Counted from the stretch's first letter, positions 1 through 64,000 are shown. The stretch is 64,000 nt of DNA from an uncultured Thalassolituus sp. (GCF_950066645.1 NZ_CATMFB010000017.1:1-64000), one strand, 5' to 3'. Notes: generated from the letters alone by a model not told the origin. A program made the numbers and translations.

Positions 1-109
1 CATTGCCATTACCTGCACTCACGATAACCGCTGTTTCAGCGACCGCGGGGACGGCAACGATCAGTGCTGCGGAGATCAGGGTATTTCTGAGTAAATTGAC
101 TAATTTCAT
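1..109 (-). CDS. PstS-like periplasmic protein, N-terminal fragment (partial)
   Basis: Only the first 36 codons lie in the window; the gene runs off the left edge. The product starts MKLVNLLRNTLISAALIVAV, a typical Sec signal peptide ending near AVA, and the mature part begins ETAVIVSAGNGN. That beginning recalls small PstS-like phosphate-binding proteins that often precede a porin in marine gammaproteobacteria, but this is recall from a short stretch. The start is supported by AAGGAG at 118-123, which overlaps the stop codon of the upstream porin gene, so the two are probably co-transcribed and translationally coupled. Confidence 0.6.
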   Translation of the reverse strand, partial: MKLVNLLRNTLISAALIVAVPAVAETAVIVSAGNGN

Positions 110-121
110 ACGGCCTTCTCC

Positions 122-1234
122 TTAAAACACCAGTGCCATACCAACGCGGTAAACCATGCCGGACTCACCTTCTGCGCCACCGACGAGTTCTTCATCGTTA
201 CGCTCTGCTTCAATCTTGAAGGCGGTTGCGCTGTCATAGTCGTAGCGGACACCCAGAATTATGCTGTTTTCTTTTGATTCCGCATTTTTCTGGAGTACTC
301 CTACCACGCCGCTTTCCAGCTCATCTTCAGTGGCTACGTAAGTCAGATGGACGGTCGCCATGCCAAAGCGTTGAGCACCTCCGATCATGTAAGACACGCT
401 GTCGTTGAAAATCGCGGTTTCGTGGTCGAGGCTGGTCCACTCAGCAATCGCGGAGGTGGAGCCGTTGTCATAAGAGAACGATGCCTGATAATACTTGGTA
501 TCGGACTCATCGGCAGTAAATTCATCGCCGACGCCAGCCAGAGTTGCTCCCGCGAGGAAGTTATCGAGGGCGCGGCCGGCGGTCGGGTCCAGATCCATTG
601 AGAGCTTGGCGTTGTGATAACTGATGCGCCCGGTGATATCGCCTGATGTCAGGCTGAAGATAGCACCCCGGTTCGGATTCAGATCGAGATAGTATGTGTC
701 ACCGCCTGTTTCAAGGTCGCCACCAAAACGCCCGGTGTAAAGCTGAACATAACCATCCATGCCACCCAGAGTGAAGCGATGGGTCAGATCAATACCATTG
801 AACGAAGACAGAGCGCTCGGCAGGTAAATCAGTGAGGAAGGTGTGATCCAGTTGTAGGCGTATCCAACTTCCAGGAAATCAGAGTAATGGTACGTTGGAG
901 TGCGCAGGCGCCCCATGCGGATATCGGTATTCTCGTTCACTGAGTACGTGAAATATACCCACGAGGCCTCTGTTTTATAGTCATCGGCGCCACGGGATAC
1001 CAGCTGCACAGTTGCAGAGGTTGAATCATTCACCTGCTTAACCAATTGCAGGCCTGCGATGGTCTGGTTCGCAAATGAGAGATCGCTGTCATAGCCGTCA
1101 GACGAGATGTCATCGGTGGACGTTATGCCGGCATTAACGTTCATAAAGCCATTGATCATCAGGTCACCCGCGAGGGCACCTGAACTGATGCCAGCCAGAG
1201 CGACGGCAAGTGCAGCGGATTTAAGTCTGAGCAT
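122..1234 (-). CDS. Outer-membrane porin-like beta-barrel protein
   Basis: The 370-residue product has a signal peptide (MLRLKSAALAVALAGISSGALA, cut before GDLMINGF) and then alternating polar/apolar strands rich in Tyr, Gly and Asp. It ends in Phe (VGMALVF), the usual C-terminal signature for BAM-dependent outer-membrane insertion. It is most like general or DcaP-type porins of marine gammaproteobacteria; the substrate cannot be read from sequence. GGAA lies just upstream of the ATG. It is followed at once by a PstS-like gene and preceded by a cyclase homologue on the same strand, so an operon sensing or taking up a small anion is possible but only inferred. Confidence 0.8.
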   Translation of the reverse strand: MLRLKSAALAVALAGISSGALAGDLMINGFMNVNAGITSTDDISSDGYDSDLSFANQTIAGLQLVKQVNDSTSATVQLVSRGADDYKTEASWVYFTYSVNENTDIRMGRLRTPTYHYSDFLEVGYAYNWITPSSLIYLPSALSSFNGIDLTHRFTLGGMDGYVQLYTGRFGGDLETGGDTYYLDLNPNRGAIFSLTSGDITGRISYHNAKLSMDLDPTAGRALDNFLAGATLAGVGDEFTADESDTKYYQASFSYDNGSTSAIAEWTSLDHETAIFNDSVSYMIGGAQRFGMATVHLTYVATEDELESGVVGVLQKNAESKENSIILGVRYDYDSATAFKIEAERNDEELVGGAEGESGMVYRVGMALVF

Positions 1235-1345
1235 ATTAATGATTCCTTACAGGTAAGACTCACTAATAACCCTAGATTAACTTCCTCAGATGGCCTGTCG
1301 GGAGTGTTGCACCAAACCTGACATTCCTGTCAGCTTATATAATCA

Positions 1346-2686
1346 TCAGACTTTTTCGGTCATCGATGTGATGTGCTTGATCTGGCGTGCAATCAGAGAT
1401 TCTGTTTTTTCTGGCAGGCTGTCGAGCCAGTAGGCCGTCTGGCTGCTGCCATGGAAATCGCGGATGGCCGGGCCTTCGGTCCAGATCACGTCGTGTCCAT
1501 GTTCCATCATTTCGATCATGGTCTGGCTGACCAGTATGCGACGCTCTTCGCTCTGAGTTGCAAGGTGTGCCGCCCAGTGCACTGTGTCACCGATGAGGCT
1601 GTACTGAGTAGAAACATCGTCCTGTAAGGGTGCCATCAGGACGGGGCCCCAATGTGCGGCGATGTTAAATTCCAGCGGCAGGATCCCCGCGTTATTTTCT
1701 CGCAGGTAATCTACCAGCCCGGTAAACAGGCGGGCAGCATAAAGGCAGTGCATGGCAGCGTTGCGATCTTTATTCGGAATACCGAACAGCATCACCACGC
1801 CATCGCCCAGAAAGCGGTCGACTTTGCCGTTGTATAGCTTTGCTGCCTGAGTCAGTAAACGGTGGTACTGATTGAGCGTACGCGTTAGCTCTTCTGCAGA
1901 GAGGCGTTGCTGTAGCAGCTCGAGATCCTGGATCTCGATAAACAGCATGGCACAGTCGTAATATTTCATCGGCTCCGGAAACGGACTCTCAGAATTGCCG
2001 ATAAACTGCCCCAGGGCTTCATCCACCGCCTTTTTCTGTTCTTCACGGCGGGCAATTTCTTTCAGGGTATCGTGCAGAGAGCTGAGCTCCGGGTTATCTG
2101 GTCCCATCGGCAGACGCAGGGAGTCACCATCACGCCATTGGTTCAGGCGCAGCTGCAGTTGTCGCAGATAACGGATGTAGCGCTCGCTCAGCAGCCAGCC
2201 TGCAACTCCGCAGATCAGTGTCATCATGGCTGTCACTAGCAATGCGAGTGCGGCGAAACGTCCCGCCGAGGCGGTCGCAGGTGCGGTACTGGTATAGCCT
2301 TCAATCTGCCCGTAGAGGACGCCGTCCTGGCGGATTTCAACGGTAAGAGGCACAAGCCCTTCCTGATTTCTGCCTTTGGTCGCCAGGGGTTTGCCTTCGC
2401 GGTCGAGCAGTCGCAGTGCCGGAATACTGGCACCGGACTGCCACTCATCGAGGGTCAGATTCAGGGTGATTCTGTCGTCGCGAACGAGGCCGGGGGTCAG
2501 CAGGGCACCAAGGTGCTGTAGCTGACGTCTGTCATTGTCATTCTGTTCGCTGACGAGTTGCGTATAGAGGTGATTGTAGGTCACAGCGCTGATGATCACG
2601 CCGGAAAAGAGCACCATGACCGCTGCAAGCAGTCCCGCCCGTTGACTTGTGTTCAGTGTTTCACTGATTGAGCGGAGAATACTCAT
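1346..2686 (-). CDS. Membrane class III adenylate/guanylate cyclase homologue
   Basis: The 446-residue protein has a membrane segment near residues 17-37, a periplasmic region of about 100 residues, a second membrane segment near 145-165, a HAMP-like linker, and a C-terminal class III cyclase homology domain from about residue 235. The second metal site is present in FLGDGVVMLFG. The first metal motif, normally FxDIxGF, reads LFIEIQDLEL, so Glu replaces the usual first Asp. It may therefore be a weak or inactive cyclase acting as a sensor. It sits upstream of the porin and PstS-like genes with a gap of about 110 bases. Confidence 0.75.
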   Translation of the reverse strand: MSILRSISETLNTSQRAGLLAAVMVLFSGVIISAVTYNHLYTQLVSEQNDNDRRQLQHLGALLTPGLVRDDRITLNLTLDEWQSGASIPALRLLDREGKPLATKGRNQEGLVPLTVEIRQDGVLYGQIEGYTSTAPATASAGRFAALALLVTAMMTLICGVAGWLLSERYIRYLRQLQLRLNQWRDGDSLRLPMGPDNPELSSLHDTLKEIARREEQKKAVDEALGQFIGNSESPFPEPMKYYDCAMLFIEIQDLELLQQRLSAEELTRTLNQYHRLLTQAAKLYNGKVDRFLGDGVVMLFGIPNKDRNAAMHCLYAARLFTGLVDYLRENNAGILPLEFNIAAHWGPVLMAPLQDDVSTQYSLIGDTVHWAAHLATQSEERRILVSQTMIEMMEHGHDVIWTEGPAIRDFHGSSQTAYWLDSLPEKTESLIARQIKHITSMTEKV

Positions 2687-2864
2687 GTCACAACCTGAAA
2701 TTTCGAAATTTTCCTTAACTTTAGTGATATTATATGCCGCCCCTGCCGTAACACCAGTGAAGTGTCCCGAATGGGTGAACGAATCGACAATCCGGTCGCG
2801 TGCTGAGCGGCCGGAAAACAGAATCCGATAGATTGAATAACCGAATTAGCTACGAGGAAAGATC

Positions 2865-3035
2865 ATGAGTGATGTGAAACAGTCTCTGCAGGAAAAGCTG
2901 GAAAAGTTGGAAAAAGGCCTGTTCCTGATGAGTGTCGACCGTGTTCGCGCTCTGTCTGTTCACGAAACCGTTGAACTGATCGAAGAACTGCGCGCTGTTG
3001 TCGCCGCAGCAAAATCTGACGCAGACAAGCTCTGA
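2865..3035 (+). CDS. Small conserved-looking protein, 56 residues, unknown function
   Basis: This ORF is too short for the supplied track. It begins MSDVKQSLQEKLEKLEKGLF and ends KSDADKL. It is almost entirely charged helix, with heptad-like Leu spacing suggesting a short coiled coil. The site GAGGAAAGATC-ATG gives a strong ribosome-binding site at a good distance, and the frame ends 29 bases before serB on the same strand, so it is probably the first gene of a serB operon. I do not recognise a family. Overlapping minus-strand ORFs in the track are shadows. Confidence 0.6.
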   Translation: MSDVKQSLQEKLEKLEKGLFLMSVDRVRALSVHETVELIEELRAVVAAAKSDADKL

Positions 3036-3064
3036 GATTCTGCCAGCGATAACAGGAAGCGTCT

Positions 3065-4273
3065 GTGACTGAATTGGTATTGATCCGGGTAACTGGTGCT
3101 GACAGGCCCGGAGTCACTGCAACCATCAGCAGTATTCTCGCTCAGTACGATGTCACCATCATGGACATCGGGCAGGCGGAAATACATGACACCCTGTCTC
3201 TGGGGATTCTGGCGGCGATTCCTTCGCGTGCTGAGTCCGCACCGGTGCTCAAGGATGTGCTGTTTAAAGTGCATGAACTTGGGCTGTCGGTCAGTTTCAC
3301 ACCGGTTACCCCTGAGAGTTACGACCACTGGGTGGCTCAGCAGGGTAAGCCCCGCCATATCATTACCCTGTTGGCCCGCACGATCGAAGCCGGTGCCATT
3401 GCGCGGGTGACCACGATTGCAGCCGAGCACGGCCTGAATATTGACCAGATCAATCGTTTGTCTGGCCGGGTGCCGTTAGATAACGTCGCAGACACTACCC
3501 GCGCGTGCGTCGAGTTTTCGGTACGCGGTGCCGCAGATCAGGCGACCATGCGTGCCCAGTTCCTCGAAGCCGCCAATGAATTGGGCGTCGATATCGCCTT
3601 CCAGGAAGACGACATGTTCCGTCGTACCCGTCGGCTGGTGTGTTTTGATATGGATTCGACCCTGATCGAAACCGAGGTCATCGATGAGCTGGCCCACGCG
3701 GCAGGCGTGGGTGAACAGGTCGCGGAAATCACTGAGCGTGCAATGCAGGGCGAACTCGACTTTACCCAGAGCTTCGAGCAACGGGTGGCCTTGCTGAAAG
3801 GTCTGAGCGGTGATGTTCTGGAAGGCATTGCGGAGCGTCTGCCAGTGACTGAGGGGGCAGAGCGCCTTATCAGCAATCTGCGCGCACTGGGCTATAAAAC
3901 GGCCATTCTCTCAGGTGGATTCAACTACTTTGGCCGCTATCTGCAGAAACGACTGGGTATTGATTACGTTTTCGCCAACGAGCTGGAAATGGAAGATAAC
4001 CTGGTGACCGGCCGTGTGACCGGACGTGTGGTAGATGGTCAGCGTAAGGCTGAACTGCTGCGCGAGCTGGCTGATCAGGAAGGCATTCGTCTGGAGCAGA
4101 CGATAGCCGTCGGCGATGGCGCCAATGACCTGCCGATGCTGTCGATTGCCGGTCTGGGTATTGCGTTCCGGGCGAAGCCTCTGGTCCGCGAAAATGCCAA
4201 GCACTCCATCTCAACGCTGGGACTGGATGGCATTCTCTACCTTCTCGGGTATCACGACCGCGATATCCACTGA
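3065..4273 (+). CDS. serB: Phosphoserine phosphatase SerB
   Basis: It removes phosphate from L-phosphoserine in the last step of serine synthesis. The 402-residue protein has two N-terminal ACT-like regions (VTGADRPGVTAT and a second near residue 95), then a HAD phosphatase domain with nucleophile motif CFDMDSTLIETEVIDE, the Ser/Thr motif ILSGGF, and the late Asp motif VGDGANDLPML. This two-ACT form is the longer SerB known in Pseudomonas. The start is GTG, with AGGAAG eight bases upstream. It converges on the fimX-like gene, and the hairpin between them is palindromic. Confidence 0.95.
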   Translation: MTELVLIRVTGADRPGVTATISSILAQYDVTIMDIGQAEIHDTLSLGILAAIPSRAESAPVLKDVLFKVHELGLSVSFTPVTPESYDHWVAQQGKPRHIITLLARTIEAGAIARVTTIAAEHGLNIDQINRLSGRVPLDNVADTTRACVEFSVRGAADQATMRAQFLEAANELGVDIAFQEDDMFRRTRRLVCFDMDSTLIETEVIDELAHAAGVGEQVAEITERAMQGELDFTQSFEQRVALLKGLSGDVLEGIAERLPVTEGAERLISNLRALGYKTAILSGGFNYFGRYLQKRLGIDYVFANELEMEDNLVTGRVTGRVVDGQRKAELLRELADQEGIRLEQTIAVGDGANDLPMLSIAGLGIAFRAKPLVRENAKHSISTLGLDGILYLLGYHDRDIH

Positions 4274-4279
4274 CAGGTT

Positions 4280-4300
4280 GCCGGAGGTTCAGCCTCCGGC
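4280..4300. terminator. Palindromic hairpin between serB and fimX
   Basis: The sequence GCCGGAGG-TTCA-GCCTCCGGC forms a stem of eight to nine base pairs between two convergent genes and overlaps the last codons of the fimX-like gene. There is no clear T-run on either side, so it may be a weak bidirectional terminator or only a transcript-end stabiliser. Confidence 0.4.
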
Positions 4301-6388
4301 GTCTTCGTCCGAGAAATCATACGTCATACCGGCCTGTGGGCCCTGGACGTAATAGCCCTGAATAAAGTGCACGCCATATTGCCAGATGCTGGACACAGCT
4401 GAAGCGCTTTCAACGAAGGGCGCGATACTCTTCTTGCCGCGTTCATGGATGTCGCCCAACAGCTGCTTGAGTACTTTTCCGCTCTGGGGATTATTCTCAA
4501 GCTCCTGAGTAAACGAACCATCGATCTTAACGTAATCCAGGTCCACCTTCTCGAGCAGATCCATCGGTGACAGTTCACAGCCAAAGCGGCTGACAGCTGT
4601 GCGGATACCGACGGCATGCATCTGATAACAGAAACGTTTCGCCGGAGCGATATGCCGTACGGCGTCCTCTTCTGTCATCTGGAAAATCACTGAGTCATGC
4701 TTCAGCTCCGCCGCTTTCAGAGCAACCTGCACCCAACCAGCCAGGCCATCATCACGTAGCGAGGCACCGGTCAGGTTAATAAAAATCCGGGTCTGGTTGC
4801 CTTTGCGCTGATGAACAGAAAGCAATTTGGTGGCGTGAAGAATCACCCAGCGATCTACTTTGCGTTTCAGTTCATCACTGATATCTGCGCTCAGCAGGAA
4901 GTCACCTGCGGAAATCTCGCTACCGTCTTTGTCGGGCATACGCAGCAGAACTTCGTAGTGCTCGGCATCTTCGCCACGCAGATTGATCAGAGGCTGGAAC
5001 AGCAGTTTCAGGCGATTAGTTCTGACAGCTTCTGCCAGTTCGTCTTCCGCTTTGCGGAGTTCCTGTTCCTGATGCTCGTCTTCCGGCATGTAGAGATGGA
5101 TGCCGTTGCCGGTTCTGTCGCCTTCGCTGACCGCTTCGGCCGCATTATGGGCCTGCTGCAATGCTTCGGCAGCGGCAGGGCTGTTGTCTGTGATTAGGGT
5201 AATACCGACACTGATGGTTGGTCTGATGGTCTGCTGTTCGAGATCAACCAGCAGGCCTGCAATGGCATCGACCAGCGCCTGTGCTCGCTGCTGAGCTTCT
5301 TCTGGCTGACGCCCTGGCATCATCCAGGCAAACGCTTCATCACTGATACGGGCGGTAATATCATACTGAATGGCATGTTCACTGAGGCACGCAGCAACCG
5401 CGCGTATGACTTCATCCGACTGCTGAATACCAACCGCACGTTTGATGTTGTCAAAGCCATCGACAGAAATGTACATCAGGGTGCTGTAACTTTTCTCAAG
5501 AACGGCCTGGTCAATCGCCCGGGTCAGGCGCTCCACGAAATAGTTCTTGTTATAAAGGTTGGTAGTGGCGTCACGTATACGCAGCTCATCCAGCTCAGCC
5601 TCAAGTACCTGAGTGCTTTCTTCACGCTTGATCTGCAGTTGCGTACAGGTTTCGTCGGCATACATCGCTTCACTGAACGACATCTGCATTGGGAAGTGAG
5701 AGCCATCAGGCAGGGCTCCGGTCAGGTGCAGAACGCGCCCCTCCGGTACCACGCCCTGATATTCTTTCAGGAAGGCTTTGAAGTCGCCCTGACTTTCAGC
5801 AGCGACCATATCCATGACCGGCATTCCTTCAAGTTCTTCGACCGAGTCATAGCCAAACATTTCCAGATACGCCTGGTTTGCGTAAACGTGCATGCCATCG
5901 TGTACGTAGGCAATGGGGTCACGCGAGCTTTCAAGCAGCAGACGGCAGCGTTTTTCTGCTTCGCGCAAACGGATCTGCAGAACCCGGATATCCTGACGTA
6001 CACGCAACTGCTGAACTTCGCGTTGAATCATCAGCACCAGTGTATTGCTTTCTTCAAACGCCACCATGCCGGCGACACCCCGCAACAGGGCAGTCTCGTG
6101 CAGCATAGGTTCAACTTTACGGGGGGCGAGAATCAGTGGGATGTCGAGGTTCAGGCGATTAACCTGGTTTATCAACTCGCTGAAATCGATGCCATCCAGT
6201 TCGGGGTCGGCAACGATGACATCCCAGCGCGTAGCGCGGATGCTGTCTTCAAACTGTTGATGAGATGTGACCGTCTGTGCCCGGGTGGCCGAGCCGGAAT
6301 TGCGGATCAGGCTGATCAGCTGTTCGGCATCGTTCTGGGTTTGCGTCAGCAGCAGCAAGTGCAGCGTATCGCGGGTGGAGACGGACAT
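4289..6388 (-). CDS. fimX: FimX-like protein: receiver-like, PAS, degenerate GGDEF, degenerate EAL
   Basis: About 699 residues. Domains in order: a receiver-like fold (residues 5-120), a PAS domain (about 140-250, with RLLLESSRDPIAYVHDG), a GGDEF domain (about 275-425) whose signature site reads RISDEAF instead of GGDEF, and an EAL domain from about 440 with EVLL in place of EAL. These losses match Pseudomonas FimX, a c-di-GMP-binding effector of type IV pilus assembly and twitching. It also lies beside serB, as fimX does in P. aeruginosa. I chose the ATG at 6388 (MSVSTRDTLH) because GAGG lies just upstream; the track's extra 24 residues look untranslated. Confidence 0.85.
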   Translation of the reverse strand: MSVSTRDTLHLLLLTQTQNDAEQLISLIRNSGSATRAQTVTSHQQFEDSIRATRWDVIVADPELDGIDFSELINQVNRLNLDIPLILAPRKVEPMLHETALLRGVAGMVAFEESNTLVLMIQREVQQLRVRQDIRVLQIRLREAEKRCRLLLESSRDPIAYVHDGMHVYANQAYLEMFGYDSVEELEGMPVMDMVAAESQGDFKAFLKEYQGVVPEGRVLHLTGALPDGSHFPMQMSFSEAMYADETCTQLQIKREESTQVLEAELDELRIRDATTNLYNKNYFVERLTRAIDQAVLEKSYSTLMYISVDGFDNIKRAVGIQQSDEVIRAVAACLSEHAIQYDITARISDEAFAWMMPGRQPEEAQQRAQALVDAIAGLLVDLEQQTIRPTISVGITLITDNSPAAAEALQQAHNAAEAVSEGDRTGNGIHLYMPEDEHQEQELRKAEDELAEAVRTNRLKLLFQPLINLRGEDAEHYEVLLRMPDKDGSEISAGDFLLSADISDELKRKVDRWVILHATKLLSVHQRKGNQTRIFINLTGASLRDDGLAGWVQVALKAAELKHDSVIFQMTEEDAVRHIAPAKRFCYQMHAVGIRTAVSRFGCELSPMDLLEKVDLDYVKIDGSFTQELENNPQSGKVLKQLLGDIHERGKKSIAPFVESASAVSSIWQYGVHFIQGYYVQGPQAGMTYDFSDEDAGG

Positions 6389-6485
6389 AGTGACCTCAGT
6401 GACGGAAAACCTAGGATTATAAAATGGCTGGCGCGCGTAAAAAACGCCAGAAAGTGACAAAGCTTGTCACTTTGTGTTCAAGGTC

Positions 6486-8312
6486 TCAGAGTTTGTTCCA
6501 GAGAGAGTCGAAATCGTCTTCGATCAGACTTGAGCCGGCCCGAGAGACTGGCTGCTGCGTGGCTGGCGTCATGCCTGCGGCGCGGAACTGGAACTGACCA
6601 AAACTGCTGGTAGAGGTCAGGCTGCGGCTCAACTGATAGCGTCCCTGCAGCTCATTATGCTGAAGCTCTATCTTGTTGCCGGTACGGAATGGAATACGTG
6701 GCAGAAGTACCGTTGCGGGCTGGGCAATGGCCTTGATGGCTGGCAGTACCAGCGCGCGCATCTGTGGTCCGTTACTGCCGGTTTTCTGCAGTAAACGGGC
6801 GGCAGCAACCTCGGCTTTGGGTGCCAGAAGCTCGACCCCCAGTTGTGTTCCCTGATCACGCAGATGACGGATCCAGCGGATGACACCGACAGACCAGTGG
6901 CGGACACCGGATTCCTGAATACCTATCAGCTCACCGGCCTGAATCGACGAAGGAACTTCGCCTTCCCAGTGCAGGCAGTAGCCGCCGGGGCTGGTATTGA
7001 TCAGAACGACCGGATAGTTACTGTAGCGGACATCACTTTCACGGGCCGGGGAATTCTGGCCTTTGTGTTTGTTGATGAACTCGATGGCATCCAGATTCAT
7101 GCTTGAGTTTTCTGGCATACGTGCGCTGCCACCGGCATCAAAGGCGTCGGCCCAGATGTCATCGGAGGCGACCCGGCCGGTATCAACTGAGCGGCCGGTA
7201 TTCTGATCGCCCTCATAGGCACTCGGTTTGAAACCGAGCATGACCTGTTCGAAATCGCGGCGACCCGCCGTAAAGTAATGCAGTGCAGACAATCCCACAC
7301 ACACGGTCAGCTTGCCTTCGGTAGGCTGGCGCCGGAATGAACGCTGCCAGTGGATTCCCCAGGCCTGTACGGCGTGTGACACCAGGGTGTCGCTCATTTT
7401 GTCGGGAACCACGACGTCAGCATTGTCATCTGCTGCTGAGCGGTTCCAGCTCTTAAGACCATTCACCAGCTTGTTGGCGTTCAGGCTGCGGAAACTGGCT
7501 TTCTGTGCATCGCGGAGGTGGTGACGGTACTGGCCGGCACGGTCACGGTGCAGGTTAATGATGAAGAGCGCGCTTTCGTCGTCGGCAGGCGTCAGCTCAA
7601 CCTGTTCAGACCAGAGTTCGCAGGCTTCATAAATCATGGCCAGATCCTGCTGGCGCAGGTTGCTGGGCTTAACAGTGCCGAGCAGATGAATGCGTACAAA
7701 CACATCTTTGATACTGGTCGCAGTGCAGAGTCTGTTCTGCTGATCTTCGATCTCCAGCTTCTGCAGACGACGTGCCTCAGCCATCAGATACATCTGGTTG
7801 ATATCAAGCCAGGATCGCTCTGGTGGCTGACAATAGAGCTGGAATGCCCGCAGGATGGTCTGTGAGCTGTCGGAGATTGCCCGGTGAAGTGCCGTTGGCA
7901 GATGGCGTGGCGTTTTCTCGCCAGAGGCCATATGTTGCAGGGTATGCGCAACGACCAGCTTGTAGCCAGTGGCCAGATGTCCCTGCAGAGCCTGACTCAG
8001 ATTAGCAATTTTGAGCTGCTTATCATTCAGTGAGATTGATGATTGCAGGAAATGCTTATTCAGAACGGTACAGACTGAATAGATATACGGCCGGATAATC
8101 TCCAAGAACTCAAATCGGGTTGCCGCATGAGTTTTCCAGTTGTTCAGCTCGCGGATTGCCTGGTACAGGCGTCGTGACGCTTCCCCGGTGTTGGCCATGG
8201 GTAATGACTTGGCCCATTCGGAAAAGCTCTGTGCATTGGGTGCACAGAAAGACAGCTCTGTCTGACTGACCGTAGGGATATGTAATCTGATCGGTGAGTG
8301 TTGGCTGTCCAT
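6486..8312 (-). CDS. PilZ-domain protein (PA4958-type), c-di-GMP receptor candidate
   Basis: About 608 residues. Most of the protein is a helical region of unknown fold. Near residues 430-520 lies a PilZ-like domain: the RESDVR arginine pair, then VLINTSPGGYCLHW, which fits the (D/N)xSxxG motif, followed by RHWSVGVIRWIRH. PilZ domains bind c-di-GMP. It lies directly upstream of the fimX-like gene on the same strand, the P. aeruginosa order as I recall it. The ATG at 8312 (MDSQHSPIRL) has AGGA upstream and is preferred over the longer frame in the track. It may work with FimX in surface motility; that is inference. Confidence 0.75.
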   Translation of the reverse strand: MDSQHSPIRLHIPTVSQTELSFCAPNAQSFSEWAKSLPMANTGEASRRLYQAIRELNNWKTHAATRFEFLEIIRPYIYSVCTVLNKHFLQSSISLNDKQLKIANLSQALQGHLATGYKLVVAHTLQHMASGEKTPRHLPTALHRAISDSSQTILRAFQLYCQPPERSWLDINQMYLMAEARRLQKLEIEDQQNRLCTATSIKDVFVRIHLLGTVKPSNLRQQDLAMIYEACELWSEQVELTPADDESALFIINLHRDRAGQYRHHLRDAQKASFRSLNANKLVNGLKSWNRSAADDNADVVVPDKMSDTLVSHAVQAWGIHWQRSFRRQPTEGKLTVCVGLSALHYFTAGRRDFEQVMLGFKPSAYEGDQNTGRSVDTGRVASDDIWADAFDAGGSARMPENSSMNLDAIEFINKHKGQNSPARESDVRYSNYPVVLINTSPGGYCLHWEGEVPSSIQAGELIGIQESGVRHWSVGVIRWIRHLRDQGTQLGVELLAPKAEVAAARLLQKTGSNGPQMRALVLPAIKAIAQPATVLLPRIPFRTGNKIELQHNELQGRYQLSRSLTSTSSFGQFQFRAAGMTPATQQPVSRAGSSLIEDDFDSLWNKL

Positions 8313-8452
8313 GCAATCCTGCTGATTATTTTGTACCTGAGAAAAAGTATATAGCCCTGATGGCGTGTTTTTTCCAGCTCTAACCTGCAATTAAATCGTT
8401 TAACGCGAAGAATGTGAATTGTGTTTACATTCGGTCGCTGCCAAATAGTGCG

Positions 8453-9499
8453 TTATTGGCCCGAAGTGAGTGATATATAAGGAACTTTATATGGCTCACC
8501 GGCAATTTCTCTGACCAGTTGCGGAACAAGATAACCGGGCAGGGTACTGCGTAATTGATGGTGCAGTCGCAATGCCGTGTCGTCGCCACTATCAAAGTGG
8601 TGAGTTCCCGTCACCGGATCGGGGAGGTGAAGGTAATAGGGTGTGATGCCAAAAGCAAACAAACGTTCGCTTAAATCAGAAAGAATCATTAGATCATCAT
8701 TTACGCCTTTCAGAAGCACTGCTTGATTTAATAGCCATGTCCCTGAATTTCTTAATAATTTTAATGGTTCTTTGTGCGCTGGGGTCAGTTCGTCCGGGTG
8801 ATTAATATGTAATACCACCACAGTGTTCAGGCGCGATATTTCCAGGCGACGGATAAGGGCGTCGGTAATACGTTCAGGGATAACGACGGGTAACCGGCTG
8901 TGAATACGCAGGCGGGTCAGATGTGGAATCGCCTCCGCCAGGCTGATCAGTTCCGACAATGCATCATCCTGCAGCATCAGAGGATCGCCACCACTGAGAA
9001 TCAGCTCGCTGATGCTGCTGTCTGCGGCAATGTACTCCAGCGCCTGCTGCCAGTCGCGGCGGCCAAGGCGGTTAGCTGAATAATCAAAGTGGCGCCGGAA
9101 ACAATAGCGACAGTTGATCGCGCAGCCTCCGGTCGCCAGCATCAGTGCGCGGCCCTGATACTTGTGAATAATGCCCTGGCGGGCATTACTGTGCTTTTCC
9201 GCCAGTGGGTCGGGCACGTAAGCCTCCACCTGCTGATTTTCGTCGGCGCGGGGTAGTACTTGCAACAACAGCGGATCGCGCGGGTCTCCGGGCTTCATCA
9301 GTGCGGCGTAACCGGGCGGCACCAGAACCGGAAACTGCTTAACGGCGGCTTTAATGGCGTCGCCTGCAATCAGTTCCGGTGAGAGTTGCAGGTACTCAAG
9401 CAGAGATCCGGCATCACGGAATGAAGCAGCAAGAATACTCTGCCAGTCGGCATGATCGGATGCCGGGACAGAGGAGCCGGATCGGGTTATGATACGCAC
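8453..9499 (-). CDS. epmB: EF-P beta-lysylation protein EpmB (lysine 2,3-aminomutase family)
   Basis: This radical-SAM enzyme turns (S)-alpha-lysine into (R)-beta-lysine for attachment to elongation factor P. The iron-sulfur motif CAINCRYCFRRH (CxxxCxxC) is clear, as are the KamA-family stretches LILSGGDPLMLQD and VVVLHINHPDEL. It is divergent from efp, with epmA on the far side of efp, so all three parts of the modification pathway are together. The start is uncertain: GTG at 9499 (VRIITRSGS, aligning with E. coli EpmB AHIVTLN) is preferred, while a TTG at 9520 gives seven more residues. Confidence 0.93.
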   Translation of the reverse strand: MRIITRSGSSVPASDHADWQSILAASFRDAGSLLEYLQLSPELIAGDAIKAAVKQFPVLVPPGYAALMKPGDPRDPLLLQVLPRADENQQVEAYVPDPLAEKHSNARQGIIHKYQGRALMLATGGCAINCRYCFRRHFDYSANRLGRRDWQQALEYIAADSSISELILSGGDPLMLQDDALSELISLAEAIPHLTRLRIHSRLPVVIPERITDALIRRLEISRLNTVVVLHINHPDELTPAHKEPLKLLRNSGTWLLNQAVLLKGVNDDLMILSDLSERLFAFGITPYYLHLPDPVTGTHHFDSGDDTALRLHHQLRSTLPGYLVPQLVREIAGEPYKVPYISLTSGQ

Positions 9500-9538
9500 C
9501 TGATTCAGTGTTCCTGACAATATTAAGTGGAAGTCGAA

Positions 9539-10105
9539 ATGGCTAACTATTCTACCAACGAATTTAAATCAGGTCTCAAAGTGATGCTCGACAACGAGCC
9601 TTGCTCCATTATTGAGAACGAGTACGTCAAGCCGGGCAAAGGCCAGGCATTCAACCGCGTGAAGCTGCGCAACCTGCGCAACGGTCGTGTTGTTGAAAAA
9701 ACCTTCAAGTCCGGCGACAGCCTCGAAGGCGCGGATGTGATGGAAATCGATATGGAGTATCTCTATACCGATGGTGAGTTCTGGCACTTCATGGCAACCG
9801 ATGGTTCTTTCGAGCAGCACGGTGCTTCTGCTGAAGCGGTCGGTGAAACTGTGAAATGGCTGAAAGAGCAGGACGTCTACGCGGTTACTCTGTTCAATGG
9901 CGCGGTTCTGACCGTGGCGCCACCGAATTTTGTTGAACTTGAAGTCGTTGAGACTGATCCCGGTGTGAAGGGTGACACAGCCAACGGTGGCAGCAAGCCA
10001 GCGACACTGAGCACCGGTGCTGTGGTTAAAGTGCCACTATTCATCAACATTGGTGAAGTTCTGAAAATTGACACCCGCACAGGCGATTACGTCAGCCGTG
10101 CCTGA
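9539..10105 (+). CDS. efp: Translation elongation factor P
   Basis: EF-P rescues ribosomes stalled on polyproline stretches. The product is 188 residues, the normal length, starting [17 protein letters not shown]. The modification loop reads [10 protein letters not shown], with the target lysine at position 34, consistent with beta-lysylation by the EpmA/EpmB encoded on either side. The C-terminal OB domain ends [11 protein letters not shown]. The track begins 12 bases earlier at a GTG; the ATG at 9539 gives the family N-terminus. Its stop overlaps the epmA start by eight bases. Confidence 0.97.
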
Positions 10106-11033
10106 TCAGAACCTCTGGAAACCTTCCTGTACCCGGGCTGCACTTGCAGCCCGGGCTGCGTTTTACCGCAGCATAAGGACGTTTTTTGCAGAACGGGACG
10201 TGCTGGAGGTTGAGACTCCATTGCTAAGCAGCGCCCCGGTGTCTGACCCCAATATTGAGCCCATGCAGACTGTTGAAGGTCGTTGGCTGCATACCTCTCC
10301 CGAATACGCGATGAAGCGTCTGCTCTGTGCTGGTAGCGGCGATATCTGGCAGCTCTGCAAAGTGTTCCGCGCCGGTGAGGCTGGCCGTCGCCACAATCCT
10401 GAATTTTCCATGCTGGAATGGTACCGGCTGGGCTGGACGCTGGATCAGCTGATGGACGAAGTCCGCGATCTGGTGCGAACCCTGTTTCAGCCCCGCTGGG
10501 CCGAGCTGCCGGAGCTGCGCATCAGCTATGACACAGCGCTGAGACAGTACGCCGGATTGGATGTCCACAATGCGTCTCCGGAAGAGGTTGCCGCATTGGG
10601 TATTCAGACCGCAGGCCAGGATTTGCAGCTCGGTCGTGACGGCTGGCTGGATGTCATTATGTCGCACCTGGTTGAACCGGCACTGCCGCAGGATACTCTG
10701 GTCTTTATTTCCGGGTTCCCTGCCTCTCAGGCCGCACTTGCCCGGGTAGCGAGAGCGCCAGATGGGCATCTTGTCGCGCAGCGTTTCGAGTTATTTTTTA
10801 ATGGCACCGAGCTGGCGAACGGTTATCACGAACTGACGGATCCCGAAGAGCAGCGCCGCCGCTTTGACAATGAATCCCGGGGCCGGCCAGTTGATGAACG
10901 ACTGCTGGCGGCCATGGTGTCCGGACTGCCCGACTGCTCTGGGGTCGCCATGGGCGCAGACCGCCTGTTGATGCACCTGACAGGCAGCCCGGCGATTGCC
11001 GATGTTATCAGCTTTGACTGGCACAGGGCCTGA
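10098..11033 (+). CDS. epmA: EF-P lysine34 lysyltransferase EpmA (PoxA/GenX)
   Basis: This truncated class II lysyl-tRNA synthetase homologue charges EF-P with beta-lysine. It is about 311 residues and lacks the anticodon-binding domain. Class II motif 2 appears in [20 protein letters not shown] and motif 3 in [15 protein letters not shown]. The GTG start at 10098 overlaps the efp stop, suggesting translational coupling. It is preferred because [13 protein letters not shown] then falls where it does in E. coli EpmA. A TTG ten codons earlier is open but less likely. The gene ends two bases before the histidine kinase gene. Confidence 0.95.
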
Positions 11034-11035
11034 TC

Positions 11036-12463
11036 ATGAAGTTGCGCACTCAGCTGTTTCTGTTGATTGCGGTGCTCTGTGTGATGATGGCTTTCAGTGC
11101 CATCGTTTTCTTCCGTCTGAGTGTTGAGACCGGCTTTTCCCAGTACCTCGAAGAGCGCGAGCCGCCGTTTCTGAAGACCCTGCAGCGACAGCTGGAAACC
11201 TATTACAGCCAGCACGGGAGCTGGCAGGCTCTGCTCCCGCAATGGTGGGAGTTCGTTGACCAGCACACGGCGCCGCCCGGGCCTCCGCCGGGTGACAGAC
11301 CGGCGGCTGAGCATAAACCGGATGACCGGCCGCCCCCTCAGGCGAATGATGGCCCGGATATGCGCGAGGGCGGACCACCTCGTCTGCCGCTGTTTCTGCT
11401 GGATGCCGACCGTAGTCTGCTCGCCGGTACTGAGCGCGCCGAACCCGGCACTCTGCTGTCGCCACTGACGGTTGATGATCAGGTTGTGGGGTGGCTGGGA
11501 CTGGCGCCGCGTCCAGAGGACACCGATCGCCGCAATCAGGGGTTTCTGGATGAGCAGTTATCGAACCTGCTGATAATTACTCTGGTGCTATTGGTTGCAG
11601 CACTGCTGGCTGCCTGGCGAATGTCCCGGCTCTGGCTGCGGCGTGTTGACGATATCATGCTGGGCATGAAGCACTACAGTCAGGGCGACTACGATTTCCG
11701 GGCGTCTGTAGCGGGGCGTGATGAGCTGGCATTGCTGGCGTATCGTCTGAATGAGTTAGGGCATACCCTCGCTGCAGGCCGCAGCGCCCGTGAGCGCTGG
11801 ATGGCCGATCTGTCGCACGAGCTGCGCACGCCACTGTCGGTGTTACAGAGCCAGCTTGAAGCACTGCAGGACGGCATCCGCCCTCTGACCACTGAAGCGG
11901 TCGATACCCTCCATCTGCAGGTCACGCGGCTCAATGCGTTGGTCAGTGACCTTCAGCAGCTGACACTGTCCGATCTCGGGGCACTCAGTTATCAAAAAGT
12001 CTCCGTGGATATGGAACAGTGGCTCCGGGATCAGACATCACTCTGGCAGCCACTGGCAGATAAACAGGGGCTGAACCTGACGCTCGGGCAGGTCGCCGCG
12101 GTGAAGGTGCTGGCAGATACCAGTCGCCTCGGGCAACTTCTGGCTAACCTCCTGACGAACGCCATTAAATACACCAACGCCCCCGGAAGTATCTCCCTTT
12201 CATCGGTGAAAGATCGGGATTCGGTGCGTCTGGTGGTCGAGGACAGTGCTCCCGGATTATCGGACGAGGCACTGCAGCGTATGTTTGAGCCCTTGTTCCG
12301 GGGGGACAGCTCCCGCTCAGAAACTGCAGGCTCAGGCCTGGGCCTGAGTATCGCGCAGCGAATTGCAGAGGCTCACGATGGGGTGCTCAGTGCCGATGCT
12401 TCTCCCCTCGGAGGCATACGGATGACCCTCGTTCTGCCGGTATTGCAGAGGGAGGTGACGTGA
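11036..12463 (+). CDS. BaeS/CpxA-like sensor histidine kinase
   Basis: 475 residues. It has an N-terminal membrane segment (residues 6-27), a periplasmic sensor region, a second membrane segment (about 175-195), HAMP, a HisKA domain with phospho-acceptor WMADLSHELRTPLSV, and an ATPase domain with N-box NLLTNAIKYTN and G-box GSGLGLSIAQR. The periplasmic region has an unusual Pro/Asp/Arg-rich stretch near residues 80-115 (PPGPPPGDRPAAEHKPDDRP). It overlaps the response-regulator gene by four bases. The stimulus is unknown; envelope stress is likely for the family. Its place right after epmA suggests an insertion into the ancestral order. Confidence 0.88.
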   Translation: MKLRTQLFLLIAVLCVMMAFSAIVFFRLSVETGFSQYLEEREPPFLKTLQRQLETYYSQHGSWQALLPQWWEFVDQHTAPPGPPPGDRPAAEHKPDDRPPPQANDGPDMREGGPPRLPLFLLDADRSLLAGTERAEPGTLLSPLTVDDQVVGWLGLAPRPEDTDRRNQGFLDEQLSNLLIITLVLLVAALLAAWRMSRLWLRRVDDIMLGMKHYSQGDYDFRASVAGRDELALLAYRLNELGHTLAAGRSARERWMADLSHELRTPLSVLQSQLEALQDGIRPLTTEAVDTLHLQVTRLNALVSDLQQLTLSDLGALSYQKVSVDMEQWLRDQTSLWQPLADKQGLNLTLGQVAAVKVLADTSRLGQLLANLLTNAIKYTNAPGSISLSSVKDRDSVRLVVEDSAPGLSDEALQRMFEPLFRGDSSRSETAGSGLGLSIAQRIAEAHDGVLSADASPLGGIRMTLVLPVLQREVT

Positions 12464-13146
12464 CCGGAATTCTGATCATTGAAGATGAAGTCGCCCTGGC
12501 AGAATTGCTGCGGGATTACCTTCTGCATGAGGGCTACCAGGTCACGCTGGCACATGATGGGGTGAGCGGCGCACAGCTGGCGCTCTCGAAGGCGTGGTCA
12601 CTGATCCTGCTGGATGTCATGCTGCCGGGCAAAGATGGTGTGACACTGTGCAGAGAGTTGCGGGGTGTGTCAGCGGTGCCTGTGATCATGCTCAGTGCCC
12701 GGGTTGAAGAAGTGGATCGCCTGATTGGTCTTGAGTGCGGGGCCGATGATTACGTCTGTAAACCCTACAGCCCGCGGGAAGTCGTGGCTCGGGTGAAGGC
12801 GCAGTTGCGGCGCACTCAGATGTTAACGACGCCAGGGCGGGTGCGTGGACTGGTTGCCGACGAATCCCGCCTGGAAGTGGTGTTCGGTGATCAGCGGGTG
12901 ATGCTCAGCACGGTTGAGTTCCGCATCCTGCATACTCTGATGGCCCGACCGGGACAGATCTTCAGTCGCGATCAGCTGATTGACCGCATCTATGATGACC
13001 GCCGGGTAGTGAACACCCGTACGATGGATTCTCACATCAATAAGCTGCGTCGCAAGCTCGCGACGATTGAGGCAGAGGGCGCGGTAGGGGCCGTTTATGG
13101 CGCCGGTTATCGCTATCAGCCCGACGTGTTATTGGGGGATGGCTGA
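12460..13146 (+). CDS. OmpR-family response regulator (BaeR-like)
   Basis: 228 residues. The receiver domain has the acidic pocket IIEDE and phospho-acceptor Asp52 in LILLDVMLPGKDG, with the conserved Lys in DDYVCKPYSP. The C-terminal winged-helix DNA-binding domain includes FSRDQLIDRIYDDRRVVNTRTMD and ends with the family motif VYGAGYRY. It starts at GTG inside the histidine kinase stop (GTGA overlap), so kinase and regulator are made together. Target genes cannot be read from the window. Confidence 0.92.
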   Translation: MTGILIIEDEVALAELLRDYLLHEGYQVTLAHDGVSGAQLALSKAWSLILLDVMLPGKDGVTLCRELRGVSAVPVIMLSARVEEVDRLIGLECGADDYVCKPYSPREVVARVKAQLRRTQMLTTPGRVRGLVADESRLEVVFGDQRVMLSTVEFRILHTLMARPGQIFSRDQLIDRIYDDRRVVNTRTMDSHINKLRRKLATIEAEGAVGAVYGAGYRYQPDVLLGDG

Positions 13147-13171
13147 ACCGCAGGCGGATGACCTGCGGTTC
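13145..13171. terminator. Palindromic hairpin between response regulator and psd
   Basis: GAACCGCAGG-CGGATGA-CCTGCGGTTC is a perfect ten-base-pair stem in the 31-base gap between convergent genes. The T-run is poor, so it may be a weak bidirectional terminator. Confidence 0.5.
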
Positions 13172-13177
13172 GTTGTG

Positions 13178-14035
13178 TCAGGCGAGATCGGCGATGGCTT
13201 CGCCCATGCGTAAAGGCGAGCCCGCTGTCAGAGTTTCTTTCCAGTTCACGACGCCTTTCGGATGACACAGAATAACGGTGGAACCAAGCTTGAATCGTCC
13301 CATTTCTGCGCCCTTTTCCAGGGTAACGTCGACCGGTACGCCGTATTCACTGACTTTCAGTTCGCGCCGTGGCGGAGCAATATGTCCCGCCCAGACGGTT
13401 TCGACGGCGGCGACAATCATAGCGCCGACCAGAACCATGGCCATAGGCCCTTTGTCGGTGTCAAAAATACACACCACGCGCTCGTTACGGGCAAACAGGC
13501 GCGGCACATTTTCAGCGGTGGTCTGGTTAACTGAAAACAAGTCGCCAGGAACGTAAATCATCTCACGCAGCTTACCGGTCATCGGCATATGCACGCGGTG
13601 GTAGTCTTTTGGTGAGAGGTAAATCGTTGCGAATTCACCCCCCATAAAAGGTTCTGCGCGGGCAGTATCGCCGCCAAGCAATTCTGTCAGGCAGTAGTCC
13701 TGCCCTTTGGCCTGAAAAACCCGGCCATCAACAATTTCACCCAGTTGCGATACAGCACCATCCGCCGGTGAGGAAAGAACGGAGGCATCGCCTTCGATCG
13801 TGCGCGCGCCGTCTTCGAGTTCGCGCGTAAAGAAGTCGTTAAAGCAACGGAATTCAGCCGGTGTCTTACGCTTAGCTTCGTTCATATCGACGCCGAACTG
13901 TTTAATAAACAGGCTGATCAGTGGGTTTTTCACCCATTCCATCTCGGCGTCTGCCAGACAACCTACTGCGCGGGACAACAGGTGCTGAGGCACCAGATAC
14001 TGGCTGGCAATAAATACTTTATCTTTGAAACTCAT
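13178..14035 (-). CDS. psd: Phosphatidylserine decarboxylase proenzyme
   Basis: It makes phosphatidylethanolamine from phosphatidylserine at the inner membrane. It is about 285 residues. The self-cleavage site LGST lies in GRFKLGSTVILCHPKG near the C-terminus, where the Ser becomes the pyruvoyl cofactor. The family stretch FNDFFTRELEDGARTI and the His-containing SPKDYHRVHMP are present. I chose the ATG at 14035 (MSFKDKVFIA), which overlaps the rhodanese stop by one base and has GGAG upstream; the track adds 16 residues. Confidence 0.95.
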   Translation of the reverse strand: MSFKDKVFIASQYLVPQHLLSRAVGCLADAEMEWVKNPLISLFIKQFGVDMNEAKRKTPAEFRCFNDFFTRELEDGARTIEGDASVLSSPADGAVSQLGEIVDGRVFQAKGQDYCLTELLGGDTARAEPFMGGEFATIYLSPKDYHRVHMPMTGKLREMIYVPGDLFSVNQTTAENVPRLFARNERVVCIFDTDKGPMAMVLVGAMIVAAVETVWAGHIAPPRRELKVSEYGVPVDVTLEKGAEMGRFKLGSTVILCHPKGVVNWKETLTAGSPLRMGEAIADLA

Positions 14036-14859
14036 CAGGGTTTGTCTCCGGTTGTCACAGGTGTCGATTCGTCGTTGCCCCACTCAGACCATGAGCCCGC
14101 GTAGCCACGGATATCGAGGCCAAGAATTTTACCGACCAGATAGGTGAAGCCTGAGCGGTGATGGGTCTGGCAGTGAGTTGCGATGCGCTTGGTGCTGTCG
14201 ATGCCGAGGCCGGCAAGTAGCTGGCGGAAACCTTCCAGCTCGTTGATCCGCAGGCCACGGCTTTTGTCCATGCCGAGGGTCCACTCGTAATTGACCGCGC
14301 CCGGAATATGACCGCCGCGCTTCGAGATGGCTTTCTCGCCTGTGTATTCAGCCGCCGAACGGGCATCCCAGACGGCAAAATCGGGTTGACCGATATTTTC
14401 CAGTATCTGCTCTTTCGTGAATGAGCAGTCGTGATGAATGGCACCGATCTGATAGTTGCTGGCGACAGGCGTCACTTCACCGGATTCGGTGGGGAGCCCC
14501 TCGTCCAGCCACGCAACCAGACCGCCATTCAGGTACGAGTACTTCTTGTGGCCGATGCAGTCGAGAACCCAGATCAGGCGACCTGCCCAGCCACCACCTT
14601 CGTCGTCCGAGCAGATGACGTGAGTGTCTGGCGTCAGGCCCAGCTCACTGAATACGGTTTCCAGTGCCTCTGCAGAAGGCAGCTTGCCCGGCGCAGGCGT
14701 GCCCGGCAGTTGCAGGCGTTTGAAGTCCAGATGAACAGAACCCGGAATGTGGTTCTGGACGAAGGTTTCGCCTTTGCACTGTTCGATAATCAGCAGATGG
14801 TCAGCTGGCAGTAGCCCGGCAAGTTGTGCGGGCTCAAGCAGCAGGGGAAGATCGGCCAT
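14035..14859 (-). CDS. Rhodanese-type sulfurtransferase, two-domain
   Basis: About 274 residues with two rhodanese domains. The first (about 1-125) is probably inactive. The second has the active-site loop CQTHHRSG, giving a catalytic Cys. The N-terminal domain carries the family sequence HIPGSVHLDF and the second HIPGAVNYEW. It sits directly upstream of psd with a one-base stop/start overlap, as in P. aeruginosa from memory. Sulfur acceptor unknown. ATG at 14859 is used; a GTG three codons earlier is possible. Confidence 0.9.
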   Translation of the reverse strand: MADLPLLLEPAQLAGLLPADHLLIIEQCKGETFVQNHIPGSVHLDFKRLQLPGTPAPGKLPSAEALETVFSELGLTPDTHVICSDDEGGGWAGRLIWVLDCIGHKKYSYLNGGLVAWLDEGLPTESGEVTPVASNYQIGAIHHDCSFTKEQILENIGQPDFAVWDARSAAEYTGEKAISKRGGHIPGAVNYEWTLGMDKSRGLRINELEGFRQLLAGLGIDSTKRIATHCQTHHRSGFTYLVGKILGLDIRGYAGSWSEWGNDESTPVTTGDKP

Positions 14860-14919
14860 AGAGATCACTCAGATAATTGCATCGATTGCCGCGCAGTGTA
14901 TCCGAGTGATCTGCGTATG

Positions 14920-16572
14920 TCAGGCCTGCGAGGAGCGTCGCGGGCCTGCTTTCTGTTGAACAGTCAGTCTGCGTAGCGAGGTTAATCCTTTGCTGGTCAC
15001 ACTGCAGAGCTTTTTGAAGGCCTGATACTGTTCCGCTGTCAGGGCGCGCCCATCCGACCCTGGCGTCGCAATTACTATCCCCATGGGAGTCGTCCCCGCG
15101 GTGATGGACATCAGCAGCAGGTCGTCAGGCAGGCGCTCGACGTAGCTGCCGTGCATGCCCCGCAGGTAGGTCGCCTGATTGCTCTTATTCAGGTGAACGG
15201 CGGCGGTCTGCTTCATCAGCTGACGTAACAAGGGTGCTGCTTTCAGCTGAAACCGGGTTTGTGTCAGAGGTTCAATGCCCTCAGCGTTTTCGCTGTAGAC
15301 CACACGCAGACACTCGCGACTCTTATCGGGCAATAACACGCAGGCGTGCTGGATGCCGATGCCGGTGGTGATGCCTCGCAACACCCCGCGCATCAGATAG
15401 TGCCAGTCGCCGAAGCTCGCGGGTTCTGTGGTTAACTGATCAAGCAGTTTTTTAAGGTATTCATTGCCTTGCTGGACCGGTGCGTCGGGCAGGTTATCCC
15501 GTGGTGGCGTCAGCGGTGTCACATTCGAAGGGGCGGATGCTTTTGTCTCCGCGACCGGTCCGGTGTCAGCAGCTGGCGCCGGTGATGCGGCTTTTTCTGT
15601 CGGTGATATGTATTCGGGGTAGCTCTGCTGTGCGGGCTCCGGGCTTGCCAGCAGTGACAGACCCGATGAGGTTCCGCTACGGCGCAGTCTTGCCTCATCA
15701 AGCTGAACTATCCGGCATTCCTGCACGATCTGATGCACTTGTCTGCCCTGGGCGTGGCTGGTCAGTGCCAGCCAGCGATCGCAGCGGCGACCTTCGGGAG
15801 CCAGATGCAGTTGCCAGGCGGTTCCTGCGGCGGTCACTGCCAGCATCGCTGGGGTCTGGCTCTGGTGTATCAGGCGACGTCCTTCATCCAGCATTCGTGG
15901 ATCTTCGCGACGCAGGGTTTTCCAGCCCTGAGAATCCGGGAGGATGTTTTCTTTGAAGACATCCAGCACGGCTTCTGGCAAGTGGTGACGACGTGCAAGT
16001 CGCAGCCAGTTCTGACGGTTATCTCCGAAAACCCGCACAGAGGCAGTCATCAGATCATCGCCTTCGCTGAGTCGGTGCAGCCAGTTACGACTGCTGTCGG
16101 AGACCAGCAGCCAGGGCCAGATCACCGAATGCGTCAGCATGGCGGTCCAGTAAGCGCTGGCGGCGACCTGTCCGCGGGCTGCAGCCCATTGAGCGGCCAG
16201 GCATCCCGCCATGTGAGCCGTAATGATGGCCTGGCGGTAATGACGGGCGCTTTCGCCGTCGTCATCGGTGACCACCGGGAGTTGTTTGACCAGTTTCACC
16301 AGTTCCTGCATGCCCAGTAGCGACAGACAGCTGTACGCCCCGGTCAGTTGCTCGCGGCAATCCGGATTCTGATTGACGGCAGCCTGCAGCAGATGCCAGC
16401 ACAGCGCCGGATCGGCCTCTGTCACAGGCACCAGGGTGTCGAAGCTGACCTGTGGATCACGCAATGCGCGGCGCAGGGCTTCCCGGGTTTCTGCCATGAT
16501 CGGCAGATCACGGAACGTCAGCACTTCTTCCCACTGAGCAGCGCTCGGCGGGTTATAAGACGGAGTAGGCAT
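14920..16572 (-). CDS. HDOD-domain signalling protein with C-terminal GAF-like region
   Basis: 550 residues. The first 280 or so resemble an HDOD domain (LPIMAETREALRRAL, then SCLSLLGMQELVKLVKQLPV, where the metal-dependent HD residues are replaced). A Pro/Ala-rich linker (about 310-370) leads to a C-terminal region resembling GAF (GIGIQHACVLLPDKSRECLRV). HDOD proteins act in signalling, often for motility or c-di-GMP, without enzyme activity. It lies divergent from motA and upstream of the rhodanese gene. The ligand is unknown. Confidence 0.75.
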   Translation of the reverse strand: MPTPSYNPPSAAQWEEVLTFRDLPIMAETREALRRALRDPQVSFDTLVPVTEADPALCWHLLQAAVNQNPDCREQLTGAYSCLSLLGMQELVKLVKQLPVVTDDDGESARHYRQAIITAHMAGCLAAQWAAARGQVAASAYWTAMLTHSVIWPWLLVSDSSRNWLHRLSEGDDLMTASVRVFGDNRQNWLRLARRHHLPEAVLDVFKENILPDSQGWKTLRREDPRMLDEGRRLIHQSQTPAMLAVTAAGTAWQLHLAPEGRRCDRWLALTSHAQGRQVHQIVQECRIVQLDEARLRRSGTSSGLSLLASPEPAQQSYPEYISPTEKAASPAPAADTGPVAETKASAPSNVTPLTPPRDNLPDAPVQQGNEYLKKLLDQLTTEPASFGDWHYLMRGVLRGITTGIGIQHACVLLPDKSRECLRVVYSENAEGIEPLTQTRFQLKAAPLLRQLMKQTAAVHLNKSNQATYLRGMHGSYVERLPDDLLLMSITAGTTPMGIVIATPGSDGRALTAEQYQAFKKLCSVTSKGLTSLRRLTVQQKAGPRRSSQA

Positions 16573-16706
16573 AGAGTGGTTTGTTAAACAGTGATTTGTG
16601 ACCTTTACTTACTATAGTCGTAACCCACTCAATGCCACGCTGCTTCTCTGTGTCATTTTGTCACGGGTTGCAAACGACCTTTAATCTTCGTGAGGGACGA
16701 AGCTGG

Positions 16707-17558
16707 ATGCTTTTTATATTGGGAGTTGTCGTTGTCTTCGGCAGTGTCGGTGTCGGCTATGTAATGTCGCACGGGCAGCTGCTTGCGTTGTGGCAGCCCT
16801 TTGAAATCCTCATTATCTGCGGCGCTGCCTTTGGTGCCTTCCTGTTATCGAACCCGTGGCACGTGGTCTGGTCGTCGTTCCGCATGGTGCCTCAGGTCAT
16901 TATGGGCAGTCGCATTAACAAGGCCATGTACATGGATGTCCTTGGGTTGCTCTACGACATTCTTAATAAGGCCAGACGCGAAGGCATCATGGCCATTGAG
17001 AGTGACGTCGAAAACCCGGAGACCAGTGCGATTTTCTCCCGCTACCCGGTGATTCAGGCGAACACTGAGCTGTCGTTTTTTATCGCTGATTATTTCCGCA
17101 TTATCGCGGCGGGTAACCTGACCTCGTTTGAACTTGAGTCGCTGATGGATCAGGAAATCGAGGCTCGTCTGCATGAGCTGGAACAGCCCGGCATGGCCGT
17201 TGGCAAAGTCGCTGATGCGTTACCGGGGTTCGGTATTGTCGCAGCGGTGCTGGGCATCGTGATCACTATGGGTGCCATTGGTGGCGAGATAGAAGAGATT
17301 GGTGCCCACGTTGCCGCAGCCCTTGTAGGTACGTTCAGCGGGGTGTTGCTGGCGTACGGTCTGGTCGGGCCGATGGCTTCCGTGATGCGTCATCTTGCAG
17401 AAGAAGAAATCAAACTTTACGAAGCCACGAAAGCCTGTGTGATTGCCTCTCTCAATGGCCTGCCTCCGCAGCTGGCGGTAGAGTTCGGGCGTAAATCACT
17501 GTTCACCCATGGACGCCCAAGCTTCGACGAAGTCGAGAGCAAGGTACGCAGTCGTTGA
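16707..17558 (+). CDS. motA: Flagellar motor stator protein MotA
   Basis: The stator ion-channel subunit, about 283 residues, with four membrane segments: near residues 1-20 (MLFILGVVVVFGSVGVGYVM), 30-50, about 170-190 (FGIVAAVLGIVITMG) and about 200-220. The conserved Pro residues that couple proton flow to torque fall in ADALPGFGIVAAV. The large cytoplasmic loop between segments 2 and 3 meets FliG. Length suits proton-type MotA rather than shorter PomA. The ATG at 16707 has GAGGGA upstream; the track adds 25 residues with no support. motB follows after 13 bases. Confidence 0.95.
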   Translation: MLFILGVVVVFGSVGVGYVMSHGQLLALWQPFEILIICGAAFGAFLLSNPWHVVWSSFRMVPQVIMGSRINKAMYMDVLGLLYDILNKARREGIMAIESDVENPETSAIFSRYPVIQANTELSFFIADYFRIIAAGNLTSFELESLMDQEIEARLHELEQPGMAVGKVADALPGFGIVAAVLGIVITMGAIGGEIEEIGAHVAAALVGTFSGVLLAYGLVGPMASVMRHLAEEEIKLYEATKACVIASLNGLPPQLAVEFGRKSLFTHGRPSFDEVESKVRSR

Positions 17559-17571
17559 TGGATAGCCGCTG

Positions 17572-18591
17572 ATGGAAAAGCTCAGTCCTCATCAGAACAT
17601 CATTGTCCGCCGCTACAAAAAGGGCAAACACGAAGATCACGGGGGTGCCTGGAAAGTCGCCATGGCAGACTTCGCCCTGGCGATGATGGCGCTGTTTCTG
17701 GTGTTGTGGGTAATCAATTCATCGAATGAACAACAGCGAGCTGCCATCTCTGGCTATTTTCAGGACCCGAAAGCCTTCGAAGAGGGTAAACGGGTACCCT
17801 CTAAATACGTGATTGATCTGGGCGGTTCGCCGACGACATCCAATAACATTGCGGTCAGTGAAAATATTGATCCGGACAATGTGCTGCAGGCCGACGAAAT
17901 CGAGAGCATGGCTGAAGCCATCGAACAACGCCGGATGCAGGATATGATGGCGAAAATTCAGGCGCAGATTAATGCCAGCCCGACGTTGAGTCCGTTCAAA
18001 AATCAGCTCCTGCTGGATATCACCACCGAGGGCCTGAGGCTGCAGATTGTAGATCAGACCAATCGTCCGATGTTTGATCCGGGCAGTGCCAAGCTCAAAT
18101 ATTATTCAGAAGATATTCTCTGGGAAATGGCTCCGATGCTTGCCGGGCTTGATCATCGCCTGTCGATCACCGGACATACCGACGCTTCCCGTTTGTCCGG
18201 TCAACGTGATGAGGATGACCTGAACTGGGGGCTTTCATCGATGCGCGCGGATTCAGCGCGGCGGGCACTGATGGAAGCCGGAGTGCCGAAAGAGCAGATC
18301 GCTCAGGTGATCGGCATGGGAGATACGGCACCTCTGGATACTGATAACCCGGACGCTTCTGTTAACCGGCGGATTGCCATTACATTGCTGAATAAAAAAT
18401 CGGAAGAAACCGTCGAAGGGCGCGGCAGCGCCGAGTACAACTTCGTGAATGGCGAAGAGGTGCCGGCCGACGACAACCGTACCCCTGTCATCAATGAAGC
18501 GGGTTCATTGCTTGAGCAGTTGCGCAAAAAGCGCGAACGTCAGGACAACAGCTACGATAATCCACCGAATAAACAGGAAGTGTTCTGGTAA
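17572..18591 (+). CDS. motB: Flagellar motor stator protein MotB
   Basis: The peptidoglycan-anchored stator subunit, 339 residues. A single membrane segment (MADFALAMMALFLVLWVIN, about residues 28-48) carries the proton-binding Asp in its first turn. The C-terminal OmpA-like peptidoglycan-binding domain (about 180-285) includes LSITGHTDASR and NRRIAITLL. A long charged tail follows. It is in an operon with motA. Confidence 0.95.
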   Translation: MEKLSPHQNIIVRRYKKGKHEDHGGAWKVAMADFALAMMALFLVLWVINSSNEQQRAAISGYFQDPKAFEEGKRVPSKYVIDLGGSPTTSNNIAVSENIDPDNVLQADEIESMAEAIEQRRMQDMMAKIQAQINASPTLSPFKNQLLLDITTEGLRLQIVDQTNRPMFDPGSAKLKYYSEDILWEMAPMLAGLDHRLSITGHTDASRLSGQRDEDDLNWGLSSMRADSARRALMEAGVPKEQIAQVIGMGDTAPLDTDNPDASVNRRIAITLLNKKSEETVEGRGSAEYNFVNGEEVPADDNRTPVINEAGSLLEQLRKKRERQDNSYDNPPNKQEVFW

Positions 18592-18594
18592 TCC

Positions 18595-19614
18595 TCAGGT
18601 GAGGGTCTGCAGTATCCGCCGGTAACTGTCGAAGCGCGACTGGCTCAGTTCGCCAGCCTCCAGAGCAGCGCGGATCGCGCAGCCAGGCTCTTTCTCGTGA
18701 GCGCAATCGCGGAAGCGGCATTCGCCGGCGGTGGTTCTCAGTTCCCGGAAACCGTACAGGACTTCTTCAGGCGTCATATGCCAGAGCCCGAATTCACGGA
18801 TTCCCGGAGAGTCAATCAGATCGCCACCGGCCGGAAAGTGATACAGGCGTGCAGTCGTTGTGGTGTGACGGCCCTTACGGGTGTTCTCAGACAGTGCACC
18901 AATGCGCAGATCTTCGCCGGGCAACAGCGTGCTGATCAGTGACGACTTACCCACCCCTGACTGCCCGACAAAAACACTGACCTTATCGTTCAGAAATTCT
19001 TTCAGCCCGGTCAGGCTGCTTTCATCCCGGCTGCACAGTTGCATGGTGCGATACCCCAATGCTTCATAGGCACTCAGCAGGGCATCGAAATGTGGCCGGG
19101 TCGTGTCGTCAATCAGGTCGGTTTTGTTGAGCAGCAGGATGGGCTCGATATCGCAGTTTTCAGCGGCAACCAGATAGCGGTCGATCAGGTTCGGATGTGC
19201 TTCGGGTTCCGGGGCAATCACCAGCAGAATATGATCAATGTTGGCCGCGACCGGCTTAATTTCATTGTAAGGATTCGGGCGCGACAGTTCAGACTGCCGC
19301 TTGAGTACGGTTTCTACGACGCCGGTGAGTACGCCGTTAGTCTCTGGTCCGGGACGGAAGACGATGTGGTCGCCTGTGACCAGTGATCCGAGGTTAGCGC
19401 GCAGAAAGCAGCGGAAGCGCTGGCGCTGATTATCTTCTACTTCGACCTGCGTACCGAAATGCGCAATCACCAGCCCATGGACTTCTTCACCGAGTTCTCC
19501 GGCGCTGAGCTGATCCGTGATCTGAGCTTCTTTGCGTTTTGCCCGCGAAGCTTTTTCCTGCTGGATCTTTTCTACCCGCCAGGCCTGGCGACGATTGAGT
19601 TTGCGTTTCGACAT
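18595..19614 (-). CDS. rsgA: Ribosome small-subunit GTPase RsgA (YjeQ)
   Basis: A circularly permuted GTPase for late maturation of the 30S subunit. 339 residues: a basic N-terminus (MSKRKLNRRQAWRVEKIQ), an OB-fold, then a permuted G domain in which NKTD (G4) precedes GQSGVGKSS (G1), DSPG (G3) following, and a C-terminal zinc site C-x5-C-x-H-x5-C (CRFRDCAHEKEPGC). It converges on motB and is divergent from orn. Confidence 0.96.
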   Translation of the reverse strand: MSKRKLNRRQAWRVEKIQQEKASRAKRKEAQITDQLSAGELGEEVHGLVIAHFGTQVEVEDNQRQRFRCFLRANLGSLVTGDHIVFRPGPETNGVLTGVVETVLKRQSELSRPNPYNEIKPVAANIDHILLVIAPEPEAHPNLIDRYLVAAENCDIEPILLLNKTDLIDDTTRPHFDALLSAYEALGYRTMQLCSRDESSLTGLKEFLNDKVSVFVGQSGVGKSSLISTLLPGEDLRIGALSENTRKGRHTTTTARLYHFPAGGDLIDSPGIREFGLWHMTPEEVLYGFRELRTTAGECRFRDCAHEKEPGCAIRAALEAGELSQSRFDSYRRILQTLT

Positions 19615-19709
19615 AGTGCTACAGAATAAGATAAGGCGGTCATTGTCCTTGTTGGCTGAGTCTGGTGCAAGTTGCTATCCTTCGGGTTCAGTTTATGCGG
19701 AATGCAGCT

Positions 19710-20252
19710 ATGAGTCAGAAAGATAATCTGGTCTGGATGGACCTTGAAATGACCGGCCTGGAGCCGGAGCAGGACGTTATCATCGAAATCGCCACCATAG
19801 TGACGGATGGCGACCTGAATGTGATCGCCGAAGGCCCTGTGATTGCGGTTCATCAGCCCGATATCCTGCTTGATGCTATGGACGAGTGGAATACCCGGAC
19901 TCACGGAAACTCTGGCCTGACTCAGCGGGTACGCGAGAGCCAGCAGGACACCCGCGCCGCCGAGCTGGCGACACTGGCGTTCCTGCGTGAGCATGTGAAA
20001 GAAGGTACCTCGCCTCTGTGCGGCAACAGCATTCATCAGGACCGTCGTTTTCTGGTGAAGTACATGCCCGAGCTGGAGCGCTATTTCCACTACCGGAATA
20101 TTGATGTATCGACGCTCAAAGAACTTGCCAAACGCTGGAAGCCGTCAGCGGTGTCTTCATTTCAGAAGCAGGGCAGCCATCAGGCGCTCGATGATATCCG
20201 CGAGTCTATCGCCGAGATGCAGCATTACCGCGAACATTTTCTCGCGCTCTGA
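19710..20252 (+). CDS. orn: Oligoribonuclease
   Basis: A 3'-5' exoribonuclease that clears di- to pentaribonucleotides, including pGpG from c-di-GMP breakdown. About 180 residues with the DEDDh set: Asp/Glu in [11 protein letters not shown], Asp in HQDRRFL, and His/Asp in [11 protein letters not shown]. The ATG at 19710 (MSQKDNLVW) gives the family length; two earlier in-frame starts lie in the track's version. Adjacent to rsgA in divergent orientation, as in Pseudomonas. Confidence 0.95.
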
Positions 20253-20263
20253 GTGGTGCAGGC

Positions 20264-20298
20264 ATAAAAAAAAGAGGGCTCAGCCCTCTTTTTTTATT
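20264..20298. terminator. Bidirectional intrinsic terminator between orn and SDR gene
   Basis: AAAAAAAGAGGGCTCAGCCCTCTTTTTTTATT has a stem AGAGGGCT/AGCCCTCT flanked by an A-run and a T-run, so it can stop transcription from both the convergent orn and SDR genes. Confidence 0.9.
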
Positions 20299-20328
20299 GC
20301 CGGAGTACCGGATTATTCAGGGTGCTCT

Positions 20329-21135
20329 TCAGGTCAGCGCCATTTTGCGCACCATGCGATACACCACACCCGGGAACAAACGCTTCAGAACAGGGCCCAT
20401 TCCCTCTTTCCCTTCTGCGATCACTACCTGCTCTTTTTCTGCAGCCACGGCATCCAGAATACGGGCGACAGCGGTATCGACCGGCATACCATTTTTAATC
20501 ACAGTATCTTCGACTTTTTCCTGTGCTGTACCTTCCCGGCGTGCTGTATCAATAATATTGGTACGCACAAATCCAGGGCAGATGGTGGTCACCCGCAGGC
20601 CTTTGTCATGAACTTCTGAACGCAGTGAATCCATAAAACCGATAATCGCGTGCTTAGAAGAGCAGTATGCCGAGCGATAAGGAATACCGATCAGACCGGC
20701 AATACTGGAGGTCGTCACTATGTGGCCGGAACCTCGGGCGAGCATGCCCGGCAAAACCTTACGGGTAATCGCGACCTGAGAAAAATAATTCAGCTCCATC
20801 ACCTTACGGTAAATATCGGCGTCTGTTTCTGCGATCAGAGAACGTTGCGTAATCCCGGCATTATTGAACAGGTAATCGACGGCGCCCATTTCGGTAAACA
20901 CCGTATCCGCTGCGGCAAGCACATCGGCTTCTTTCAGCATATCGAGCGGCAGTACCCGGTGCTGCTCCGGGTTGGCGCAGGCCTGGCGAACACGCTCAAG
21001 TTCTTCCGGGCGACGTGCCGACAGAATCAGCCGGGCGCCGAGTTTGCTCAGGTCATAACAGAGTTGTTCGCCGATACCGGATGATGCGCCAGTAATCCAC
21101 ACCAGTTTGTTTTTGAAAACGGCTTCCTTATTCAC
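20329..21135 (-). CDS. Short-chain dehydrogenase/reductase (DHRS7-like)
   Basis: 268 residues of classical SDR: the cofactor motif TGASSGIGE, NNAG at the end of strand 4, the catalytic Ser in TTSSIAG and YCSSK as the YxxxK site. ARRPEELERV after strand 2 suggests NADP preference. The C-terminus ending VYRMVRKMALT recalls membrane-associated DHRS7-type enzymes. Substrate unknown. It is a single gene with its own upstream gap, converging on orn. Confidence 0.85.
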   Translation of the reverse strand: MNKEAVFKNKLVWITGASSGIGEQLCYDLSKLGARLILSARRPEELERVRQACANPEQHRVLPLDMLKEADVLAAADTVFTEMGAVDYLFNNAGITQRSLIAETDADIYRKVMELNYFSQVAITRKVLPGMLARGSGHIVTTSSIAGLIGIPYRSAYCSSKHAIIGFMDSLRSEVHDKGLRVTTICPGFVRTNIIDTARREGTAQEKVEDTVIKNGMPVDTAVARILDAVAAEKEQVVIAEGKEGMGPVLKRLFPGVVYRMVRKMALT

Positions 21136-21227
21136 GGGTTTTCCTCTGTTATTCGTAGTAAAAGAAACCGAACAGTGGCAGAGGGGCGGGGATGGGTCAA
21201 CATCCTGAAAAGACAGAAAAGAAGCTT

Positions 21228-22307
21228 TTAATGCCGGGTCTGTTGTTGCAGCGCCCAGTCGATGTGCTCATCGACCAGAGCAGAAATCTGGCCGCGACGT
21301 TGAGTCAGTATTGCCTGAATATCGAGACTTGAAGGTGCATTTCCCAGCGCGACAGCAATATTGCGCATCCAGTTTTCATAGCCCGTGCGGCGGATGGGCA
21401 TCCCTTCGGTTTTTTTCAGGAAGGTGGGTTCATCCCAGGCAAACAGCTCCAGCAGCGTTGCTTTATCCAGCTGGTGGCGGGGGCTGAAGTCTGACTCTCC
21501 GGTTGTACCGCTGAAGCGATTCCAGGGACATCCGATCTGACAGTCGTCACAGCCAAAAATCCGGTTGCCGATGCCTGACCTGAGATCTTCCGGAATCGGG
21601 CCGTTCAGTTCTATTGTCAGGTAGGAAATGCAGCGTCGCGCATCAAGCACATACGGGCCAGCAAAGGCCTGTGTCGGACAGATATCGAGGCACGATGTGC
21701 AGCGTCCGCAATGGTTCGTTTCCTGGGATTCGCTGGGCGGTAACGGCAGGTCAGTAAGGATTTCACCGAGAAAAAAATACGAACCGGCACGGCGGTTAAT
21801 CAGCATCGTATTTTTGCCAATCCAGCCCAGGCCAGCCTGCTGTGCCAGTGCGCGTTCAAGCAGGGGCGCGCTGTCGACAAATGCGCGGAAACCGAAAGGG
21901 CCGATTTCTGCCTGAATTCGCTTGCCCAGATCGGTCAGGCGCTTACGGATCAGCTTGTGATAGTCACGGCCGAGTGCGTAGCGCGATATATAGGCATTGT
22001 CGGGGTCGCTGAGGTGCTTGAGCAGCTCAATACCCGGCGCGAGGTAATCCATGCGGACACTGATCACACTCAGGGTGCCGGGGTGCAGCTCGTCGGGTAG
22101 GGCACGCATCGGACCGCGCTCAGTAACGTGATCGGCCATGTAGGTCATTTCGCCGTGATAACCGGCTTCCAGCCAGCGCTCCAGGGCGGCTTTATGATTG
22201 CCTGTGTCGGTGCTGCTGATACCCGCCTGCTGAAAGCCGGCCTCCTCGCTGAGCTGCAGGATGCGCTGTCGCAGTTGACTGAGCTGTTCTGGAGAAAGGT
22301 CTGGCAT
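21228..22307 (-). CDS. queG: Epoxyqueuosine reductase QueG
   Basis: The last step of queuosine synthesis in tRNA, a cobalamin-dependent reduction. 359 residues with two ferredoxin-like 4Fe-4S motifs, CGRCTSCLDICPTQAF and CDDCQIGCPWN, the second using the shared Cys pattern of the family. The N-terminal cobalamin-binding region contains GYHGEMTYM. Divergent from nnr with a 65-base gap, as in Pseudomonas. Confidence 0.95.
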   Translation of the reverse strand: MPDLSPEQLSQLRQRILQLSEEAGFQQAGISSTDTGNHKAALERWLEAGYHGEMTYMADHVTERGPMRALPDELHPGTLSVISVRMDYLAPGIELLKHLSDPDNAYISRYALGRDYHKLIRKRLTDLGKRIQAEIGPFGFRAFVDSAPLLERALAQQAGLGWIGKNTMLINRRAGSYFFLGEILTDLPLPPSESQETNHCGRCTSCLDICPTQAFAGPYVLDARRCISYLTIELNGPIPEDLRSGIGNRIFGCDDCQIGCPWNRFSGTTGESDFSPRHQLDKATLLELFAWDEPTFLKKTEGMPIRRTGYENWMRNIAVALGNAPSSLDIQAILTQRRGQISALVDEHIDWALQQQTRH

Positions 22308-22372
22308 GAGGCTAACGGACGCGGCTTCCTATATAATCCCGGCAATCTATCACAAACACAGGTTTCACCGCG

Positions 22373-23893
22373 ATGAAACGCCCATTTTCTGCCCGAGATC
22401 ACCTGCCCGGCCGGATCGACAGTGTCGCTGGGGTGCGTGAACTTGATCGCCTGATTATTCAACGCATGGGCGACGATGGCTCTGAGTTAATGAATCATGC
22501 AGGCGAGGCAGCTTTTGCGCTGCTGCTGTCGCGTTGGCCAGACGTCAGTCACATCGCCCTGATTGCCGGTGCAGGTAACAACGGCGGTGATGCGTTTGTT
22601 GTGGCCGGTTTGGCCCGCCTCCATGGTATTGATGTGTCGCTCTACACTCTGGGTGATCTGAGTCGCCAGAGCAGTTCTGCCAGAGCGGCCCGCGAGGGGG
22701 CTCTTGAAGCCGGTGTGACAGAGACTGAGTTTGCCGGAGAAATCACGGGATCGGCAGAACTCATCGTCGATGGCCTGCTGGGTACGGGACTGAATGCTCT
22801 GGTGCAGGGGGATTTTGCCGAAGCGATTACGGCGATGAATGAGCATCCTGCGCCGGTGCTGGCCCTTGATGTGCCCTCAGGACTGAATGCCGCAACGGGC
22901 CAGCAGATGGGGCTGGCAGTGCAGGCTGATCTGACGGTGACTTTTATCGGGGTGAAACCGGGGTTGCTGACCTGTGATGGCCCGGATGTCTGTGGTGATC
23001 TGTCATTTGCACCGCTGGACCTTGGTGCCGCTGAAAAAGTGCGCGTCGAGCCATTGGCCGAGCGTATCAGCTGGCACCTGCTTGACCAGCAGGATCGCCG
23101 TCTGCCACAACGGCGGGGTAATTCCAATAAAGGCCAGCATGGTCACGCTCTGCTGATCGGAGGGGAGCTGGGCTATGGCGGAGCCATCCGTATGGCCGCT
23201 GAAGCCTGTGCGCGCTCGGGGGCGGGGCTGATTTCCTGTGCGACCCGGCCTGAGCATATGCCCGTGATTCTGGCGGCCCGTCCCGAATGTATGGTGGCTG
23301 GCGTTACCTCCGGCCTCGAGTTGCAACCACTTCTGGAACGCGCCACCGTGATTGGTTGTGGTCCGGGACTTGGGCGCAGTAGCTGGTCGGAACTCCTGCT
23401 GCAGCAGGTACTCTTATCGGATCTTCCTGTGGTCTTAGATGCCGATGCCCTGAATATTATTGCCTCTCCGGGCTGGCAGACTGCGTTTGAAGAGCGCGAC
23501 GCGGTGATGACGCCGCATCCGGGAGAAGCGGCGCGACTGCTTAACTGCACCGTGGCGGATATTCAGGCCGACAGGACCGGCAGTGCGCAGGCTCTGGCGA
23601 AACGCTATCATGCCGTGGTCCTGCTGAAAGGGCAGGGAACTGTCCTTGCTCACCCGGATGGGCGTCTTGCTGTCTGTACCGATGGTAATCCCGGGATGGC
23701 CACGGGCGGCATGGGCGACGTGCTGACTGGTGTGATAACGGCATTACTGGCGCAGGGGCAATCTCCGTGGGAAGCAGCATTGTATGGCTGTGCTCTGCAC
23801 AGTGCGGCTGCAGACCTGGCGGTGTCTGAGAGTGGCGTCCGCGGTCTGCTGGCCACGGATCTGATGCCTTATCTGAGAGAACTGGTGAACTGA
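22373..23893 (+). CDS. nnr: Bifunctional NAD(P)HX epimerase and dehydratase
   Basis: It repairs hydrated NADH and NADPH. 506 residues: an N-terminal YjeF epimerase domain (about 1-220, with AGAGNNGGDAFVVA and VDGLLGTGLN) and a C-terminal ADP-dependent dehydratase of ribokinase-like fold (about 235-500, with VVLDADALN, MTPHPGEAARLL and GNPGMATGGMGDVLTG). The stop overlaps the tsaE start (TGATG), so they are coupled. Confidence 0.95.
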   Translation: MKRPFSARDHLPGRIDSVAGVRELDRLIIQRMGDDGSELMNHAGEAAFALLLSRWPDVSHIALIAGAGNNGGDAFVVAGLARLHGIDVSLYTLGDLSRQSSSARAAREGALEAGVTETEFAGEITGSAELIVDGLLGTGLNALVQGDFAEAITAMNEHPAPVLALDVPSGLNAATGQQMGLAVQADLTVTFIGVKPGLLTCDGPDVCGDLSFAPLDLGAAEKVRVEPLAERISWHLLDQQDRRLPQRRGNSNKGQHGHALLIGGELGYGGAIRMAAEACARSGAGLISCATRPEHMPVILAARPECMVAGVTSGLELQPLLERATVIGCGPGLGRSSWSELLLQQVLLSDLPVVLDADALNIIASPGWQTAFEERDAVMTPHPGEAARLLNCTVADIQADRTGSAQALAKRYHAVVLLKGQGTVLAHPDGRLAVCTDGNPGMATGGMGDVLTGVITALLAQGQSPWEAALYGCALHSAAADLAVSESGVRGLLATDLMPYLRELVN

Positions 23894-24357
23894 TGACGAC
23901 GAGTATCCGCCTGACAGGTGAAACCGCGATGCTGGCATTCGCAGCCCGGATGGCTCCACTGTTGCGTGAAGGTGGGCTGATCTTTCTGGAAGGTACGCTG
24001 GGGGCAGGTAAGACGACGCTCAGCCGTGGCCTGATCCAGGCCTTTGGTCATGAGGGGGCGGTGAAGTCGCCAACCTACACTCTGGTTGAAGAATATTCGG
24101 TGGCCGGCCTGCGTGTCTGTCACTTTGACCTCTATCGTCTGGGGGACCCTGAAGAACTTGAATATATGGGTATCCGGGAGTACCTCGACGAAGGTACGCT
24201 GTGTCTGGTCGAATGGCCGGACAAAGGCGCAGGGGTGTTACCTGACCCTGATCTGGTGATTGCTATTGACGATGCCGGTGACTCGCGGATACTGAACTGG
24301 CAGGCACACACGCCCCGAGGGCAACGCTGGAGTGAAGGACTGGCAGGACTCGTATAA
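23893..24357 (+). CDS. tsaE: tRNA t6A synthesis ATPase TsaE
   Basis: ATPase partner of TsaB/TsaD in N6-threonylcarbamoyladenosine formation at tRNA position 37. 154 residues: Walker A GTLGAGKTTLSRG, switch-like SPTYTLVEEY, and HFDLYRL. Sits between nnr and the amidase gene, a conserved gammaproteobacterial order. Confidence 0.95.
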   Translation: MTTSIRLTGETAMLAFAARMAPLLREGGLIFLEGTLGAGKTTLSRGLIQAFGHEGAVKSPTYTLVEEYSVAGLRVCHFDLYRLGDPEELEYMGIREYLDEGTLCLVEWPDKGAGVLPDPDLVIAIDDAGDSRILNWQAHTPRGQRWSEGLAGLV

Positions 24358-24359
24358 GA

Positions 24360-25688
24360 ATGAAGTGGAAGATACGTCAACTGGCCGGACTGCTGATGCT
24401 GCTGATGGCGGCGGCCAGCACGAATGCCGATGTGAATGACATCCGGATCTGGCAATCGCCAGAGAGCGTTCGTCTGGTGCTGGACCTCAGCCGGGCGCAC
24501 GAGCACAAAATATTTCAGTTGAAAAATCCTGACCGCATCGTGGTCGATCTTGCAGACGCCGATCTGAAGATGGATATGAGCAAGGTGGAAAACAATTCCA
24601 CCGAGATTATTCGTCTGCGCCACGGCCGTCGTAATAAAAATGATCTGCGTCTGGTGATCGAGACACGTTCGACGATGGCCTACAGCAGCTTTCCCGTGGC
24701 TCCCAACGAAGAAATACGCCATGACCGTCTGGTGATTGACCTGGACCGGCCGGTGACCGGTGCGACCGCACGGCCAGCCGTGGTCAAAAAAGCGGACAGT
24801 TATGAAGCCTCAAGCCGCGACATCATTATTGCTATAGACGCCGGACACGGGGGCGAAGACCCGGGAGCAATCGGCCCGGGCAAAGTAAAAGAAAAGCACG
24901 TTGTCCTGGCCATTGCCCGGGAATTGCAACGACTGCTCAATAATGAAAGCGGGTTTGCTCCTTATATGGTGCGCACCGGTGATTATTATGTCGGTCTGCG
25001 TGATCGTTCCGAAAAGGCACGAAAAGCCAACGCAGATTTCTTTGTCTCCATTCATGCAGATGCCTTTAAGCACCCGAGTGCCAAGGGCAGCTCAGTGTTT
25101 GTCCTGTCGGATCGTGGCGCAACCAGTGAAACAGCGCGTTATCTGGCCGATAAAGAAAATGCCTCCGATCTGATCGGGGGGGTGACGCTGGGGGATCGGG
25201 ATGACCATCTGGCCCTGACCCTGCTTGACCTGTCGATGACTCATAAGCGGACGGCCAGCGTTCAGATTGGTGAAGAAATCCTGGGTGAAATGGGAAAAAT
25301 CAGCAAGCTGCACAAGCGTGATGTTGAAGAAGCCGCGTTTGTGGTTCTGAAATCGCCCGACATGCCAGCGCTGCTGGTCGAAACCGGATTTATTTCGAAC
25401 CCTTCAGAAGCCCGTCAGCTTCAGACAGAGAGTTATCAGAAAAAAATGGCGCGGGCGATTTTTAACGGCATCCGTGATTATTTTTATCGACACCCGCCAG
25501 CGGGTACTATGGTGGCTGCGCGACAGAAAGCCGCCAATACGTTTGTTGAATACGTTGTCCGTAAAGGCGATACCCTTTCTGAACTGGCGGTTCAGAATGG
25601 GATGGACGTTAAAGCACTGCGGGATCTGAATGGTCTGAACAGTGACTCATTGAGAGTCGGTCAGCGCCTACGGATTCCAAATTCATAA
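24360..25688 (+). CDS. N-acetylmuramoyl-L-alanine amidase (AmiB/AmiC type) with LysM
   Basis: A periplasmic septal-splitting amidase, 442 residues. In order: signal peptide ([23 protein letters not shown]), AMIN domain (about 25-130) for septal targeting, a zinc Amidase_3 domain (about 155-375) with [13 protein letters not shown], the SIHADAF metal His and VETGFISN with its Glu, and a C-terminal LysM ([15 protein letters not shown]). An insert of the kind that blocks the active site in EnvC/NlpD-activated amidases is likely in [19 protein letters not shown]. It follows tsaE by two bases and precedes mutL. Confidence 0.93.
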
Positions 25689-25701
25689 TGCCGGAAACAG
25701 C

Positions 25702-27555
25702 ATGAGCCGAATTCATTTATTATCTCCCCGGCTGGCGAACCAGATTGCCGCCGGAGAGGTGGTCGAACGTCCGGCCAATATCATTAAAGAACTGGTCGAA
25801 AACTCCATGGATGCCGGCGCTACTCAGGTTGATGTCGAAGCTGAGCAGGGTGGAGTTAAGTTACTGCGTGTCCGCGATAATGGACACGGAATCGATAAAG
25901 ACGATCTTTCGCTGGCGCTCAGTCGTCATGCCACCAGTAAAATCACCACGCTCGATGATCTTGAAGCCGTTGGCACTATGGGCTTTCGTGGTGAGGCCCT
26001 AGCGAGTATTTCATCGGTGTCGCGGCTGACACTGACGTCGCGGGCAGAAGGCGGAGACGAAGCATGGCAGGTCTCAGCTGAAGGTCGGGATATGCAGGCT
26101 GAAATTCGTCCGGCTGCGCACCCGACGGGCACTACGGTCGAAGCCCGCGATCTGTTTTTTAATACGCCCGCGCGGCGGAAGTTTCTGCGCACAGAAAAAA
26201 CCGAATTTTCGCATCTCGAAGAAACACTGAAAAAACTCGCCCTGAGTCGTTACGACGTCGCTTTTTCTCTGCGACACAATAACCGTACCATTCATGCACT
26301 GCGCCCGGCGCCCCGTACGATTGATCGCGAAAAGCGCATCGCCACGCTGCTGAGCCCTCAGTTTATTGATAATTCGGTGCACATCGATGTTGAAGCTGCT
26401 GGCCTGCATATCGAAGGCTGGGTCGGTTTGCCGACCTTCTCCCGTTCGCAGGCGGACATGCAGTACTTTTTTGTTAATGGGCGTGCCGTACGGGACAAAC
26501 TGGTTGTTCATGCGATTAAGCAGGCGTACCGGGATGTGCTCTATCACGGTCGCCACCCAGCCTTTGTACTCTACTTATGGTTAGACCCCCGGTTGGTAGA
26601 CGTTAACGTGCACCCGACTAAACACGAGGTCCGTTTCCGTGATGGACGCCTGGTGCACGATTTTATTTTCCGGTCACTGCACCGCGCCCTTGGGGACGTG
26701 CGTCCTGACCAGTCGACCGCCGCGTTAACTCCCGCCCCCTCACAGGTTGTCAGTGGTACCGAAGCCGGCGAGTTTCAGGGTCAGTCACGCCTCGACTGGC
26801 AACCTTCGGCGGTGGCATCACCTGCGTCGTTCCAGCCGGGAGGCTACGCCAGTGGTGTTGCTGAAAGCCGCCCGACCGGCGCGGAGGTAGCCAGTCAGCT
26901 GCGTTCTTTTGAACAGATGACGCAGCCACTGCGCGAGCCGGTCCCTCTTCCGGAAAGTAATGAACAGGACATGCCCCCGCTGGGCTTCGCTGTGGCGCAG
27001 CTGCACGGTATTTATATCCTTGCCCAGAACGCTCAGGGGCTGGTGGTGGTAGATATGCACGCGGCTCATGAACGCATCACTTACGAGCGTCTGAAAGTTG
27101 CCGTAGATGATCAGGGAGTACAGAGTCAGCCGTTGCTGGTGCCAGTGACGCTGAGTGTCAGCGAGCGTGAGGCTGACGCAGCCGAGCAGTACGCCGAAGA
27201 CTTCCGGCAGCTGGGCGTTGAGCTGGCCCGCGTCGGGCCGGAGAATATTATGATCCGCCAGATTCCCGTTCTGCTACAGCAGGCGGAGGTGCCTCAGCTG
27301 ATCACCGATATGCTCGGTGACCTGATGGAGCATGGGGCGTCAGACCGTATCCTGGCTCATCGCAATGAACTGCTGTCGACCATGGCCTGCCATGGCTCCG
27401 TGCGGGCGAACCGTCGACTGACGATCCCTGAGATGAACGCACTGTTGCGTGATATGGAGGCGACAGAGCGCTCGGGTCAGTGCAATCATGGCCGCCCGAC
27501 CTGGACACAGATGAGCATGTCCGAGCTTGATAAGCTGTTTCTGCGGGGACGTTGA
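25702..27555 (+). CDS. mutL: DNA mismatch repair protein MutL
   Basis: Links MutS mismatch recognition to strand removal. 617 residues: GHKL ATPase domain with [36 protein letters not shown] and ATSKI. A linker of about 100 residues leads to the C-terminal dimerisation domain. This holds [12 protein letters not shown], which fits the DxHAxxExxxxE endonuclease motif (usual Gln replaced by Met), so it may nick DNA itself as in Pseudomonas and unlike E. coli MutL. The stop overlaps the miaA start (TGATG). Confidence 0.96.
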
Positions 27556-28520
27556 TGTCAGAACCTGTGACTAATGAGCTGCCGCCGGCAATTTTTCTGA
27601 TGGGGCCGACCGCCTCCGGAAAAACCGCACTCGCACTGGAGCTGGTAAAACGTTATCCCTGCGAGATCATCAGCGTGGATTCGGCGCTCATATACAAAGG
27701 CATGGACATAGGCACGGCGAAGCCGGATACCGCCATGCTGGCCGAGGCACCGCATCGTCTGATTGATCTGATTGATCCGGCAGAGGCGTATTCTGCGGCA
27801 ACATTCCGCAATGATGCGCTGCGGGAAATGGCAGACATCACCGCGGCCGGAAAGGTACCGCTGCTGGTGGGTGGCACCATGATGTACTTTAAGTTTCTGC
27901 GCGATGGCTCAGCCGAGCTGCCGACCGCCGATGAGGCGATCCGGGCGCAGTTACTGGAAGATGGACTCAAATATGGCTGGCCGGAGATGCACCGGCGGCT
28001 TGCCGAGGTGGACCCCGAGTCGGCCAGACGACTGAAACCCATGGACTCCCAGCGCATTCAGCGTGCACTGGAGGTCTGGATGGTGTCAGGAAAAAACCTG
28101 AGCGATCACTGGGCGGAGCAGAATTCCGAACCTTTGCCCTATCACGTGGTCAATCTTGCTGTCTGTCCACCGGACAGAAAGCGACTTCATGACAGGATTG
28201 CCGAGCGCTATCGTATTATGATGTCGCAGGGGTTTGTTGAGGAAGTCCGGGGGCTCTGGCAACGGGGGGATCTGCATGAAAATATGCCGTCCGTCCGTTG
28301 TGTTGGTTATCGTCAGGTCTGGGACTACCTGGAAGGGCGGACCGACTATGATGAAATGGTGGAACGCGGCATTATTGCGACCCGCCAACTGGCGAAAAGA
28401 CAGATTACCTGGCTGCGCAGCTGGCCCGATCTTCACTGGTTAGATACCGATGATCCGGATATTCTGCGAAATGCCTTGAAAATACTTAACGCCAACGCCA
28501 TATTTAGCGCATCGACCTGA
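27555..28520 (+). CDS. miaA: tRNA dimethylallyltransferase MiaA
   Basis: Adds the isopentenyl group to A37 of tRNAs reading UNN codons. 321 residues: P-loop [11 protein letters not shown], then the family motif [19 protein letters not shown], and [14 protein letters not shown]. The ATG at 27555 overlaps the mutL stop; the track's start three bases earlier is a TTG. miaA-hfq-hflX is a classical conserved order. Confidence 0.96.
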
Positions 28521-28580
28521 TTCCTTAGCATATTACTCAGATTTACGGCCTGGGTGTGGCCGCTGAGTAGCAGATTCTGG

Positions 28581-28608
28581 TTGACCCCGGGGCTTTATAA
28601 ATTATATT
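28581..28608 (+). promoter_or_regulatory. Likely sigma70 promoter of hfq
   Basis: TTGACC and TATATT are separated by 16 bases in the 136-base gap between miaA and hfq, and the -10 lies about 48 bases before the hfq ATG. Read by eye; no start site is known. Confidence 0.5.
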
Positions 28609-28656
28609 CCGCTGTCCCCACATTGGACGGCACCTTCTCACATTAGGAGAATAACT

Positions 28657-28905
28657 ATGTCAAAAGGGCACTCTCTACAAGACCCTTACCTGAATCAGCT
28701 GCGCAAGGAACGTATTCCTGTGTCCATCTTCCTGGTTAACGGGATCAAGCTGCAGGGACAGATCGAATCATTTGACCAGTTTGTGATCCTGTTGAAAAAC
28801 ACGGTATCTCAGATGGTTTATAAGCACGCAATTTCTACCGTTGTACCGTCTCGCAACGTTCGTCTGGCGCCAGCCGATCAGGTCGAAGGTGCAGACGCCG
28901 AGTAA
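28657..28905 (+). CDS. hfq: RNA chaperone Hfq
   Basis: Hexameric Sm-like chaperone. 82 residues with a Sm1 region ([27 protein letters not shown]) and the proximal-face motif YKHAIST. The tail is short ([11 protein letters not shown]), as in Pseudomonas. AGGAGA lies six bases before the ATG. In Pseudomonas the distal face of Hfq, with Crc, binds A-rich target mRNAs and is titrated by CrcZ; the array at 58.8-60.8 kb makes this gene directly relevant. Confidence 0.98.
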
Positions 28906-28925
28906 TATCAGCAGGAGCCACTGCC

Positions 28926-30236
28926 TTGTTCTTTGAACGTCCGGATAGTGGTGGCGAAACCGCAGTACTGGTTCACGTGGATTTCCCGGAAGGGGCAAAT
29001 CGCGAAGATCTGAATGAATTCCGTGAACTGGTCATTTCGGCCGGGGCCGACCCAGTCGGCCTTGTGACCACCAAACGTCCTACCCCTGACGTTAAAACCT
29101 TTGTTGGTAAGGGGAAAGTTGAAGAAATCGGAGACCTGGTGCGTATGAATGACGCCCAGATCGTTATCTTTAATCACGCCCTGTCCCCCAGTCAGCAGCG
29201 AAACCTCGAACGCGAACTCAAGTGTCGTGTGCTCGACCGTACCGGTCTGATTCTCGATATATTTGCGCAACGTGCCCGTACCCATGAAGGTAAACTTCAG
29301 GTTGAACTGGCGCAGCTGCAGTATCAGGCGACCCGGCTTGTACGGGGCTGGACCCACCTTGAGCGTCAGAAGGGTGGTATCGGTATGCGCGGCCCGGGGG
29401 AAACCCAGCTCGAGACCGACCGTCGACTGCTGCGGGAAAGGGTTAAAAGCATCAATGCCCGTCTGGAGAAAGTGCGTGCACAACGCGACCAGAACCGGCG
29501 GGCTCGTCAGCGCTCGGCGGTGCCGACCGTTGCCATCGTGGGTTACACCAACGCAGGCAAATCGACCCTGTTCAATGCGCTCACAGAGTCAGACGTCTAT
29601 GCCGCTGACCAGCTGTTTGCAACACTTGACCCGACACTGCGCCGCTTTGATATCGACGATGTGGGCGAAATTGTTCTGGCTGATACGGTAGGGTTTATCC
29701 GCCATCTGCCACACAAGTTAGTGGAAGCGTTCCGTGCGACTCTGCAGGAAGCCGCAGAAGCTGACCTGCTGATGCACGTTATCGACTGTGCAGCACCCGA
29801 ACGTGAGATGAATATCGAACAGGTGGAGCTGGTATTAGGCGAAATCGGCGCGGATGAATTGCCAGAGCTGCGGGTCTACAACAAAATAGATCTTCTGGAG
29901 CATGGCGAGGCCCGGATTGACCGCGATGACACCGGACAGCCTGTGGCTGTGTGGTTATCAGCACGTGAACGTAAAGGCTTTGATCTGCTGCAGCAGGCGA
30001 TGGGTGAACTGTTGGGCGAAGAGCTGTTCAGTGACGATATTGAACTGCGCCCGGAAGAAGCGCGGCTGCGTGCAATTCTTTACGAATTGGGCGGCATCCG
30101 CACTGAAGAGTTCGCCGATAATGGCAACATGTTGCTTGGCGTAAGAATGCAGTTGCAGGATTTCCGTCGGGCATTGTCCCGTGCGGGCATACGTGAAGAG
30201 CGATTTATCGCGCCGCCAGAAGAACCCTGGCACTGA
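28926..30236 (+). CDS. hflX: Ribosome-splitting GTPase HflX
   Basis: 436 residues: an N-terminal HflX domain (GLVTTKRPTPDVKTFVGKGK), a helical linker with RGPGETQLETDRRLL, and a G domain with VGYTNAGKSTLF (G1), DTVGFI (G3) and NKID (G4). It starts at TTG with AGGAGCC upstream, which gives the family N-terminus (FFERPDSGGETAVLVHVDF). It rescues stalled or heat-damaged ribosomes in other bacteria. In the hfq operon. Confidence 0.94.
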   Translation: MFFERPDSGGETAVLVHVDFPEGANREDLNEFRELVISAGADPVGLVTTKRPTPDVKTFVGKGKVEEIGDLVRMNDAQIVIFNHALSPSQQRNLERELKCRVLDRTGLILDIFAQRARTHEGKLQVELAQLQYQATRLVRGWTHLERQKGGIGMRGPGETQLETDRRLLRERVKSINARLEKVRAQRDQNRRARQRSAVPTVAIVGYTNAGKSTLFNALTESDVYAADQLFATLDPTLRRFDIDDVGEIVLADTVGFIRHLPHKLVEAFRATLQEAAEADLLMHVIDCAAPEREMNIEQVELVLGEIGADELPELRVYNKIDLLEHGEARIDRDDTGQPVAVWLSARERKGFDLLQQAMGELLGEELFSDDIELRPEEARLRAILYELGGIRTEEFADNGNMLLGVRMQLQDFRRALSRAGIREERFIAPPEEPWH

Positions 30237-30322
30237 AGAAGCCCCGGAAAGTGGCCGGGGCGCAGAAATCCGTTATCATTACTATTCTGACTAAACCCGG
30301 CACACACTGACTGGAGTGAACT

Positions 30323-31486
30323 ATGGCCTGGAACGAGCCTGGTGGCAAAGGCAATCCCAAAGATCCCTGGGGCAACAGGGGCAACAATAATGGTGGGAAT
30401 CAGCCGCCGGATCTGGATGAAGTCATCCGTAAACTGACCGACAAATTTAACCGTCTGTTGGGTGGAAAGCCCGGCAATGGCAATAACGGTGGTGACGAGG
30501 GAAGCATCGTTGGCTTCCTGATTGTTGCTGCAGTGATTGCTGTCGTCCTCTTTGTGATGAACGCTTTCTATACCCTGGATACCCAGGAACGCGGTGTTGT
30601 ATTACAGACCGGTAAGTTCGACCGTATTGAAGGCGAAGGTCTGCACATGAAAATTCCGGTGATTGAAGAAGTCATCATCGTGAATACTACCCGTGTCCGT
30701 GAAGCAGAAATCCGCGAAAGCATGCTGACCGAAGACGAGAATATCGTCGACGTAAAACTGAACGTTCAGTACCGGGTAACTGACCCTGCGGCGTTTGCGC
30801 TGCGTGTCGAAAACCCTGAACTGACACTGATGGATGCCGCTGAAAGTGCGCTTCGTCATGAAGTCGGTTCGACCGCAATGGACCCGATTCTGACGACTGG
30901 CCGTGCTGTTCTGGCGGATGCCGTGAAGATCCGTTTGCAGGATTACCTCGACCGTTACGAAACCGGTATCACTCTGACAAACGTCAACATTAAAGACGCA
31001 ACACCGCCAGCGGCAGTGAAAGAAGCGTTCGATGACGTTCAGCGTGCCAAACAGGATAAAGAGCGCACTATTAACGATGCTGAAGCCTACGCCAACTCGG
31101 TCGTGCCGGAAGCTCGTGGTCGTGCACAACGTCAGCTTGAAGAAGCCCGCGCTTACAAAGAGCGTGTGATCGCCCGCGCACAGGGTGAAGCAGACCGCTT
31201 CTCAGCACTCCTGTCTGAATACAAAAAGGCACCACTGGTCACCCGTGAACGTCTTTATATTGACGCCGTTACCCAGGTATACACCACGAGCAGTAAAGTT
31301 CTGGTGGATGTTGAAGGGGGTAACAACATGATGTACCTGCCACTGGATAAACTGATGCAGCCTGTGCAGGCCGCTGCCCGTGAATCAGGTATGACTAACT
31401 CTGATATTTCCCGTCTGACAGATCAGGTTGTTAATGAGCTGCGTGCCCGTCAGAACAGCACAAGCGTCCGCAGGGAGGGTCGTTAA
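30323..31486 (+). CDS. hflK: FtsH modulator HflK
   Basis: SPFH-family membrane protein which, with HflC, encloses the FtsH protease. 387 residues: a Gly/Asn-rich cytoplasmic N-terminus (WGNRGNNNGGNQPPD), one membrane segment (about residues 63-83, IVGFLIVAAVIAVVLFVMN), then a periplasmic SPFH/band-7 domain and a long coiled coil (AEAYANSVVPEARGRAQRQL). The stop overlaps the hflC start by one base. Confidence 0.96.
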   Translation: MAWNEPGGKGNPKDPWGNRGNNNGGNQPPDLDEVIRKLTDKFNRLLGGKPGNGNNGGDEGSIVGFLIVAAVIAVVLFVMNAFYTLDTQERGVVLQTGKFDRIEGEGLHMKIPVIEEVIIVNTTRVREAEIRESMLTEDENIVDVKLNVQYRVTDPAAFALRVENPELTLMDAAESALRHEVGSTAMDPILTTGRAVLADAVKIRLQDYLDRYETGITLTNVNIKDATPPAAVKEAFDDVQRAKQDKERTINDAEAYANSVVPEARGRAQRQLEEARAYKERVIARAQGEADRFSALLSEYKKAPLVTRERLYIDAVTQVYTTSSKVLVDVEGGNNMMYLPLDKLMQPVQAAARESGMTNSDISRLTDQVVNELRARQNSTSVRREGR

Positions 31487-32355
31487 TGTCTACGAAAGCT
31501 TTTTCATCGTTGATTGTCATCGCCCTGGTGGTGCTGATTGGTAGTCAGAGTTTCTACATCGTTAAAGAAACTGAACGTGCGATCAAACTCCAGTTTGGTG
31601 AACTGATCGATGCCGACGTTGAACCCGGTATCGACTTTAAAGTCCCGTTTGTGGATGTGATCAAACGCTTTGATGCCCGCGTTCTGACGCTGGATACTCA
31701 GCCTTCGCGATTCCTGACATCGGGTAAAAAATACGTGATTGTTGATTCGTATGCGAAGTGGCGCATTAAAGATGTGCGTGCTTACTACGAAGCGTCATCC
31801 GGTGACCGTACCCGCGCAACCGCACTTCTGGAAAACCTTGTGAACAAAGGACTGCGTGACGAGATTGCCGCGCGTACTCTGCACGAAGTGGTTTCTGGTG
31901 AGCGTGACCAGCTGATGACTCAGCTGACGGCGTCACTTAACCTCGAAACTCAGAAAGAGCTGGGTATCGAAGTTCTGGACGTGCGCGTAAAAGCGATCGA
32001 CCTGCCAGACGAACTCAGTCAGTCGGTGTACAACCGTATGTCTGCAGAGCGTAGCCGGGAAGCCCGTGAACACCGCTCACAGGGTAAAGAGCTGGCTGAA
32101 GGTATCGAAGCAGATGCTGAGCGTCAGCGCACGGTGATCGAGGCAGAAGCTTACCGCGAAGCTGAGCAGATCAAGGGTGAAGGGGATGCAGAGTCGTCAC
32201 GCATTTACGCAAAAGCGTACAGTGCTGACCCTGAGTTCTACTCATTTACCCGTAGCCTCAAGGCCTACACCGAAACCTTCCAGGGCAATGATGTCCTGCT
32301 GCTTGATCCTAAAAGCGACTTCTTCCGTTATCTGAACGACGCTAAGGGCAAGTAA
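31486..32355 (+). CDS. hflC: FtsH modulator HflC
   Basis: Partner of HflK, 289 residues. It has an N-terminal membrane segment (FSSLIVIALVVLIGSQSFYIV), an SPFH domain (VKETERAIKLQFGEL, YAKWRIKDVRAYY) and a helical C-terminal part (RQRTVIEAEAYREAEQIKGEGDAESSRIY). Directly coupled to hflK. Confidence 0.96.
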   Translation: MSTKAFSSLIVIALVVLIGSQSFYIVKETERAIKLQFGELIDADVEPGIDFKVPFVDVIKRFDARVLTLDTQPSRFLTSGKKYVIVDSYAKWRIKDVRAYYEASSGDRTRATALLENLVNKGLRDEIAARTLHEVVSGERDQLMTQLTASLNLETQKELGIEVLDVRVKAIDLPDELSQSVYNRMSAERSREAREHRSQGKELAEGIEADAERQRTVIEAEAYREAEQIKGEGDAESSRIYAKAYSADPEFYSFTRSLKAYTETFQGNDVLLLDPKSDFFRYLNDAKGK

Positions 32356-32448
32356 TTACCTGACTGGCCGGTCAGGCAGGGGAGAACGCAGGCAATGAGC
32401 CTGCGTTAAACCATGTTCATCGCCGGCCAGCTTTGGTAGAATCCCGCA

Positions 32449-32473
32449 ACCGGGCCGGTCGCCCGGTTTTTTT
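32449..32473 (+). terminator. Intrinsic terminator after hflC
   Basis: ACCGGGC-CGGTC-GCCCGGT is followed by TTTTTT. Two more hairpins without T-runs lie just before it (CCTGAC...GTCAGG at about 32359-32376 and AACGCAGGC-AATGA-GCCTGCGTT at about 32385-32408), so the hflC transcript end is heavily structured. The next gene's ribosome-binding site starts about 15 bases later. Confidence 0.65.
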
Positions 32474-32499
32474 GTGCAGTTTTTCGACAGGAACATACC

Positions 32500-32700
32500 T
32501 TGTCTCAGGACCTCTGGACCGAGCTGGCGCTGGCTGTTGCTCTGGTTTTTATCATTGAGGGGATACTTCCTTTCCTGAACCCCGGACGCTGGCGGCGACT
32601 GGTGGGACAACTGGCACGCACAGACGACCGGACTATGAGACTCACCGGCTTGGCCAGCATGTTGTTCGGCCTCGCCCTGTTATATCTGATCAAACACTGA
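32500..32700 (+). CDS. DUF2065 small inner-membrane protein (YjeT-like)
   Basis: 66 residues with two predicted membrane segments (LALAVALVFIIEGILPFL and LTGLASMLFGLALLYLI) joined by a short basic loop (NPGRWRRL). It matches the DUF2065/YjeT family usually found between hflC and hisZ or purA. TTG start with AGGAAC upstream. Function unknown. Confidence 0.85.
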   Translation: MSQDLWTELALAVALVFIIEGILPFLNPGRWRRLVGQLARTDDRTMRLTGLASMLFGLALLYLIKH

Positions 32701-32710
32701 AGGCTGGAAT

Positions 32711-33877
32711 ATGACTGGAGCTGACCGCTGGCTGTTGCCTGATGGTATTGACGAAATTCTGCCGCCGCAGGCGCGCCGTATTGAGCAACTGCGCCGTCAT
32801 CTTCTCGATTATCTGGATGCCTGTGGCTATGACTTCGTCATTCCACCTGCACTGGAATATCTTGATTCACTGCTTACCGGCACAGGCAAAGATCTGAACC
32901 TGCGTACCTTCAAGGTCACTGACCAGCTTTCAGGCCGCATGATGGGTCTGAGTGCTGATACAACGCCGCAGGTTGCCCGCATTGATGCACACAGCCTGGC
33001 ACCGGAAGGCATCAGCCGTCTGAGCTACTGCCGCACTGTGTTCCACGCCAAGTCTGGCTCTCTGCTGGCGAGTCGTACCCCGACTCAGATTGGCGCAGAG
33101 CTGTATGGTGAAGCCGGCATCGAAGCCGACGTCGAAATCATCAGTGTGATGCTCAGCCTGCTGCAACAGGCAGGTCTTGAGAACGTTCACCTTGATCTCG
33201 GTAACGTAGGCGTTTTCCGTGCATTGGCCAGGGTCGCTGGTCTGACCGATGCTCAGCAGACAGAATTGTTTGATCTGCTGAAACTGAAATGCGCTACCGA
33301 CACTCAGGCCTGGGTGGCGCGTGAACTGAATGATGCCCGTCTGGTAGAAGCCTTTTCTGTGCTGGCCGGGCTTCAGGGCAGTGCAGAGTCGCTGGCGGGT
33401 GCGTTTGATCGCCTGCAGGCTCTGGTGCCGGAAACTGCGGAAGAAATTGGTCACATCCGCAGCGTTGCTGAGCGACTTGCAAAGCGCTTCCCGGCGACCT
33501 CTATGATGTGTGATCTGACTGAGCTGCGTGGTTACGACTACCACACAGGTCTGGTCTTTGCTGCCTATGTACCCGGCTATGGAGATGCTGTGGCACAGGG
33601 TGGTCGTTACGATGAAACCGGTGCAGACTTCGGACGTGCGCGTCCTGCGACCGGTTTCAGTGCCGATCTGAAAGTACTGGCGCGCCTGGGAAGGCGGACG
33701 GAGTCAGTCAAGCAGACGGTCGCTGCTCCCAGCTCCGATGACCCGGCGCTGTGGCAGGCTATCCAGCAGTGCAGAAGTCAGGGAATGCGCGTGCTGGTGC
33801 AACTGAATGGCGATGCGGTCGAATGCGACCAGCGCCTGCAACTTCTGGACGGCAAGTGGCAACTGGTTAACGCCTGA
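32711..33877 (+). CDS. hisZ: ATP phosphoribosyltransferase regulatory subunit HisZ
   Basis: A histidyl-tRNA synthetase paralogue that activates short-form HisG, the first enzyme of histidine synthesis. 388 residues: class II-like motifs (GYDFVIPPALEYLDSLL, RTFKVTDQLSGRMMGLSADTTPQVARI) and the RGYDYHTGLVFAAYVPG stretch, but no anticodon-binding domain. Its presence implies a short HisG elsewhere. Between the DUF2065 gene and purA, as in Pseudomonas. Confidence 0.94.
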   Translation: MTGADRWLLPDGIDEILPPQARRIEQLRRHLLDYLDACGYDFVIPPALEYLDSLLTGTGKDLNLRTFKVTDQLSGRMMGLSADTTPQVARIDAHSLAPEGISRLSYCRTVFHAKSGSLLASRTPTQIGAELYGEAGIEADVEIISVMLSLLQQAGLENVHLDLGNVGVFRALARVAGLTDAQQTELFDLLKLKCATDTQAWVARELNDARLVEAFSVLAGLQGSAESLAGAFDRLQALVPETAEEIGHIRSVAERLAKRFPATSMMCDLTELRGYDYHTGLVFAAYVPGYGDAVAQGGRYDETGADFGRARPATGFSADLKVLARLGRRTESVKQTVAAPSSDDPALWQAIQQCRSQGMRVLVQLNGDAVECDQRLQLLDGKWQLVNA

Positions 33878-33932
33878 AGAACTAAAGCCGATAACAGGCC
33901 TTGTTTGCTCAGAGTGAACTGGCCTTAACTAA

Positions 33933-35246
<1,314 letters not shown>

Positions 35247-35263
35247 TTATTCAGAAGTGTCAG

Positions 35264-35288
35264 AAAACCCGCTCCGGCGGGTTTTTTT
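35264..35288 (+). terminator. Intrinsic terminator of purA
   Basis: AAACCCGC-TCCG-GCGGGTTTTTTTAT: a perfect stem of about eight base pairs and a seven-T tail, 18 bases after the purA stop. Confidence 0.9.
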
Positions 35289-35658
35289 ATGCCTGTCATT
35301 AATGACGATAAATTGACCATTGGCTATTTCATGGCCTTAATGAAAAAGTATTCCGGACGCTCTGCGTCAGTGCTTTGGCAAGCTTTTGCCACCTTTTCTG
35401 AGTGGCGTAAAACCTCTTATCTCTTTCTGAATTTTAATTAATAACAAAGTACCAGTTGTTGAGGATAAATTCGGTCATTTGTCCTATTTATCTGGTACTT
35501 ATTTATTATATTTGCCTGATTATTCCTCACTGGTGGTGTTTGGGCACACTCGTTGCTCCTATACATGTGTCAGCGACTGGCTGGCAAAGCGTTGGGCGTA
35601 TGGCAGTCGGGGCTTACTGGCCACTGCCTGAATTTATGAACAGTAGAGGAATGAAATC
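35289..35658. other. Gene-free interval of about 370 bases with a large nested hairpin
   Basis: No convincing protein gene. The track ORF starting at 35456 has poor coding character and overlaps the next gene out of frame. The left half is A+T-rich. The main structure is the inverted repeat at 35440-35507, listed separately. A further small hairpin GGCAGT...ACTGCC lies near 35599-35625. The thioesterase ribosome-binding site GAGGAATG lies at the right end. Confidence 0.6.
35440..35507. repeat. Nested inverted repeat (long stem-loop)
   Basis: The outer arms AAGTACCAG (35447-35455) and CTGGTACTT (35492-35500) pair perfectly, and pairing continues outward imperfectly (AATAAC.. with ..TTATT). 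Inside, after symmetric six-base internal loops, AGGATAAAT pairs with ATTTGTCCT around a six-base loop. A stem this long in a gene-free gap could be a structured RNA, a protein-binding cruciform or the remnant of a small mobile repeat. Confidence 0.6.
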
Positions 35659-36117
35659 ATGCTGGATCTGTATGACTACCCTGTTGTCGTTGAGTTGCCT
35701 GTCTCCTGGGGCGAGATGGATTCATTTCAACATGTGAATAACGCGGTGTATTTCCGCTATTTCGAGAGTGCCCGGGTGAAATATGTGGAGAGCATCCGCA
35801 TCGAGGAGTTTATGAAGTCCACAGGAATGGGACCGATTCTCTCAGGTACATCGGCTAAGTTTTATGCTCCTCTGAAATATCCTGACACCATCAGTGTTGG
35901 CATCAAGAGTGTGAAGCTGGAATCCGGTCGTATTCATCAGGAATACGGCGTCTGGAGCCACGAGACCTCCCGCCTGGTGGCGAAAGGTGAAAGCACTATG
36001 GTGTTCTTCGATTATAAGAAAGGTTGCCCTTGCGATATCCCTGAAGGGTTGCGCGAGAATATCCTGAAGCTGGAGCCCTATCTGGCCGAGGATAATAAAG
36101 TCACCGAGCAGGCCTGA
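35659..36117 (+). CDS. Hotdog-fold acyl-CoA thioesterase (4HBT family)
   Basis: 152 residues with the 4HBT-type N-terminal motif VSWGEMDSFQHVNNAVYFRYFE, where the Asp is the usual catalytic residue, followed by a single hotdog domain. Similar proteins hydrolyse acyl-CoA thioesters; the chain preference is unknown. Good ribosome-binding site GAGGAATG. A monocistronic gene closed by a long hairpin terminator. Confidence 0.88.
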   Translation: MLDLYDYPVVVELPVSWGEMDSFQHVNNAVYFRYFESARVKYVESIRIEEFMKSTGMGPILSGTSAKFYAPLKYPDTISVGIKSVKLESGRIHQEYGVWSHETSRLVAKGESTMVFFDYKKGCPCDIPEGLRENILKLEPYLAEDNKVTEQA

Positions 36118-36139
36118 AGGCGCAGGGGTGATGTATCAG

Positions 36140-36195
36140 CCGGATAACCGCAGCCCTTTCTCTCTGAAAAGGCTGCGGTATCCGGTTATTTTTTC
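36140..36195 (+). terminator. Long hairpin terminator of the thioesterase gene
   Basis: CCGGATAACCGCAGCC...GGCTGCGGTATCCGG pairs over about 18 positions, then TTATTTTTTC. The tail overlaps the stop codon of the convergent nitrilase gene. Confidence 0.85.
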
Positions 36196-37709
36196 ACGAT
36201 GATGTCGTAAAGATCTTTGCGACGGTCTTTCAGGTTGCGGACAGAGCCTTCGTTGTGAAGAATCCGCAGTTTGTCCATATCCAGATCTGAAAACAGCAGC
36301 ATTTCGGTATTGGCTGTCGCCTCTGACAGTACGGCATCGTGTGGGAACGGGAAGTCAGATGGTGTCAGCACGGCTGACTGGCTGTACTGAACATCCAGGC
36401 TTTCCACCTCTGGCAGGTTACCCACACTGCCGGCGATGACGACATAGCACTCATTCTCAATGGCTCTGGCCTGGGCGCAGTGGCGGACACGCAGGTAACT
36501 GTTCTTAGTGTCTGTCCAGAAGGGTACAAACAGAATTTCCATACCCTGCTCCGACATGATGCGGCCCAGCTCCGGGAATTCAACGTCGTAGCAGATCAGA
36601 ATGCCGACACGACCCGCGTCGGTTTCGAATACCTGAAGCTGGTTTCCGCCACGGATTACCCAGTCGTTTTTCTCGTGAGGGGTAATGTGAATCTTGCGCT
36701 GTTCGTCGACTTTACCACTGCGATGACAGAGATAAGATACGTTATAGATCGTCCCGTCTTCGTTGATCGGCATCGAACCGGTAATAATATTGGCGTTGTA
36801 TTCGACCGCCATACGGGACATGGCATCGCGGATTTCGTCGGTAAAACCAGCCAGAAAACGAATTGCTTCAGTCTGAGATGTTTCCGGGCAGAGGCCCATC
36901 AGAGGCGCGTTAAAGAATTCGGGAAAGACGATAAAGTCACACTGATAATCGGACACAGTATCAACGAAATATTCGACCTGCTTGAGCAGTTCTTCCAGTG
37001 AGCTTACCAGACGCATCTGCCACTGTACGGCGCCGACACGTACCGTAGTTTTACGGGACAGAAGCACGGTATCTGTCGGCTCATACAGAATGTTGCTCCA
37101 TTCGAGCAGCGTTGCGTAACCCACCGACGCAGAATCTTCAGGCAGGTACTTACGTAACAGACGCTTTACCTGAAAATCGTTGGAAAGCTGGAACGACAGA
37201 ATGGGGTCATAAATTTCTTTCGTATCCACTTTCTGGATGTAGTCCATGGGGGACATTTCATCCTGATAGTTGTGGTAACTGGGAATACGACCACCGGCCA
37301 GAATGGCCTGAAAATTATACTGACGGCAGAGTTCTTTACGGGCATCGTAAAGACGGCGGCCGATACGCATACCGCGGTGTGATTTTTTAATAACGACATC
37401 AAGCCCGTAGAGCGCATCGCCCTCGGGGTCGTTCGATACTACGTCGTTACTGTCGACAATGTCTTCGTAAGTATGCGGATTGGAAAAACGCTGGTAATCG
37501 ACCTGAACAGACAGGGCGATCCCGACCAGCGCGTCGCCATCAATGACACCGATCTGACCTTCCGGAAACTCATCAATAAGACGCTGAATAGTATGCTGTG
37601 GCCAGGCGCCGCCGAGTTCAGGGTAGGCCTCATCCATCAGTATCTTGATCTGGTCGTACTGAACCAGTGAGAGATTACATAATTCAAGGTGAAGGCGTTC
37701 GGATGCCAT
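36186..37709 (-). CDS. GNAT acetyltransferase-carbon-nitrogen hydrolase fusion
   Basis: 507 residues. An N-terminal GNAT domain (about 1-190, with DVVIKKSHRGMRIGRRLYDARKEL as the acetyl-CoA loop) is fused to a nitrilase-superfamily amidase (about 220-490). The Glu of its Glu-Lys-Cys site lies in FIVFPEFF, the Lys in the HITPHEKNDW region, and the Cys in GILICYDVEFPE. This fusion is recurrent in gammaproteobacteria; the substrate is not known to me. Flanked by unrelated genes. Confidence 0.88.
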   Translation of the reverse strand: MASERLHLELCNLSLVQYDQIKILMDEAYPELGGAWPQHTIQRLIDEFPEGQIGVIDGDALVGIALSVQVDYQRFSNPHTYEDIVDSNDVVSNDPEGDALYGLDVVIKKSHRGMRIGRRLYDARKELCRQYNFQAILAGGRIPSYHNYQDEMSPMDYIQKVDTKEIYDPILSFQLSNDFQVKRLLRKYLPEDSASVGYATLLEWSNILYEPTDTVLLSRKTTVRVGAVQWQMRLVSSLEELLKQVEYFVDTVSDYQCDFIVFPEFFNAPLMGLCPETSQTEAIRFLAGFTDEIRDAMSRMAVEYNANIITGSMPINEDGTIYNVSYLCHRSGKVDEQRKIHITPHEKNDWVIRGGNQLQVFETDAGRVGILICYDVEFPELGRIMSEQGMEILFVPFWTDTKNSYLRVRHCAQARAIENECYVVIAGSVGNLPEVESLDVQYSQSAVLTPSDFPFPHDAVLSEATANTEMLLFSDLDMDKLRILHNEGSVRNLKDRRKDLYDIIVKK

Positions 37710-37822
37710 GTGATTACTTCTCTGTCTGCTAAGGCGGGTAAGACCGCTAATTTAGCAGGAATATCCGCCTGTTGAACAGACAGGAAGCCGGAGCCCGGCG
37801 GCGGGCTCCTCAGGCACAGGAG

Positions 37823-39262
37823 TTACTCAGGGCGCGGGCCGCGTGGTGGACGGTCGTCGTCACTGCGGAACTGCCACCATGAACGTTCAGCACGAGGGCC
37901 ACGTCCGGCTTTACCATGACGTGTGATCTCAGATTCCAGTGTCAGTTGAGCGATTTCTTTTCCGCCTACGCTGACGGTATAACTACCGTCTTTTTTCAGC
38001 AGCGCAGAAGAATACGTCAGCGACTGGAAATCACGAGGCGCAACGTAATCCAGAAGAAGTTCACCTTGTGCATCTCTGATGGTGAAGTGATCGCCTGTGG
38101 ACAGAGGGCTGTCCAGGTTGACCTGAATGATCGGTTGGGTTGAGGTGTCTGACGGTGTCTGTGCCATGCCGCTGCTGCCATGGGCGATCAGCGTACCACC
38201 TGTCAGGTTGAAGGTGCCGTCGACATCGATATAACCATCACGCTGGCTGAGTGGCCCGTTGACGATGAGTGTGCCACCGGACATTTCGGCGTGACCGTTG
38301 GAGTCGAATCCGTCACCGCCTGAATGAACAATGGTGTAGCCGCCGCGGATACTCAGCAGGCCATCGATGGCTTTTCCGTGCCCGCGACCGCCGCGTTCTT
38401 CTTCCGCGGCTGCTTTCTGCTCTGCTGTTTTCTTCAGCGTGACATTGAGGCCGTCATCCTTTGCATTTACTTCGATGTTGCCACTGTGGATCGTGATATA
38501 ACGGCTCTCGATGGCTTCATACGACTGGGTGATTTTCAGGTTTCCGCCCGCAATGTCGACCTTATTCGCCCCCATGATGCCGTCGTCTCCGGCACTGATG
38601 GTGATATCGCTGTCTTCGAGATTCACGAATCCTTTGTCTTCACGCTCAAGGTTATCCGATTTAATCGCATCACCACCGGCGACAATCTGTACGTTTGAGC
38701 GACGGATGTCGACACTGTCTTTACCCCGGATGCCTTCGTCTTTGGCATCAACAACCAGAGTGACATCGCGCAGGTCGAGATCATCTTTACCCACAACGGC
38801 ATCTTCCCGCAGACCCTTCACTGTAAGAGAGGCACCAGTGCCGCCTTCAATCCGAAGGTCTGCGCGGGAGAACAAAGCGCCCTGTGGCTCGTCGTTACTC
38901 ACACTGCCATCACTATCAGAAATCAGGTTGTCAGACTTCTCCGCAAGACGGACAGTGACATCCCCGGATTTCTGAATATACAGCGCGGCGCTCTGATGAC
39001 TGATGACGCGGGCACCATCGAGAATCAGTGTGACTTCTTCATCGCCCGCATTGACGATCAGAGAACGTCCGGCGCTGTCTCCCGAGAGGCGGTAGTCGCC
39101 TCCCTTTGCAATGGTAATGCTGTTTTCGTCAACTGACACCGCGCCGTTAACCGCTTCGGGCTGAGCGAGATTAATGGTCTGTGTTGCGGCGTGCGATGCG
39201 CCGGAGGCGATCGCCAGGCCGGTAAATAAAGCGCTGTAGCTGAATCGTGAAAAGGTACTCAT
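37823..39262 (-). CDS. Cthe_2159-like secreted beta-helix, carbohydrate-binding domain protein
   Basis: 479 residues with a signal peptide (SALFTGLAIASGASHAA) and then many short repeats of right-handed beta-helix type (GGDAIKSDN, SAGDDGIMGANKVDI, NAKDDGLNV, GGDGFDSNGHAEMSGG). These match the Cthe_2159/carbohydrate-binding family, whose founding member is a calcium-binding polysaccharide-binding beta-helix. The C-terminus is rich in Arg, Gly and Pro. GGAGAG upstream supports the ATG. The start lies 92 bases inside the end of the upstream DUF4956 gene. Confidence 0.82.
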   Translation of the reverse strand: MSTFSRFSYSALFTGLAIASGASHAATQTINLAQPEAVNGAVSVDENSITIAKGGDYRLSGDSAGRSLIVNAGDEEVTLILDGARVISHQSAALYIQKSGDVTVRLAEKSDNLISDSDGSVSNDEPQGALFSRADLRIEGGTGASLTVKGLREDAVVGKDDLDLRDVTLVVDAKDEGIRGKDSVDIRRSNVQIVAGGDAIKSDNLEREDKGFVNLEDSDITISAGDDGIMGANKVDIAGGNLKITQSYEAIESRYITIHSGNIEVNAKDDGLNVTLKKTAEQKAAAEEERGGRGHGKAIDGLLSIRGGYTIVHSGGDGFDSNGHAEMSGGTLIVNGPLSQRDGYIDVDGTFNLTGGTLIAHGSSGMAQTPSDTSTQPIIQVNLDSPLSTGDHFTIRDAQGELLLDYVAPRDFQSLTYSSALLKKDGSYTVSVGGKEIAQLTLESEITRHGKAGRGPRAERSWWQFRSDDDRPPRGPRPE

Positions 39263-39959
39263 TCTGCGAACTCTCCGTGGCTAGATAATAAAGTGCAGGT
39301 GTCACACCCGTGCAGGAACGTAATTCATCGAGCAGTGGCTCGTGTTGATCGGCTTTTAATCTGACTTCAATGACTTTCTCAATCAGTTTTCCGCCCTGAT
39401 TATTTTTGATCGTATCTGAGCGGATAAAGTAACTCTGAACACGGGATTTGTTTTCCAGATGAGCTTTGATATCTGCCCACTGGCGACTCTCACTGTATTT
39501 GAGGATCAGCATATACGAGGGCTCGAAACTGACAGACCGTGACAGGCCCCAGAGAACGACGGAAATAAACAGGCTGGCGATGATAGAAAGCTGGTAATAC
39601 TCCACGCCGTTGGCAATGCCGACGGTAATTGACCAGAAAATAAATGCAGTATCCCGCGGGTCTTTCACAGCCGTCCGGAAACGGATAATAGAAAGCGCAC
39701 CGATCATCCCTAATGACAGCATCAGATTGCCACTGATACCGATCACGATCGCGTTGATCGCAATCGCAACCATGACCAGTGTGATATTAAAATTCTTGGA
39801 ATAAAGAACGCCGTTGTAAGTCTGCCGGTATACCCAATATATAAACATCGCCATTACAAACGTGGCAGATAACGAAATAAATATCTGTAATGATCCAAGG
39901 GTTGAATCCAGCATCAGCTGGCTTGAATTAAACAGAGAACTGAGATCAGTGGGGGTCAT
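39171..39959 (-). CDS. DUF4956 membrane protein
   Basis: About 262 residues with four or so membrane segments (LQIFISLSATFVMAMFIYWV, ITLVMVAIAINAIVIGIS, LMLSLGMIGALSIIRF, YYQLSIIASLFISVVLWGL). The cytoplasmic hallmark LSIIRFRTAVKDPRDTAFIFW is clear. The family often travels with VTC polyphosphate polymerase genes, as here. ATG at 39959 is chosen (MTPTDLSSLF), but it has no good ribosome-binding site and may depend on coupling to the upstream gene. The last 28 residues overlap the next gene and look like an extension past the normal family end. Confidence 0.82.
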   Translation of the reverse strand: MTPTDLSSLFNSSQLMLDSTLGSLQIFISLSATFVMAMFIYWVYRQTYNGVLYSKNFNITLVMVAIAINAIVIGISGNLMLSLGMIGALSIIRFRTAVKDPRDTAFIFWSITVGIANGVEYYQLSIIASLFISVVLWGLSRSVSFEPSYMLILKYSESRQWADIKAHLENKSRVQSYFIRSDTIKNNQGGKLIEKVIEVRLKADQHEPLLDELRSCTGVTPALYYLATESSQNEYLFTIQLQRFIYRPGDRLRRIARRNTDH

Positions 39960-39982
39960 AATAATCAGTCGTGGTCGATGAA

Positions 39983-40705
39983 TTAAGCGCTGTAAAACTC
40001 GCGCATGTGCATACGCCCAAGGCAATATTTACTGATTGCCTGAGCGGTCGTCCCGTTGAGACGGAAAATCTGTGGAAACCACCCAGGGAGACAGTGATTG
40101 AATTTCACTTCCATAATGATGGTGTCACCCCGTTGAATCTGCTCCATTTCCAGTGAGTCGCAGAACAGATCGGTTTCCTCTGTGCTGATCCGGAGATTCA
40201 TATCGAACGTCACCCGGATGTCGTTGTAGTCCATGAGATACACTTCACGGTCATAATCGATCATCGCGGTAGGGCGGAAATAGCGGCGCTTGAGATCAAA
40301 AAAGATAGAGCGAGCACTGTTGGAATCTATGTCCAGTAACCAGTCGTAATCGCCCTCAATCATCTGATAGGCCTGCTCGCGGGAAATCGTTACCGAACTT
40401 TTATCCACAAACTGATTATGTTTCCGTTTGCGTTCGAGCTTTGCCCAGTTCTGATCGGGTGAATAGACGCGGATCCGGTATTTATCGCGCTCTTCGATAC
40501 CATCAAGCTTGTCTTCGACCGAGGTATTCAGAATGTCGTCAAAGTAGAGGCTGCGGATAAAATAACCGCGTTCACTTTTCTGATTCGGATCGCGCTCCAT
40601 CAGCTCACTCAGCAGGGCGCGTGCGTATTCGTAATCTGCATGACTGATAAAGAACTTTACTTCGTGACGTTTGACCGACAGGGCCTGCGTTCTGAGGGCC
40701 TTCAT
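39983..40705 (-). CDS. VTC-domain polyphosphate polymerase-like protein
   Basis: 240 residues matching the catalytic tunnel domain of yeast Vtc4. The basic and acidic residues lining it are all recognisable: RHEVKFFI, RSLYFDD, YRIRVYS, LERKRK, DYDREVYL and IMEVKFN. It probably makes polyphosphate or a related phosphate polymer from nucleotide; this is family inference. It has no membrane segment, so the adjacent DUF4956 protein is the likely membrane partner. One base separates it from the upstream lamin-tail gene. Confidence 0.87.
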   Translation of the reverse strand: MKALRTQALSVKRHEVKFFISHADYEYARALLSELMERDPNQKSERGYFIRSLYFDDILNTSVEDKLDGIEERDKYRIRVYSPDQNWAKLERKRKHNQFVDKSSVTISREQAYQMIEGDYDWLLDIDSNSARSIFFDLKRRYFRPTAMIDYDREVYLMDYNDIRVTFDMNLRISTEETDLFCDSLEMEQIQRGDTIIMEVKFNHCLPGWFPQIFRLNGTTAQAISKYCLGRMHMREFYSA

Positions 40706-40706
40706 A

Positions 40707-41210
40707 TCAGCGTCCTGTCCCGGATGTTTCCTGGTAGAAAACTTCAGTGATACTCAGGTCATTGCCCGGGCGGCCCATAGTGAAGGAGCCTTCGTAATTT
40801 GGCGGTGCGAGCAGGGTCATCCTGTCGATCTGTGATTTACCGTCGCGCGCCGTCAGCACCAGGGTTTCACCGTTCCCCAGATTAAAATTCAGCCTGGCAC
40901 TGCCATAGGGCGCTGAATCGGATGCTTTTCCATACACCCTGAGCGTCTGATGTGAGCCGATCACCCAGTCGCTGGTGAACTGCCACTTAGTAGGATCATC
41001 AAGATTATCGGACAGAAAATAGCCCTTCATACTGATGCTGTTCAGTGTCGGGTTGTAGAGATCCAGCCAGTCTTCTTTTGCGTTGTTCGTGAAGGACGCT
41101 TCTTTCAGATAGACCGTACTGGCGCTCTGGCTCTGGCTCAGCCAGAACAGCGCCGGAGTCAGAAGCGTGAACAGTAAGACCAGAATGTGAAGAGGTTGAA
41201 ATCTCGGCAT
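40707..41210 (-). CDS. Exported lamin-tail-domain protein
   Basis: 167 residues. An N-terminal signal or anchor (LHILVLLFTLLTPALFWLSQ) is followed by one lamin-tail (LTD) domain of about 110 residues: VYLKEASFTNNAKEDWLDLYNPT, ISMKGYFLSDNLDDPTKWQF and LNFNLGNGETLVL. LTD domains are often found in secreted proteins, including next to CotH kinases. Here no CotH is present. It appears to be the first gene of the VTC/DUF4956/beta-helix operon. Confidence 0.75.
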   Translation of the reverse strand: MPRFQPLHILVLLFTLLTPALFWLSQSQSASTVYLKEASFTNNAKEDWLDLYNPTLNSISMKGYFLSDNLDDPTKWQFTSDWVIGSHQTLRVYGKASDSAPYGSARLNFNLGNGETLVLTARDGKSQIDRMTLLAPPNYEGSFTMGRPGNDLSITEVFYQETSGTGR

Positions 41211-41604
41211 AGCTCTGTGGCTGCAATATGACAGAATTGCTGCATTTTAATGCAATTAAGATGTATTCGTATTTATTTTTGTATAGAAGTGTGGGACGCA
41301 CGGAACCCTCGCAGATCACCATAGTGAGCCGGCTGTTCGGGATGTGAGATTCTGAAATGCGTTCTGGAAGAGAATGGTAGGCAGTAGCTGTCATCGGCGT
41401 TGTGATACGCGCGGGGTACGCCCCTTGTATGTCAGTGATATGACAGCAACAGCCTGTCCCAGCAGTTTCAGCGTATTGTATGCGGATAATTTCATTGAAC
41501 TCCGTTGGCCGTATTGGACAGCAACGCCATGGTGCCAGCATAGCTGTCACAGAACGGACACGTCCCGTCTCCTTACTGAGCGCTCCAAAAATGGGGGACG
41601 AACA
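41211..41604. other. Divergent intergenic region of 394 bases
   Basis: It separates the leftward lamin-tail operon from the rightward phosphoesterase gene, so it should hold both promoters. I see two short palindromes, TGCATTTTAATGCA (41241-41254) and TGTCA-GTGATA-TGACA (about 41429-41444), but no clear operator family. The track's ORFs here (minus 41005-41550 and the upstream extension of the phosphoesterase frame) lack signals and look non-coding. Confidence 0.5.
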
Positions 41605-43614
41605 ATGAACAATACGAAATTAATAGCGCAGCTTACGTTGCTCGCTGCGGCAGTTACGCTGACGGCGTGTGGTGGAGACAGCAATAACTCCGATTCAGAT
41701 GATGTCGCTACAGAGCTGCCTGTGGTGGAAACACCTCAGAATGAGGCATCACCGGGTGATGACGACAGTCGCCACTCTGTCTTTACACTTGGGGTTTTGC
41801 CGGACACCCAGGGTGGCTCAGATGCTACCGGACAGGCGCATGTTGCCATACACCCAATGGATGAGGTTCTGAAGCACCAGTTAGCCGCTGGTGTGAATCT
41901 GGTCATCCCGGTTGGCGATCTGACCGATAAAGGTTCTGCTGTGGAATGGGAAGAGTGGACCAGCGTTGCTCGCCCATACAAAGAGCAGGGTATGGAGTTT
42001 CTCCCGGTAATGGGTAATCACGAGCTGAATTATTCATATACCACGGGTTGGATAAACGCGATGCGGGAATTTATTCCTGAAGATGCAGTGCATATGCCGG
42101 GCTACGAGTGGATAAATTATTACGTTATCCGTGAAAACGTTCTGATGATCGGCCTTGCATACTACAACCTTCCTCTGGCAATTAATTGGATAGAAGACGT
42201 TGTCGCAACGCACCGCGCTGACGTAGATCACATTGTGGTTGCGAGTCACGATGGTCTGATTGGCGCCAAGTATGGTCAGACTCGTGAGCAGATTGTTGAA
42301 GGCACAAAAGATGACGACTGGGTGTACAGCGTTGCGGATGAAATTCGCGCATTTTTTGCAGAGCATGATGTCATTTATGTACAGGGGCACGAGCACCAGT
42401 ACCAGCGATCTCTTATTGCGCGTGATACCGCTCAGACGTCTTTCCCATCAGGTTCAACACCCGAAGGCGGAAACTACCGTATGAACGTCTATACCCAGAT
42501 TCTGTCCGGTAATGCCTCTTATAAGGGGTATGAATTCCGTTATGGTGAGCGTGAACTGGTGCAGATGATCGTCGCTCAGAAAAACGCGACCATGAGCGGG
42601 GGATCTGATCACTTTGATGTGAATTCCAGCTGGTTGCGGTTTGATAATGATCGGGTGGATTACGCCTCTTACTACGCAGAGCATACCGCTCAGAATAACA
42701 ACAGTGATCAGGATTTTGATGCAGACTGGCACCTGATGGATAAATTCAGTCGCACAATTAATCGCTGTGAAACCGTGATTTATCCTAACAATATTCCTGA
42801 AGGTACGCGGGCAGTTATGGTCTTTCAGCCAGAGTACCTGACGGATTACTGTCTGGCTGACGATGGTTCTATGGCGCGTCTGGTCGGTGGAAGTAACGAT
42901 ACGTTTAACCGTACCGACAGCCGTACTCGCGATATGGGCTATACCCCAGGGTTCAGCCGTGCAGAAACCCTGACAGACCTGACCCGCCTTGCCTATCAGT
43001 GGTTGTACCAGTACCACGAAAGCTGGACTCCGAATCTGAATTCTGGAGTACGGGTGATTCCAGACGGCGAGGCCGGCGAACTGGTCATTCCTGAAGTCAC
43101 GGTCGATCTGAAAGAGCACGTTACTCTCAGTTGGACGCCAGCGACGGAAACTACGGTATCTGACATTCTGATTGTATCGGGCACTCAGAATCAGACAGGC
43201 GTGTATCAGGGAGATTACGGTGAACCTAAAGATATGCAGGCAGATACCGGACTGACGGTGAAAGACGGCGATGGTGATGATATGGCGAAGCCAGCCGTTG
43301 TTCTGCCGGCCAGCGCAACTGGCTCGTGGGATATTTCAGACGCAGTGGCTGATCCCTATGCCGTCGCCTTCACGGCTTCTGAAAATGTCACAGGAGACGG
43401 CGTGATACTGGCCCGTCGTGCCGGCGATAGCTGGCAGCCATTGGCAGATACTGGCTGCATTATTGAAGGCATCTGGCTCGAAAGCTATATCACCAGTCCG
43501 CCAGCCCGAAGTGCAGCGTGCGAAGGTAGTGCTGTGTTGGGTTATGACGCGGACGACAACATCTGGTGGTCGATTCTCACCGAGGATACAGAGCTGGCAC
43601 TGATCAGCCGCTAA
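41605..43614 (+). CDS. Metallophosphoesterase lipoprotein
   Basis: About 669 residues. A lipoprotein signal peptide ends LTLLAAAVTLTAC, with Cys20 as the lipid anchor. Calcineurin-like motifs follow: LGVLPDTQGG, GDLTDKG, VMGNHELN, VASHDG and QGHEHQYQRS. The first motif has DTQ in place of DxH. The C-terminal 300 or so residues form unassigned, probably beta-rich, domains. It should face the periplasm or outside and cleave phosphate esters; the substrate is unknown. GGGGGACG upstream supports the ATG at 41605. It is divergent from the polyphosphate-type cluster, so a functional link is possible. Confidence 0.85.
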   Translation: MNNTKLIAQLTLLAAAVTLTACGGDSNNSDSDDVATELPVVETPQNEASPGDDDSRHSVFTLGVLPDTQGGSDATGQAHVAIHPMDEVLKHQLAAGVNLVIPVGDLTDKGSAVEWEEWTSVARPYKEQGMEFLPVMGNHELNYSYTTGWINAMREFIPEDAVHMPGYEWINYYVIRENVLMIGLAYYNLPLAINWIEDVVATHRADVDHIVVASHDGLIGAKYGQTREQIVEGTKDDDWVYSVADEIRAFFAEHDVIYVQGHEHQYQRSLIARDTAQTSFPSGSTPEGGNYRMNVYTQILSGNASYKGYEFRYGERELVQMIVAQKNATMSGGSDHFDVNSSWLRFDNDRVDYASYYAEHTAQNNNSDQDFDADWHLMDKFSRTINRCETVIYPNNIPEGTRAVMVFQPEYLTDYCLADDGSMARLVGGSNDTFNRTDSRTRDMGYTPGFSRAETLTDLTRLAYQWLYQYHESWTPNLNSGVRVIPDGEAGELVIPEVTVDLKEHVTLSWTPATETTVSDILIVSGTQNQTGVYQGDYGEPKDMQADTGLTVKDGDGDDMAKPAVVLPASATGSWDISDAVADPYAVAFTASENVTGDGVILARRAGDSWQPLADTGCIIEGIWLESYITSPPARSAACEGSAVLGYDADDNIWWSILTEDTELALISR

Positions 43615-43624
43615 TTCCTACTCA

Positions 43625-43652
43625 CATAAGCCCCGGCCAGTCCGGGGCTTAT
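43625..43652. terminator. Bidirectional terminator between phosphoesterase and LysR genes
   Basis: AAGCCCCGG-CCAGT-CCGGGGCTTATT forms a stem of about nine base pairs between convergent genes. The T-runs are short. Confidence 0.65.
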
Positions 43653-44527
43653 TCCGGATTCAGATGTTCTGACAGATAATCCAGCAGCATACTGACCTTC
43701 AACGACAGCTGTCGCCCGGGTGGATACAACGCCCAGATACCATCATCAGGCGGGGCAAACTTTTCCAGTACTTCCACAAGTTCGCCACTCTGAAGTGCGG
43801 GTTCAACGTAGTAATCCGGCAGCTGAATAATGCCCAGTCCGCGTCGTGCCGCATCGAGCAGAGCATCGCCACTGTTACAGCGCAGGCGGCCATCGACCTT
43901 CATCATGCGTTCGCCACCGGCATCATGAAATCGCCAGTAATCCAGAGTTCCAGGCATACAGGTATGAGAATGCAGCGCGTCGGGTGTTTCGGGTTTGCCG
44001 TGGCGTCGCAGATAGTCCGGTGATGCGCAGGTGAACAGACGGCGGTTGCCCAGACGTCTGGCGACCAGATCCTGACTCTCAATGCGTCCCAGCCTGACGG
44101 CCAGGTCGTAATTTCCCGCAATGATATCGAGTGTCTTATTCGTGAGTTCGCAGTAGAGACTGATCTCGGGGTACAGGGTGAGAAACTGATTCAGAAGGGG
44201 AGCCAGATGGCGCTCTCCGTAGGTCACGGGTGCGGTTATCCGGATCAGTCCCTGAGGCACACTCTGCAGCTGATTTACCGCTCTTTCTGCGTTGCTCAGG
44301 GCATCCAGTAAGGGGCGGCAGGACTGATAGTAAATCTGACCCGCCTCCGTCAGACTGACACGACGGGTCGTGCGATAAAACAGATCAATGCCCAGGCGTT
44401 TTTCCAGCATACGTATCTGTCGGCTGACCTGTGCTGTGGATATTCCGAGGTCTTCAGCAGCGCGTGTGAAATTGCCGCTGTCGGCCACCGCCAGGAACTC
44501 ACTGACGCCCTGCCACTGTTGAATCAT
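43649..44527 (-). CDS. LysR-family transcriptional regulator
   Basis: 292 residues: an N-terminal winged helix (FLAVADSGNFTRAAEDLGISTAQVSRQIRMLEKRLG) and a C-terminal effector-binding domain. It is transcribed away from frmA with a 101-base gap, so it is a candidate regulator of the formaldehyde genes. The sequence resembles the LysR genes often found beside S-(hydroxymethyl)glutathione dehydrogenase in marine gammaproteobacteria. The inducer is not known. Confidence 0.9.
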   Translation of the reverse strand: MIQQWQGVSEFLAVADSGNFTRAAEDLGISTAQVSRQIRMLEKRLGIDLFYRTTRRVSLTEAGQIYYQSCRPLLDALSNAERAVNQLQSVPQGLIRITAPVTYGERHLAPLLNQFLTLYPEISLYCELTNKTLDIIAGNYDLAVRLGRIESQDLVARRLGNRRLFTCASPDYLRRHGKPETPDALHSHTCMPGTLDYWRFHDAGGERMMKVDGRLRCNSGDALLDAARRGLGIIQLPDYYVEPALQSGELVEVLEKFAPPDDGIWALYPPGRQLSLKVSMLLDYLSEHLNPE

Positions 44528-44604
44528 TATTACCTGTGTGTAAAAGTGATTTTATAAAAACCCGGATTATCCATATCTGGTAACGAACTACAATCGGAAG
44601 CTGA

Positions 44605-45750
<1,146 letters not shown>

Positions 45751-45764
45751 TCCGGAGTGCAGGG

Positions 45765-46598
45765 ATGAAAAAAGTCAGCGAATATCTTTGCTTTAACGGA
45801 CGTCAGCTTCAGTACAGTCACACCTCGGCCGTACTGAACTGCGAGATGCGTTTCGGAATATTTCTTCCGCCGCAGGCAGAAAAGAAAAAGGTACCAGTGC
45901 TTTACTGGCTGTCAGGGCTGACCTGCACCGACGAAAATTTTACCCAGAAAGCCGGGGCTCAGAGAATCGCGGCCGAACTGGGTATCGCGTTGGTGATGCC
46001 TGACACGTCACCACGCGGTGAAGACGTGCCTGATGACGAAAATGGTGCATACGATTTTGGGCTTGGCGCAGGCTTTTATCTTAATGCGACTCAGGCTCCG
46101 TGGTCGAAGCACTACCGCATGTACGACTATATCGTCAGCGAACTGCCTGAGTTGATCGAAGCAGAGTTCTCTGTGAACGGCATGCGCAGCATCAGCGGGC
46201 ACTCGATGGGGGGGCATGGTGCCATCACGATTGGCCTGAAAAACCCCGACAAGTACCGCAGTATTTCGGCATTCAGCCCCATCAGTAACCCAGTGAACTG
46301 CCCATGGGGGCAGAAAGCGCTTGGTCTTTACCTGGGCGACGATCAGGAAGCCTGGGCGGCGTATGACTCAAGCGAGCTGCTCCGCCGGGCCACCGAACAG
46401 CTGCCACTGCTTGTCGATCAGGGCCTGGCGGACAACTTCCTCACCGAGCAACTGCGCCCCGAAACCCTCGACGACGCAGCAACGGAATCGGGCTACAGAA
46501 TGACCCTGCGCCGCCAGCCGGGGTATGACCACAGTTATTTCTTTATCTCGACCTTTATCGAAGATCATCTGCGTTTTCATGCGCAACACCTTATCTGA
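45765..46598 (+). CDS. fghA: S-formylglutathione hydrolase
   Basis: Releases formate and glutathione, completing formaldehyde detoxification. 277 residues: esterase D family with nucleophile motif [25 protein letters not shown] near the N-terminus, and the catalytic His in GYDHSYFF. The ATG at 45765 has GGAG upstream; the track begins six residues earlier. Fourteen bases after frmA. Confidence 0.95.
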
Positions 46599-46618
46599 GG
46601 GAGACTCAGGTGTCTTTT

Positions 46619-46645
46619 GCCCGGCTATGCCGGGCTTTTTTTTAT
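46619..46645 (+). terminator. Intrinsic terminator of frmA-fghA
   Basis: GCCCGGC-TAT-GCCGGGC followed by TTTTTTTTATC, about 20 bases after the fghA stop. Confidence 0.92.
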
Positions 46646-46720
46646 CGCATTACTGTGACACCGGATGAAAGTGTCGGGCACAGTGTCTGTGTCAGGCTGT
46701 GAAGGAGTCGTAACAGGGCC

Positions 46721-48409
46721 ATGGATGAGAAAACCGGGAAGTTTTACAGCGATCACGTCAGTGATGTATTTGCGCGTTACGATGCTGTTGATAGCCCCGT
46801 CGCTAAGTATTTCTCGCAAGCCTTTCCTCAGCTGGGCAGCAGAATACTCGATATTGGATGTGGCACAGGGCGTGACCTGCGGGCCTTAATCGCAGCAGGC
46901 TACAAGGCCTGCGGAATTGAGCCCGTCGACGAATTAAGAAAACGGGCAATTCAGAACCATCCAGAGCTGAGTGATTGTCTGAAGCCGGGAGTTCTTCCCG
47001 GATATAAAGAAGAAAAAAAGTACGACGGTATTCTCTGTAGCGCTGTGTTAATGCACATTCCTCAAGGCCAGCAGCTCGAGGCCTTTCTTGATATCCGCAA
47101 CTTACTGAGGGTAGGCGGGCACCTGTTACTGTCAGTTCCAGAAAACCGTAATGATCTCGACGAAGAATTAAGAGATCCCAATGGTCGATTGTTTATTCCG
47201 ACTGATCCACAAAGAATCCGCCTGATAGCCGAGCAGATCGGATTTACTTTTCTTAGTTTAAGTACTGACGACGATGCTCTGGGAAGGGCGGGACATTCCT
47301 GGAATACGCTGATATTCGAGAAATCCAGTGAGGCAAACCGGCCGCTGGATCGTATCGAGTCTGTATTGAGAATCGACAAAAAAGTCGCTACCTACAAGCT
47401 CGCGCTGCTACGGGCTTTCTGTGACATCGCAGAACGTGATGAGAACGCCGTAACATGGTTCGCCGATGGTTACGTAGGAATGCCGATAGAAGCGCTGGCA
47501 GAGTGTTGGTTAGCGTATTACTGGCCGCTCGTTGCTGCTCCTGTGCATATTCCGCAGAGTCAGACAGACTTCGAGTATTCAAAAAAGCGTCTTTTAATCA
47601 GAGAAAGTTTGAAAAAATTAATCGAGCTGGCCTCGTATGGAGAGGAAATTACCCCTGAAACTGCCTATGCAATCCTACTGGCTTCATGGAAGAAAGGAAC
47701 TTATTCGAAAGATATTAAAGCGCAATTAAACCTAGTTCTTAAGACATTCACCAAGGCGATCATTACAGGCCCCGTACGTTACTCAGAGGGTGGAGGCATG
47801 TATCACTATGACGCCTCTGCATCACTTGTAATGATTGAGTCTGATTTATGGCGGGAGTTCTGTTTATCCAGTCACTGGATCAGAGACTCAATTATTCTCA
47901 GGTGGGCAGAATTGTCTGAAAAGTTCGCAAGGAAGAATTGTCCTGAGATAAACAAAGGAATAGCTCTTCCGTTCCTATTGCCGAACGTTGACTTAAAGCG
48001 AGAGCAGTCTATTGCCCGTCAGATGTATGAGGAGCATCCGAACCTTACCTGCGTATGGACGGATAAAAAGATTACTCTTGCTTCGATGGATGTCGATCAT
48101 GCGTTGCCGTTTTCTCTCTGGCGAAATAATGATTTATGGAATCTCCTGCCTGCAGCACGAAAGGTGAATAACGAGAAGCGGGATAAAATCCCAACACCTG
48201 AATTATTACGTCGCCGCAAGGAAGCGATTGTCGAAACCTGGCGCTTTGCTAATGATAAGCAACCGCTCGTTTTTGAGTTCGAAATATATCGAACGTTAGG
48301 AAGATTCCGTGAGGAGTCCTGGGAGCAGGAGCTTTTTCAATATATGTCTGAGCGAGCAGCAGTGGCGATTTATCGGCGGGGCGAGACTGCGTGGGATTTT
48401 GGTGCTTAA
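46721..48409 (+). CDS. Class I SAM methyltransferase fused to an HNH endonuclease domain
   Basis: 562 residues. The N-terminus (about 1-205) is a class I methyltransferase with motif I ILDIGCGTGRDLRALIAAG, GIEP after strand 2, and LLRVGGHLLLSVPEN. The middle (about 220-420) is helical and begins KKVATYKLALLRAFCDIAE, a pattern I associate with HNH restriction-type proteins. The C-terminus (about 440-510) has an HNH-like site: DVDHALPFSLWRNNDLWNLLPAARKVNNEKRD. The gene is richer in A+T than its neighbours and stands alone between two unrelated operons, suggesting transfer. No DNA-methylase DPPY motif is seen. A phage-defence role is possible but unproved. Confidence 0.75.
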   Translation: MDEKTGKFYSDHVSDVFARYDAVDSPVAKYFSQAFPQLGSRILDIGCGTGRDLRALIAAGYKACGIEPVDELRKRAIQNHPELSDCLKPGVLPGYKEEKKYDGILCSAVLMHIPQGQQLEAFLDIRNLLRVGGHLLLSVPENRNDLDEELRDPNGRLFIPTDPQRIRLIAEQIGFTFLSLSTDDDALGRAGHSWNTLIFEKSSEANRPLDRIESVLRIDKKVATYKLALLRAFCDIAERDENAVTWFADGYVGMPIEALAECWLAYYWPLVAAPVHIPQSQTDFEYSKKRLLIRESLKKLIELASYGEEITPETAYAILLASWKKGTYSKDIKAQLNLVLKTFTKAIITGPVRYSEGGGMYHYDASASLVMIESDLWREFCLSSHWIRDSIILRWAELSEKFARKNCPEINKGIALPFLLPNVDLKREQSIARQMYEEHPNLTCVWTDKKITLASMDVDHALPFSLWRNNDLWNLLPAARKVNNEKRDKIPTPELLRRRKEAIVETWRFANDKQPLVFEFEIYRTLGRFREESWEQELFQYMSERAAVAIYRRGETAWDFGA

Positions 48410-48427
48410 CCGTTACATTGCTGGCTG

Positions 48428-48444
48428 TAGGGTGCGCACTGCGC
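48428..48444. other. Short perfect hairpin between HNH fusion and mtnC
   Basis: GGTGCGCA/TGCGCACC in the gap between convergent genes. There is no T-run, so terminator function is doubtful. Confidence 0.35.
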
Positions 48445-48466
48445 ACCTTCAGCCGGTAGTGCGATC

Positions 48467-49174
48467 TCAGATATCCGCAAAATCAGACACGGCTTTATGC
48501 GCCGCATCCGTCGGTAATTCTGTATCGCGGATAACCCAGCAGGTCTGCATTCCTGCTTCTTTGGCTGCGTCCAGTTCTTCTTTGATATCGGATAAAAACA
48601 GGACGTCGCTGGCCTGCAGGCCTTCGTGGGTTTTCTGTAGCTCGGCGAGGATGTTCAGGTACGATTGAGCTTCGCGTTTGTGGCCCATCAGGGTGTCGAA
48701 GTGTCCGCTGAACAGTGACAGGAGGTCGCCGTCCTGTGAGTAGCCAAAAAACAGCTTCTGCGCTTTTACTGAACCTGATGAATATACGTAGACCGGAAGC
48801 TCTTCGTCGTACCATTTTTCAAGGTGTTGGGTGGCGTCAGGGTACATGTGTGCTGCGTAGTCCCCGTTCTGGTATCCCGCCTCCCAGATTAATCCCTGCA
48901 GCGTTTTTAACGGTGTCGCTTTGCTGTCTTTTGCGATCCAGGTCTGCAGCTGATCAATCAGCTGGCTGACGTCGGCCGGGTCTATGTCGTTGCCTTCGGC
49001 AGCGGCCAGTTCTGCGGTCTGCTTCAGGGCGCTCTGCACGATGTCGTCGTCGAGGTGCTCGCGCACGTAGTCTGGCAGGTGCTCTGCAGCGTAGGGGAAC
49101 AGCACATCTTTCACAAAACTAATGGAAGAGGTGGTGCCTTCGATGTCGGTCAGTATCAGTTTGACGTTCTGCAT
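48467..49174 (-). CDS. mtnC: Enolase-phosphatase E1 (MtnC)
   Basis: Methionine salvage: enolises and dephosphorylates 2,3-diketo-5-methylthiopentyl-1-phosphate. 235 residues of HAD fold starting LILTDIEGTTSSISFVKDVLFPYA, with the SSGSVKAQ loop and late motif FLSDIKEELDAA. Last gene of the leftward mtnABDC operon. Confidence 0.95.
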   Translation of the reverse strand: MQNVKLILTDIEGTTSSISFVKDVLFPYAAEHLPDYVREHLDDDIVQSALKQTAELAAAEGNDIDPADVSQLIDQLQTWIAKDSKATPLKTLQGLIWEAGYQNGDYAAHMYPDATQHLEKWYDEELPVYVYSSGSVKAQKLFFGYSQDGDLLSLFSGHFDTLMGHKREAQSYLNILAELQKTHEGLQASDVLFLSDIKEELDAAKEAGMQTCWVIRDTELPTDAAHKAVSDFADI

Positions 49175-49191
49175 CAGTATTTTACTTACCT

Positions 49192-49737
49192 TCAGTTCTC
49201 TAGGCGGTTAAAGCGGGTAGCAATGTCGCTGCCGGTGAAGTTCGCGACCCAGCCTTCCGGGTTGTTGAACAGGCGGATGGCGATAAAGTTCGGGTTAGGC
49301 CCCATATCAAACCAGTGGGTCGTGTTCGCGGGTACGCTGATCAGGTCGCCCTGAGTGCAGAGCACTTCGTAGACTTTTTCACCGATATGCAGAGTAAACA
49401 GCCCCTGACCGCCAACAAAGAAGCGTACTTCGTCTTCGCTGTGGGTGTGCTCGCTGAGGAATTTCTGACGGAATTCATCTTTCTGCGGGTGATCGGCCGC
49501 GAGGCTGACGACGTCCACGGTCTGGTAGCCGTCTTCCTGCATCAGACGGTCGATGTCTTTGCGGTAAGCGGCGATCACATCTTCCTGAGAGGCACCCGGC
49601 TCCAGTTCAGCGTCGGTCTGCCACTGTTCGTAACGTACACCGGCTTCAGCCAGGTGAGCGGCCATTTTTTCTTTGCTGTCGGTGGTGAACAGCAGGTTGG
49701 TGACGTCGTGGTCTGTGTATACGCGGAGTACGCTCAT
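49192..49737 (-). CDS. mtnD: Acireductone dioxygenase (MtnD)
   Basis: Metal-dependent dioxygenase of methionine salvage; iron gives the ketoacid precursor of methionine, nickel an off-pathway product. 181 residues of cupin fold with metal ligands in SEHTHSEDEVRFF and the late His in VPANTTHWFDMG. Operon spacing is 17 bases to mtnC and 7 bases from mtnB. Confidence 0.95.
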   Translation of the reverse strand: MSVLRVYTDHDVTNLLFTTDSKEKMAAHLAEAGVRYEQWQTDAELEPGASQEDVIAAYRKDIDRLMQEDGYQTVDVVSLAADHPQKDEFRQKFLSEHTHSEDEVRFFVGGQGLFTLHIGEKVYEVLCTQGDLISVPANTTHWFDMGPNPNFIAIRLFNNPEGWVANFTGSDIATRFNRLEN

Positions 49738-49744
49738 AATGGCC

Positions 49745-50374
49745 TCACGGTTGGCGTATTTTTAATAATTCGAGTTGGTAGCCTAACAGGTGTTCGATCG
49801 CCTCCAAGTGGCGGTAACACTCGGTCAGGTCTTTGCCCCAGGTATATACCCCGTGGCCACGGATCAGATAGGCATGGCCCTGACCGTGTTGCTGCATGTG
49901 CGTTTCTACCTGCGCTGACAGGCGGTCGATGTCCTGATCATTAGGAAAGATCGGGAAGGTCACTGTGCCTTCGTGCGTGGTCTCACCGGCGAAAGCTTTC
50001 TGAAGCTCCCAGCCAGTCATGCTCAGGCTGTCTTCAGGCCAGATCTGCGACAGTAATACGACCGTGGGCGAGTGGGTATGGAGGACCGCGCCAATGCCGC
50101 CGTCGCGACGATACAACTGGGTATGCAGTCCTGTTTCAGCCGAGGGTTTTCCCGGCGACAGCGGGTTGCCTTCCATATCGACGGCGAGAATATCTGCCGG
50201 GGTCAGTTCGCCTTTGTGTTTGCCCGAGCTGGTCAGGGCACAGACGTTTTCATTCAGGCGCACCGAATAGTTAGAGCTGGTCGCCGGAGACCAGTTGTTA
50301 CCGTACAGGATACGGCCATAGCGGCACAGGTCTTCAGCGGCGCGCTGAAATTCGACTTTGCTGTATGCGCTCAT
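49745..50374 (-). CDS. mtnB: Methylthioribulose-1-phosphate dehydratase (MtnB)
   Basis: Zinc-dependent dehydratase of the aldolase class II family, 209 residues. Zinc ligands appear as HTHSPTVVLL and YLIRGHGVYTWG; the N-terminal SPATSSNYSVRL loop is present. Seven-base gaps link it to mtnA and mtnD. Confidence 0.94.
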   Translation of the reverse strand: MSAYSKVEFQRAAEDLCRYGRILYGNNWSPATSSNYSVRLNENVCALTSSGKHKGELTPADILAVDMEGNPLSPGKPSAETGLHTQLYRRDGGIGAVLHTHSPTVVLLSQIWPEDSLSMTGWELQKAFAGETTHEGTVTFPIFPNDQDIDRLSAQVETHMQQHGQGHAYLIRGHGVYTWGKDLTECYRHLEAIEHLLGYQLELLKIRQP

Positions 50375-50381
50375 CGGCGGT

Positions 50382-51386
50382 TTACCCTTCTACCATCGCG
50401 GTGATTTTTTCGATCGTTGGTTCCAGCACCACCCCTTTTTCGGTCACGATGGCATCAATCAGTTCTGCCGGGGTGACATCAAACGATGGGTTAATGGCTT
50501 CGCAGCCCTGCGGCGCAATCTGCTGACCATTCAGTGACGTTACTTCTGACATCGGGCGCTGTTCAATCGGAATTGCTGCGCCGTTATCGAGGGTCAGGTC
50601 AAAGGTGGTGGTTGGTGCGGCGACCATGACCTTCATTCCGTGATGTTTCGCCAGCACGGCCAGGCTGTAGGTACCAATCTTGTTGGCAACGTCGCCGTTG
50701 GCTGTAATGCGGTCGGCGCCGACGATCACCCAGTCAGCACCACCGGCGCGGAACAACTGCGCTGCAGCACCGTCGCACACCAGTTTCACCGGAATATTAT
50801 CCTGCATCAGTTCCCACGCGGTCAGGCGCGCGCCTTGCAGCCATGGGCGGGTTTCACCAGCATAAACCTGTGTGACTTTACCATCGGCAAACGCGGTGCG
50901 GATGATTCCCAGTGCGGTACCGTGGCCCCCGGTGGCCAGTGCGCCGGTATTGCAGTGGGTATAGATACGGCTGCCTTCATGAATCAGAGACGCACCGAAC
51001 TGACCCATCGCCAGGTTTGCGGCGATGTCTTCTTCGTGAATCTTCTTGGCTTCGGCGACCAGAGCATGTGGGTCGTCCGTGCCCAGACCCGCCATGCGCT
51101 CCAGTGCCCAGAACAGATTAACGGCCGTTGGGCGGGATTCCGCCAGCACCTTGTAGGTGGCCTGCAGATCACGACCGTTAAGGGCATCCAGTGCATAACC
51201 ATAAGCTGCGGCAATTCCGATGGCTGGCGCGCCCCGTACCACCATGTCGCGGATAGCATCTGCTACTGCCGCTGCGGTGGTGTAGTCGTGCACTGTGTGC
51301 GTGTGCGGTAACACTCGCTGATCCAGCAGGTGCAGTGACTGGCCCCGCCATTCGATGGCATGGAAGGAAGAGGAATGCGCTGTCAT
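50382..51386 (-). CDS. mtnA: Methylthioribose-1-phosphate isomerase (MtnA)
   Basis: Converts methylthioribose-1-phosphate to methylthioribulose-1-phosphate. About 334 residues: [15 protein letters not shown], the catalytic Cys in [17 protein letters not shown], and [21 protein letters not shown] at 51386 ([15 protein letters not shown]) is preferred; the track extends 14 residues to a GTG. First gene of the operon; its promoter must lie in the short gap shared with the divergent ABC transporter gene. Confidence 0.95.
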
Positions 51387-51496
51387 AAGATGGATGGCCC
51401 GGGTGTTCAAAGGGCCGCATTCTATCACTAGCTATCCGGTGAGTGGGAAGAAAGCAGGCATCGCGTGATCCATCCTTGTGGATGAAATATTGTATT

Positions 51497-51514
51497 GATA
51501 ATCATTGTTATTTA
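51497..51514. promoter_or_regulatory. Fur-box-like sequence
   Basis: GATAATCATTGTTATTTA resembles the Fur consensus of repeated NATAAT hexamers. It lies about 30 bases upstream of the ABC transporter ATG and about 110 bases from mtnA. It suggests iron control of the transporter; read by eye only. Confidence 0.55.
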
Positions 51515-51544
51515 GCATGATCGAAATAACATCAGGGATGATTT

Positions 51545-52861
51545 ATGAAACGGCTGGCGATGGCGGCAGTGACGCTGGTAGTTGCGCGACAGGCGGGTAT
51601 GGCGGTCTCTCTTTATCTGCTGGGTATGGCAGGCGCTTCAGTCGCTGCTGGGGATGCACAGGACGCTATTCATTGTCTGTCAGGTTTTTTCGCCTTTGCT
51701 GTGCTTGCCTACCTGAGCAGTGCACTGACGGAGGTGGTTCAGGCACCTCTGCAGGCTGGACTCTGGCGGCAATACTGTCTTCGCACTCTGGATGAGTTCA
51801 GGGCCAGTCGACTTCTGAGTACCCGACACAATCGGGAGAAGCTCGGCCAATGGCTGATGTCTGAAGCGGGTGTGACACTGCACGACGTTGTACCGGCGGC
51901 GATAAATCTGCTGTCGGCGGCTCTCAATATTGGGCTGACCCTTCTGGTTTTCTCTCTTCTGCTCGGTTTTGAATTTCTTGCGGCGATTGCGATTGCGTCG
52001 TTTCTCTCATTGATGCTGGTGGTGATATTTCGTCGGCACACCGGGCGTCTGGCGAATCAGTTGCAGCAGGATCGGACACGGCTGAACGGCTGTCTCAGTC
52101 TGGCGGTGACGGGCAGTTCAGTGATTTCGGGCTCATCCGGGTTGTTCGCAGAGCAGGAGAGGCGTCTGTCGCAGAATTTTCGCGAGTTTGGCAGGACCTC
52201 GCTGAAGCATGTCATTCTTGAGCAGTCGCTTTCCACAGTACCCGTCGTGCTCTCGGTTGTGTGCGTGATGGTCTATGTTCATGGTCAGGCAAATGCACTG
52301 ACACATACCGGCGAGATGATTGCAGTGCTTCCGAGGGTGCTGCAGTTTTTTGGCATAGTGCACGAGTTAAGCCTCGTCAGCAGCAGGAGCTTTTTCTTAG
52401 CTCGGAAGGCCTCGAACCTGCGCAGCTTTATCAGCACGCTCGTCCCTCTGAATATTGAAGGGGAGATGGATCTCCGGGTTCACAATCTTACGCACAATCT
52501 ATGGATAACACCTCAACAGCTTTGTGATCTTGTCAGTAGCCGCCAATGTGCGAGTGGTCGGGTTCTGATTACTGGCAGTAACGGCGCGGGAAAAAGCACC
52601 TTATTAATCAGACTGACCAACCTCCAGGATTGCTTACTGCTTCCGGCTGGCGAGCAGATTTTCGCGGAAGAGGCGGGCCTGTCTTCCGGAGAAGCAGCGA
52701 AATTCAGACTGGATCGGATTCTTGATGTGAGTACAAACTTACCGCCGGTGCTGTTGCTAGACGAGTGGGACGCAAATCTGAGTAAAGAAGCGACAGCGGA
52801 ATACAGCGCCAGACTGGATGATCTGGCTGCGGATCATCTGGTGATTGAGGTCAGGCACTGA
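51545..52861 (+). CDS. ABC exporter half-transporter with compact ATPase domain
   Basis: 438 residues. The first 300 or so form a membrane domain with five to six segments (e.g. INLLSAALNIGLTLLVFSLLLGF). The ATPase region is very short, about 120 residues: Walker A TGSNGAGKST, signature-like LSSGEAAKFRLDRIL only about 40 residues later, Walker B VLLLDEWDANLS, and the protein ends at what looks like the H-loop (IEVRH). Most of the usual helical subdomain is missing. A Fur-like box upstream suggests a role in iron or siderophore export; substrate unknown. Single gene. Confidence 0.75.
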   Translation: MKRLAMAAVTLVVARQAGMAVSLYLLGMAGASVAAGDAQDAIHCLSGFFAFAVLAYLSSALTEVVQAPLQAGLWRQYCLRTLDEFRASRLLSTRHNREKLGQWLMSEAGVTLHDVVPAAINLLSAALNIGLTLLVFSLLLGFEFLAAIAIASFLSLMLVVIFRRHTGRLANQLQQDRTRLNGCLSLAVTGSSVISGSSGLFAEQERRLSQNFREFGRTSLKHVILEQSLSTVPVVLSVVCVMVYVHGQANALTHTGEMIAVLPRVLQFFGIVHELSLVSSRSFFLARKASNLRSFISTLVPLNIEGEMDLRVHNLTHNLWITPQQLCDLVSSRQCASGRVLITGSNGAGKSTLLIRLTNLQDCLLLPAGEQIFAEEAGLSSGEAAKFRLDRILDVSTNLPPVLLLDEWDANLSKEATAEYSARLDDLAADHLVIEVRH

Positions 52862-52903
52862 ACTGCCTCTGCCCGGTACGGATATCGGGCAGAGACCACA
52901 GAA

Positions 52904-54562
<1,659 letters not shown>

Positions 54563-54682
54563 TGGTTTCCCTTAAATTTTTCCAGGAGGGTAATGACAGA
54601 AGTATACGGGCTGGCTGCATACTGGGCAAAGGCGGTGGCGCACAATGGCCGAACGTTCGCTTTGTAAGGCTGAATGCCGGGC

Positions 54683-54709
54683 AATAAAAAGGCCACCCGG
54701 AGGTGGCCT
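54683..54709 (-). terminator. Intrinsic terminator of panD
   Basis: On the minus strand AGGCCACC-TCC-GGGTGGCC is followed by TTTTTATT, about 24 bases after the panD stop. Confidence 0.88.
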
Positions 54710-54732
54710 GGCTGTTCGGTGACGCTGACGGA

Positions 54733-55113
54733 TCAGGCAACCTGAACAGGAATGTCGAAGCTGGTGTGGCTGACGGTGTTGTCCGCATTCATGTACACCA
54801 TCTTTGGTTTGAACTCAGCCAGTTCTTCTTCGCTGTAGTTCGCGTATGCGCAGATGATGATGCGGTCACCAACGCTAGCGTGATGAGCTGCCGCGCCGTT
54901 GACAGAGATAATGCCGGAGTCGTCTTCGCCACGGATGATGTATGTGGTGAAACGCTGACCATTATCAATGTTATAAATCTGGATTTGTTCAAACTCACGC
55001 ATACCCGCGAGGTCCAGGAGCTTGCCGTCAATGGCACAAGAGCCTTCGTAATTCAGCACAGAGTGAGTCACACGTGCCTGATGCAGCTTGGCTTTCAGCA
55101 TGATGGTTTGCAT
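54733..55113 (-). CDS. panD: Aspartate 1-decarboxylase proenzyme
   Basis: Makes beta-alanine for pantothenate. 126 residues; self-cleavage site Gly24-Ser25 in [10 protein letters not shown] yields the pyruvoyl subunit, and [18 protein letters not shown] is the conserved core. AAGGGT precedes the ATG. A 106-base gap separates it from panC upstream. Confidence 0.97.
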
Positions 55114-55219
55114 GGGTAAACCCTTTAGTTCTCTGTTCGGACAATTCGACGCCGTTAATCGCGCGGCTGTCTGAACTGTTCATTTCTTGGCCTATAGGCG
55201 TAAGGCGCGCAAGTATGCC

Positions 55220-56080
55220 TTAAACGATTCCGCGATTCAATGTTACGACCAGATTATCAATAAGGCGCGCATTGCCGAGGAACGCAGCCCCCAGAATGAC
55301 CAGCCTGCGATCACCGCTAGCCGCTTCTGCCAGCGACTCTGCTGAGCGTACTTCGAGGTAATCGGTCCGGAAACCCCGTTGATTAAGACGCTCTGTTGCG
55401 TTCTCCAGCACGCTGTCTGGCCCTGAGCCTGCTTCCAGCTCGGCTGCAATTTCGCGCAGCGTCTGAAAGAGTCCCGGCGCCAGAGCCCGCTCTTCTGCGG
55501 TCAGGTAACCATTGCGTGAACTCAGTGCCAGCCCGTCTTCTGCACGCGCTGTCGGAACCGTGACGACCTCAACTGGCATGCACAGGTCATCGACCATCTT
55601 GCGGATCACAGCAACCTGCTGGAAGTCTTTTTCACCGAAAAAGGCCTTATCCGGCAGTACCTGATTGAAGAGTTTAGTCACTACTGTGGAAACGCCATCA
55701 AAATGCCCCGGGCGACTGCCGCCGCACAGGCCTTCGGAGACAACGGGCACGTGAACGATGCTCTGTTCGTCCTGACCGTTCGGGTACATTTCGTCCACGT
55801 CCGGAGCAAACAGCAGGTCGCAGCCCGCAGCATCCAGCTGAGCCTGATCTTCGGGCAGGGTGCGTGGATAACGCTGCAGATCGCTCTTGTCGTTGAACTG
55901 CAGCGGATTCACAAACACACTGCTGACAACAAAATCGCACTCTTCACGGGCGCGGGTGATCAGGCTGATATGACCGGCATGGAGATTACCCATGGTCGGC
56001 ACAAAGCCGATGGTCTTACCTGCCATGCGGGCAGCCTTCACCTGGCTGCGGAGTTCGGCGATGGTGTGCAGGGTAATCAT
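55220..56080 (-). CDS. panC: Pantothenate synthetase
   Basis: Joins pantoate and beta-alanine using ATP. 286 residues: [14 protein letters not shown] with the HxGH motif, [16 protein letters not shown], and SSRNGYL with the KMSKS-like position. The ATG overlaps the panB stop (ATGA), so the two are coupled. Confidence 0.97.
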
Positions 56081-56886
56081 GCGTCGAATCCGTGTTCTGG
56101 CCCAGGGAAGGTACCTGCGCGGACGTCGTCAGCGTAGGTCTTAAGAGCCTCAGGGACGGTACGGCCGTCAGTCATGTAGTTTTTCACGAACTTCGGAATG
56201 TGCCCGGTGTTCAGCCCCAGCATGTCGTAGCAGACCAGTACCTGAGCGTCGGTATCTGCGCCCGCACCGATCCCCACGACGGGCACGGTCACGGCTTCGG
56301 TAATGCGCTTTGCCAATGGGCTTGGCACGCATTCCAGCAGAATGATGTCAGCGCCGGCGTCGGCCAGTGCTACCGCGTGAGCCACCATGGCGTCGGCTTT
56401 CTCTTCTTCACGTCCCTGTACCCGGTAGCCGCCGAACTTATTGACAGACTGTGGGGTCAGGCCCAGGTGTGCACATACGGGGACGCCCTGGCGCGAGAGG
56501 CTTTCGACCAGAGGTACAAGCCAGTCATCGCCTTCAACTTTGACCATATGTGCGCCGGCCTGCATAACGGCTCTGGCGCTGGCGACACCTGTCTCGATAT
56601 CACCATAAGTCATAAATGGCAGGTCGGTCATGATCAGTGCCGGACGTGCTGCCCGGGCGTTGCCACGGGCTACCGCTGCGGTGTGATACACCATCTCTTC
56701 GAGAGTGACAGGCAGGGTGGAGTCACGGCCCTGCAGGACCATACCCAGGGAATCACCGACCAGCAGTGCTTCAATACCTGCGTCAGCGGCTAGCTGAGCG
56801 AAGGTCGCGTCGTAGGCGGTAAGAACAGAAAACTTCTCACCTTTATCTTTCAGGGTCTGCAGTGTGCGGATACTGATTGAGCTCAT
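56077..56886 (-). CDS. panB: Ketopantoate hydroxymethyltransferase
   Basis: First committed step of pantothenate synthesis. 269 residues from the ATG at 56886 ([20 protein letters not shown]), supported by GGAGAGAG upstream. The family motif [27 protein letters not shown] and VKVEGDDW are present. The longer ORF in the track reads through the spacer and the end of folK and is not real. Confidence 0.96.
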
Positions 56887-56941
56887 GATCTCTCTCCGTT
56901 TACACCCGGTTCGGGTCTGGGCGTATGGTGCGGATTGTGCG

Positions 56942-57436
56942 TTATAAGTCAATAACGGGGTGATGGAGTTGGTGCAGATCGCCGTCAAATTCCGGCTCTG
57001 CGTCAGCCAGCTTCTGGCCATCCGGGAGCTGCAGGTCCGGGGCGATCTCAAGTAACGGGCGGACGACGAAACTGCGTCGCGTCATTTCTTTATGAGGAAT
57101 CGTCAGGCGTTCATCGGCGTACGTCAGGTCGCCATAAAGAAGGATATCCAGATCGATGCAACGCTCTCCCCAGTGGCGCAGCTTCTCGCGTCCCTGGTCT
57201 CTTTCCTGTTGTTGCAAGGCATCCAGTAAGTCGAGAGGTACCAGCGTTGTGGTGACCTCAGCGACGGCATTCAGGTAGTCCGGCTGGTCCAGCGGGCCCA
57301 GAGGTTTACTACCGTACAGGGATGACCAGCAGATCAGCTGTGTGTCAGGAAGAGCGCGCAGGGCACGCAGCGCGGTAATAATCTGATCTTCAGGGCCATT
57401 CAGGTTGGCCCCGAGAGCAATGTACGCCCGGCTCAT
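56942..57436 (-). CDS. folK: Dihydropterin pyrophosphokinase (HppK)
   Basis: Folate pathway enzyme, 164 residues: YIALGANLNGPEDQI, LLDALQQQERDQGREKLRHWGERCIDLDILLYGD, and IPHKEMTRRSFVVRPL. Six bases after pcnB; a 55-base gap to panB. Confidence 0.96.
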   Translation of the reverse strand: MSRAYIALGANLNGPEDQIITALRALRALPDTQLICWSSLYGSKPLGPLDQPDYLNAVAEVTTTLVPLDLLDALQQQERDQGREKLRHWGERCIDLDILLYGDLTYADERLTIPHKEMTRRSFVVRPLLEIAPDLQLPDGQKLADAEPEFDGDLHQLHHPVIDL

Positions 57437-57442
57437 GGGAAA

Positions 57443-58789
57443 TTACTGCCGGGAAGACGGATTACGGCGACGGCGCGGACGGCGGCGTTTCTTGTTCGCG
57501 CTGTCGTCTTCCGGCACGTACTTGACCGGTTCTGGGGTAATGTCTTTCTGAGCCTGAGTCCAGAAATCACACAGCTCACCCAGGTTTTCGCCCGACTGAT
57601 GACGCAGCAGCAGGAAGTCATATGCTGCGCGGAAGCGAGGATGCCCAAGAAACTCAGCAATCTTCTTGCTGCGGGTTTTCGGCAAACGTAACTGCATTTC
57701 CCAGATTTCGCGCATAGGAATAGAGAAGCGCTTAGGAATCGCTGTCGCCTTGATCTGTTGTGCCAGCACCCGGTCTGCCGCTTTCTGCATGGCTGGGTGT
57801 GGTGGCAGGCCCTGTTCTTCGTATTCACGGCGCACGCGTTCAACCTGAGGCCAGAGCAGAGCAGCAAGGAAGAAGTAAGGTGTTACCGACTTACCCGCTT
57901 TGATGCGATCGTCGGTATTTGCCATGGTGTTCTCAACCAGGCGTACTGCTGCGTCATCGTCCTGGAGGCAATGCTCTGTCGCCGGGAACAGGGTAGCGAA
58001 GAGGTGATATTCGCGCAGCAGACGCAGCGTCTCGAGTGCATTGCCGGCCAGAAACAGCTTCAGCACTTCCTCAAACAGGCGTGCAGCGGGGATCTGCTCC
58101 AGCAGGGGAGCCATGTCGCGGATCGGCGCGGCCGTGTGTTGTTCAATACTGAATCCCAGCTTTACCGCAAAACGGATTGCCCGCAGCATACGGACCGGAT
58201 CTTCGCGATAGCGGGTCTCTGGGTCACCAATCAGACGCAGGCGTTTCAGCTGCATGTCTTCCCAACCACCGGCATAGGCATGAACGCTGAAATCATCAAT
58301 GTTGTAGTACAGCGCGTTAACCGTGAAGTCACGGCGCATGGCGTCTTCGTCTTTGTTTCCGTAAACATTATCGCGCAGGATCATGCCCTGATCGTCCTGA
58401 CGTGACACTTTGTCAGAATGATCCTCAGAGGGCGGTGCCCGGAACGTGGCTACTTCAATCACTTCGCGGCCAAACACCACGTGAACCAGCTTGAAGCGGC
58501 GACCGATCAGGCGGGAGTTGCGGAACAACTGATTCACCTGCTCAGGAGTGGCATCCGTCGCCACATCAAAATCTTTGGGGTTCAGGCCGAGCAGGTTGTC
58601 CCTGACGCCGCCACCAACCAGATACGCTCCATAGCCTGCCTTACGTAAGCGATACAGCACCTTCAGCGCGGGTTCGCTGATGTTATTGCGGGAAATGCTG
58701 TGCTCGTCACGGGGAATGACTTTCAGTGGGATTTCTTCGGCTTCCTGCTTCTGTCCGAAGAGGCGTTTCACACGGTTAATGAGGGTCAC
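57443..58789 (-). CDS. pcnB: Poly(A) polymerase I
   Basis: Adds 3' poly(A) tails that mark RNA for decay. 448 residues: nucleotidyltransferase core YLVGGGVRDNLLGLNPKDFDVATDATPEQV and RDFTVNALYYN. A typical very basic tail ends KKRRRPRRRRNPSSRQ. The start is GTG at 58789 with a weak ribosome-binding site. It lies directly downstream of four sRNA genes, each with a terminator, so it needs its own promoter in the roughly 60 bases before it, or read-through. Confidence 0.95.
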   Translation of the reverse strand: MTLINRVKRLFGQKQEAEEIPLKVIPRDEHSISRNNISEPALKVLYRLRKAGYGAYLVGGGVRDNLLGLNPKDFDVATDATPEQVNQLFRNSRLIGRRFKLVHVVFGREVIEVATFRAPPSEDHSDKVSRQDDQGMILRDNVYGNKDEDAMRRDFTVNALYYNIDDFSVHAYAGGWEDMQLKRLRLIGDPETRYREDPVRMLRAIRFAVKLGFSIEQHTAAPIRDMAPLLEQIPAARLFEEVLKLFLAGNALETLRLLREYHLFATLFPATEHCLQDDDAAVRLVENTMANTDDRIKAGKSVTPYFFLAALLWPQVERVRREYEEQGLPPHPAMQKAADRVLAQQIKATAIPKRFSIPMREIWEMQLRLPKTRSKKIAEFLGHPRFRAAYDFLLLRHQSGENLGELCDFWTQAQKDITPEPVKYVPEDDSANKKRRRPRRRRNPSSRQ

Positions 58790-58847
58790 AGGTAACGCTT
58801 ATCTCTGGCTTGCTTTGGCTGGCGAGTGTAACGTTTAGTGATCGCCA

Positions 58848-58876
58848 AATAAACAAAAAGCCGCAGTTGCGGCTTC
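58848..58876 (-). terminator. Terminator of sRNA copy A
   Basis: On the minus strand AGCCGCA-AC-TGCGGCT is followed by TTTTTGTTTATTT: a perfect seven-base-pair stem. Confidence 0.88.
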
Positions 58877-59138
58877 TTTGGGTTCCGGCTGTTGTTGTTA
58901 TTGTTGCCGGTAACACTGCTCAGTCTGTCGACAGAGGTTCTGAATGGGCATTCCGCTGCCTCATTTTTTATTTTTGTTTTCAGCGCACAGACTGCGCATT
59001 CAGAACCTTTGTCTCTGCAGGCCTTTGTTATTGTTATGAGTGGCTCTGCGGTCTTACCGGCACTTTATTATTGTTATTGGTGTGCCGTCTTTCGTGAGGC
59101 TTAGCATTTGTTATTTTTATCAGTTGCCGTGCCATCTG
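58850..59138 (-). ncRNA. crcZ: CrcZ-like small RNA, copy A (next to pcnB)
   Basis: About 289 bases from a sigma54 promoter to an intrinsic terminator. It has five A-rich, CA-type motifs of the kind bound by the Hfq distal face and Crc: AAAAATAACAAA, CCAATAACAATAATAAA, ATAACAATAACAAA, AAACAAAAATAAAAAA and AACAATAACAACAAC (plus-strand positions about 59107, 59064, 59024, 58963 and 58891). The second fills the loop of a perfect CGGCAC/GTGCCG stem, and the fourth is framed by a perfect 11-bp inverted repeat (58936-58946 with 58997-59007). Position between cbrB and pcnB matches crcZ of Pseudomonas. Copy letters are mine. Confidence 0.82.
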
Positions 59139-59148
59139 ATAGTAATAA

Positions 59149-59165
59149 AGCGAAGGTCGTGCCAA
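59149..59165 (-). promoter_or_regulatory. Sigma54 promoter of sRNA copy A
   Basis: Minus strand TTGGCACGACCTTCGCT has GG and GC exactly ten bases apart, against the consensus TGGCAC-N5-TTGC. Predicted start near 59138. Confidence 0.8.
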
Positions 59166-59207
59166 CTTTAGAAAATCTAGTAAAAACAAGCACTTAAGAA
59201 AATACAG

Positions 59208-59227
59208 GTGTCTATAAAAATAGACAC
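59208..59227. promoter_or_regulatory. Conserved palindrome upstream of copy A
   Basis: GTGTCTAT-AAAA-ATAGACAC has perfect eight-base arms. It lies between the promoter and the TGTTAC half-sites. The same palindrome precedes copies B and D. The binding protein is unknown. Confidence 0.65.
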
Positions 59228-59238
59228 ATCTCAAAATG

Positions 59239-59297
59239 TGTTACGAAACATTACGTGAAGTGTAACCCTTGGGTAACAAACGTCATGAAACGTAACA
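59239..59297 (-). promoter_or_regulatory. CbrB-type upstream activating sites of copy A
   Basis: Half-sites TGTTAC (59239), TGTAAC (59261), GTAACA (59273) and GTAACA (59292) lie 75-145 bases upstream of the sigma54 promoter, a normal enhancer distance. TGTTAC/GTAACA-type sites are what I recall for CbrB at Pseudomonas crcZ. An IHF-like site with one mismatch (AAACAAGCACTTA, 59184-59196) lies between. Confidence 0.65.
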
Positions 59298-59387
59298 GTG
59301 TGACGCAGTCGGTCTTCGACCTGGGTAGCAGATCCTGGAATGGCGCAGAGATAGCGTATGGATGAGGGGTGCGGCTGAACGCCGGGC

Positions 59388-59413
59388 AATAAAAAAGCCG
59401 CAGTAGCGGCTTC
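59388..59413 (-). terminator. Terminator of sRNA copy B
   Basis: Minus strand AGCCGC-TACT-GCGGCT followed by TTTTTATTG. Confidence 0.88.
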
Positions 59414-59675
59414 TTTGAGTTCCGGCTGTTGTTGTTATTGTTGCCGGTAACACTGCTCAGTCTGTCGACAGAGGTTCTGAATGGGCATTCCGCTGCCTCA
59501 TTTTTTATTTTTGTTTTCAGCGCACAGACTGCGCATTCAGAACCTTTGTCTCTGCAGGCCTTTGTTATTGTTATGAGTGGCTCTGCGGTCTTACCGGCAC
59601 TTTATTATTGTTATTGGTGTGCCGTCTTTCGTGAGGCTTAGCATTTGTTATTTTTATCAGTTGCCGTGCCATCTG
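59388..59675 (-). ncRNA. crcZ: CrcZ-like small RNA, copy B
   Basis: Nearly identical to copy A over its whole length: the same five CA motifs and the same stems, differing only at two or three bases at the terminator end. About 288 bases. Any difference in role from copy A would have to come from dose rather than sequence. Confidence 0.82.
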
Positions 59676-59685
59676 ATAGTAATAA

Positions 59686-59702
59686 AGCGAAGGTCGTGCC
59701 AA
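59686..59702 (-). promoter_or_regulatory. Sigma54 promoter of sRNA copy B
   Basis: Identical to that of copy A: TTGGCACGACCTTCGCT on the minus strand, GG-N10-GC. Predicted start near 59675. Confidence 0.8.
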
Positions 59703-59744
59703 CTTTAGAAAATCTAGTAAAAACAAGCACTTAAGAAAATACAG

Positions 59745-59764
59745 GTGTCTATAAAAATAGACAC
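59745..59764. promoter_or_regulatory. Conserved palindrome upstream of copy B
   Basis: GTGTCTAT-AAAA-ATAGACAC, identical to copy A. Confidence 0.65.
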
Positions 59765-59775
59765 ATCTCAAAATG

Positions 59776-59834
59776 TGTTACGAAACATTACGTGAAGTGT
59801 AACCCTTGGGTAACAAACGTCATGAAACGTAACA
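59776..59834 (-). promoter_or_regulatory. CbrB-type upstream activating sites of copy B
   Basis: The same four TGTTAC/GTAACA-type half-sites as copy A, shifted by 537 bases, with the same imperfect IHF-like site at 59721-59733. Confidence 0.65.
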
Positions 59835-59924
59835 GTGTGACGCAGTCGGTCTTCGACCTGGGTAGCAGATCCTGGAATGGCGCAGAGATAGCGTATGGAT
59901 GAGGGGTGTGGCTGAACGCCGGGC

Positions 59925-59950
59925 AATAAAAAAGCCGCGATAGCGGCTTT
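59925..59950 (-). terminator. Terminator of sRNA copy C
   Basis: Minus strand AGCCGC-TATC-GCGGCT followed by TTTTTATTG. Confidence 0.88.
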
Positions 59951-60155
59951 TCGGGATTCTGGTGCGTCATCTCTGTTTCACTGGCTGATGTCCCGTAACT
60001 CTTGTTGTTGTTCTTACGGGAGTCAGTTCTGTGGAATGACACTGATTATTCGCTTTTCTTCCCCGGTGGTCCTGCAGGCCTTTGTTATTGTTAGAAGTGG
60101 CCGGTTCCGGTGCAGCGATGCGTTTTATTTTTATTGTCTGCGTCGCTTCATAGTA
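59926..60155 (-). ncRNA. crcZ: CrcZ-like small RNA, copy C (shortest)
   Basis: About 230 bases. It has three strong CA motifs: ACAATAAAAATAAAA, CTAACAATAACAAA and GAACAACAACAAG, plus a weaker AAAAGCGAATAAT. The third fills the loop of a perfect eight-base-pair stem TCCCGTAA/TTACGGGA (59991-59998 with 60014-60021), and the second lies between GGCC arms. A 22-base block around CTGCAGGCCTTTGTTATTGTTA (plus strand) is shared with copies A and B; otherwise the sequence has diverged, so the motif spacing rather than the full sequence seems to be kept. Confidence 0.8.
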
Positions 60156-60164
60156 CTTAAGTAT

Positions 60165-60182
60165 TAGCCAGAATTGTGCCAT
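60165..60182 (-). promoter_or_regulatory. Sigma54 promoter of sRNA copy C
   Basis: Minus strand ATGGCACAATTCTGGCTA has GG-N10-GC. Predicted start near 60155. Confidence 0.8.
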
Positions 60183-60200
60183 GTTTAAAAATATTGTATA

Positions 60201-60213
60201 AATCAATAAGTTA
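60201..60213. promoter_or_regulatory. IHF site of copy C
   Basis: AATCAATAAGTTA fits WATCAANNNNTTR exactly and lies between the sigma54 promoter and the activator sites, the usual place for DNA bending. Confidence 0.65.
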
Positions 60214-60230
60214 GTGTTTTCTCGGGCGAG

Positions 60231-60305
60231 TGTTACTGAGAAAGTGTTACCTTTCCTTACGCATTTTGACCTGCCGGAGTAACAGCATCTGTTACTCAGG
60301 TAACA
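60231..60305 (-). promoter_or_regulatory. CbrB-type upstream activating sites of copy C
   Basis: Five half-sites: TGTTAC at 60231, 60245 and 60290, and GTAACA at 60279 and 60300. Two form the perfect palindrome GAGTAACAG-CAT-CTGTTACTC (60277-60297), overlapping TGTTAC-TCAG-GTAACA. Unlike the other copies there is no GTGTCTAT palindrome here. Confidence 0.68.
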
Positions 60306-60391
60306 TGAGGTGCCCTTGCGAAAATGGAATCGTTGAAAATATGGCTGATGAGGTCTCATCCCGAAAGGCCCAAGACAGTATGAAAGGCAGA

Positions 60392-60422
60392 AAATAAAAA
60401 AGCCGCTGGGGTGGGCGGCTTC
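60392..60422 (-). terminator. Terminator of sRNA copy D
   Basis: Minus strand AGCCGC-CCACCCCA-GCGGCT followed by TTTTTTATTTT. Confidence 0.88.
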
Positions 60423-60674
60423 TCAGGGCTTTATTGTTATTGTTCTGTGCTCTGCCACAGGTGTCATCGTCGTTTTGAATGAACAGTCAGACCGTATCTT
60501 ATTGTTTTTATTGGTCTTTCATGGCCGCTCATTCGAAACAATCAATGGTGGCGATTGTCGTTCTTGTTATGAGTGAAGGAACCACAGGCGCTTTGTTATT
60601 GTTGTTGGTGCGCCTTCCCTAAACTCTCAAGCTTTGCCTCTTTGTTATTTTTGTTTATGGACACATGCTTGATA
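60393..60674 (-). ncRNA. crcZ: CrcZ-like small RNA, copy D (next to cbrB)
   Basis: About 282 bases. CA motifs: AAACAAAAATAACAAA, CCAACAACAATAACAAA, CCAATAAAAACAATAA and GAACAATAACAATAAA, with a weaker ATAACAAGAACGACAA. The second is the loop of a perfect GGCGC/GCGCC stem (60587-60591 with 60610-60614). As the copy nearest cbrB it is the best positional match to Pseudomonas crcZ and may be the ancestral copy. Confidence 0.82.
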
Positions 60675-60683
60675 TTGTTTATT

Positions 60684-60701
60684 TAGCTAATACCGTGCCA
60701 G
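60684..60701 (-). promoter_or_regulatory. Sigma54 promoter of sRNA copy D
   Basis: Minus strand CTGGCACGGTATTAGCTA has GG-N10-GC. Predicted start near 60674. Confidence 0.82.
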
Positions 60702-60719
60702 AAATACAAAATACATATA

Positions 60720-60732
60720 AATCAATGGGTTA
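60720..60732. promoter_or_regulatory. IHF site of copy D
   Basis: AATCAATGGGTTA fits WATCAANNNNTTR exactly, between promoter and activator sites. Confidence 0.65.
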
Positions 60733-60743
60733 TGAAATTACAG

Positions 60744-60763
60744 GTGTCTATAATTATAGACAC
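60744..60763. promoter_or_regulatory. Conserved palindrome upstream of copy D
   Basis: GTGTCTATAATTATAGACAC is a perfect 20-base palindrome. It matches the arms of those before copies A and B although the surrounding sequence has diverged, so it is probably a functional operator. Confidence 0.68.
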
Positions 60764-60774
60764 TTCGACTAAAG

Positions 60775-60823
60775 TGTTACGAGATCTGAGCCATTCGGTA
60801 ACAGTTCTGTATGTTAGGTAACA
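60775..60823 (-). promoter_or_regulatory. CbrB-type upstream activating sites of copy D
   Basis: TGTTAC at 60775 and GTAACA at 60798 and 60818, about 80-130 bases upstream of the sigma54 promoter and about 100 bases past the cbrB stop. Confidence 0.65.
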
Positions 60824-60925
60824 CTGTGTAATTTGATGAGTCACAATCCGCCAGCAGGCGAAGGCCTGTTGGCAGAGGAGCAGCGAAGAAGACTGCGTCG
60901 GGGGCAGGCGCCGGAAGAAGGAGGG

Positions 60926-62329
60926 TTACTTGCCTTTTTTGCGGGGAATGCCCAGGCGCTGGCGACGTTCCCAGAGGGACTTACGGGAGATGCCCAGTTT
61001 TTTGGCCAGTTCGGTTTCAGTCATCGAGGCTTCGTTTTCGAGAACGAAGTGGACGAAGTAATCATCGAGAGACAGATCCCCCTGATTTCCATTCGCCGGA
61101 TCGTCCGCCTGGTAAGGGTTACTGGTATCAACGAGGTTGTTACGCATGGTTTCACTGAGGTAACGGTCAGCTGAGACCTCAATACCGAGCAGCGAGGCTT
61201 CGATGCTGTTGTCGTCGGCCAGAATGACTGCCCGTTCTACTGCGTTTTCGAGTTCGCGGACATTGCCCGGCCAGTGATAGGTGCGGATGGCGTGCAAGGC
61301 CTCGTCACTGAACTGCATTGCGGGCTGCTGCATCCGCTCACAGGCGCGTGTCAGCATGGCTGTGGCAATCTCAACGACGTCTTCACCACGTTCACGCAGC
61401 GGTGGCAGATGCAGCTCAACGACATTCAGGCGGTAATACAGGTCTTCCCGGAACTCGCCCATAGAGGCCAGCTCTTTCAGGTGTCGGTGAGTGGCCGCGA
61501 CGAGGCGCACATTGACCTTACGGCTCTGCACTGAGCCCACGCGGCGTATTTCCCCTTCCTGCAGCACCCTGAGTAGCCGGGCCTGAGCTTCCAGCGGTAA
61601 TTCGCCAATTTCGTCCAGGAAGAGAGTGCCACCGTCTGCGGCTTCGACCAGACCCTGGCGTTGTGCAGTTGCGCCGGTAAACGCGCCTTTCTCATGCCCG
61701 AACAGTTCGGACTCAATCAGGGTTTCCGGGATGGCAGCACAGTTGACTGAGATCAGCGGGTTGTTGGCGCGACGACTCTGACTGTGCAGGGCACGGGCGA
61801 CCAGCTCTTTACCGGTACCGGATTCACCCTGAATCAGTACGGTCGCATCGGTCGGTGCCACTTTAGAAATTTTACGGAAGAGTAACTGCATGGGCTCGCA
61901 GCTGCCGATAATGCCAGTGCTGCTGCCTTCCGGGTCCGGTGAGGCGTCACCTGCTACCGCAACCGGCGTTTCGGAGGACATTTTCCCCTTGCTGAGGATA
62001 CGGGTAACGGCCTGAAGCATTTCATCGTGGTCAAACGGTTTGGCGATGTAGTCGACCGCGCCTAACTTCATGGCGTCCACAGCAGAGCGCAGGCTGGCGT
62101 AGCTGGTCATGATTAACACGGGAGTGTTACCGGCCAGAGTGATCAGTTCGGTGCCGTTGCCACCCGGCAGACGCAGATCGCTGATGATCATGTCGAACTG
62201 GGAAAAATCCTGCTCTTTGGCGGCATCCAGTGAGTCCACATCCGTCACTTCGTGGTCGTGACGCTGCAACAGGCGTCGAACGGCCTGGCGGATAATGGCT
62301 TCGTCTTCAACGACTAAGATGTGACTCAT
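60926..62329 (-). CDS. cbrB: NtrC-family response regulator CbrB
   Basis: 467 residues. The receiver has phospho-acceptor Asp51 ([13 protein letters not shown]). A sigma54-interacting AAA+ domain (about 145-370) follows, with Walker A GESGTGKE, the sigma54-contact motif GAFTGA and Walker [15 protein letters not shown]-terminal Fis-type helix-turn-helix ends [22 protein letters not shown]. It should activate sigma54 promoters, and four such promoters lie directly downstream. The start overlaps the cbrA stop by one base. Confidence 0.93.
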
Positions 62330-64000
62330 TAATGGGGTTCCGTAACTTCAGTTTGTTCAGCCCGTGGCAGGCTGACTTTAACACAGGTTCCACGTCCGTT
62401 CGCCAGTGGACTGTCGATCGTGATGTGGCCATAGTGTTCTTCAATAATACTGTAGACAAGGGACAGGCCCAGACCTGTCCCTTTACCCACATCTTTTGTT
62501 GTGAAGAAGGGCTCGAAAATTCGGTCGAGCGTTTCGGTCGGAATGCCGTGCCCTTCGTCGAGTACCATAACATGGATCTGCTCTTCGTCGGCTTCTCCCT
62601 GAACCCAGACACTGCTGCCCGGCTCTGACGCATCGCGGGCATTGCCCAGCAGGTTGACGAACACCTGTACGAGACGCTGAGCATCGCCGAGGGTCGCCAG
62701 TGCCGGCGGGCAGTCGTTCACGAAGGTGATATCCTGACTACGTTTGCTGAGACGCAGAAGCTGCATGGCTTCGTCGACGCAGTACGAGACGTCGACCAGC
62801 TCGTGTTCTGTGGAGTGATGCCCTGCGTGAGAGAAATTCATCAGCGACTGCACGATACGGGTGACCCGCTTAGTCTGCTCCTGAATCTGGTCTGCCATCT
62901 GCAGCAGTTCGGGGTTGTCGGTCTCATACCTCATGCTCTGCGCCAGGCAGTCGATCCCGGTGATGGGGTTGCCGATTTCATGCGCAACACCCGCAGCGAG
63001 CCGGCCAATGGAGGCCAGTCGTTCGTTGTGGATCAGTTCTTCTTCGAGCAGCTGAGTCTCGGTCTGATCTTCCATCAGAATGACGGTGCCACCGGGCTGA
63101 CCATTGCTGCCTTCGATCAGCGCTTTGTGCAGACTGAACCAGTGTGGCCGGCCCCGGTGTTCCACCCGGTGTTTGTATTTGTGCATGGCTTTGCTGACCA
63201 GAAACTCCTGCAGCAAAGGCCCCCATGGTGACGCCAGGCGGCTGATGTGTGATCCGGTAACATCGCTGGCAGCGGTATTCGTAAGATCAGACATTGCCTG
63301 GTTCCACATCATGATTTCCCCGTCGGCTGCCAGTGAGCAGACGCCCATAGGCAGACGTTCGAGTGTCTGGCGGTGATAGCGGCGAAGGCTGTCGAGCTCG
63401 CTGGCCAGACCACCGAGACGGCTGTGGAAGCCCTCCAGGCGCTGTTCGATCTGGTAGATGTCTTCGGTCAGTTCAACGTCATCACGGAACGGCAGGTAAC
63501 GGCTGACGAGGTCGTGAGCAACGGTCGGGCCCATCAGACCTGACAGGTTGGCTTCCAGACGTCCGCGCAGGCGGCGCAGGGCGTATGGCCGGTCTTCGTA
63601 CGATGGTAATTCGAGATCCTCTAACGCCTGATAGACCTCCCGCTCGGCAACATAGCGTCCCAGTGGGCGGGTCAGGGCATTGATGATTTCGTTGGTGTTG
63701 TTCGCTACCAGTGGCTGGCGCGATGGACGGGACACCGTATCAATTGAACAGGCATCGGCGGCGGCGGCCTCTGCGGCATTCTGGCGAGTGGCAAAGCTGA
63801 TGATGACGAACAGCGTGAAGTTCACACTGATGGCCGAAATCGCGGCCAGGTGCCAGTTGCTCTCATCGGTGGCCGGTAGCCAGAAAGGTACGTTCCAGCC
63901 GAGGGCCAGTTCGCAGAACGGCAGAAGCAGGGCGTAGATCCAGGTGAAGGTCCCGGTGACGACACCGGCTATAAAGCCCTTGCGGTTCGATTTTGGCCAG
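62329..64000 (-). CDS. cbrA: Sensor kinase CbrA, C-terminal part (partial)
   Basis: The frame is open to the window edge, beyond the track's GTG start at 63825. Visible, from the edge: the end of a transporter-like membrane domain ([20 protein letters not shown], and [14 protein letters not shown]), a STAC-like linker ([36 protein letters not shown]), a PAS domain ([20 protein letters not shown]), a HisKA domain with His in [20 protein letters not shown], and the ATPase with [17 protein letters not shown] and [10 protein letters not shown]. Full-length CbrA has an SLC5 solute-symporter domain fused to the kinase, which fits. It probably senses carbon/nitrogen balance. Confidence 0.92.

Follow-up and report, generated by a model that had tools for sequence, protein, structure and literature searches.

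The yeast VTC complex couples the synthesis of polyphosphate to its passage through the membrane (PMC9911596). In bacteria, related genes have been described as accessory members of Gram-positive Pel operons, which code for CotH, a poly-phosphate polymerase, DUF4956 and DUF4832 proteins, as in SIR_1594-1591 of S. intermedius (PMC7112168, PMC12345266). In this organism, a mutant lacking the VTC gene (SIR_1593) showed no aggregation phenotype, in contrast to mutants lacking DUF4956 (SIR_1592) or CotH (SIR_1594), and Pel production was raised in the mutant without DUF4956 (PMC12345266). Polyphosphate is also found outside the cell in gonococci, for which unnamed gene products were suggested as outer-membrane carriers (PMC10237660). 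The literature searched contained nothing relevant on bacterial VTC-linked export, and no paper in it named DUF4956 together with 'VTC domain'.

Here, we analyzed a related gene set in a gammaproteobacterium of the genus Thalassolituus. The first-pass annotation had called the role of this set undefined in gammaproteobacteria, and this was true of the literature searched (most subscription journals and preprints lay outside it), in which the form with LTD and Cthe_2159 proteins was not described. However, the VTC/DUF4956/CotH trio had already been described and knocked out in the Gram-positive Pel operons (PMC7112168, PMC12345266), and the set reported here is a variant of that known module.

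The four-gene locus

The window, i.e., the whole stretch of 64,000 nucleotides that was analyzed, contained four leftward genes at 37823-41210, for LTD, VTC, DUF4956 and Cthe_2159 proteins. All four were present as originally annotated, and each product exceeded the Pfam curated cut-off for its family in profile searches. The first gene of the operon (40707..41210, minus strand) coded for a 167-residue LTD protein (Pfam LTD, 9.9e-11), predicted to be exported or membrane-anchored. It was followed by genes for a 240-residue tunnel enzyme of the VTC polyphosphate polymerase type (39983..40705, minus; Pfam VTC, 2.2e-35), predicted to be cytoplasmic; a DUF4956 (MgtC-like) inner-membrane protein (39258..39959, minus; Pfam DUF4956, 4.7e-15), the proposed partner or translocon of VTC; and a right-handed beta-helix protein of the Cthe_2159 type with 479 residues (37823..39262, minus; Pfam Cthe_2159, 2.1e-55), predicted to be exported. 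The LTD and VTC genes were separated by 1 base and the VTC and DUF4956 genes by 23 bases, and the DUF4956 and Cthe_2159 genes overlapped, a layout as in a single transcription unit. The preceding stretch (41211..41329, minus), which included a block of ~50 bases strongly conserved with T. maritimus, is probably the promoter or a regulatory region of the operon.

Direct reading of the LTD and Cthe_2159 proteins revealed export-type N-termini, that of the LTD protein being hydrophobic. The Cthe_2159 protein, which was conserved in Thalassolituus, Oceanobacter and Marinomonas, had Asp-rich turns and an Arg/Gly-rich C-terminus and matched PDB 4peu at 8.9e-25.

The whole four-gene block was shared by these three genera, with differing flanks. 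The block did not follow the nitrilase gene in five further Thalassolituus genomes examined, suggesting that it was gained or lost as a unit; in three of these five, the LysR and nitrilase genes were adjacent. Plasmid spread of this operon type was considered and rejected: no copies of it were found in plasmid records, where only distant Bacillota and actinobacterial entries matched. Two multidomain proteins were also observed in the window. A protein of 507 residues (36186-37709), in which a GNAT acetyltransferase is fused with a carbon-nitrogen hydrolase, borders the insertion point of the operon and was kept in 9/9 Thalassolituus genomes searched, and methyltransferase and HNH endonuclease domains were predicted in one protein of 562 residues (46721-48409), adjoining an alcohol dehydrogenase/esterase pair.

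The first-pass annotation had also remarked on a missing CotH kinase, and indeed none was found in this 3.7 Mb genome (99.99% complete); CotH kinases are usual in relatives, occurring in 16/26 gammaproteobacterial clusters, several of them fused to a right-handed beta-helix. The locus might accordingly be a decayed CotH system, in which the LTD gene is a remnant of an LTD-CotH kinase and the original function has been lost. Consistent with such decay, the gene immediately upstream of VTC in one locus (L052, genome G018), i.e., in the place occupied by LTD in the window, coded for a CotH kinase with LTD fused to its N-terminus, and the DUF4956 gene of the window is frameshifted. Its frame continues to 39171, overlapping the Cthe_2159 gene, whereas DUF4956 genes of relatives end in an ATGA overlap near 39259. 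Comparison with these relatives showed that the window is one base short near 39299, so that the last ~12 residues of DUF4956 are unlike theirs; the frameshifted C-terminal end (39171..39300, minus) extends across the start of the Cthe_2159 gene. The one-base loss may reflect a genuine mutation or a mistake in the assembly. However, the CotH-less block was intact, with conserved catalytic residues, in T. maritimus, Oceanobacter and two Marinomonas, and a Paenibacillus record (L125) had VTC, DUF4956 and Cthe_2159 in the same order as the window, again with no CotH. We therefore regard decay as very unlikely. A separate case was a locus (L072, 7732-14300) with a split CotH gene and unassigned insertion-sequence-like ORFs between CotH and VTC, which is possibly a decaying copy.

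VTC and DUF4956 proteins

The VTC protein scored 122.7 bits (cut-off 23) and covered positions 1-231 of the 235 in the Pfam profile (PF09359). When a profile of bacterial VTC proteins was compared with PDB, yeast Vtc4 was matched at 2e-17. Twelve residues of the window protein, R13, K17, R77, R79, E91, K93, K102, R153, R164, E199, K201 and K226, aligned with Vtc4 R196, K200, R264, R266, E279, K281, K294, R361, R373, E426, K428 and K458, respectively, and were the same in 24/24 bacterial proteins compared. Thus, the tunnel residues are intact, as had been claimed, including R77, R79 and E199, whose Vtc4 counterparts (R264, R266 and E426) were altered in the protein used for the yeast VTC structure (PMC9911596). 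In addition, S225, which aligned with Vtc4 S457, was common to 96% of the bacterial proteins compared. An AF2 model of the window protein (pLDDT 84.3) had 3g3r as its top Foldseek match (2.4e-13, TM 0.72), and Vtc4 was the best solved match; tripolyphosphatases and thiamine triphosphatases, which have the same fold, were also found. The tunnel residues and the Vtc4-like modeled fold make it likely that the protein is catalytically competent, and its enzyme assignment is well supported. A PPK1 was also identified in this genome by family search, and therefore polyphosphate need not depend on VTC in this organism.

The DUF4956 protein scored 56.2 bits (cut-off 30.6; PF16316). A structure model and hydropathy suggested about four transmembrane helices and a C-terminal alpha/beta domain. 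MgtC is a sequence relative of this family, although the Pfam match was weak (6e-4). The model was of low confidence, and a fold search with it yielded no match at E <= 0.001 and no solved channel; the C-terminal domain alone resembled small alpha/beta regulatory folds.

We examined the occurrence of both families in 295 genomes of the order and 369 genomes of the class. VTC was present in 14/295 and DUF4956 in 21/295 genomes of the order, and all 14 genomes with VTC had DUF4956 (hypergeometric P about 4e-19, relatedness not removed). The class sample added eight VTC loci. Among 26 gammaproteobacterial loci, VTC and DUF4956 occurred within one cluster at 25, the 26th being interrupted by a contig end. 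Distance matrices of the two proteins were correlated (r = 0.83, reached by 0/2000 permutations, phylogeny not removed), which is expected for genes inherited together. VTC and DUF4956 are thus strictly linked in the genomes sampled. The proposal that these genes recur together was borne out by this neighborhood survey and across phyla; co-occurrence in relatives, on which the first-pass annotation had staked its reading beforehand, was also found, the four-gene block being present in three genera.

Seven genomes of the order had DUF4956 and no VTC. A VTC-less DUF4956 subtype was observed in five loci of Pseudomonadales genomes (L073-L076 and L054), adjoining an exported calcineurin-like phosphoesterase in two of them (L074, L075) and an SdiA-regulated/phytase-like esterase in L054. 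This subtype represents a different phosphate-related DUF4956 system.

Neighboring genes and regulation

A divergent gene beside the operon (41605..43614, plus strand; likely start, 41605) coded for a calcineurin-like phosphoesterase lipoprotein (Pfam Metallophos, 9.8e-10). The suggestion that it could act on the product of the operon, as a part of the system, was not supported. In two of the five Thalassolituus genomes without the block (G105, G179), the phosphoesterase adjoined the nitrilase gene with a gap of ~400 bases, and the Oceanobacter and Marinomonas loci yielded no member of its family. The phosphoesterase is thus independent of the block, and we rejected it as a part of the system, placing it outside the conserved unit. 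A Pho-box-like site (CTGTCATATCACTGACAT, 41429..41446, minus, 1 mismatch) was detected between the operon and this divergent gene. Such sites were enriched in the genome (51 versus 18 for a reversed control), including some upstream of PstS-, PhoB- and PhoU-like genes. Weaker Pho-like sites were present at matching positions upstream of the phosphoesterase in operon-free genomes, and no Pho-box-like site was seen in the majority of the other VTC operons examined. Because of these two observations, the box at 41429-41446 is more plausibly assigned to the promoter of the phosphoesterase than to the operon. As evidence that phosphate controls the operon itself the box is weak, and we rejected this candidate mechanism.

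These data also bear on the reaction of the VTC protein. It could be a tunnel enzyme that hydrolyzes tri- or polyphosphate, or transfers phosphate to another acceptor, in an operon for phosphate scavenging. The same-fold tripolyphosphatases and thiamine triphosphatases among the Foldseek matches would agree with this, as would the adjoining phosphoesterase with its Pho-box-like sites. Nevertheless, Vtc4, Vtc2 and Vtc3 were the best sequence and structure matches, well before other tunnel enzymes, and the operon was not consistently linked to Pho boxes, which makes a different reaction quite improbable.

Other genes in the clusters of relatives, whose VTC proteins were only 20-34% identical to that of the window, offered further clues. 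Porins of the OprO/P family were found in 9/26 loci, three of them confirmed by Pfam and the others identified with a profile built here; in P. aeruginosa, OprP and OprO conduct phosphate and pyrophosphate (PMC9769906). One of the clusters (L070) combined such a porin with Cthe_2159, VTC and DUF4956. The window genome had two weak matches to this porin family, both away from the operon. HlyD-type adaptors occurred in three clusters (L048, L065 and L066), the last of which also had an outer-membrane efflux protein (OEP). No ABC, RND or MFS pump was recognized beside HlyD in these clusters, so that the membrane protein occupying the position of a pump is DUF4956. L048 had a PPK2 gene immediately upstream, and L065 had a gene for a PiT phosphate transporter. 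None of these neighbors of VTC (PPK2, PiT, OprO/P-family and HlyD/OEP) was reported in the literature searched, most subscription journals and preprints being outside the search. They are compatible with the earlier idea of a phosphate polymer made at the membrane, and point to a polyphosphate product that passes through the envelope.

The main rival to this interpretation is control of an exopolymer. VTC would make or sense cytoplasmic polyphosphate and, together with the MgtC-like DUF4956, regulate or energize a surface polymer with no phosphate-based export, while the beta-helix and LTD proteins would bind polysaccharide. The Bacillota trio is located in EPS clusters, those for Pel among them (PMC7112168), and Pel levels are altered by deletion of DUF4956 or CotH (PMC12345266). 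Among the gammaproteobacterial neighbors were MBOAT/AlgJ-type genes (in L043 and L047) and genes resembling those for glycosyltransferases or polysaccharide export (in L039, L040 and L067), and Cthe_2159 is named a carbohydrate-binding family by Pfam. On the other hand, no EPS genes were seen flanking the window operon, and PelG, the only Pel gene included in a genome-wide family search, was not found. Exopolymer control also leaves the PPK2, PiT, OprO/P-family porin and HlyD/OEP neighbors unexplained, and we consider it somewhat unlikely.

Proposed function and comparison with known systems

We favor the interpretation that two genes of the operon form a bacterial equivalent of the eukaryotic VTC polymerase-translocase, with the other two coding for exported helpers; we assign this interpretation a probability of roughly 45%. 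In this model, cytoplasmic VTC would convert the gamma-phosphate of ATP to polyphosphate, and DUF4956 in the inner membrane would dock VTC and feed the chain outward as it grows. Either in the periplasm or at the cell surface, the chain would then be bound or retained by the two exported proteins, LTD and the Cthe_2159 beta-helix, probably with the help of calcium. DUF4956 is moderately supported as a translocon, and the chain-holding role of the two exported proteins is weakly supported. A broader and more tentative possibility, to which we give somewhat less credence, is that DUF4956 is a polyphosphate translocon and that VTC and DUF4956 together form a system for polyphosphate secretion that is widespread among bacteria and whose outer parts can be exchanged. 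These might be an OprO/P-type porin, an HlyD/TolC-type conduit, CotH/beta-helix or LTD with Cthe_2159, the last pair being the outer parts in the window's own operon type.

The strongest fact contrary to a split VTC system is the deletion pattern of S. intermedius, in which aggregation was affected by loss of DUF4956 or CotH and not by loss of VTC (PMC12345266), which favors a role of DUF4956 and CotH in surface polymer control. Also counting against our preferred reading are the seven genomes with DUF4956 only, the low-confidence DUF4956 model, the kinship with MgtC, the presence of PPK1, the C-terminal frameshift, and the distance between the window VTC and those of the relatives supplying the cited neighbors. 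VTC with one membrane family and phosphate- or export-related neighbors provides a concrete two-gene candidate for bacterial polyphosphate export. If true, the yeast-type coupling of polymerase and translocase would presumably exist in a simpler bacterial form.

Compared with known systems, the beta-helix protein belongs to the same family as the Cthe_2159 protein of known structure (PDB 4peu), both by Pfam and by sequence, but is encoded in a VTC/DUF4956 operon and has the Arg/Gly-rich C-terminus. In C. perfringens NELoc-2 and a Planococcus plasmid locus, VTC also adjoins a membrane protein, which is DUF4956 in Planococcus (PMC2879425). However, these loci (NELoc-2, VTC/membrane protein/CotH/HEAT/glycosyltransferase) contain CotH and an EPS-type glycosyltransferase that are not present here (PMC2879425). 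The Gram-positive Pel-operon module likewise has adjacent VTC and DUF4956 with exported partners (PMC7112168, PMC12345266), whereas the window, from a different phylum, lacks CotH and PelG, has no recognized DUF4832 protein, and carries LTD and Cthe_2159 instead. With the eukaryotic complex (Vtc1/Vtc3/Vtc4), the operon shares the Vtc4-type tunnel domain, its key residues and fold, and a physically linked membrane part. It differs in that the 240-residue protein consists of the VTC domain only, with no SPX and no transmembrane domain in cis, that the membrane part is encoded by a separate gene of the unrelated DUF4956/MgtC-like family, and that exported LTD and beta-helix proteins are added.
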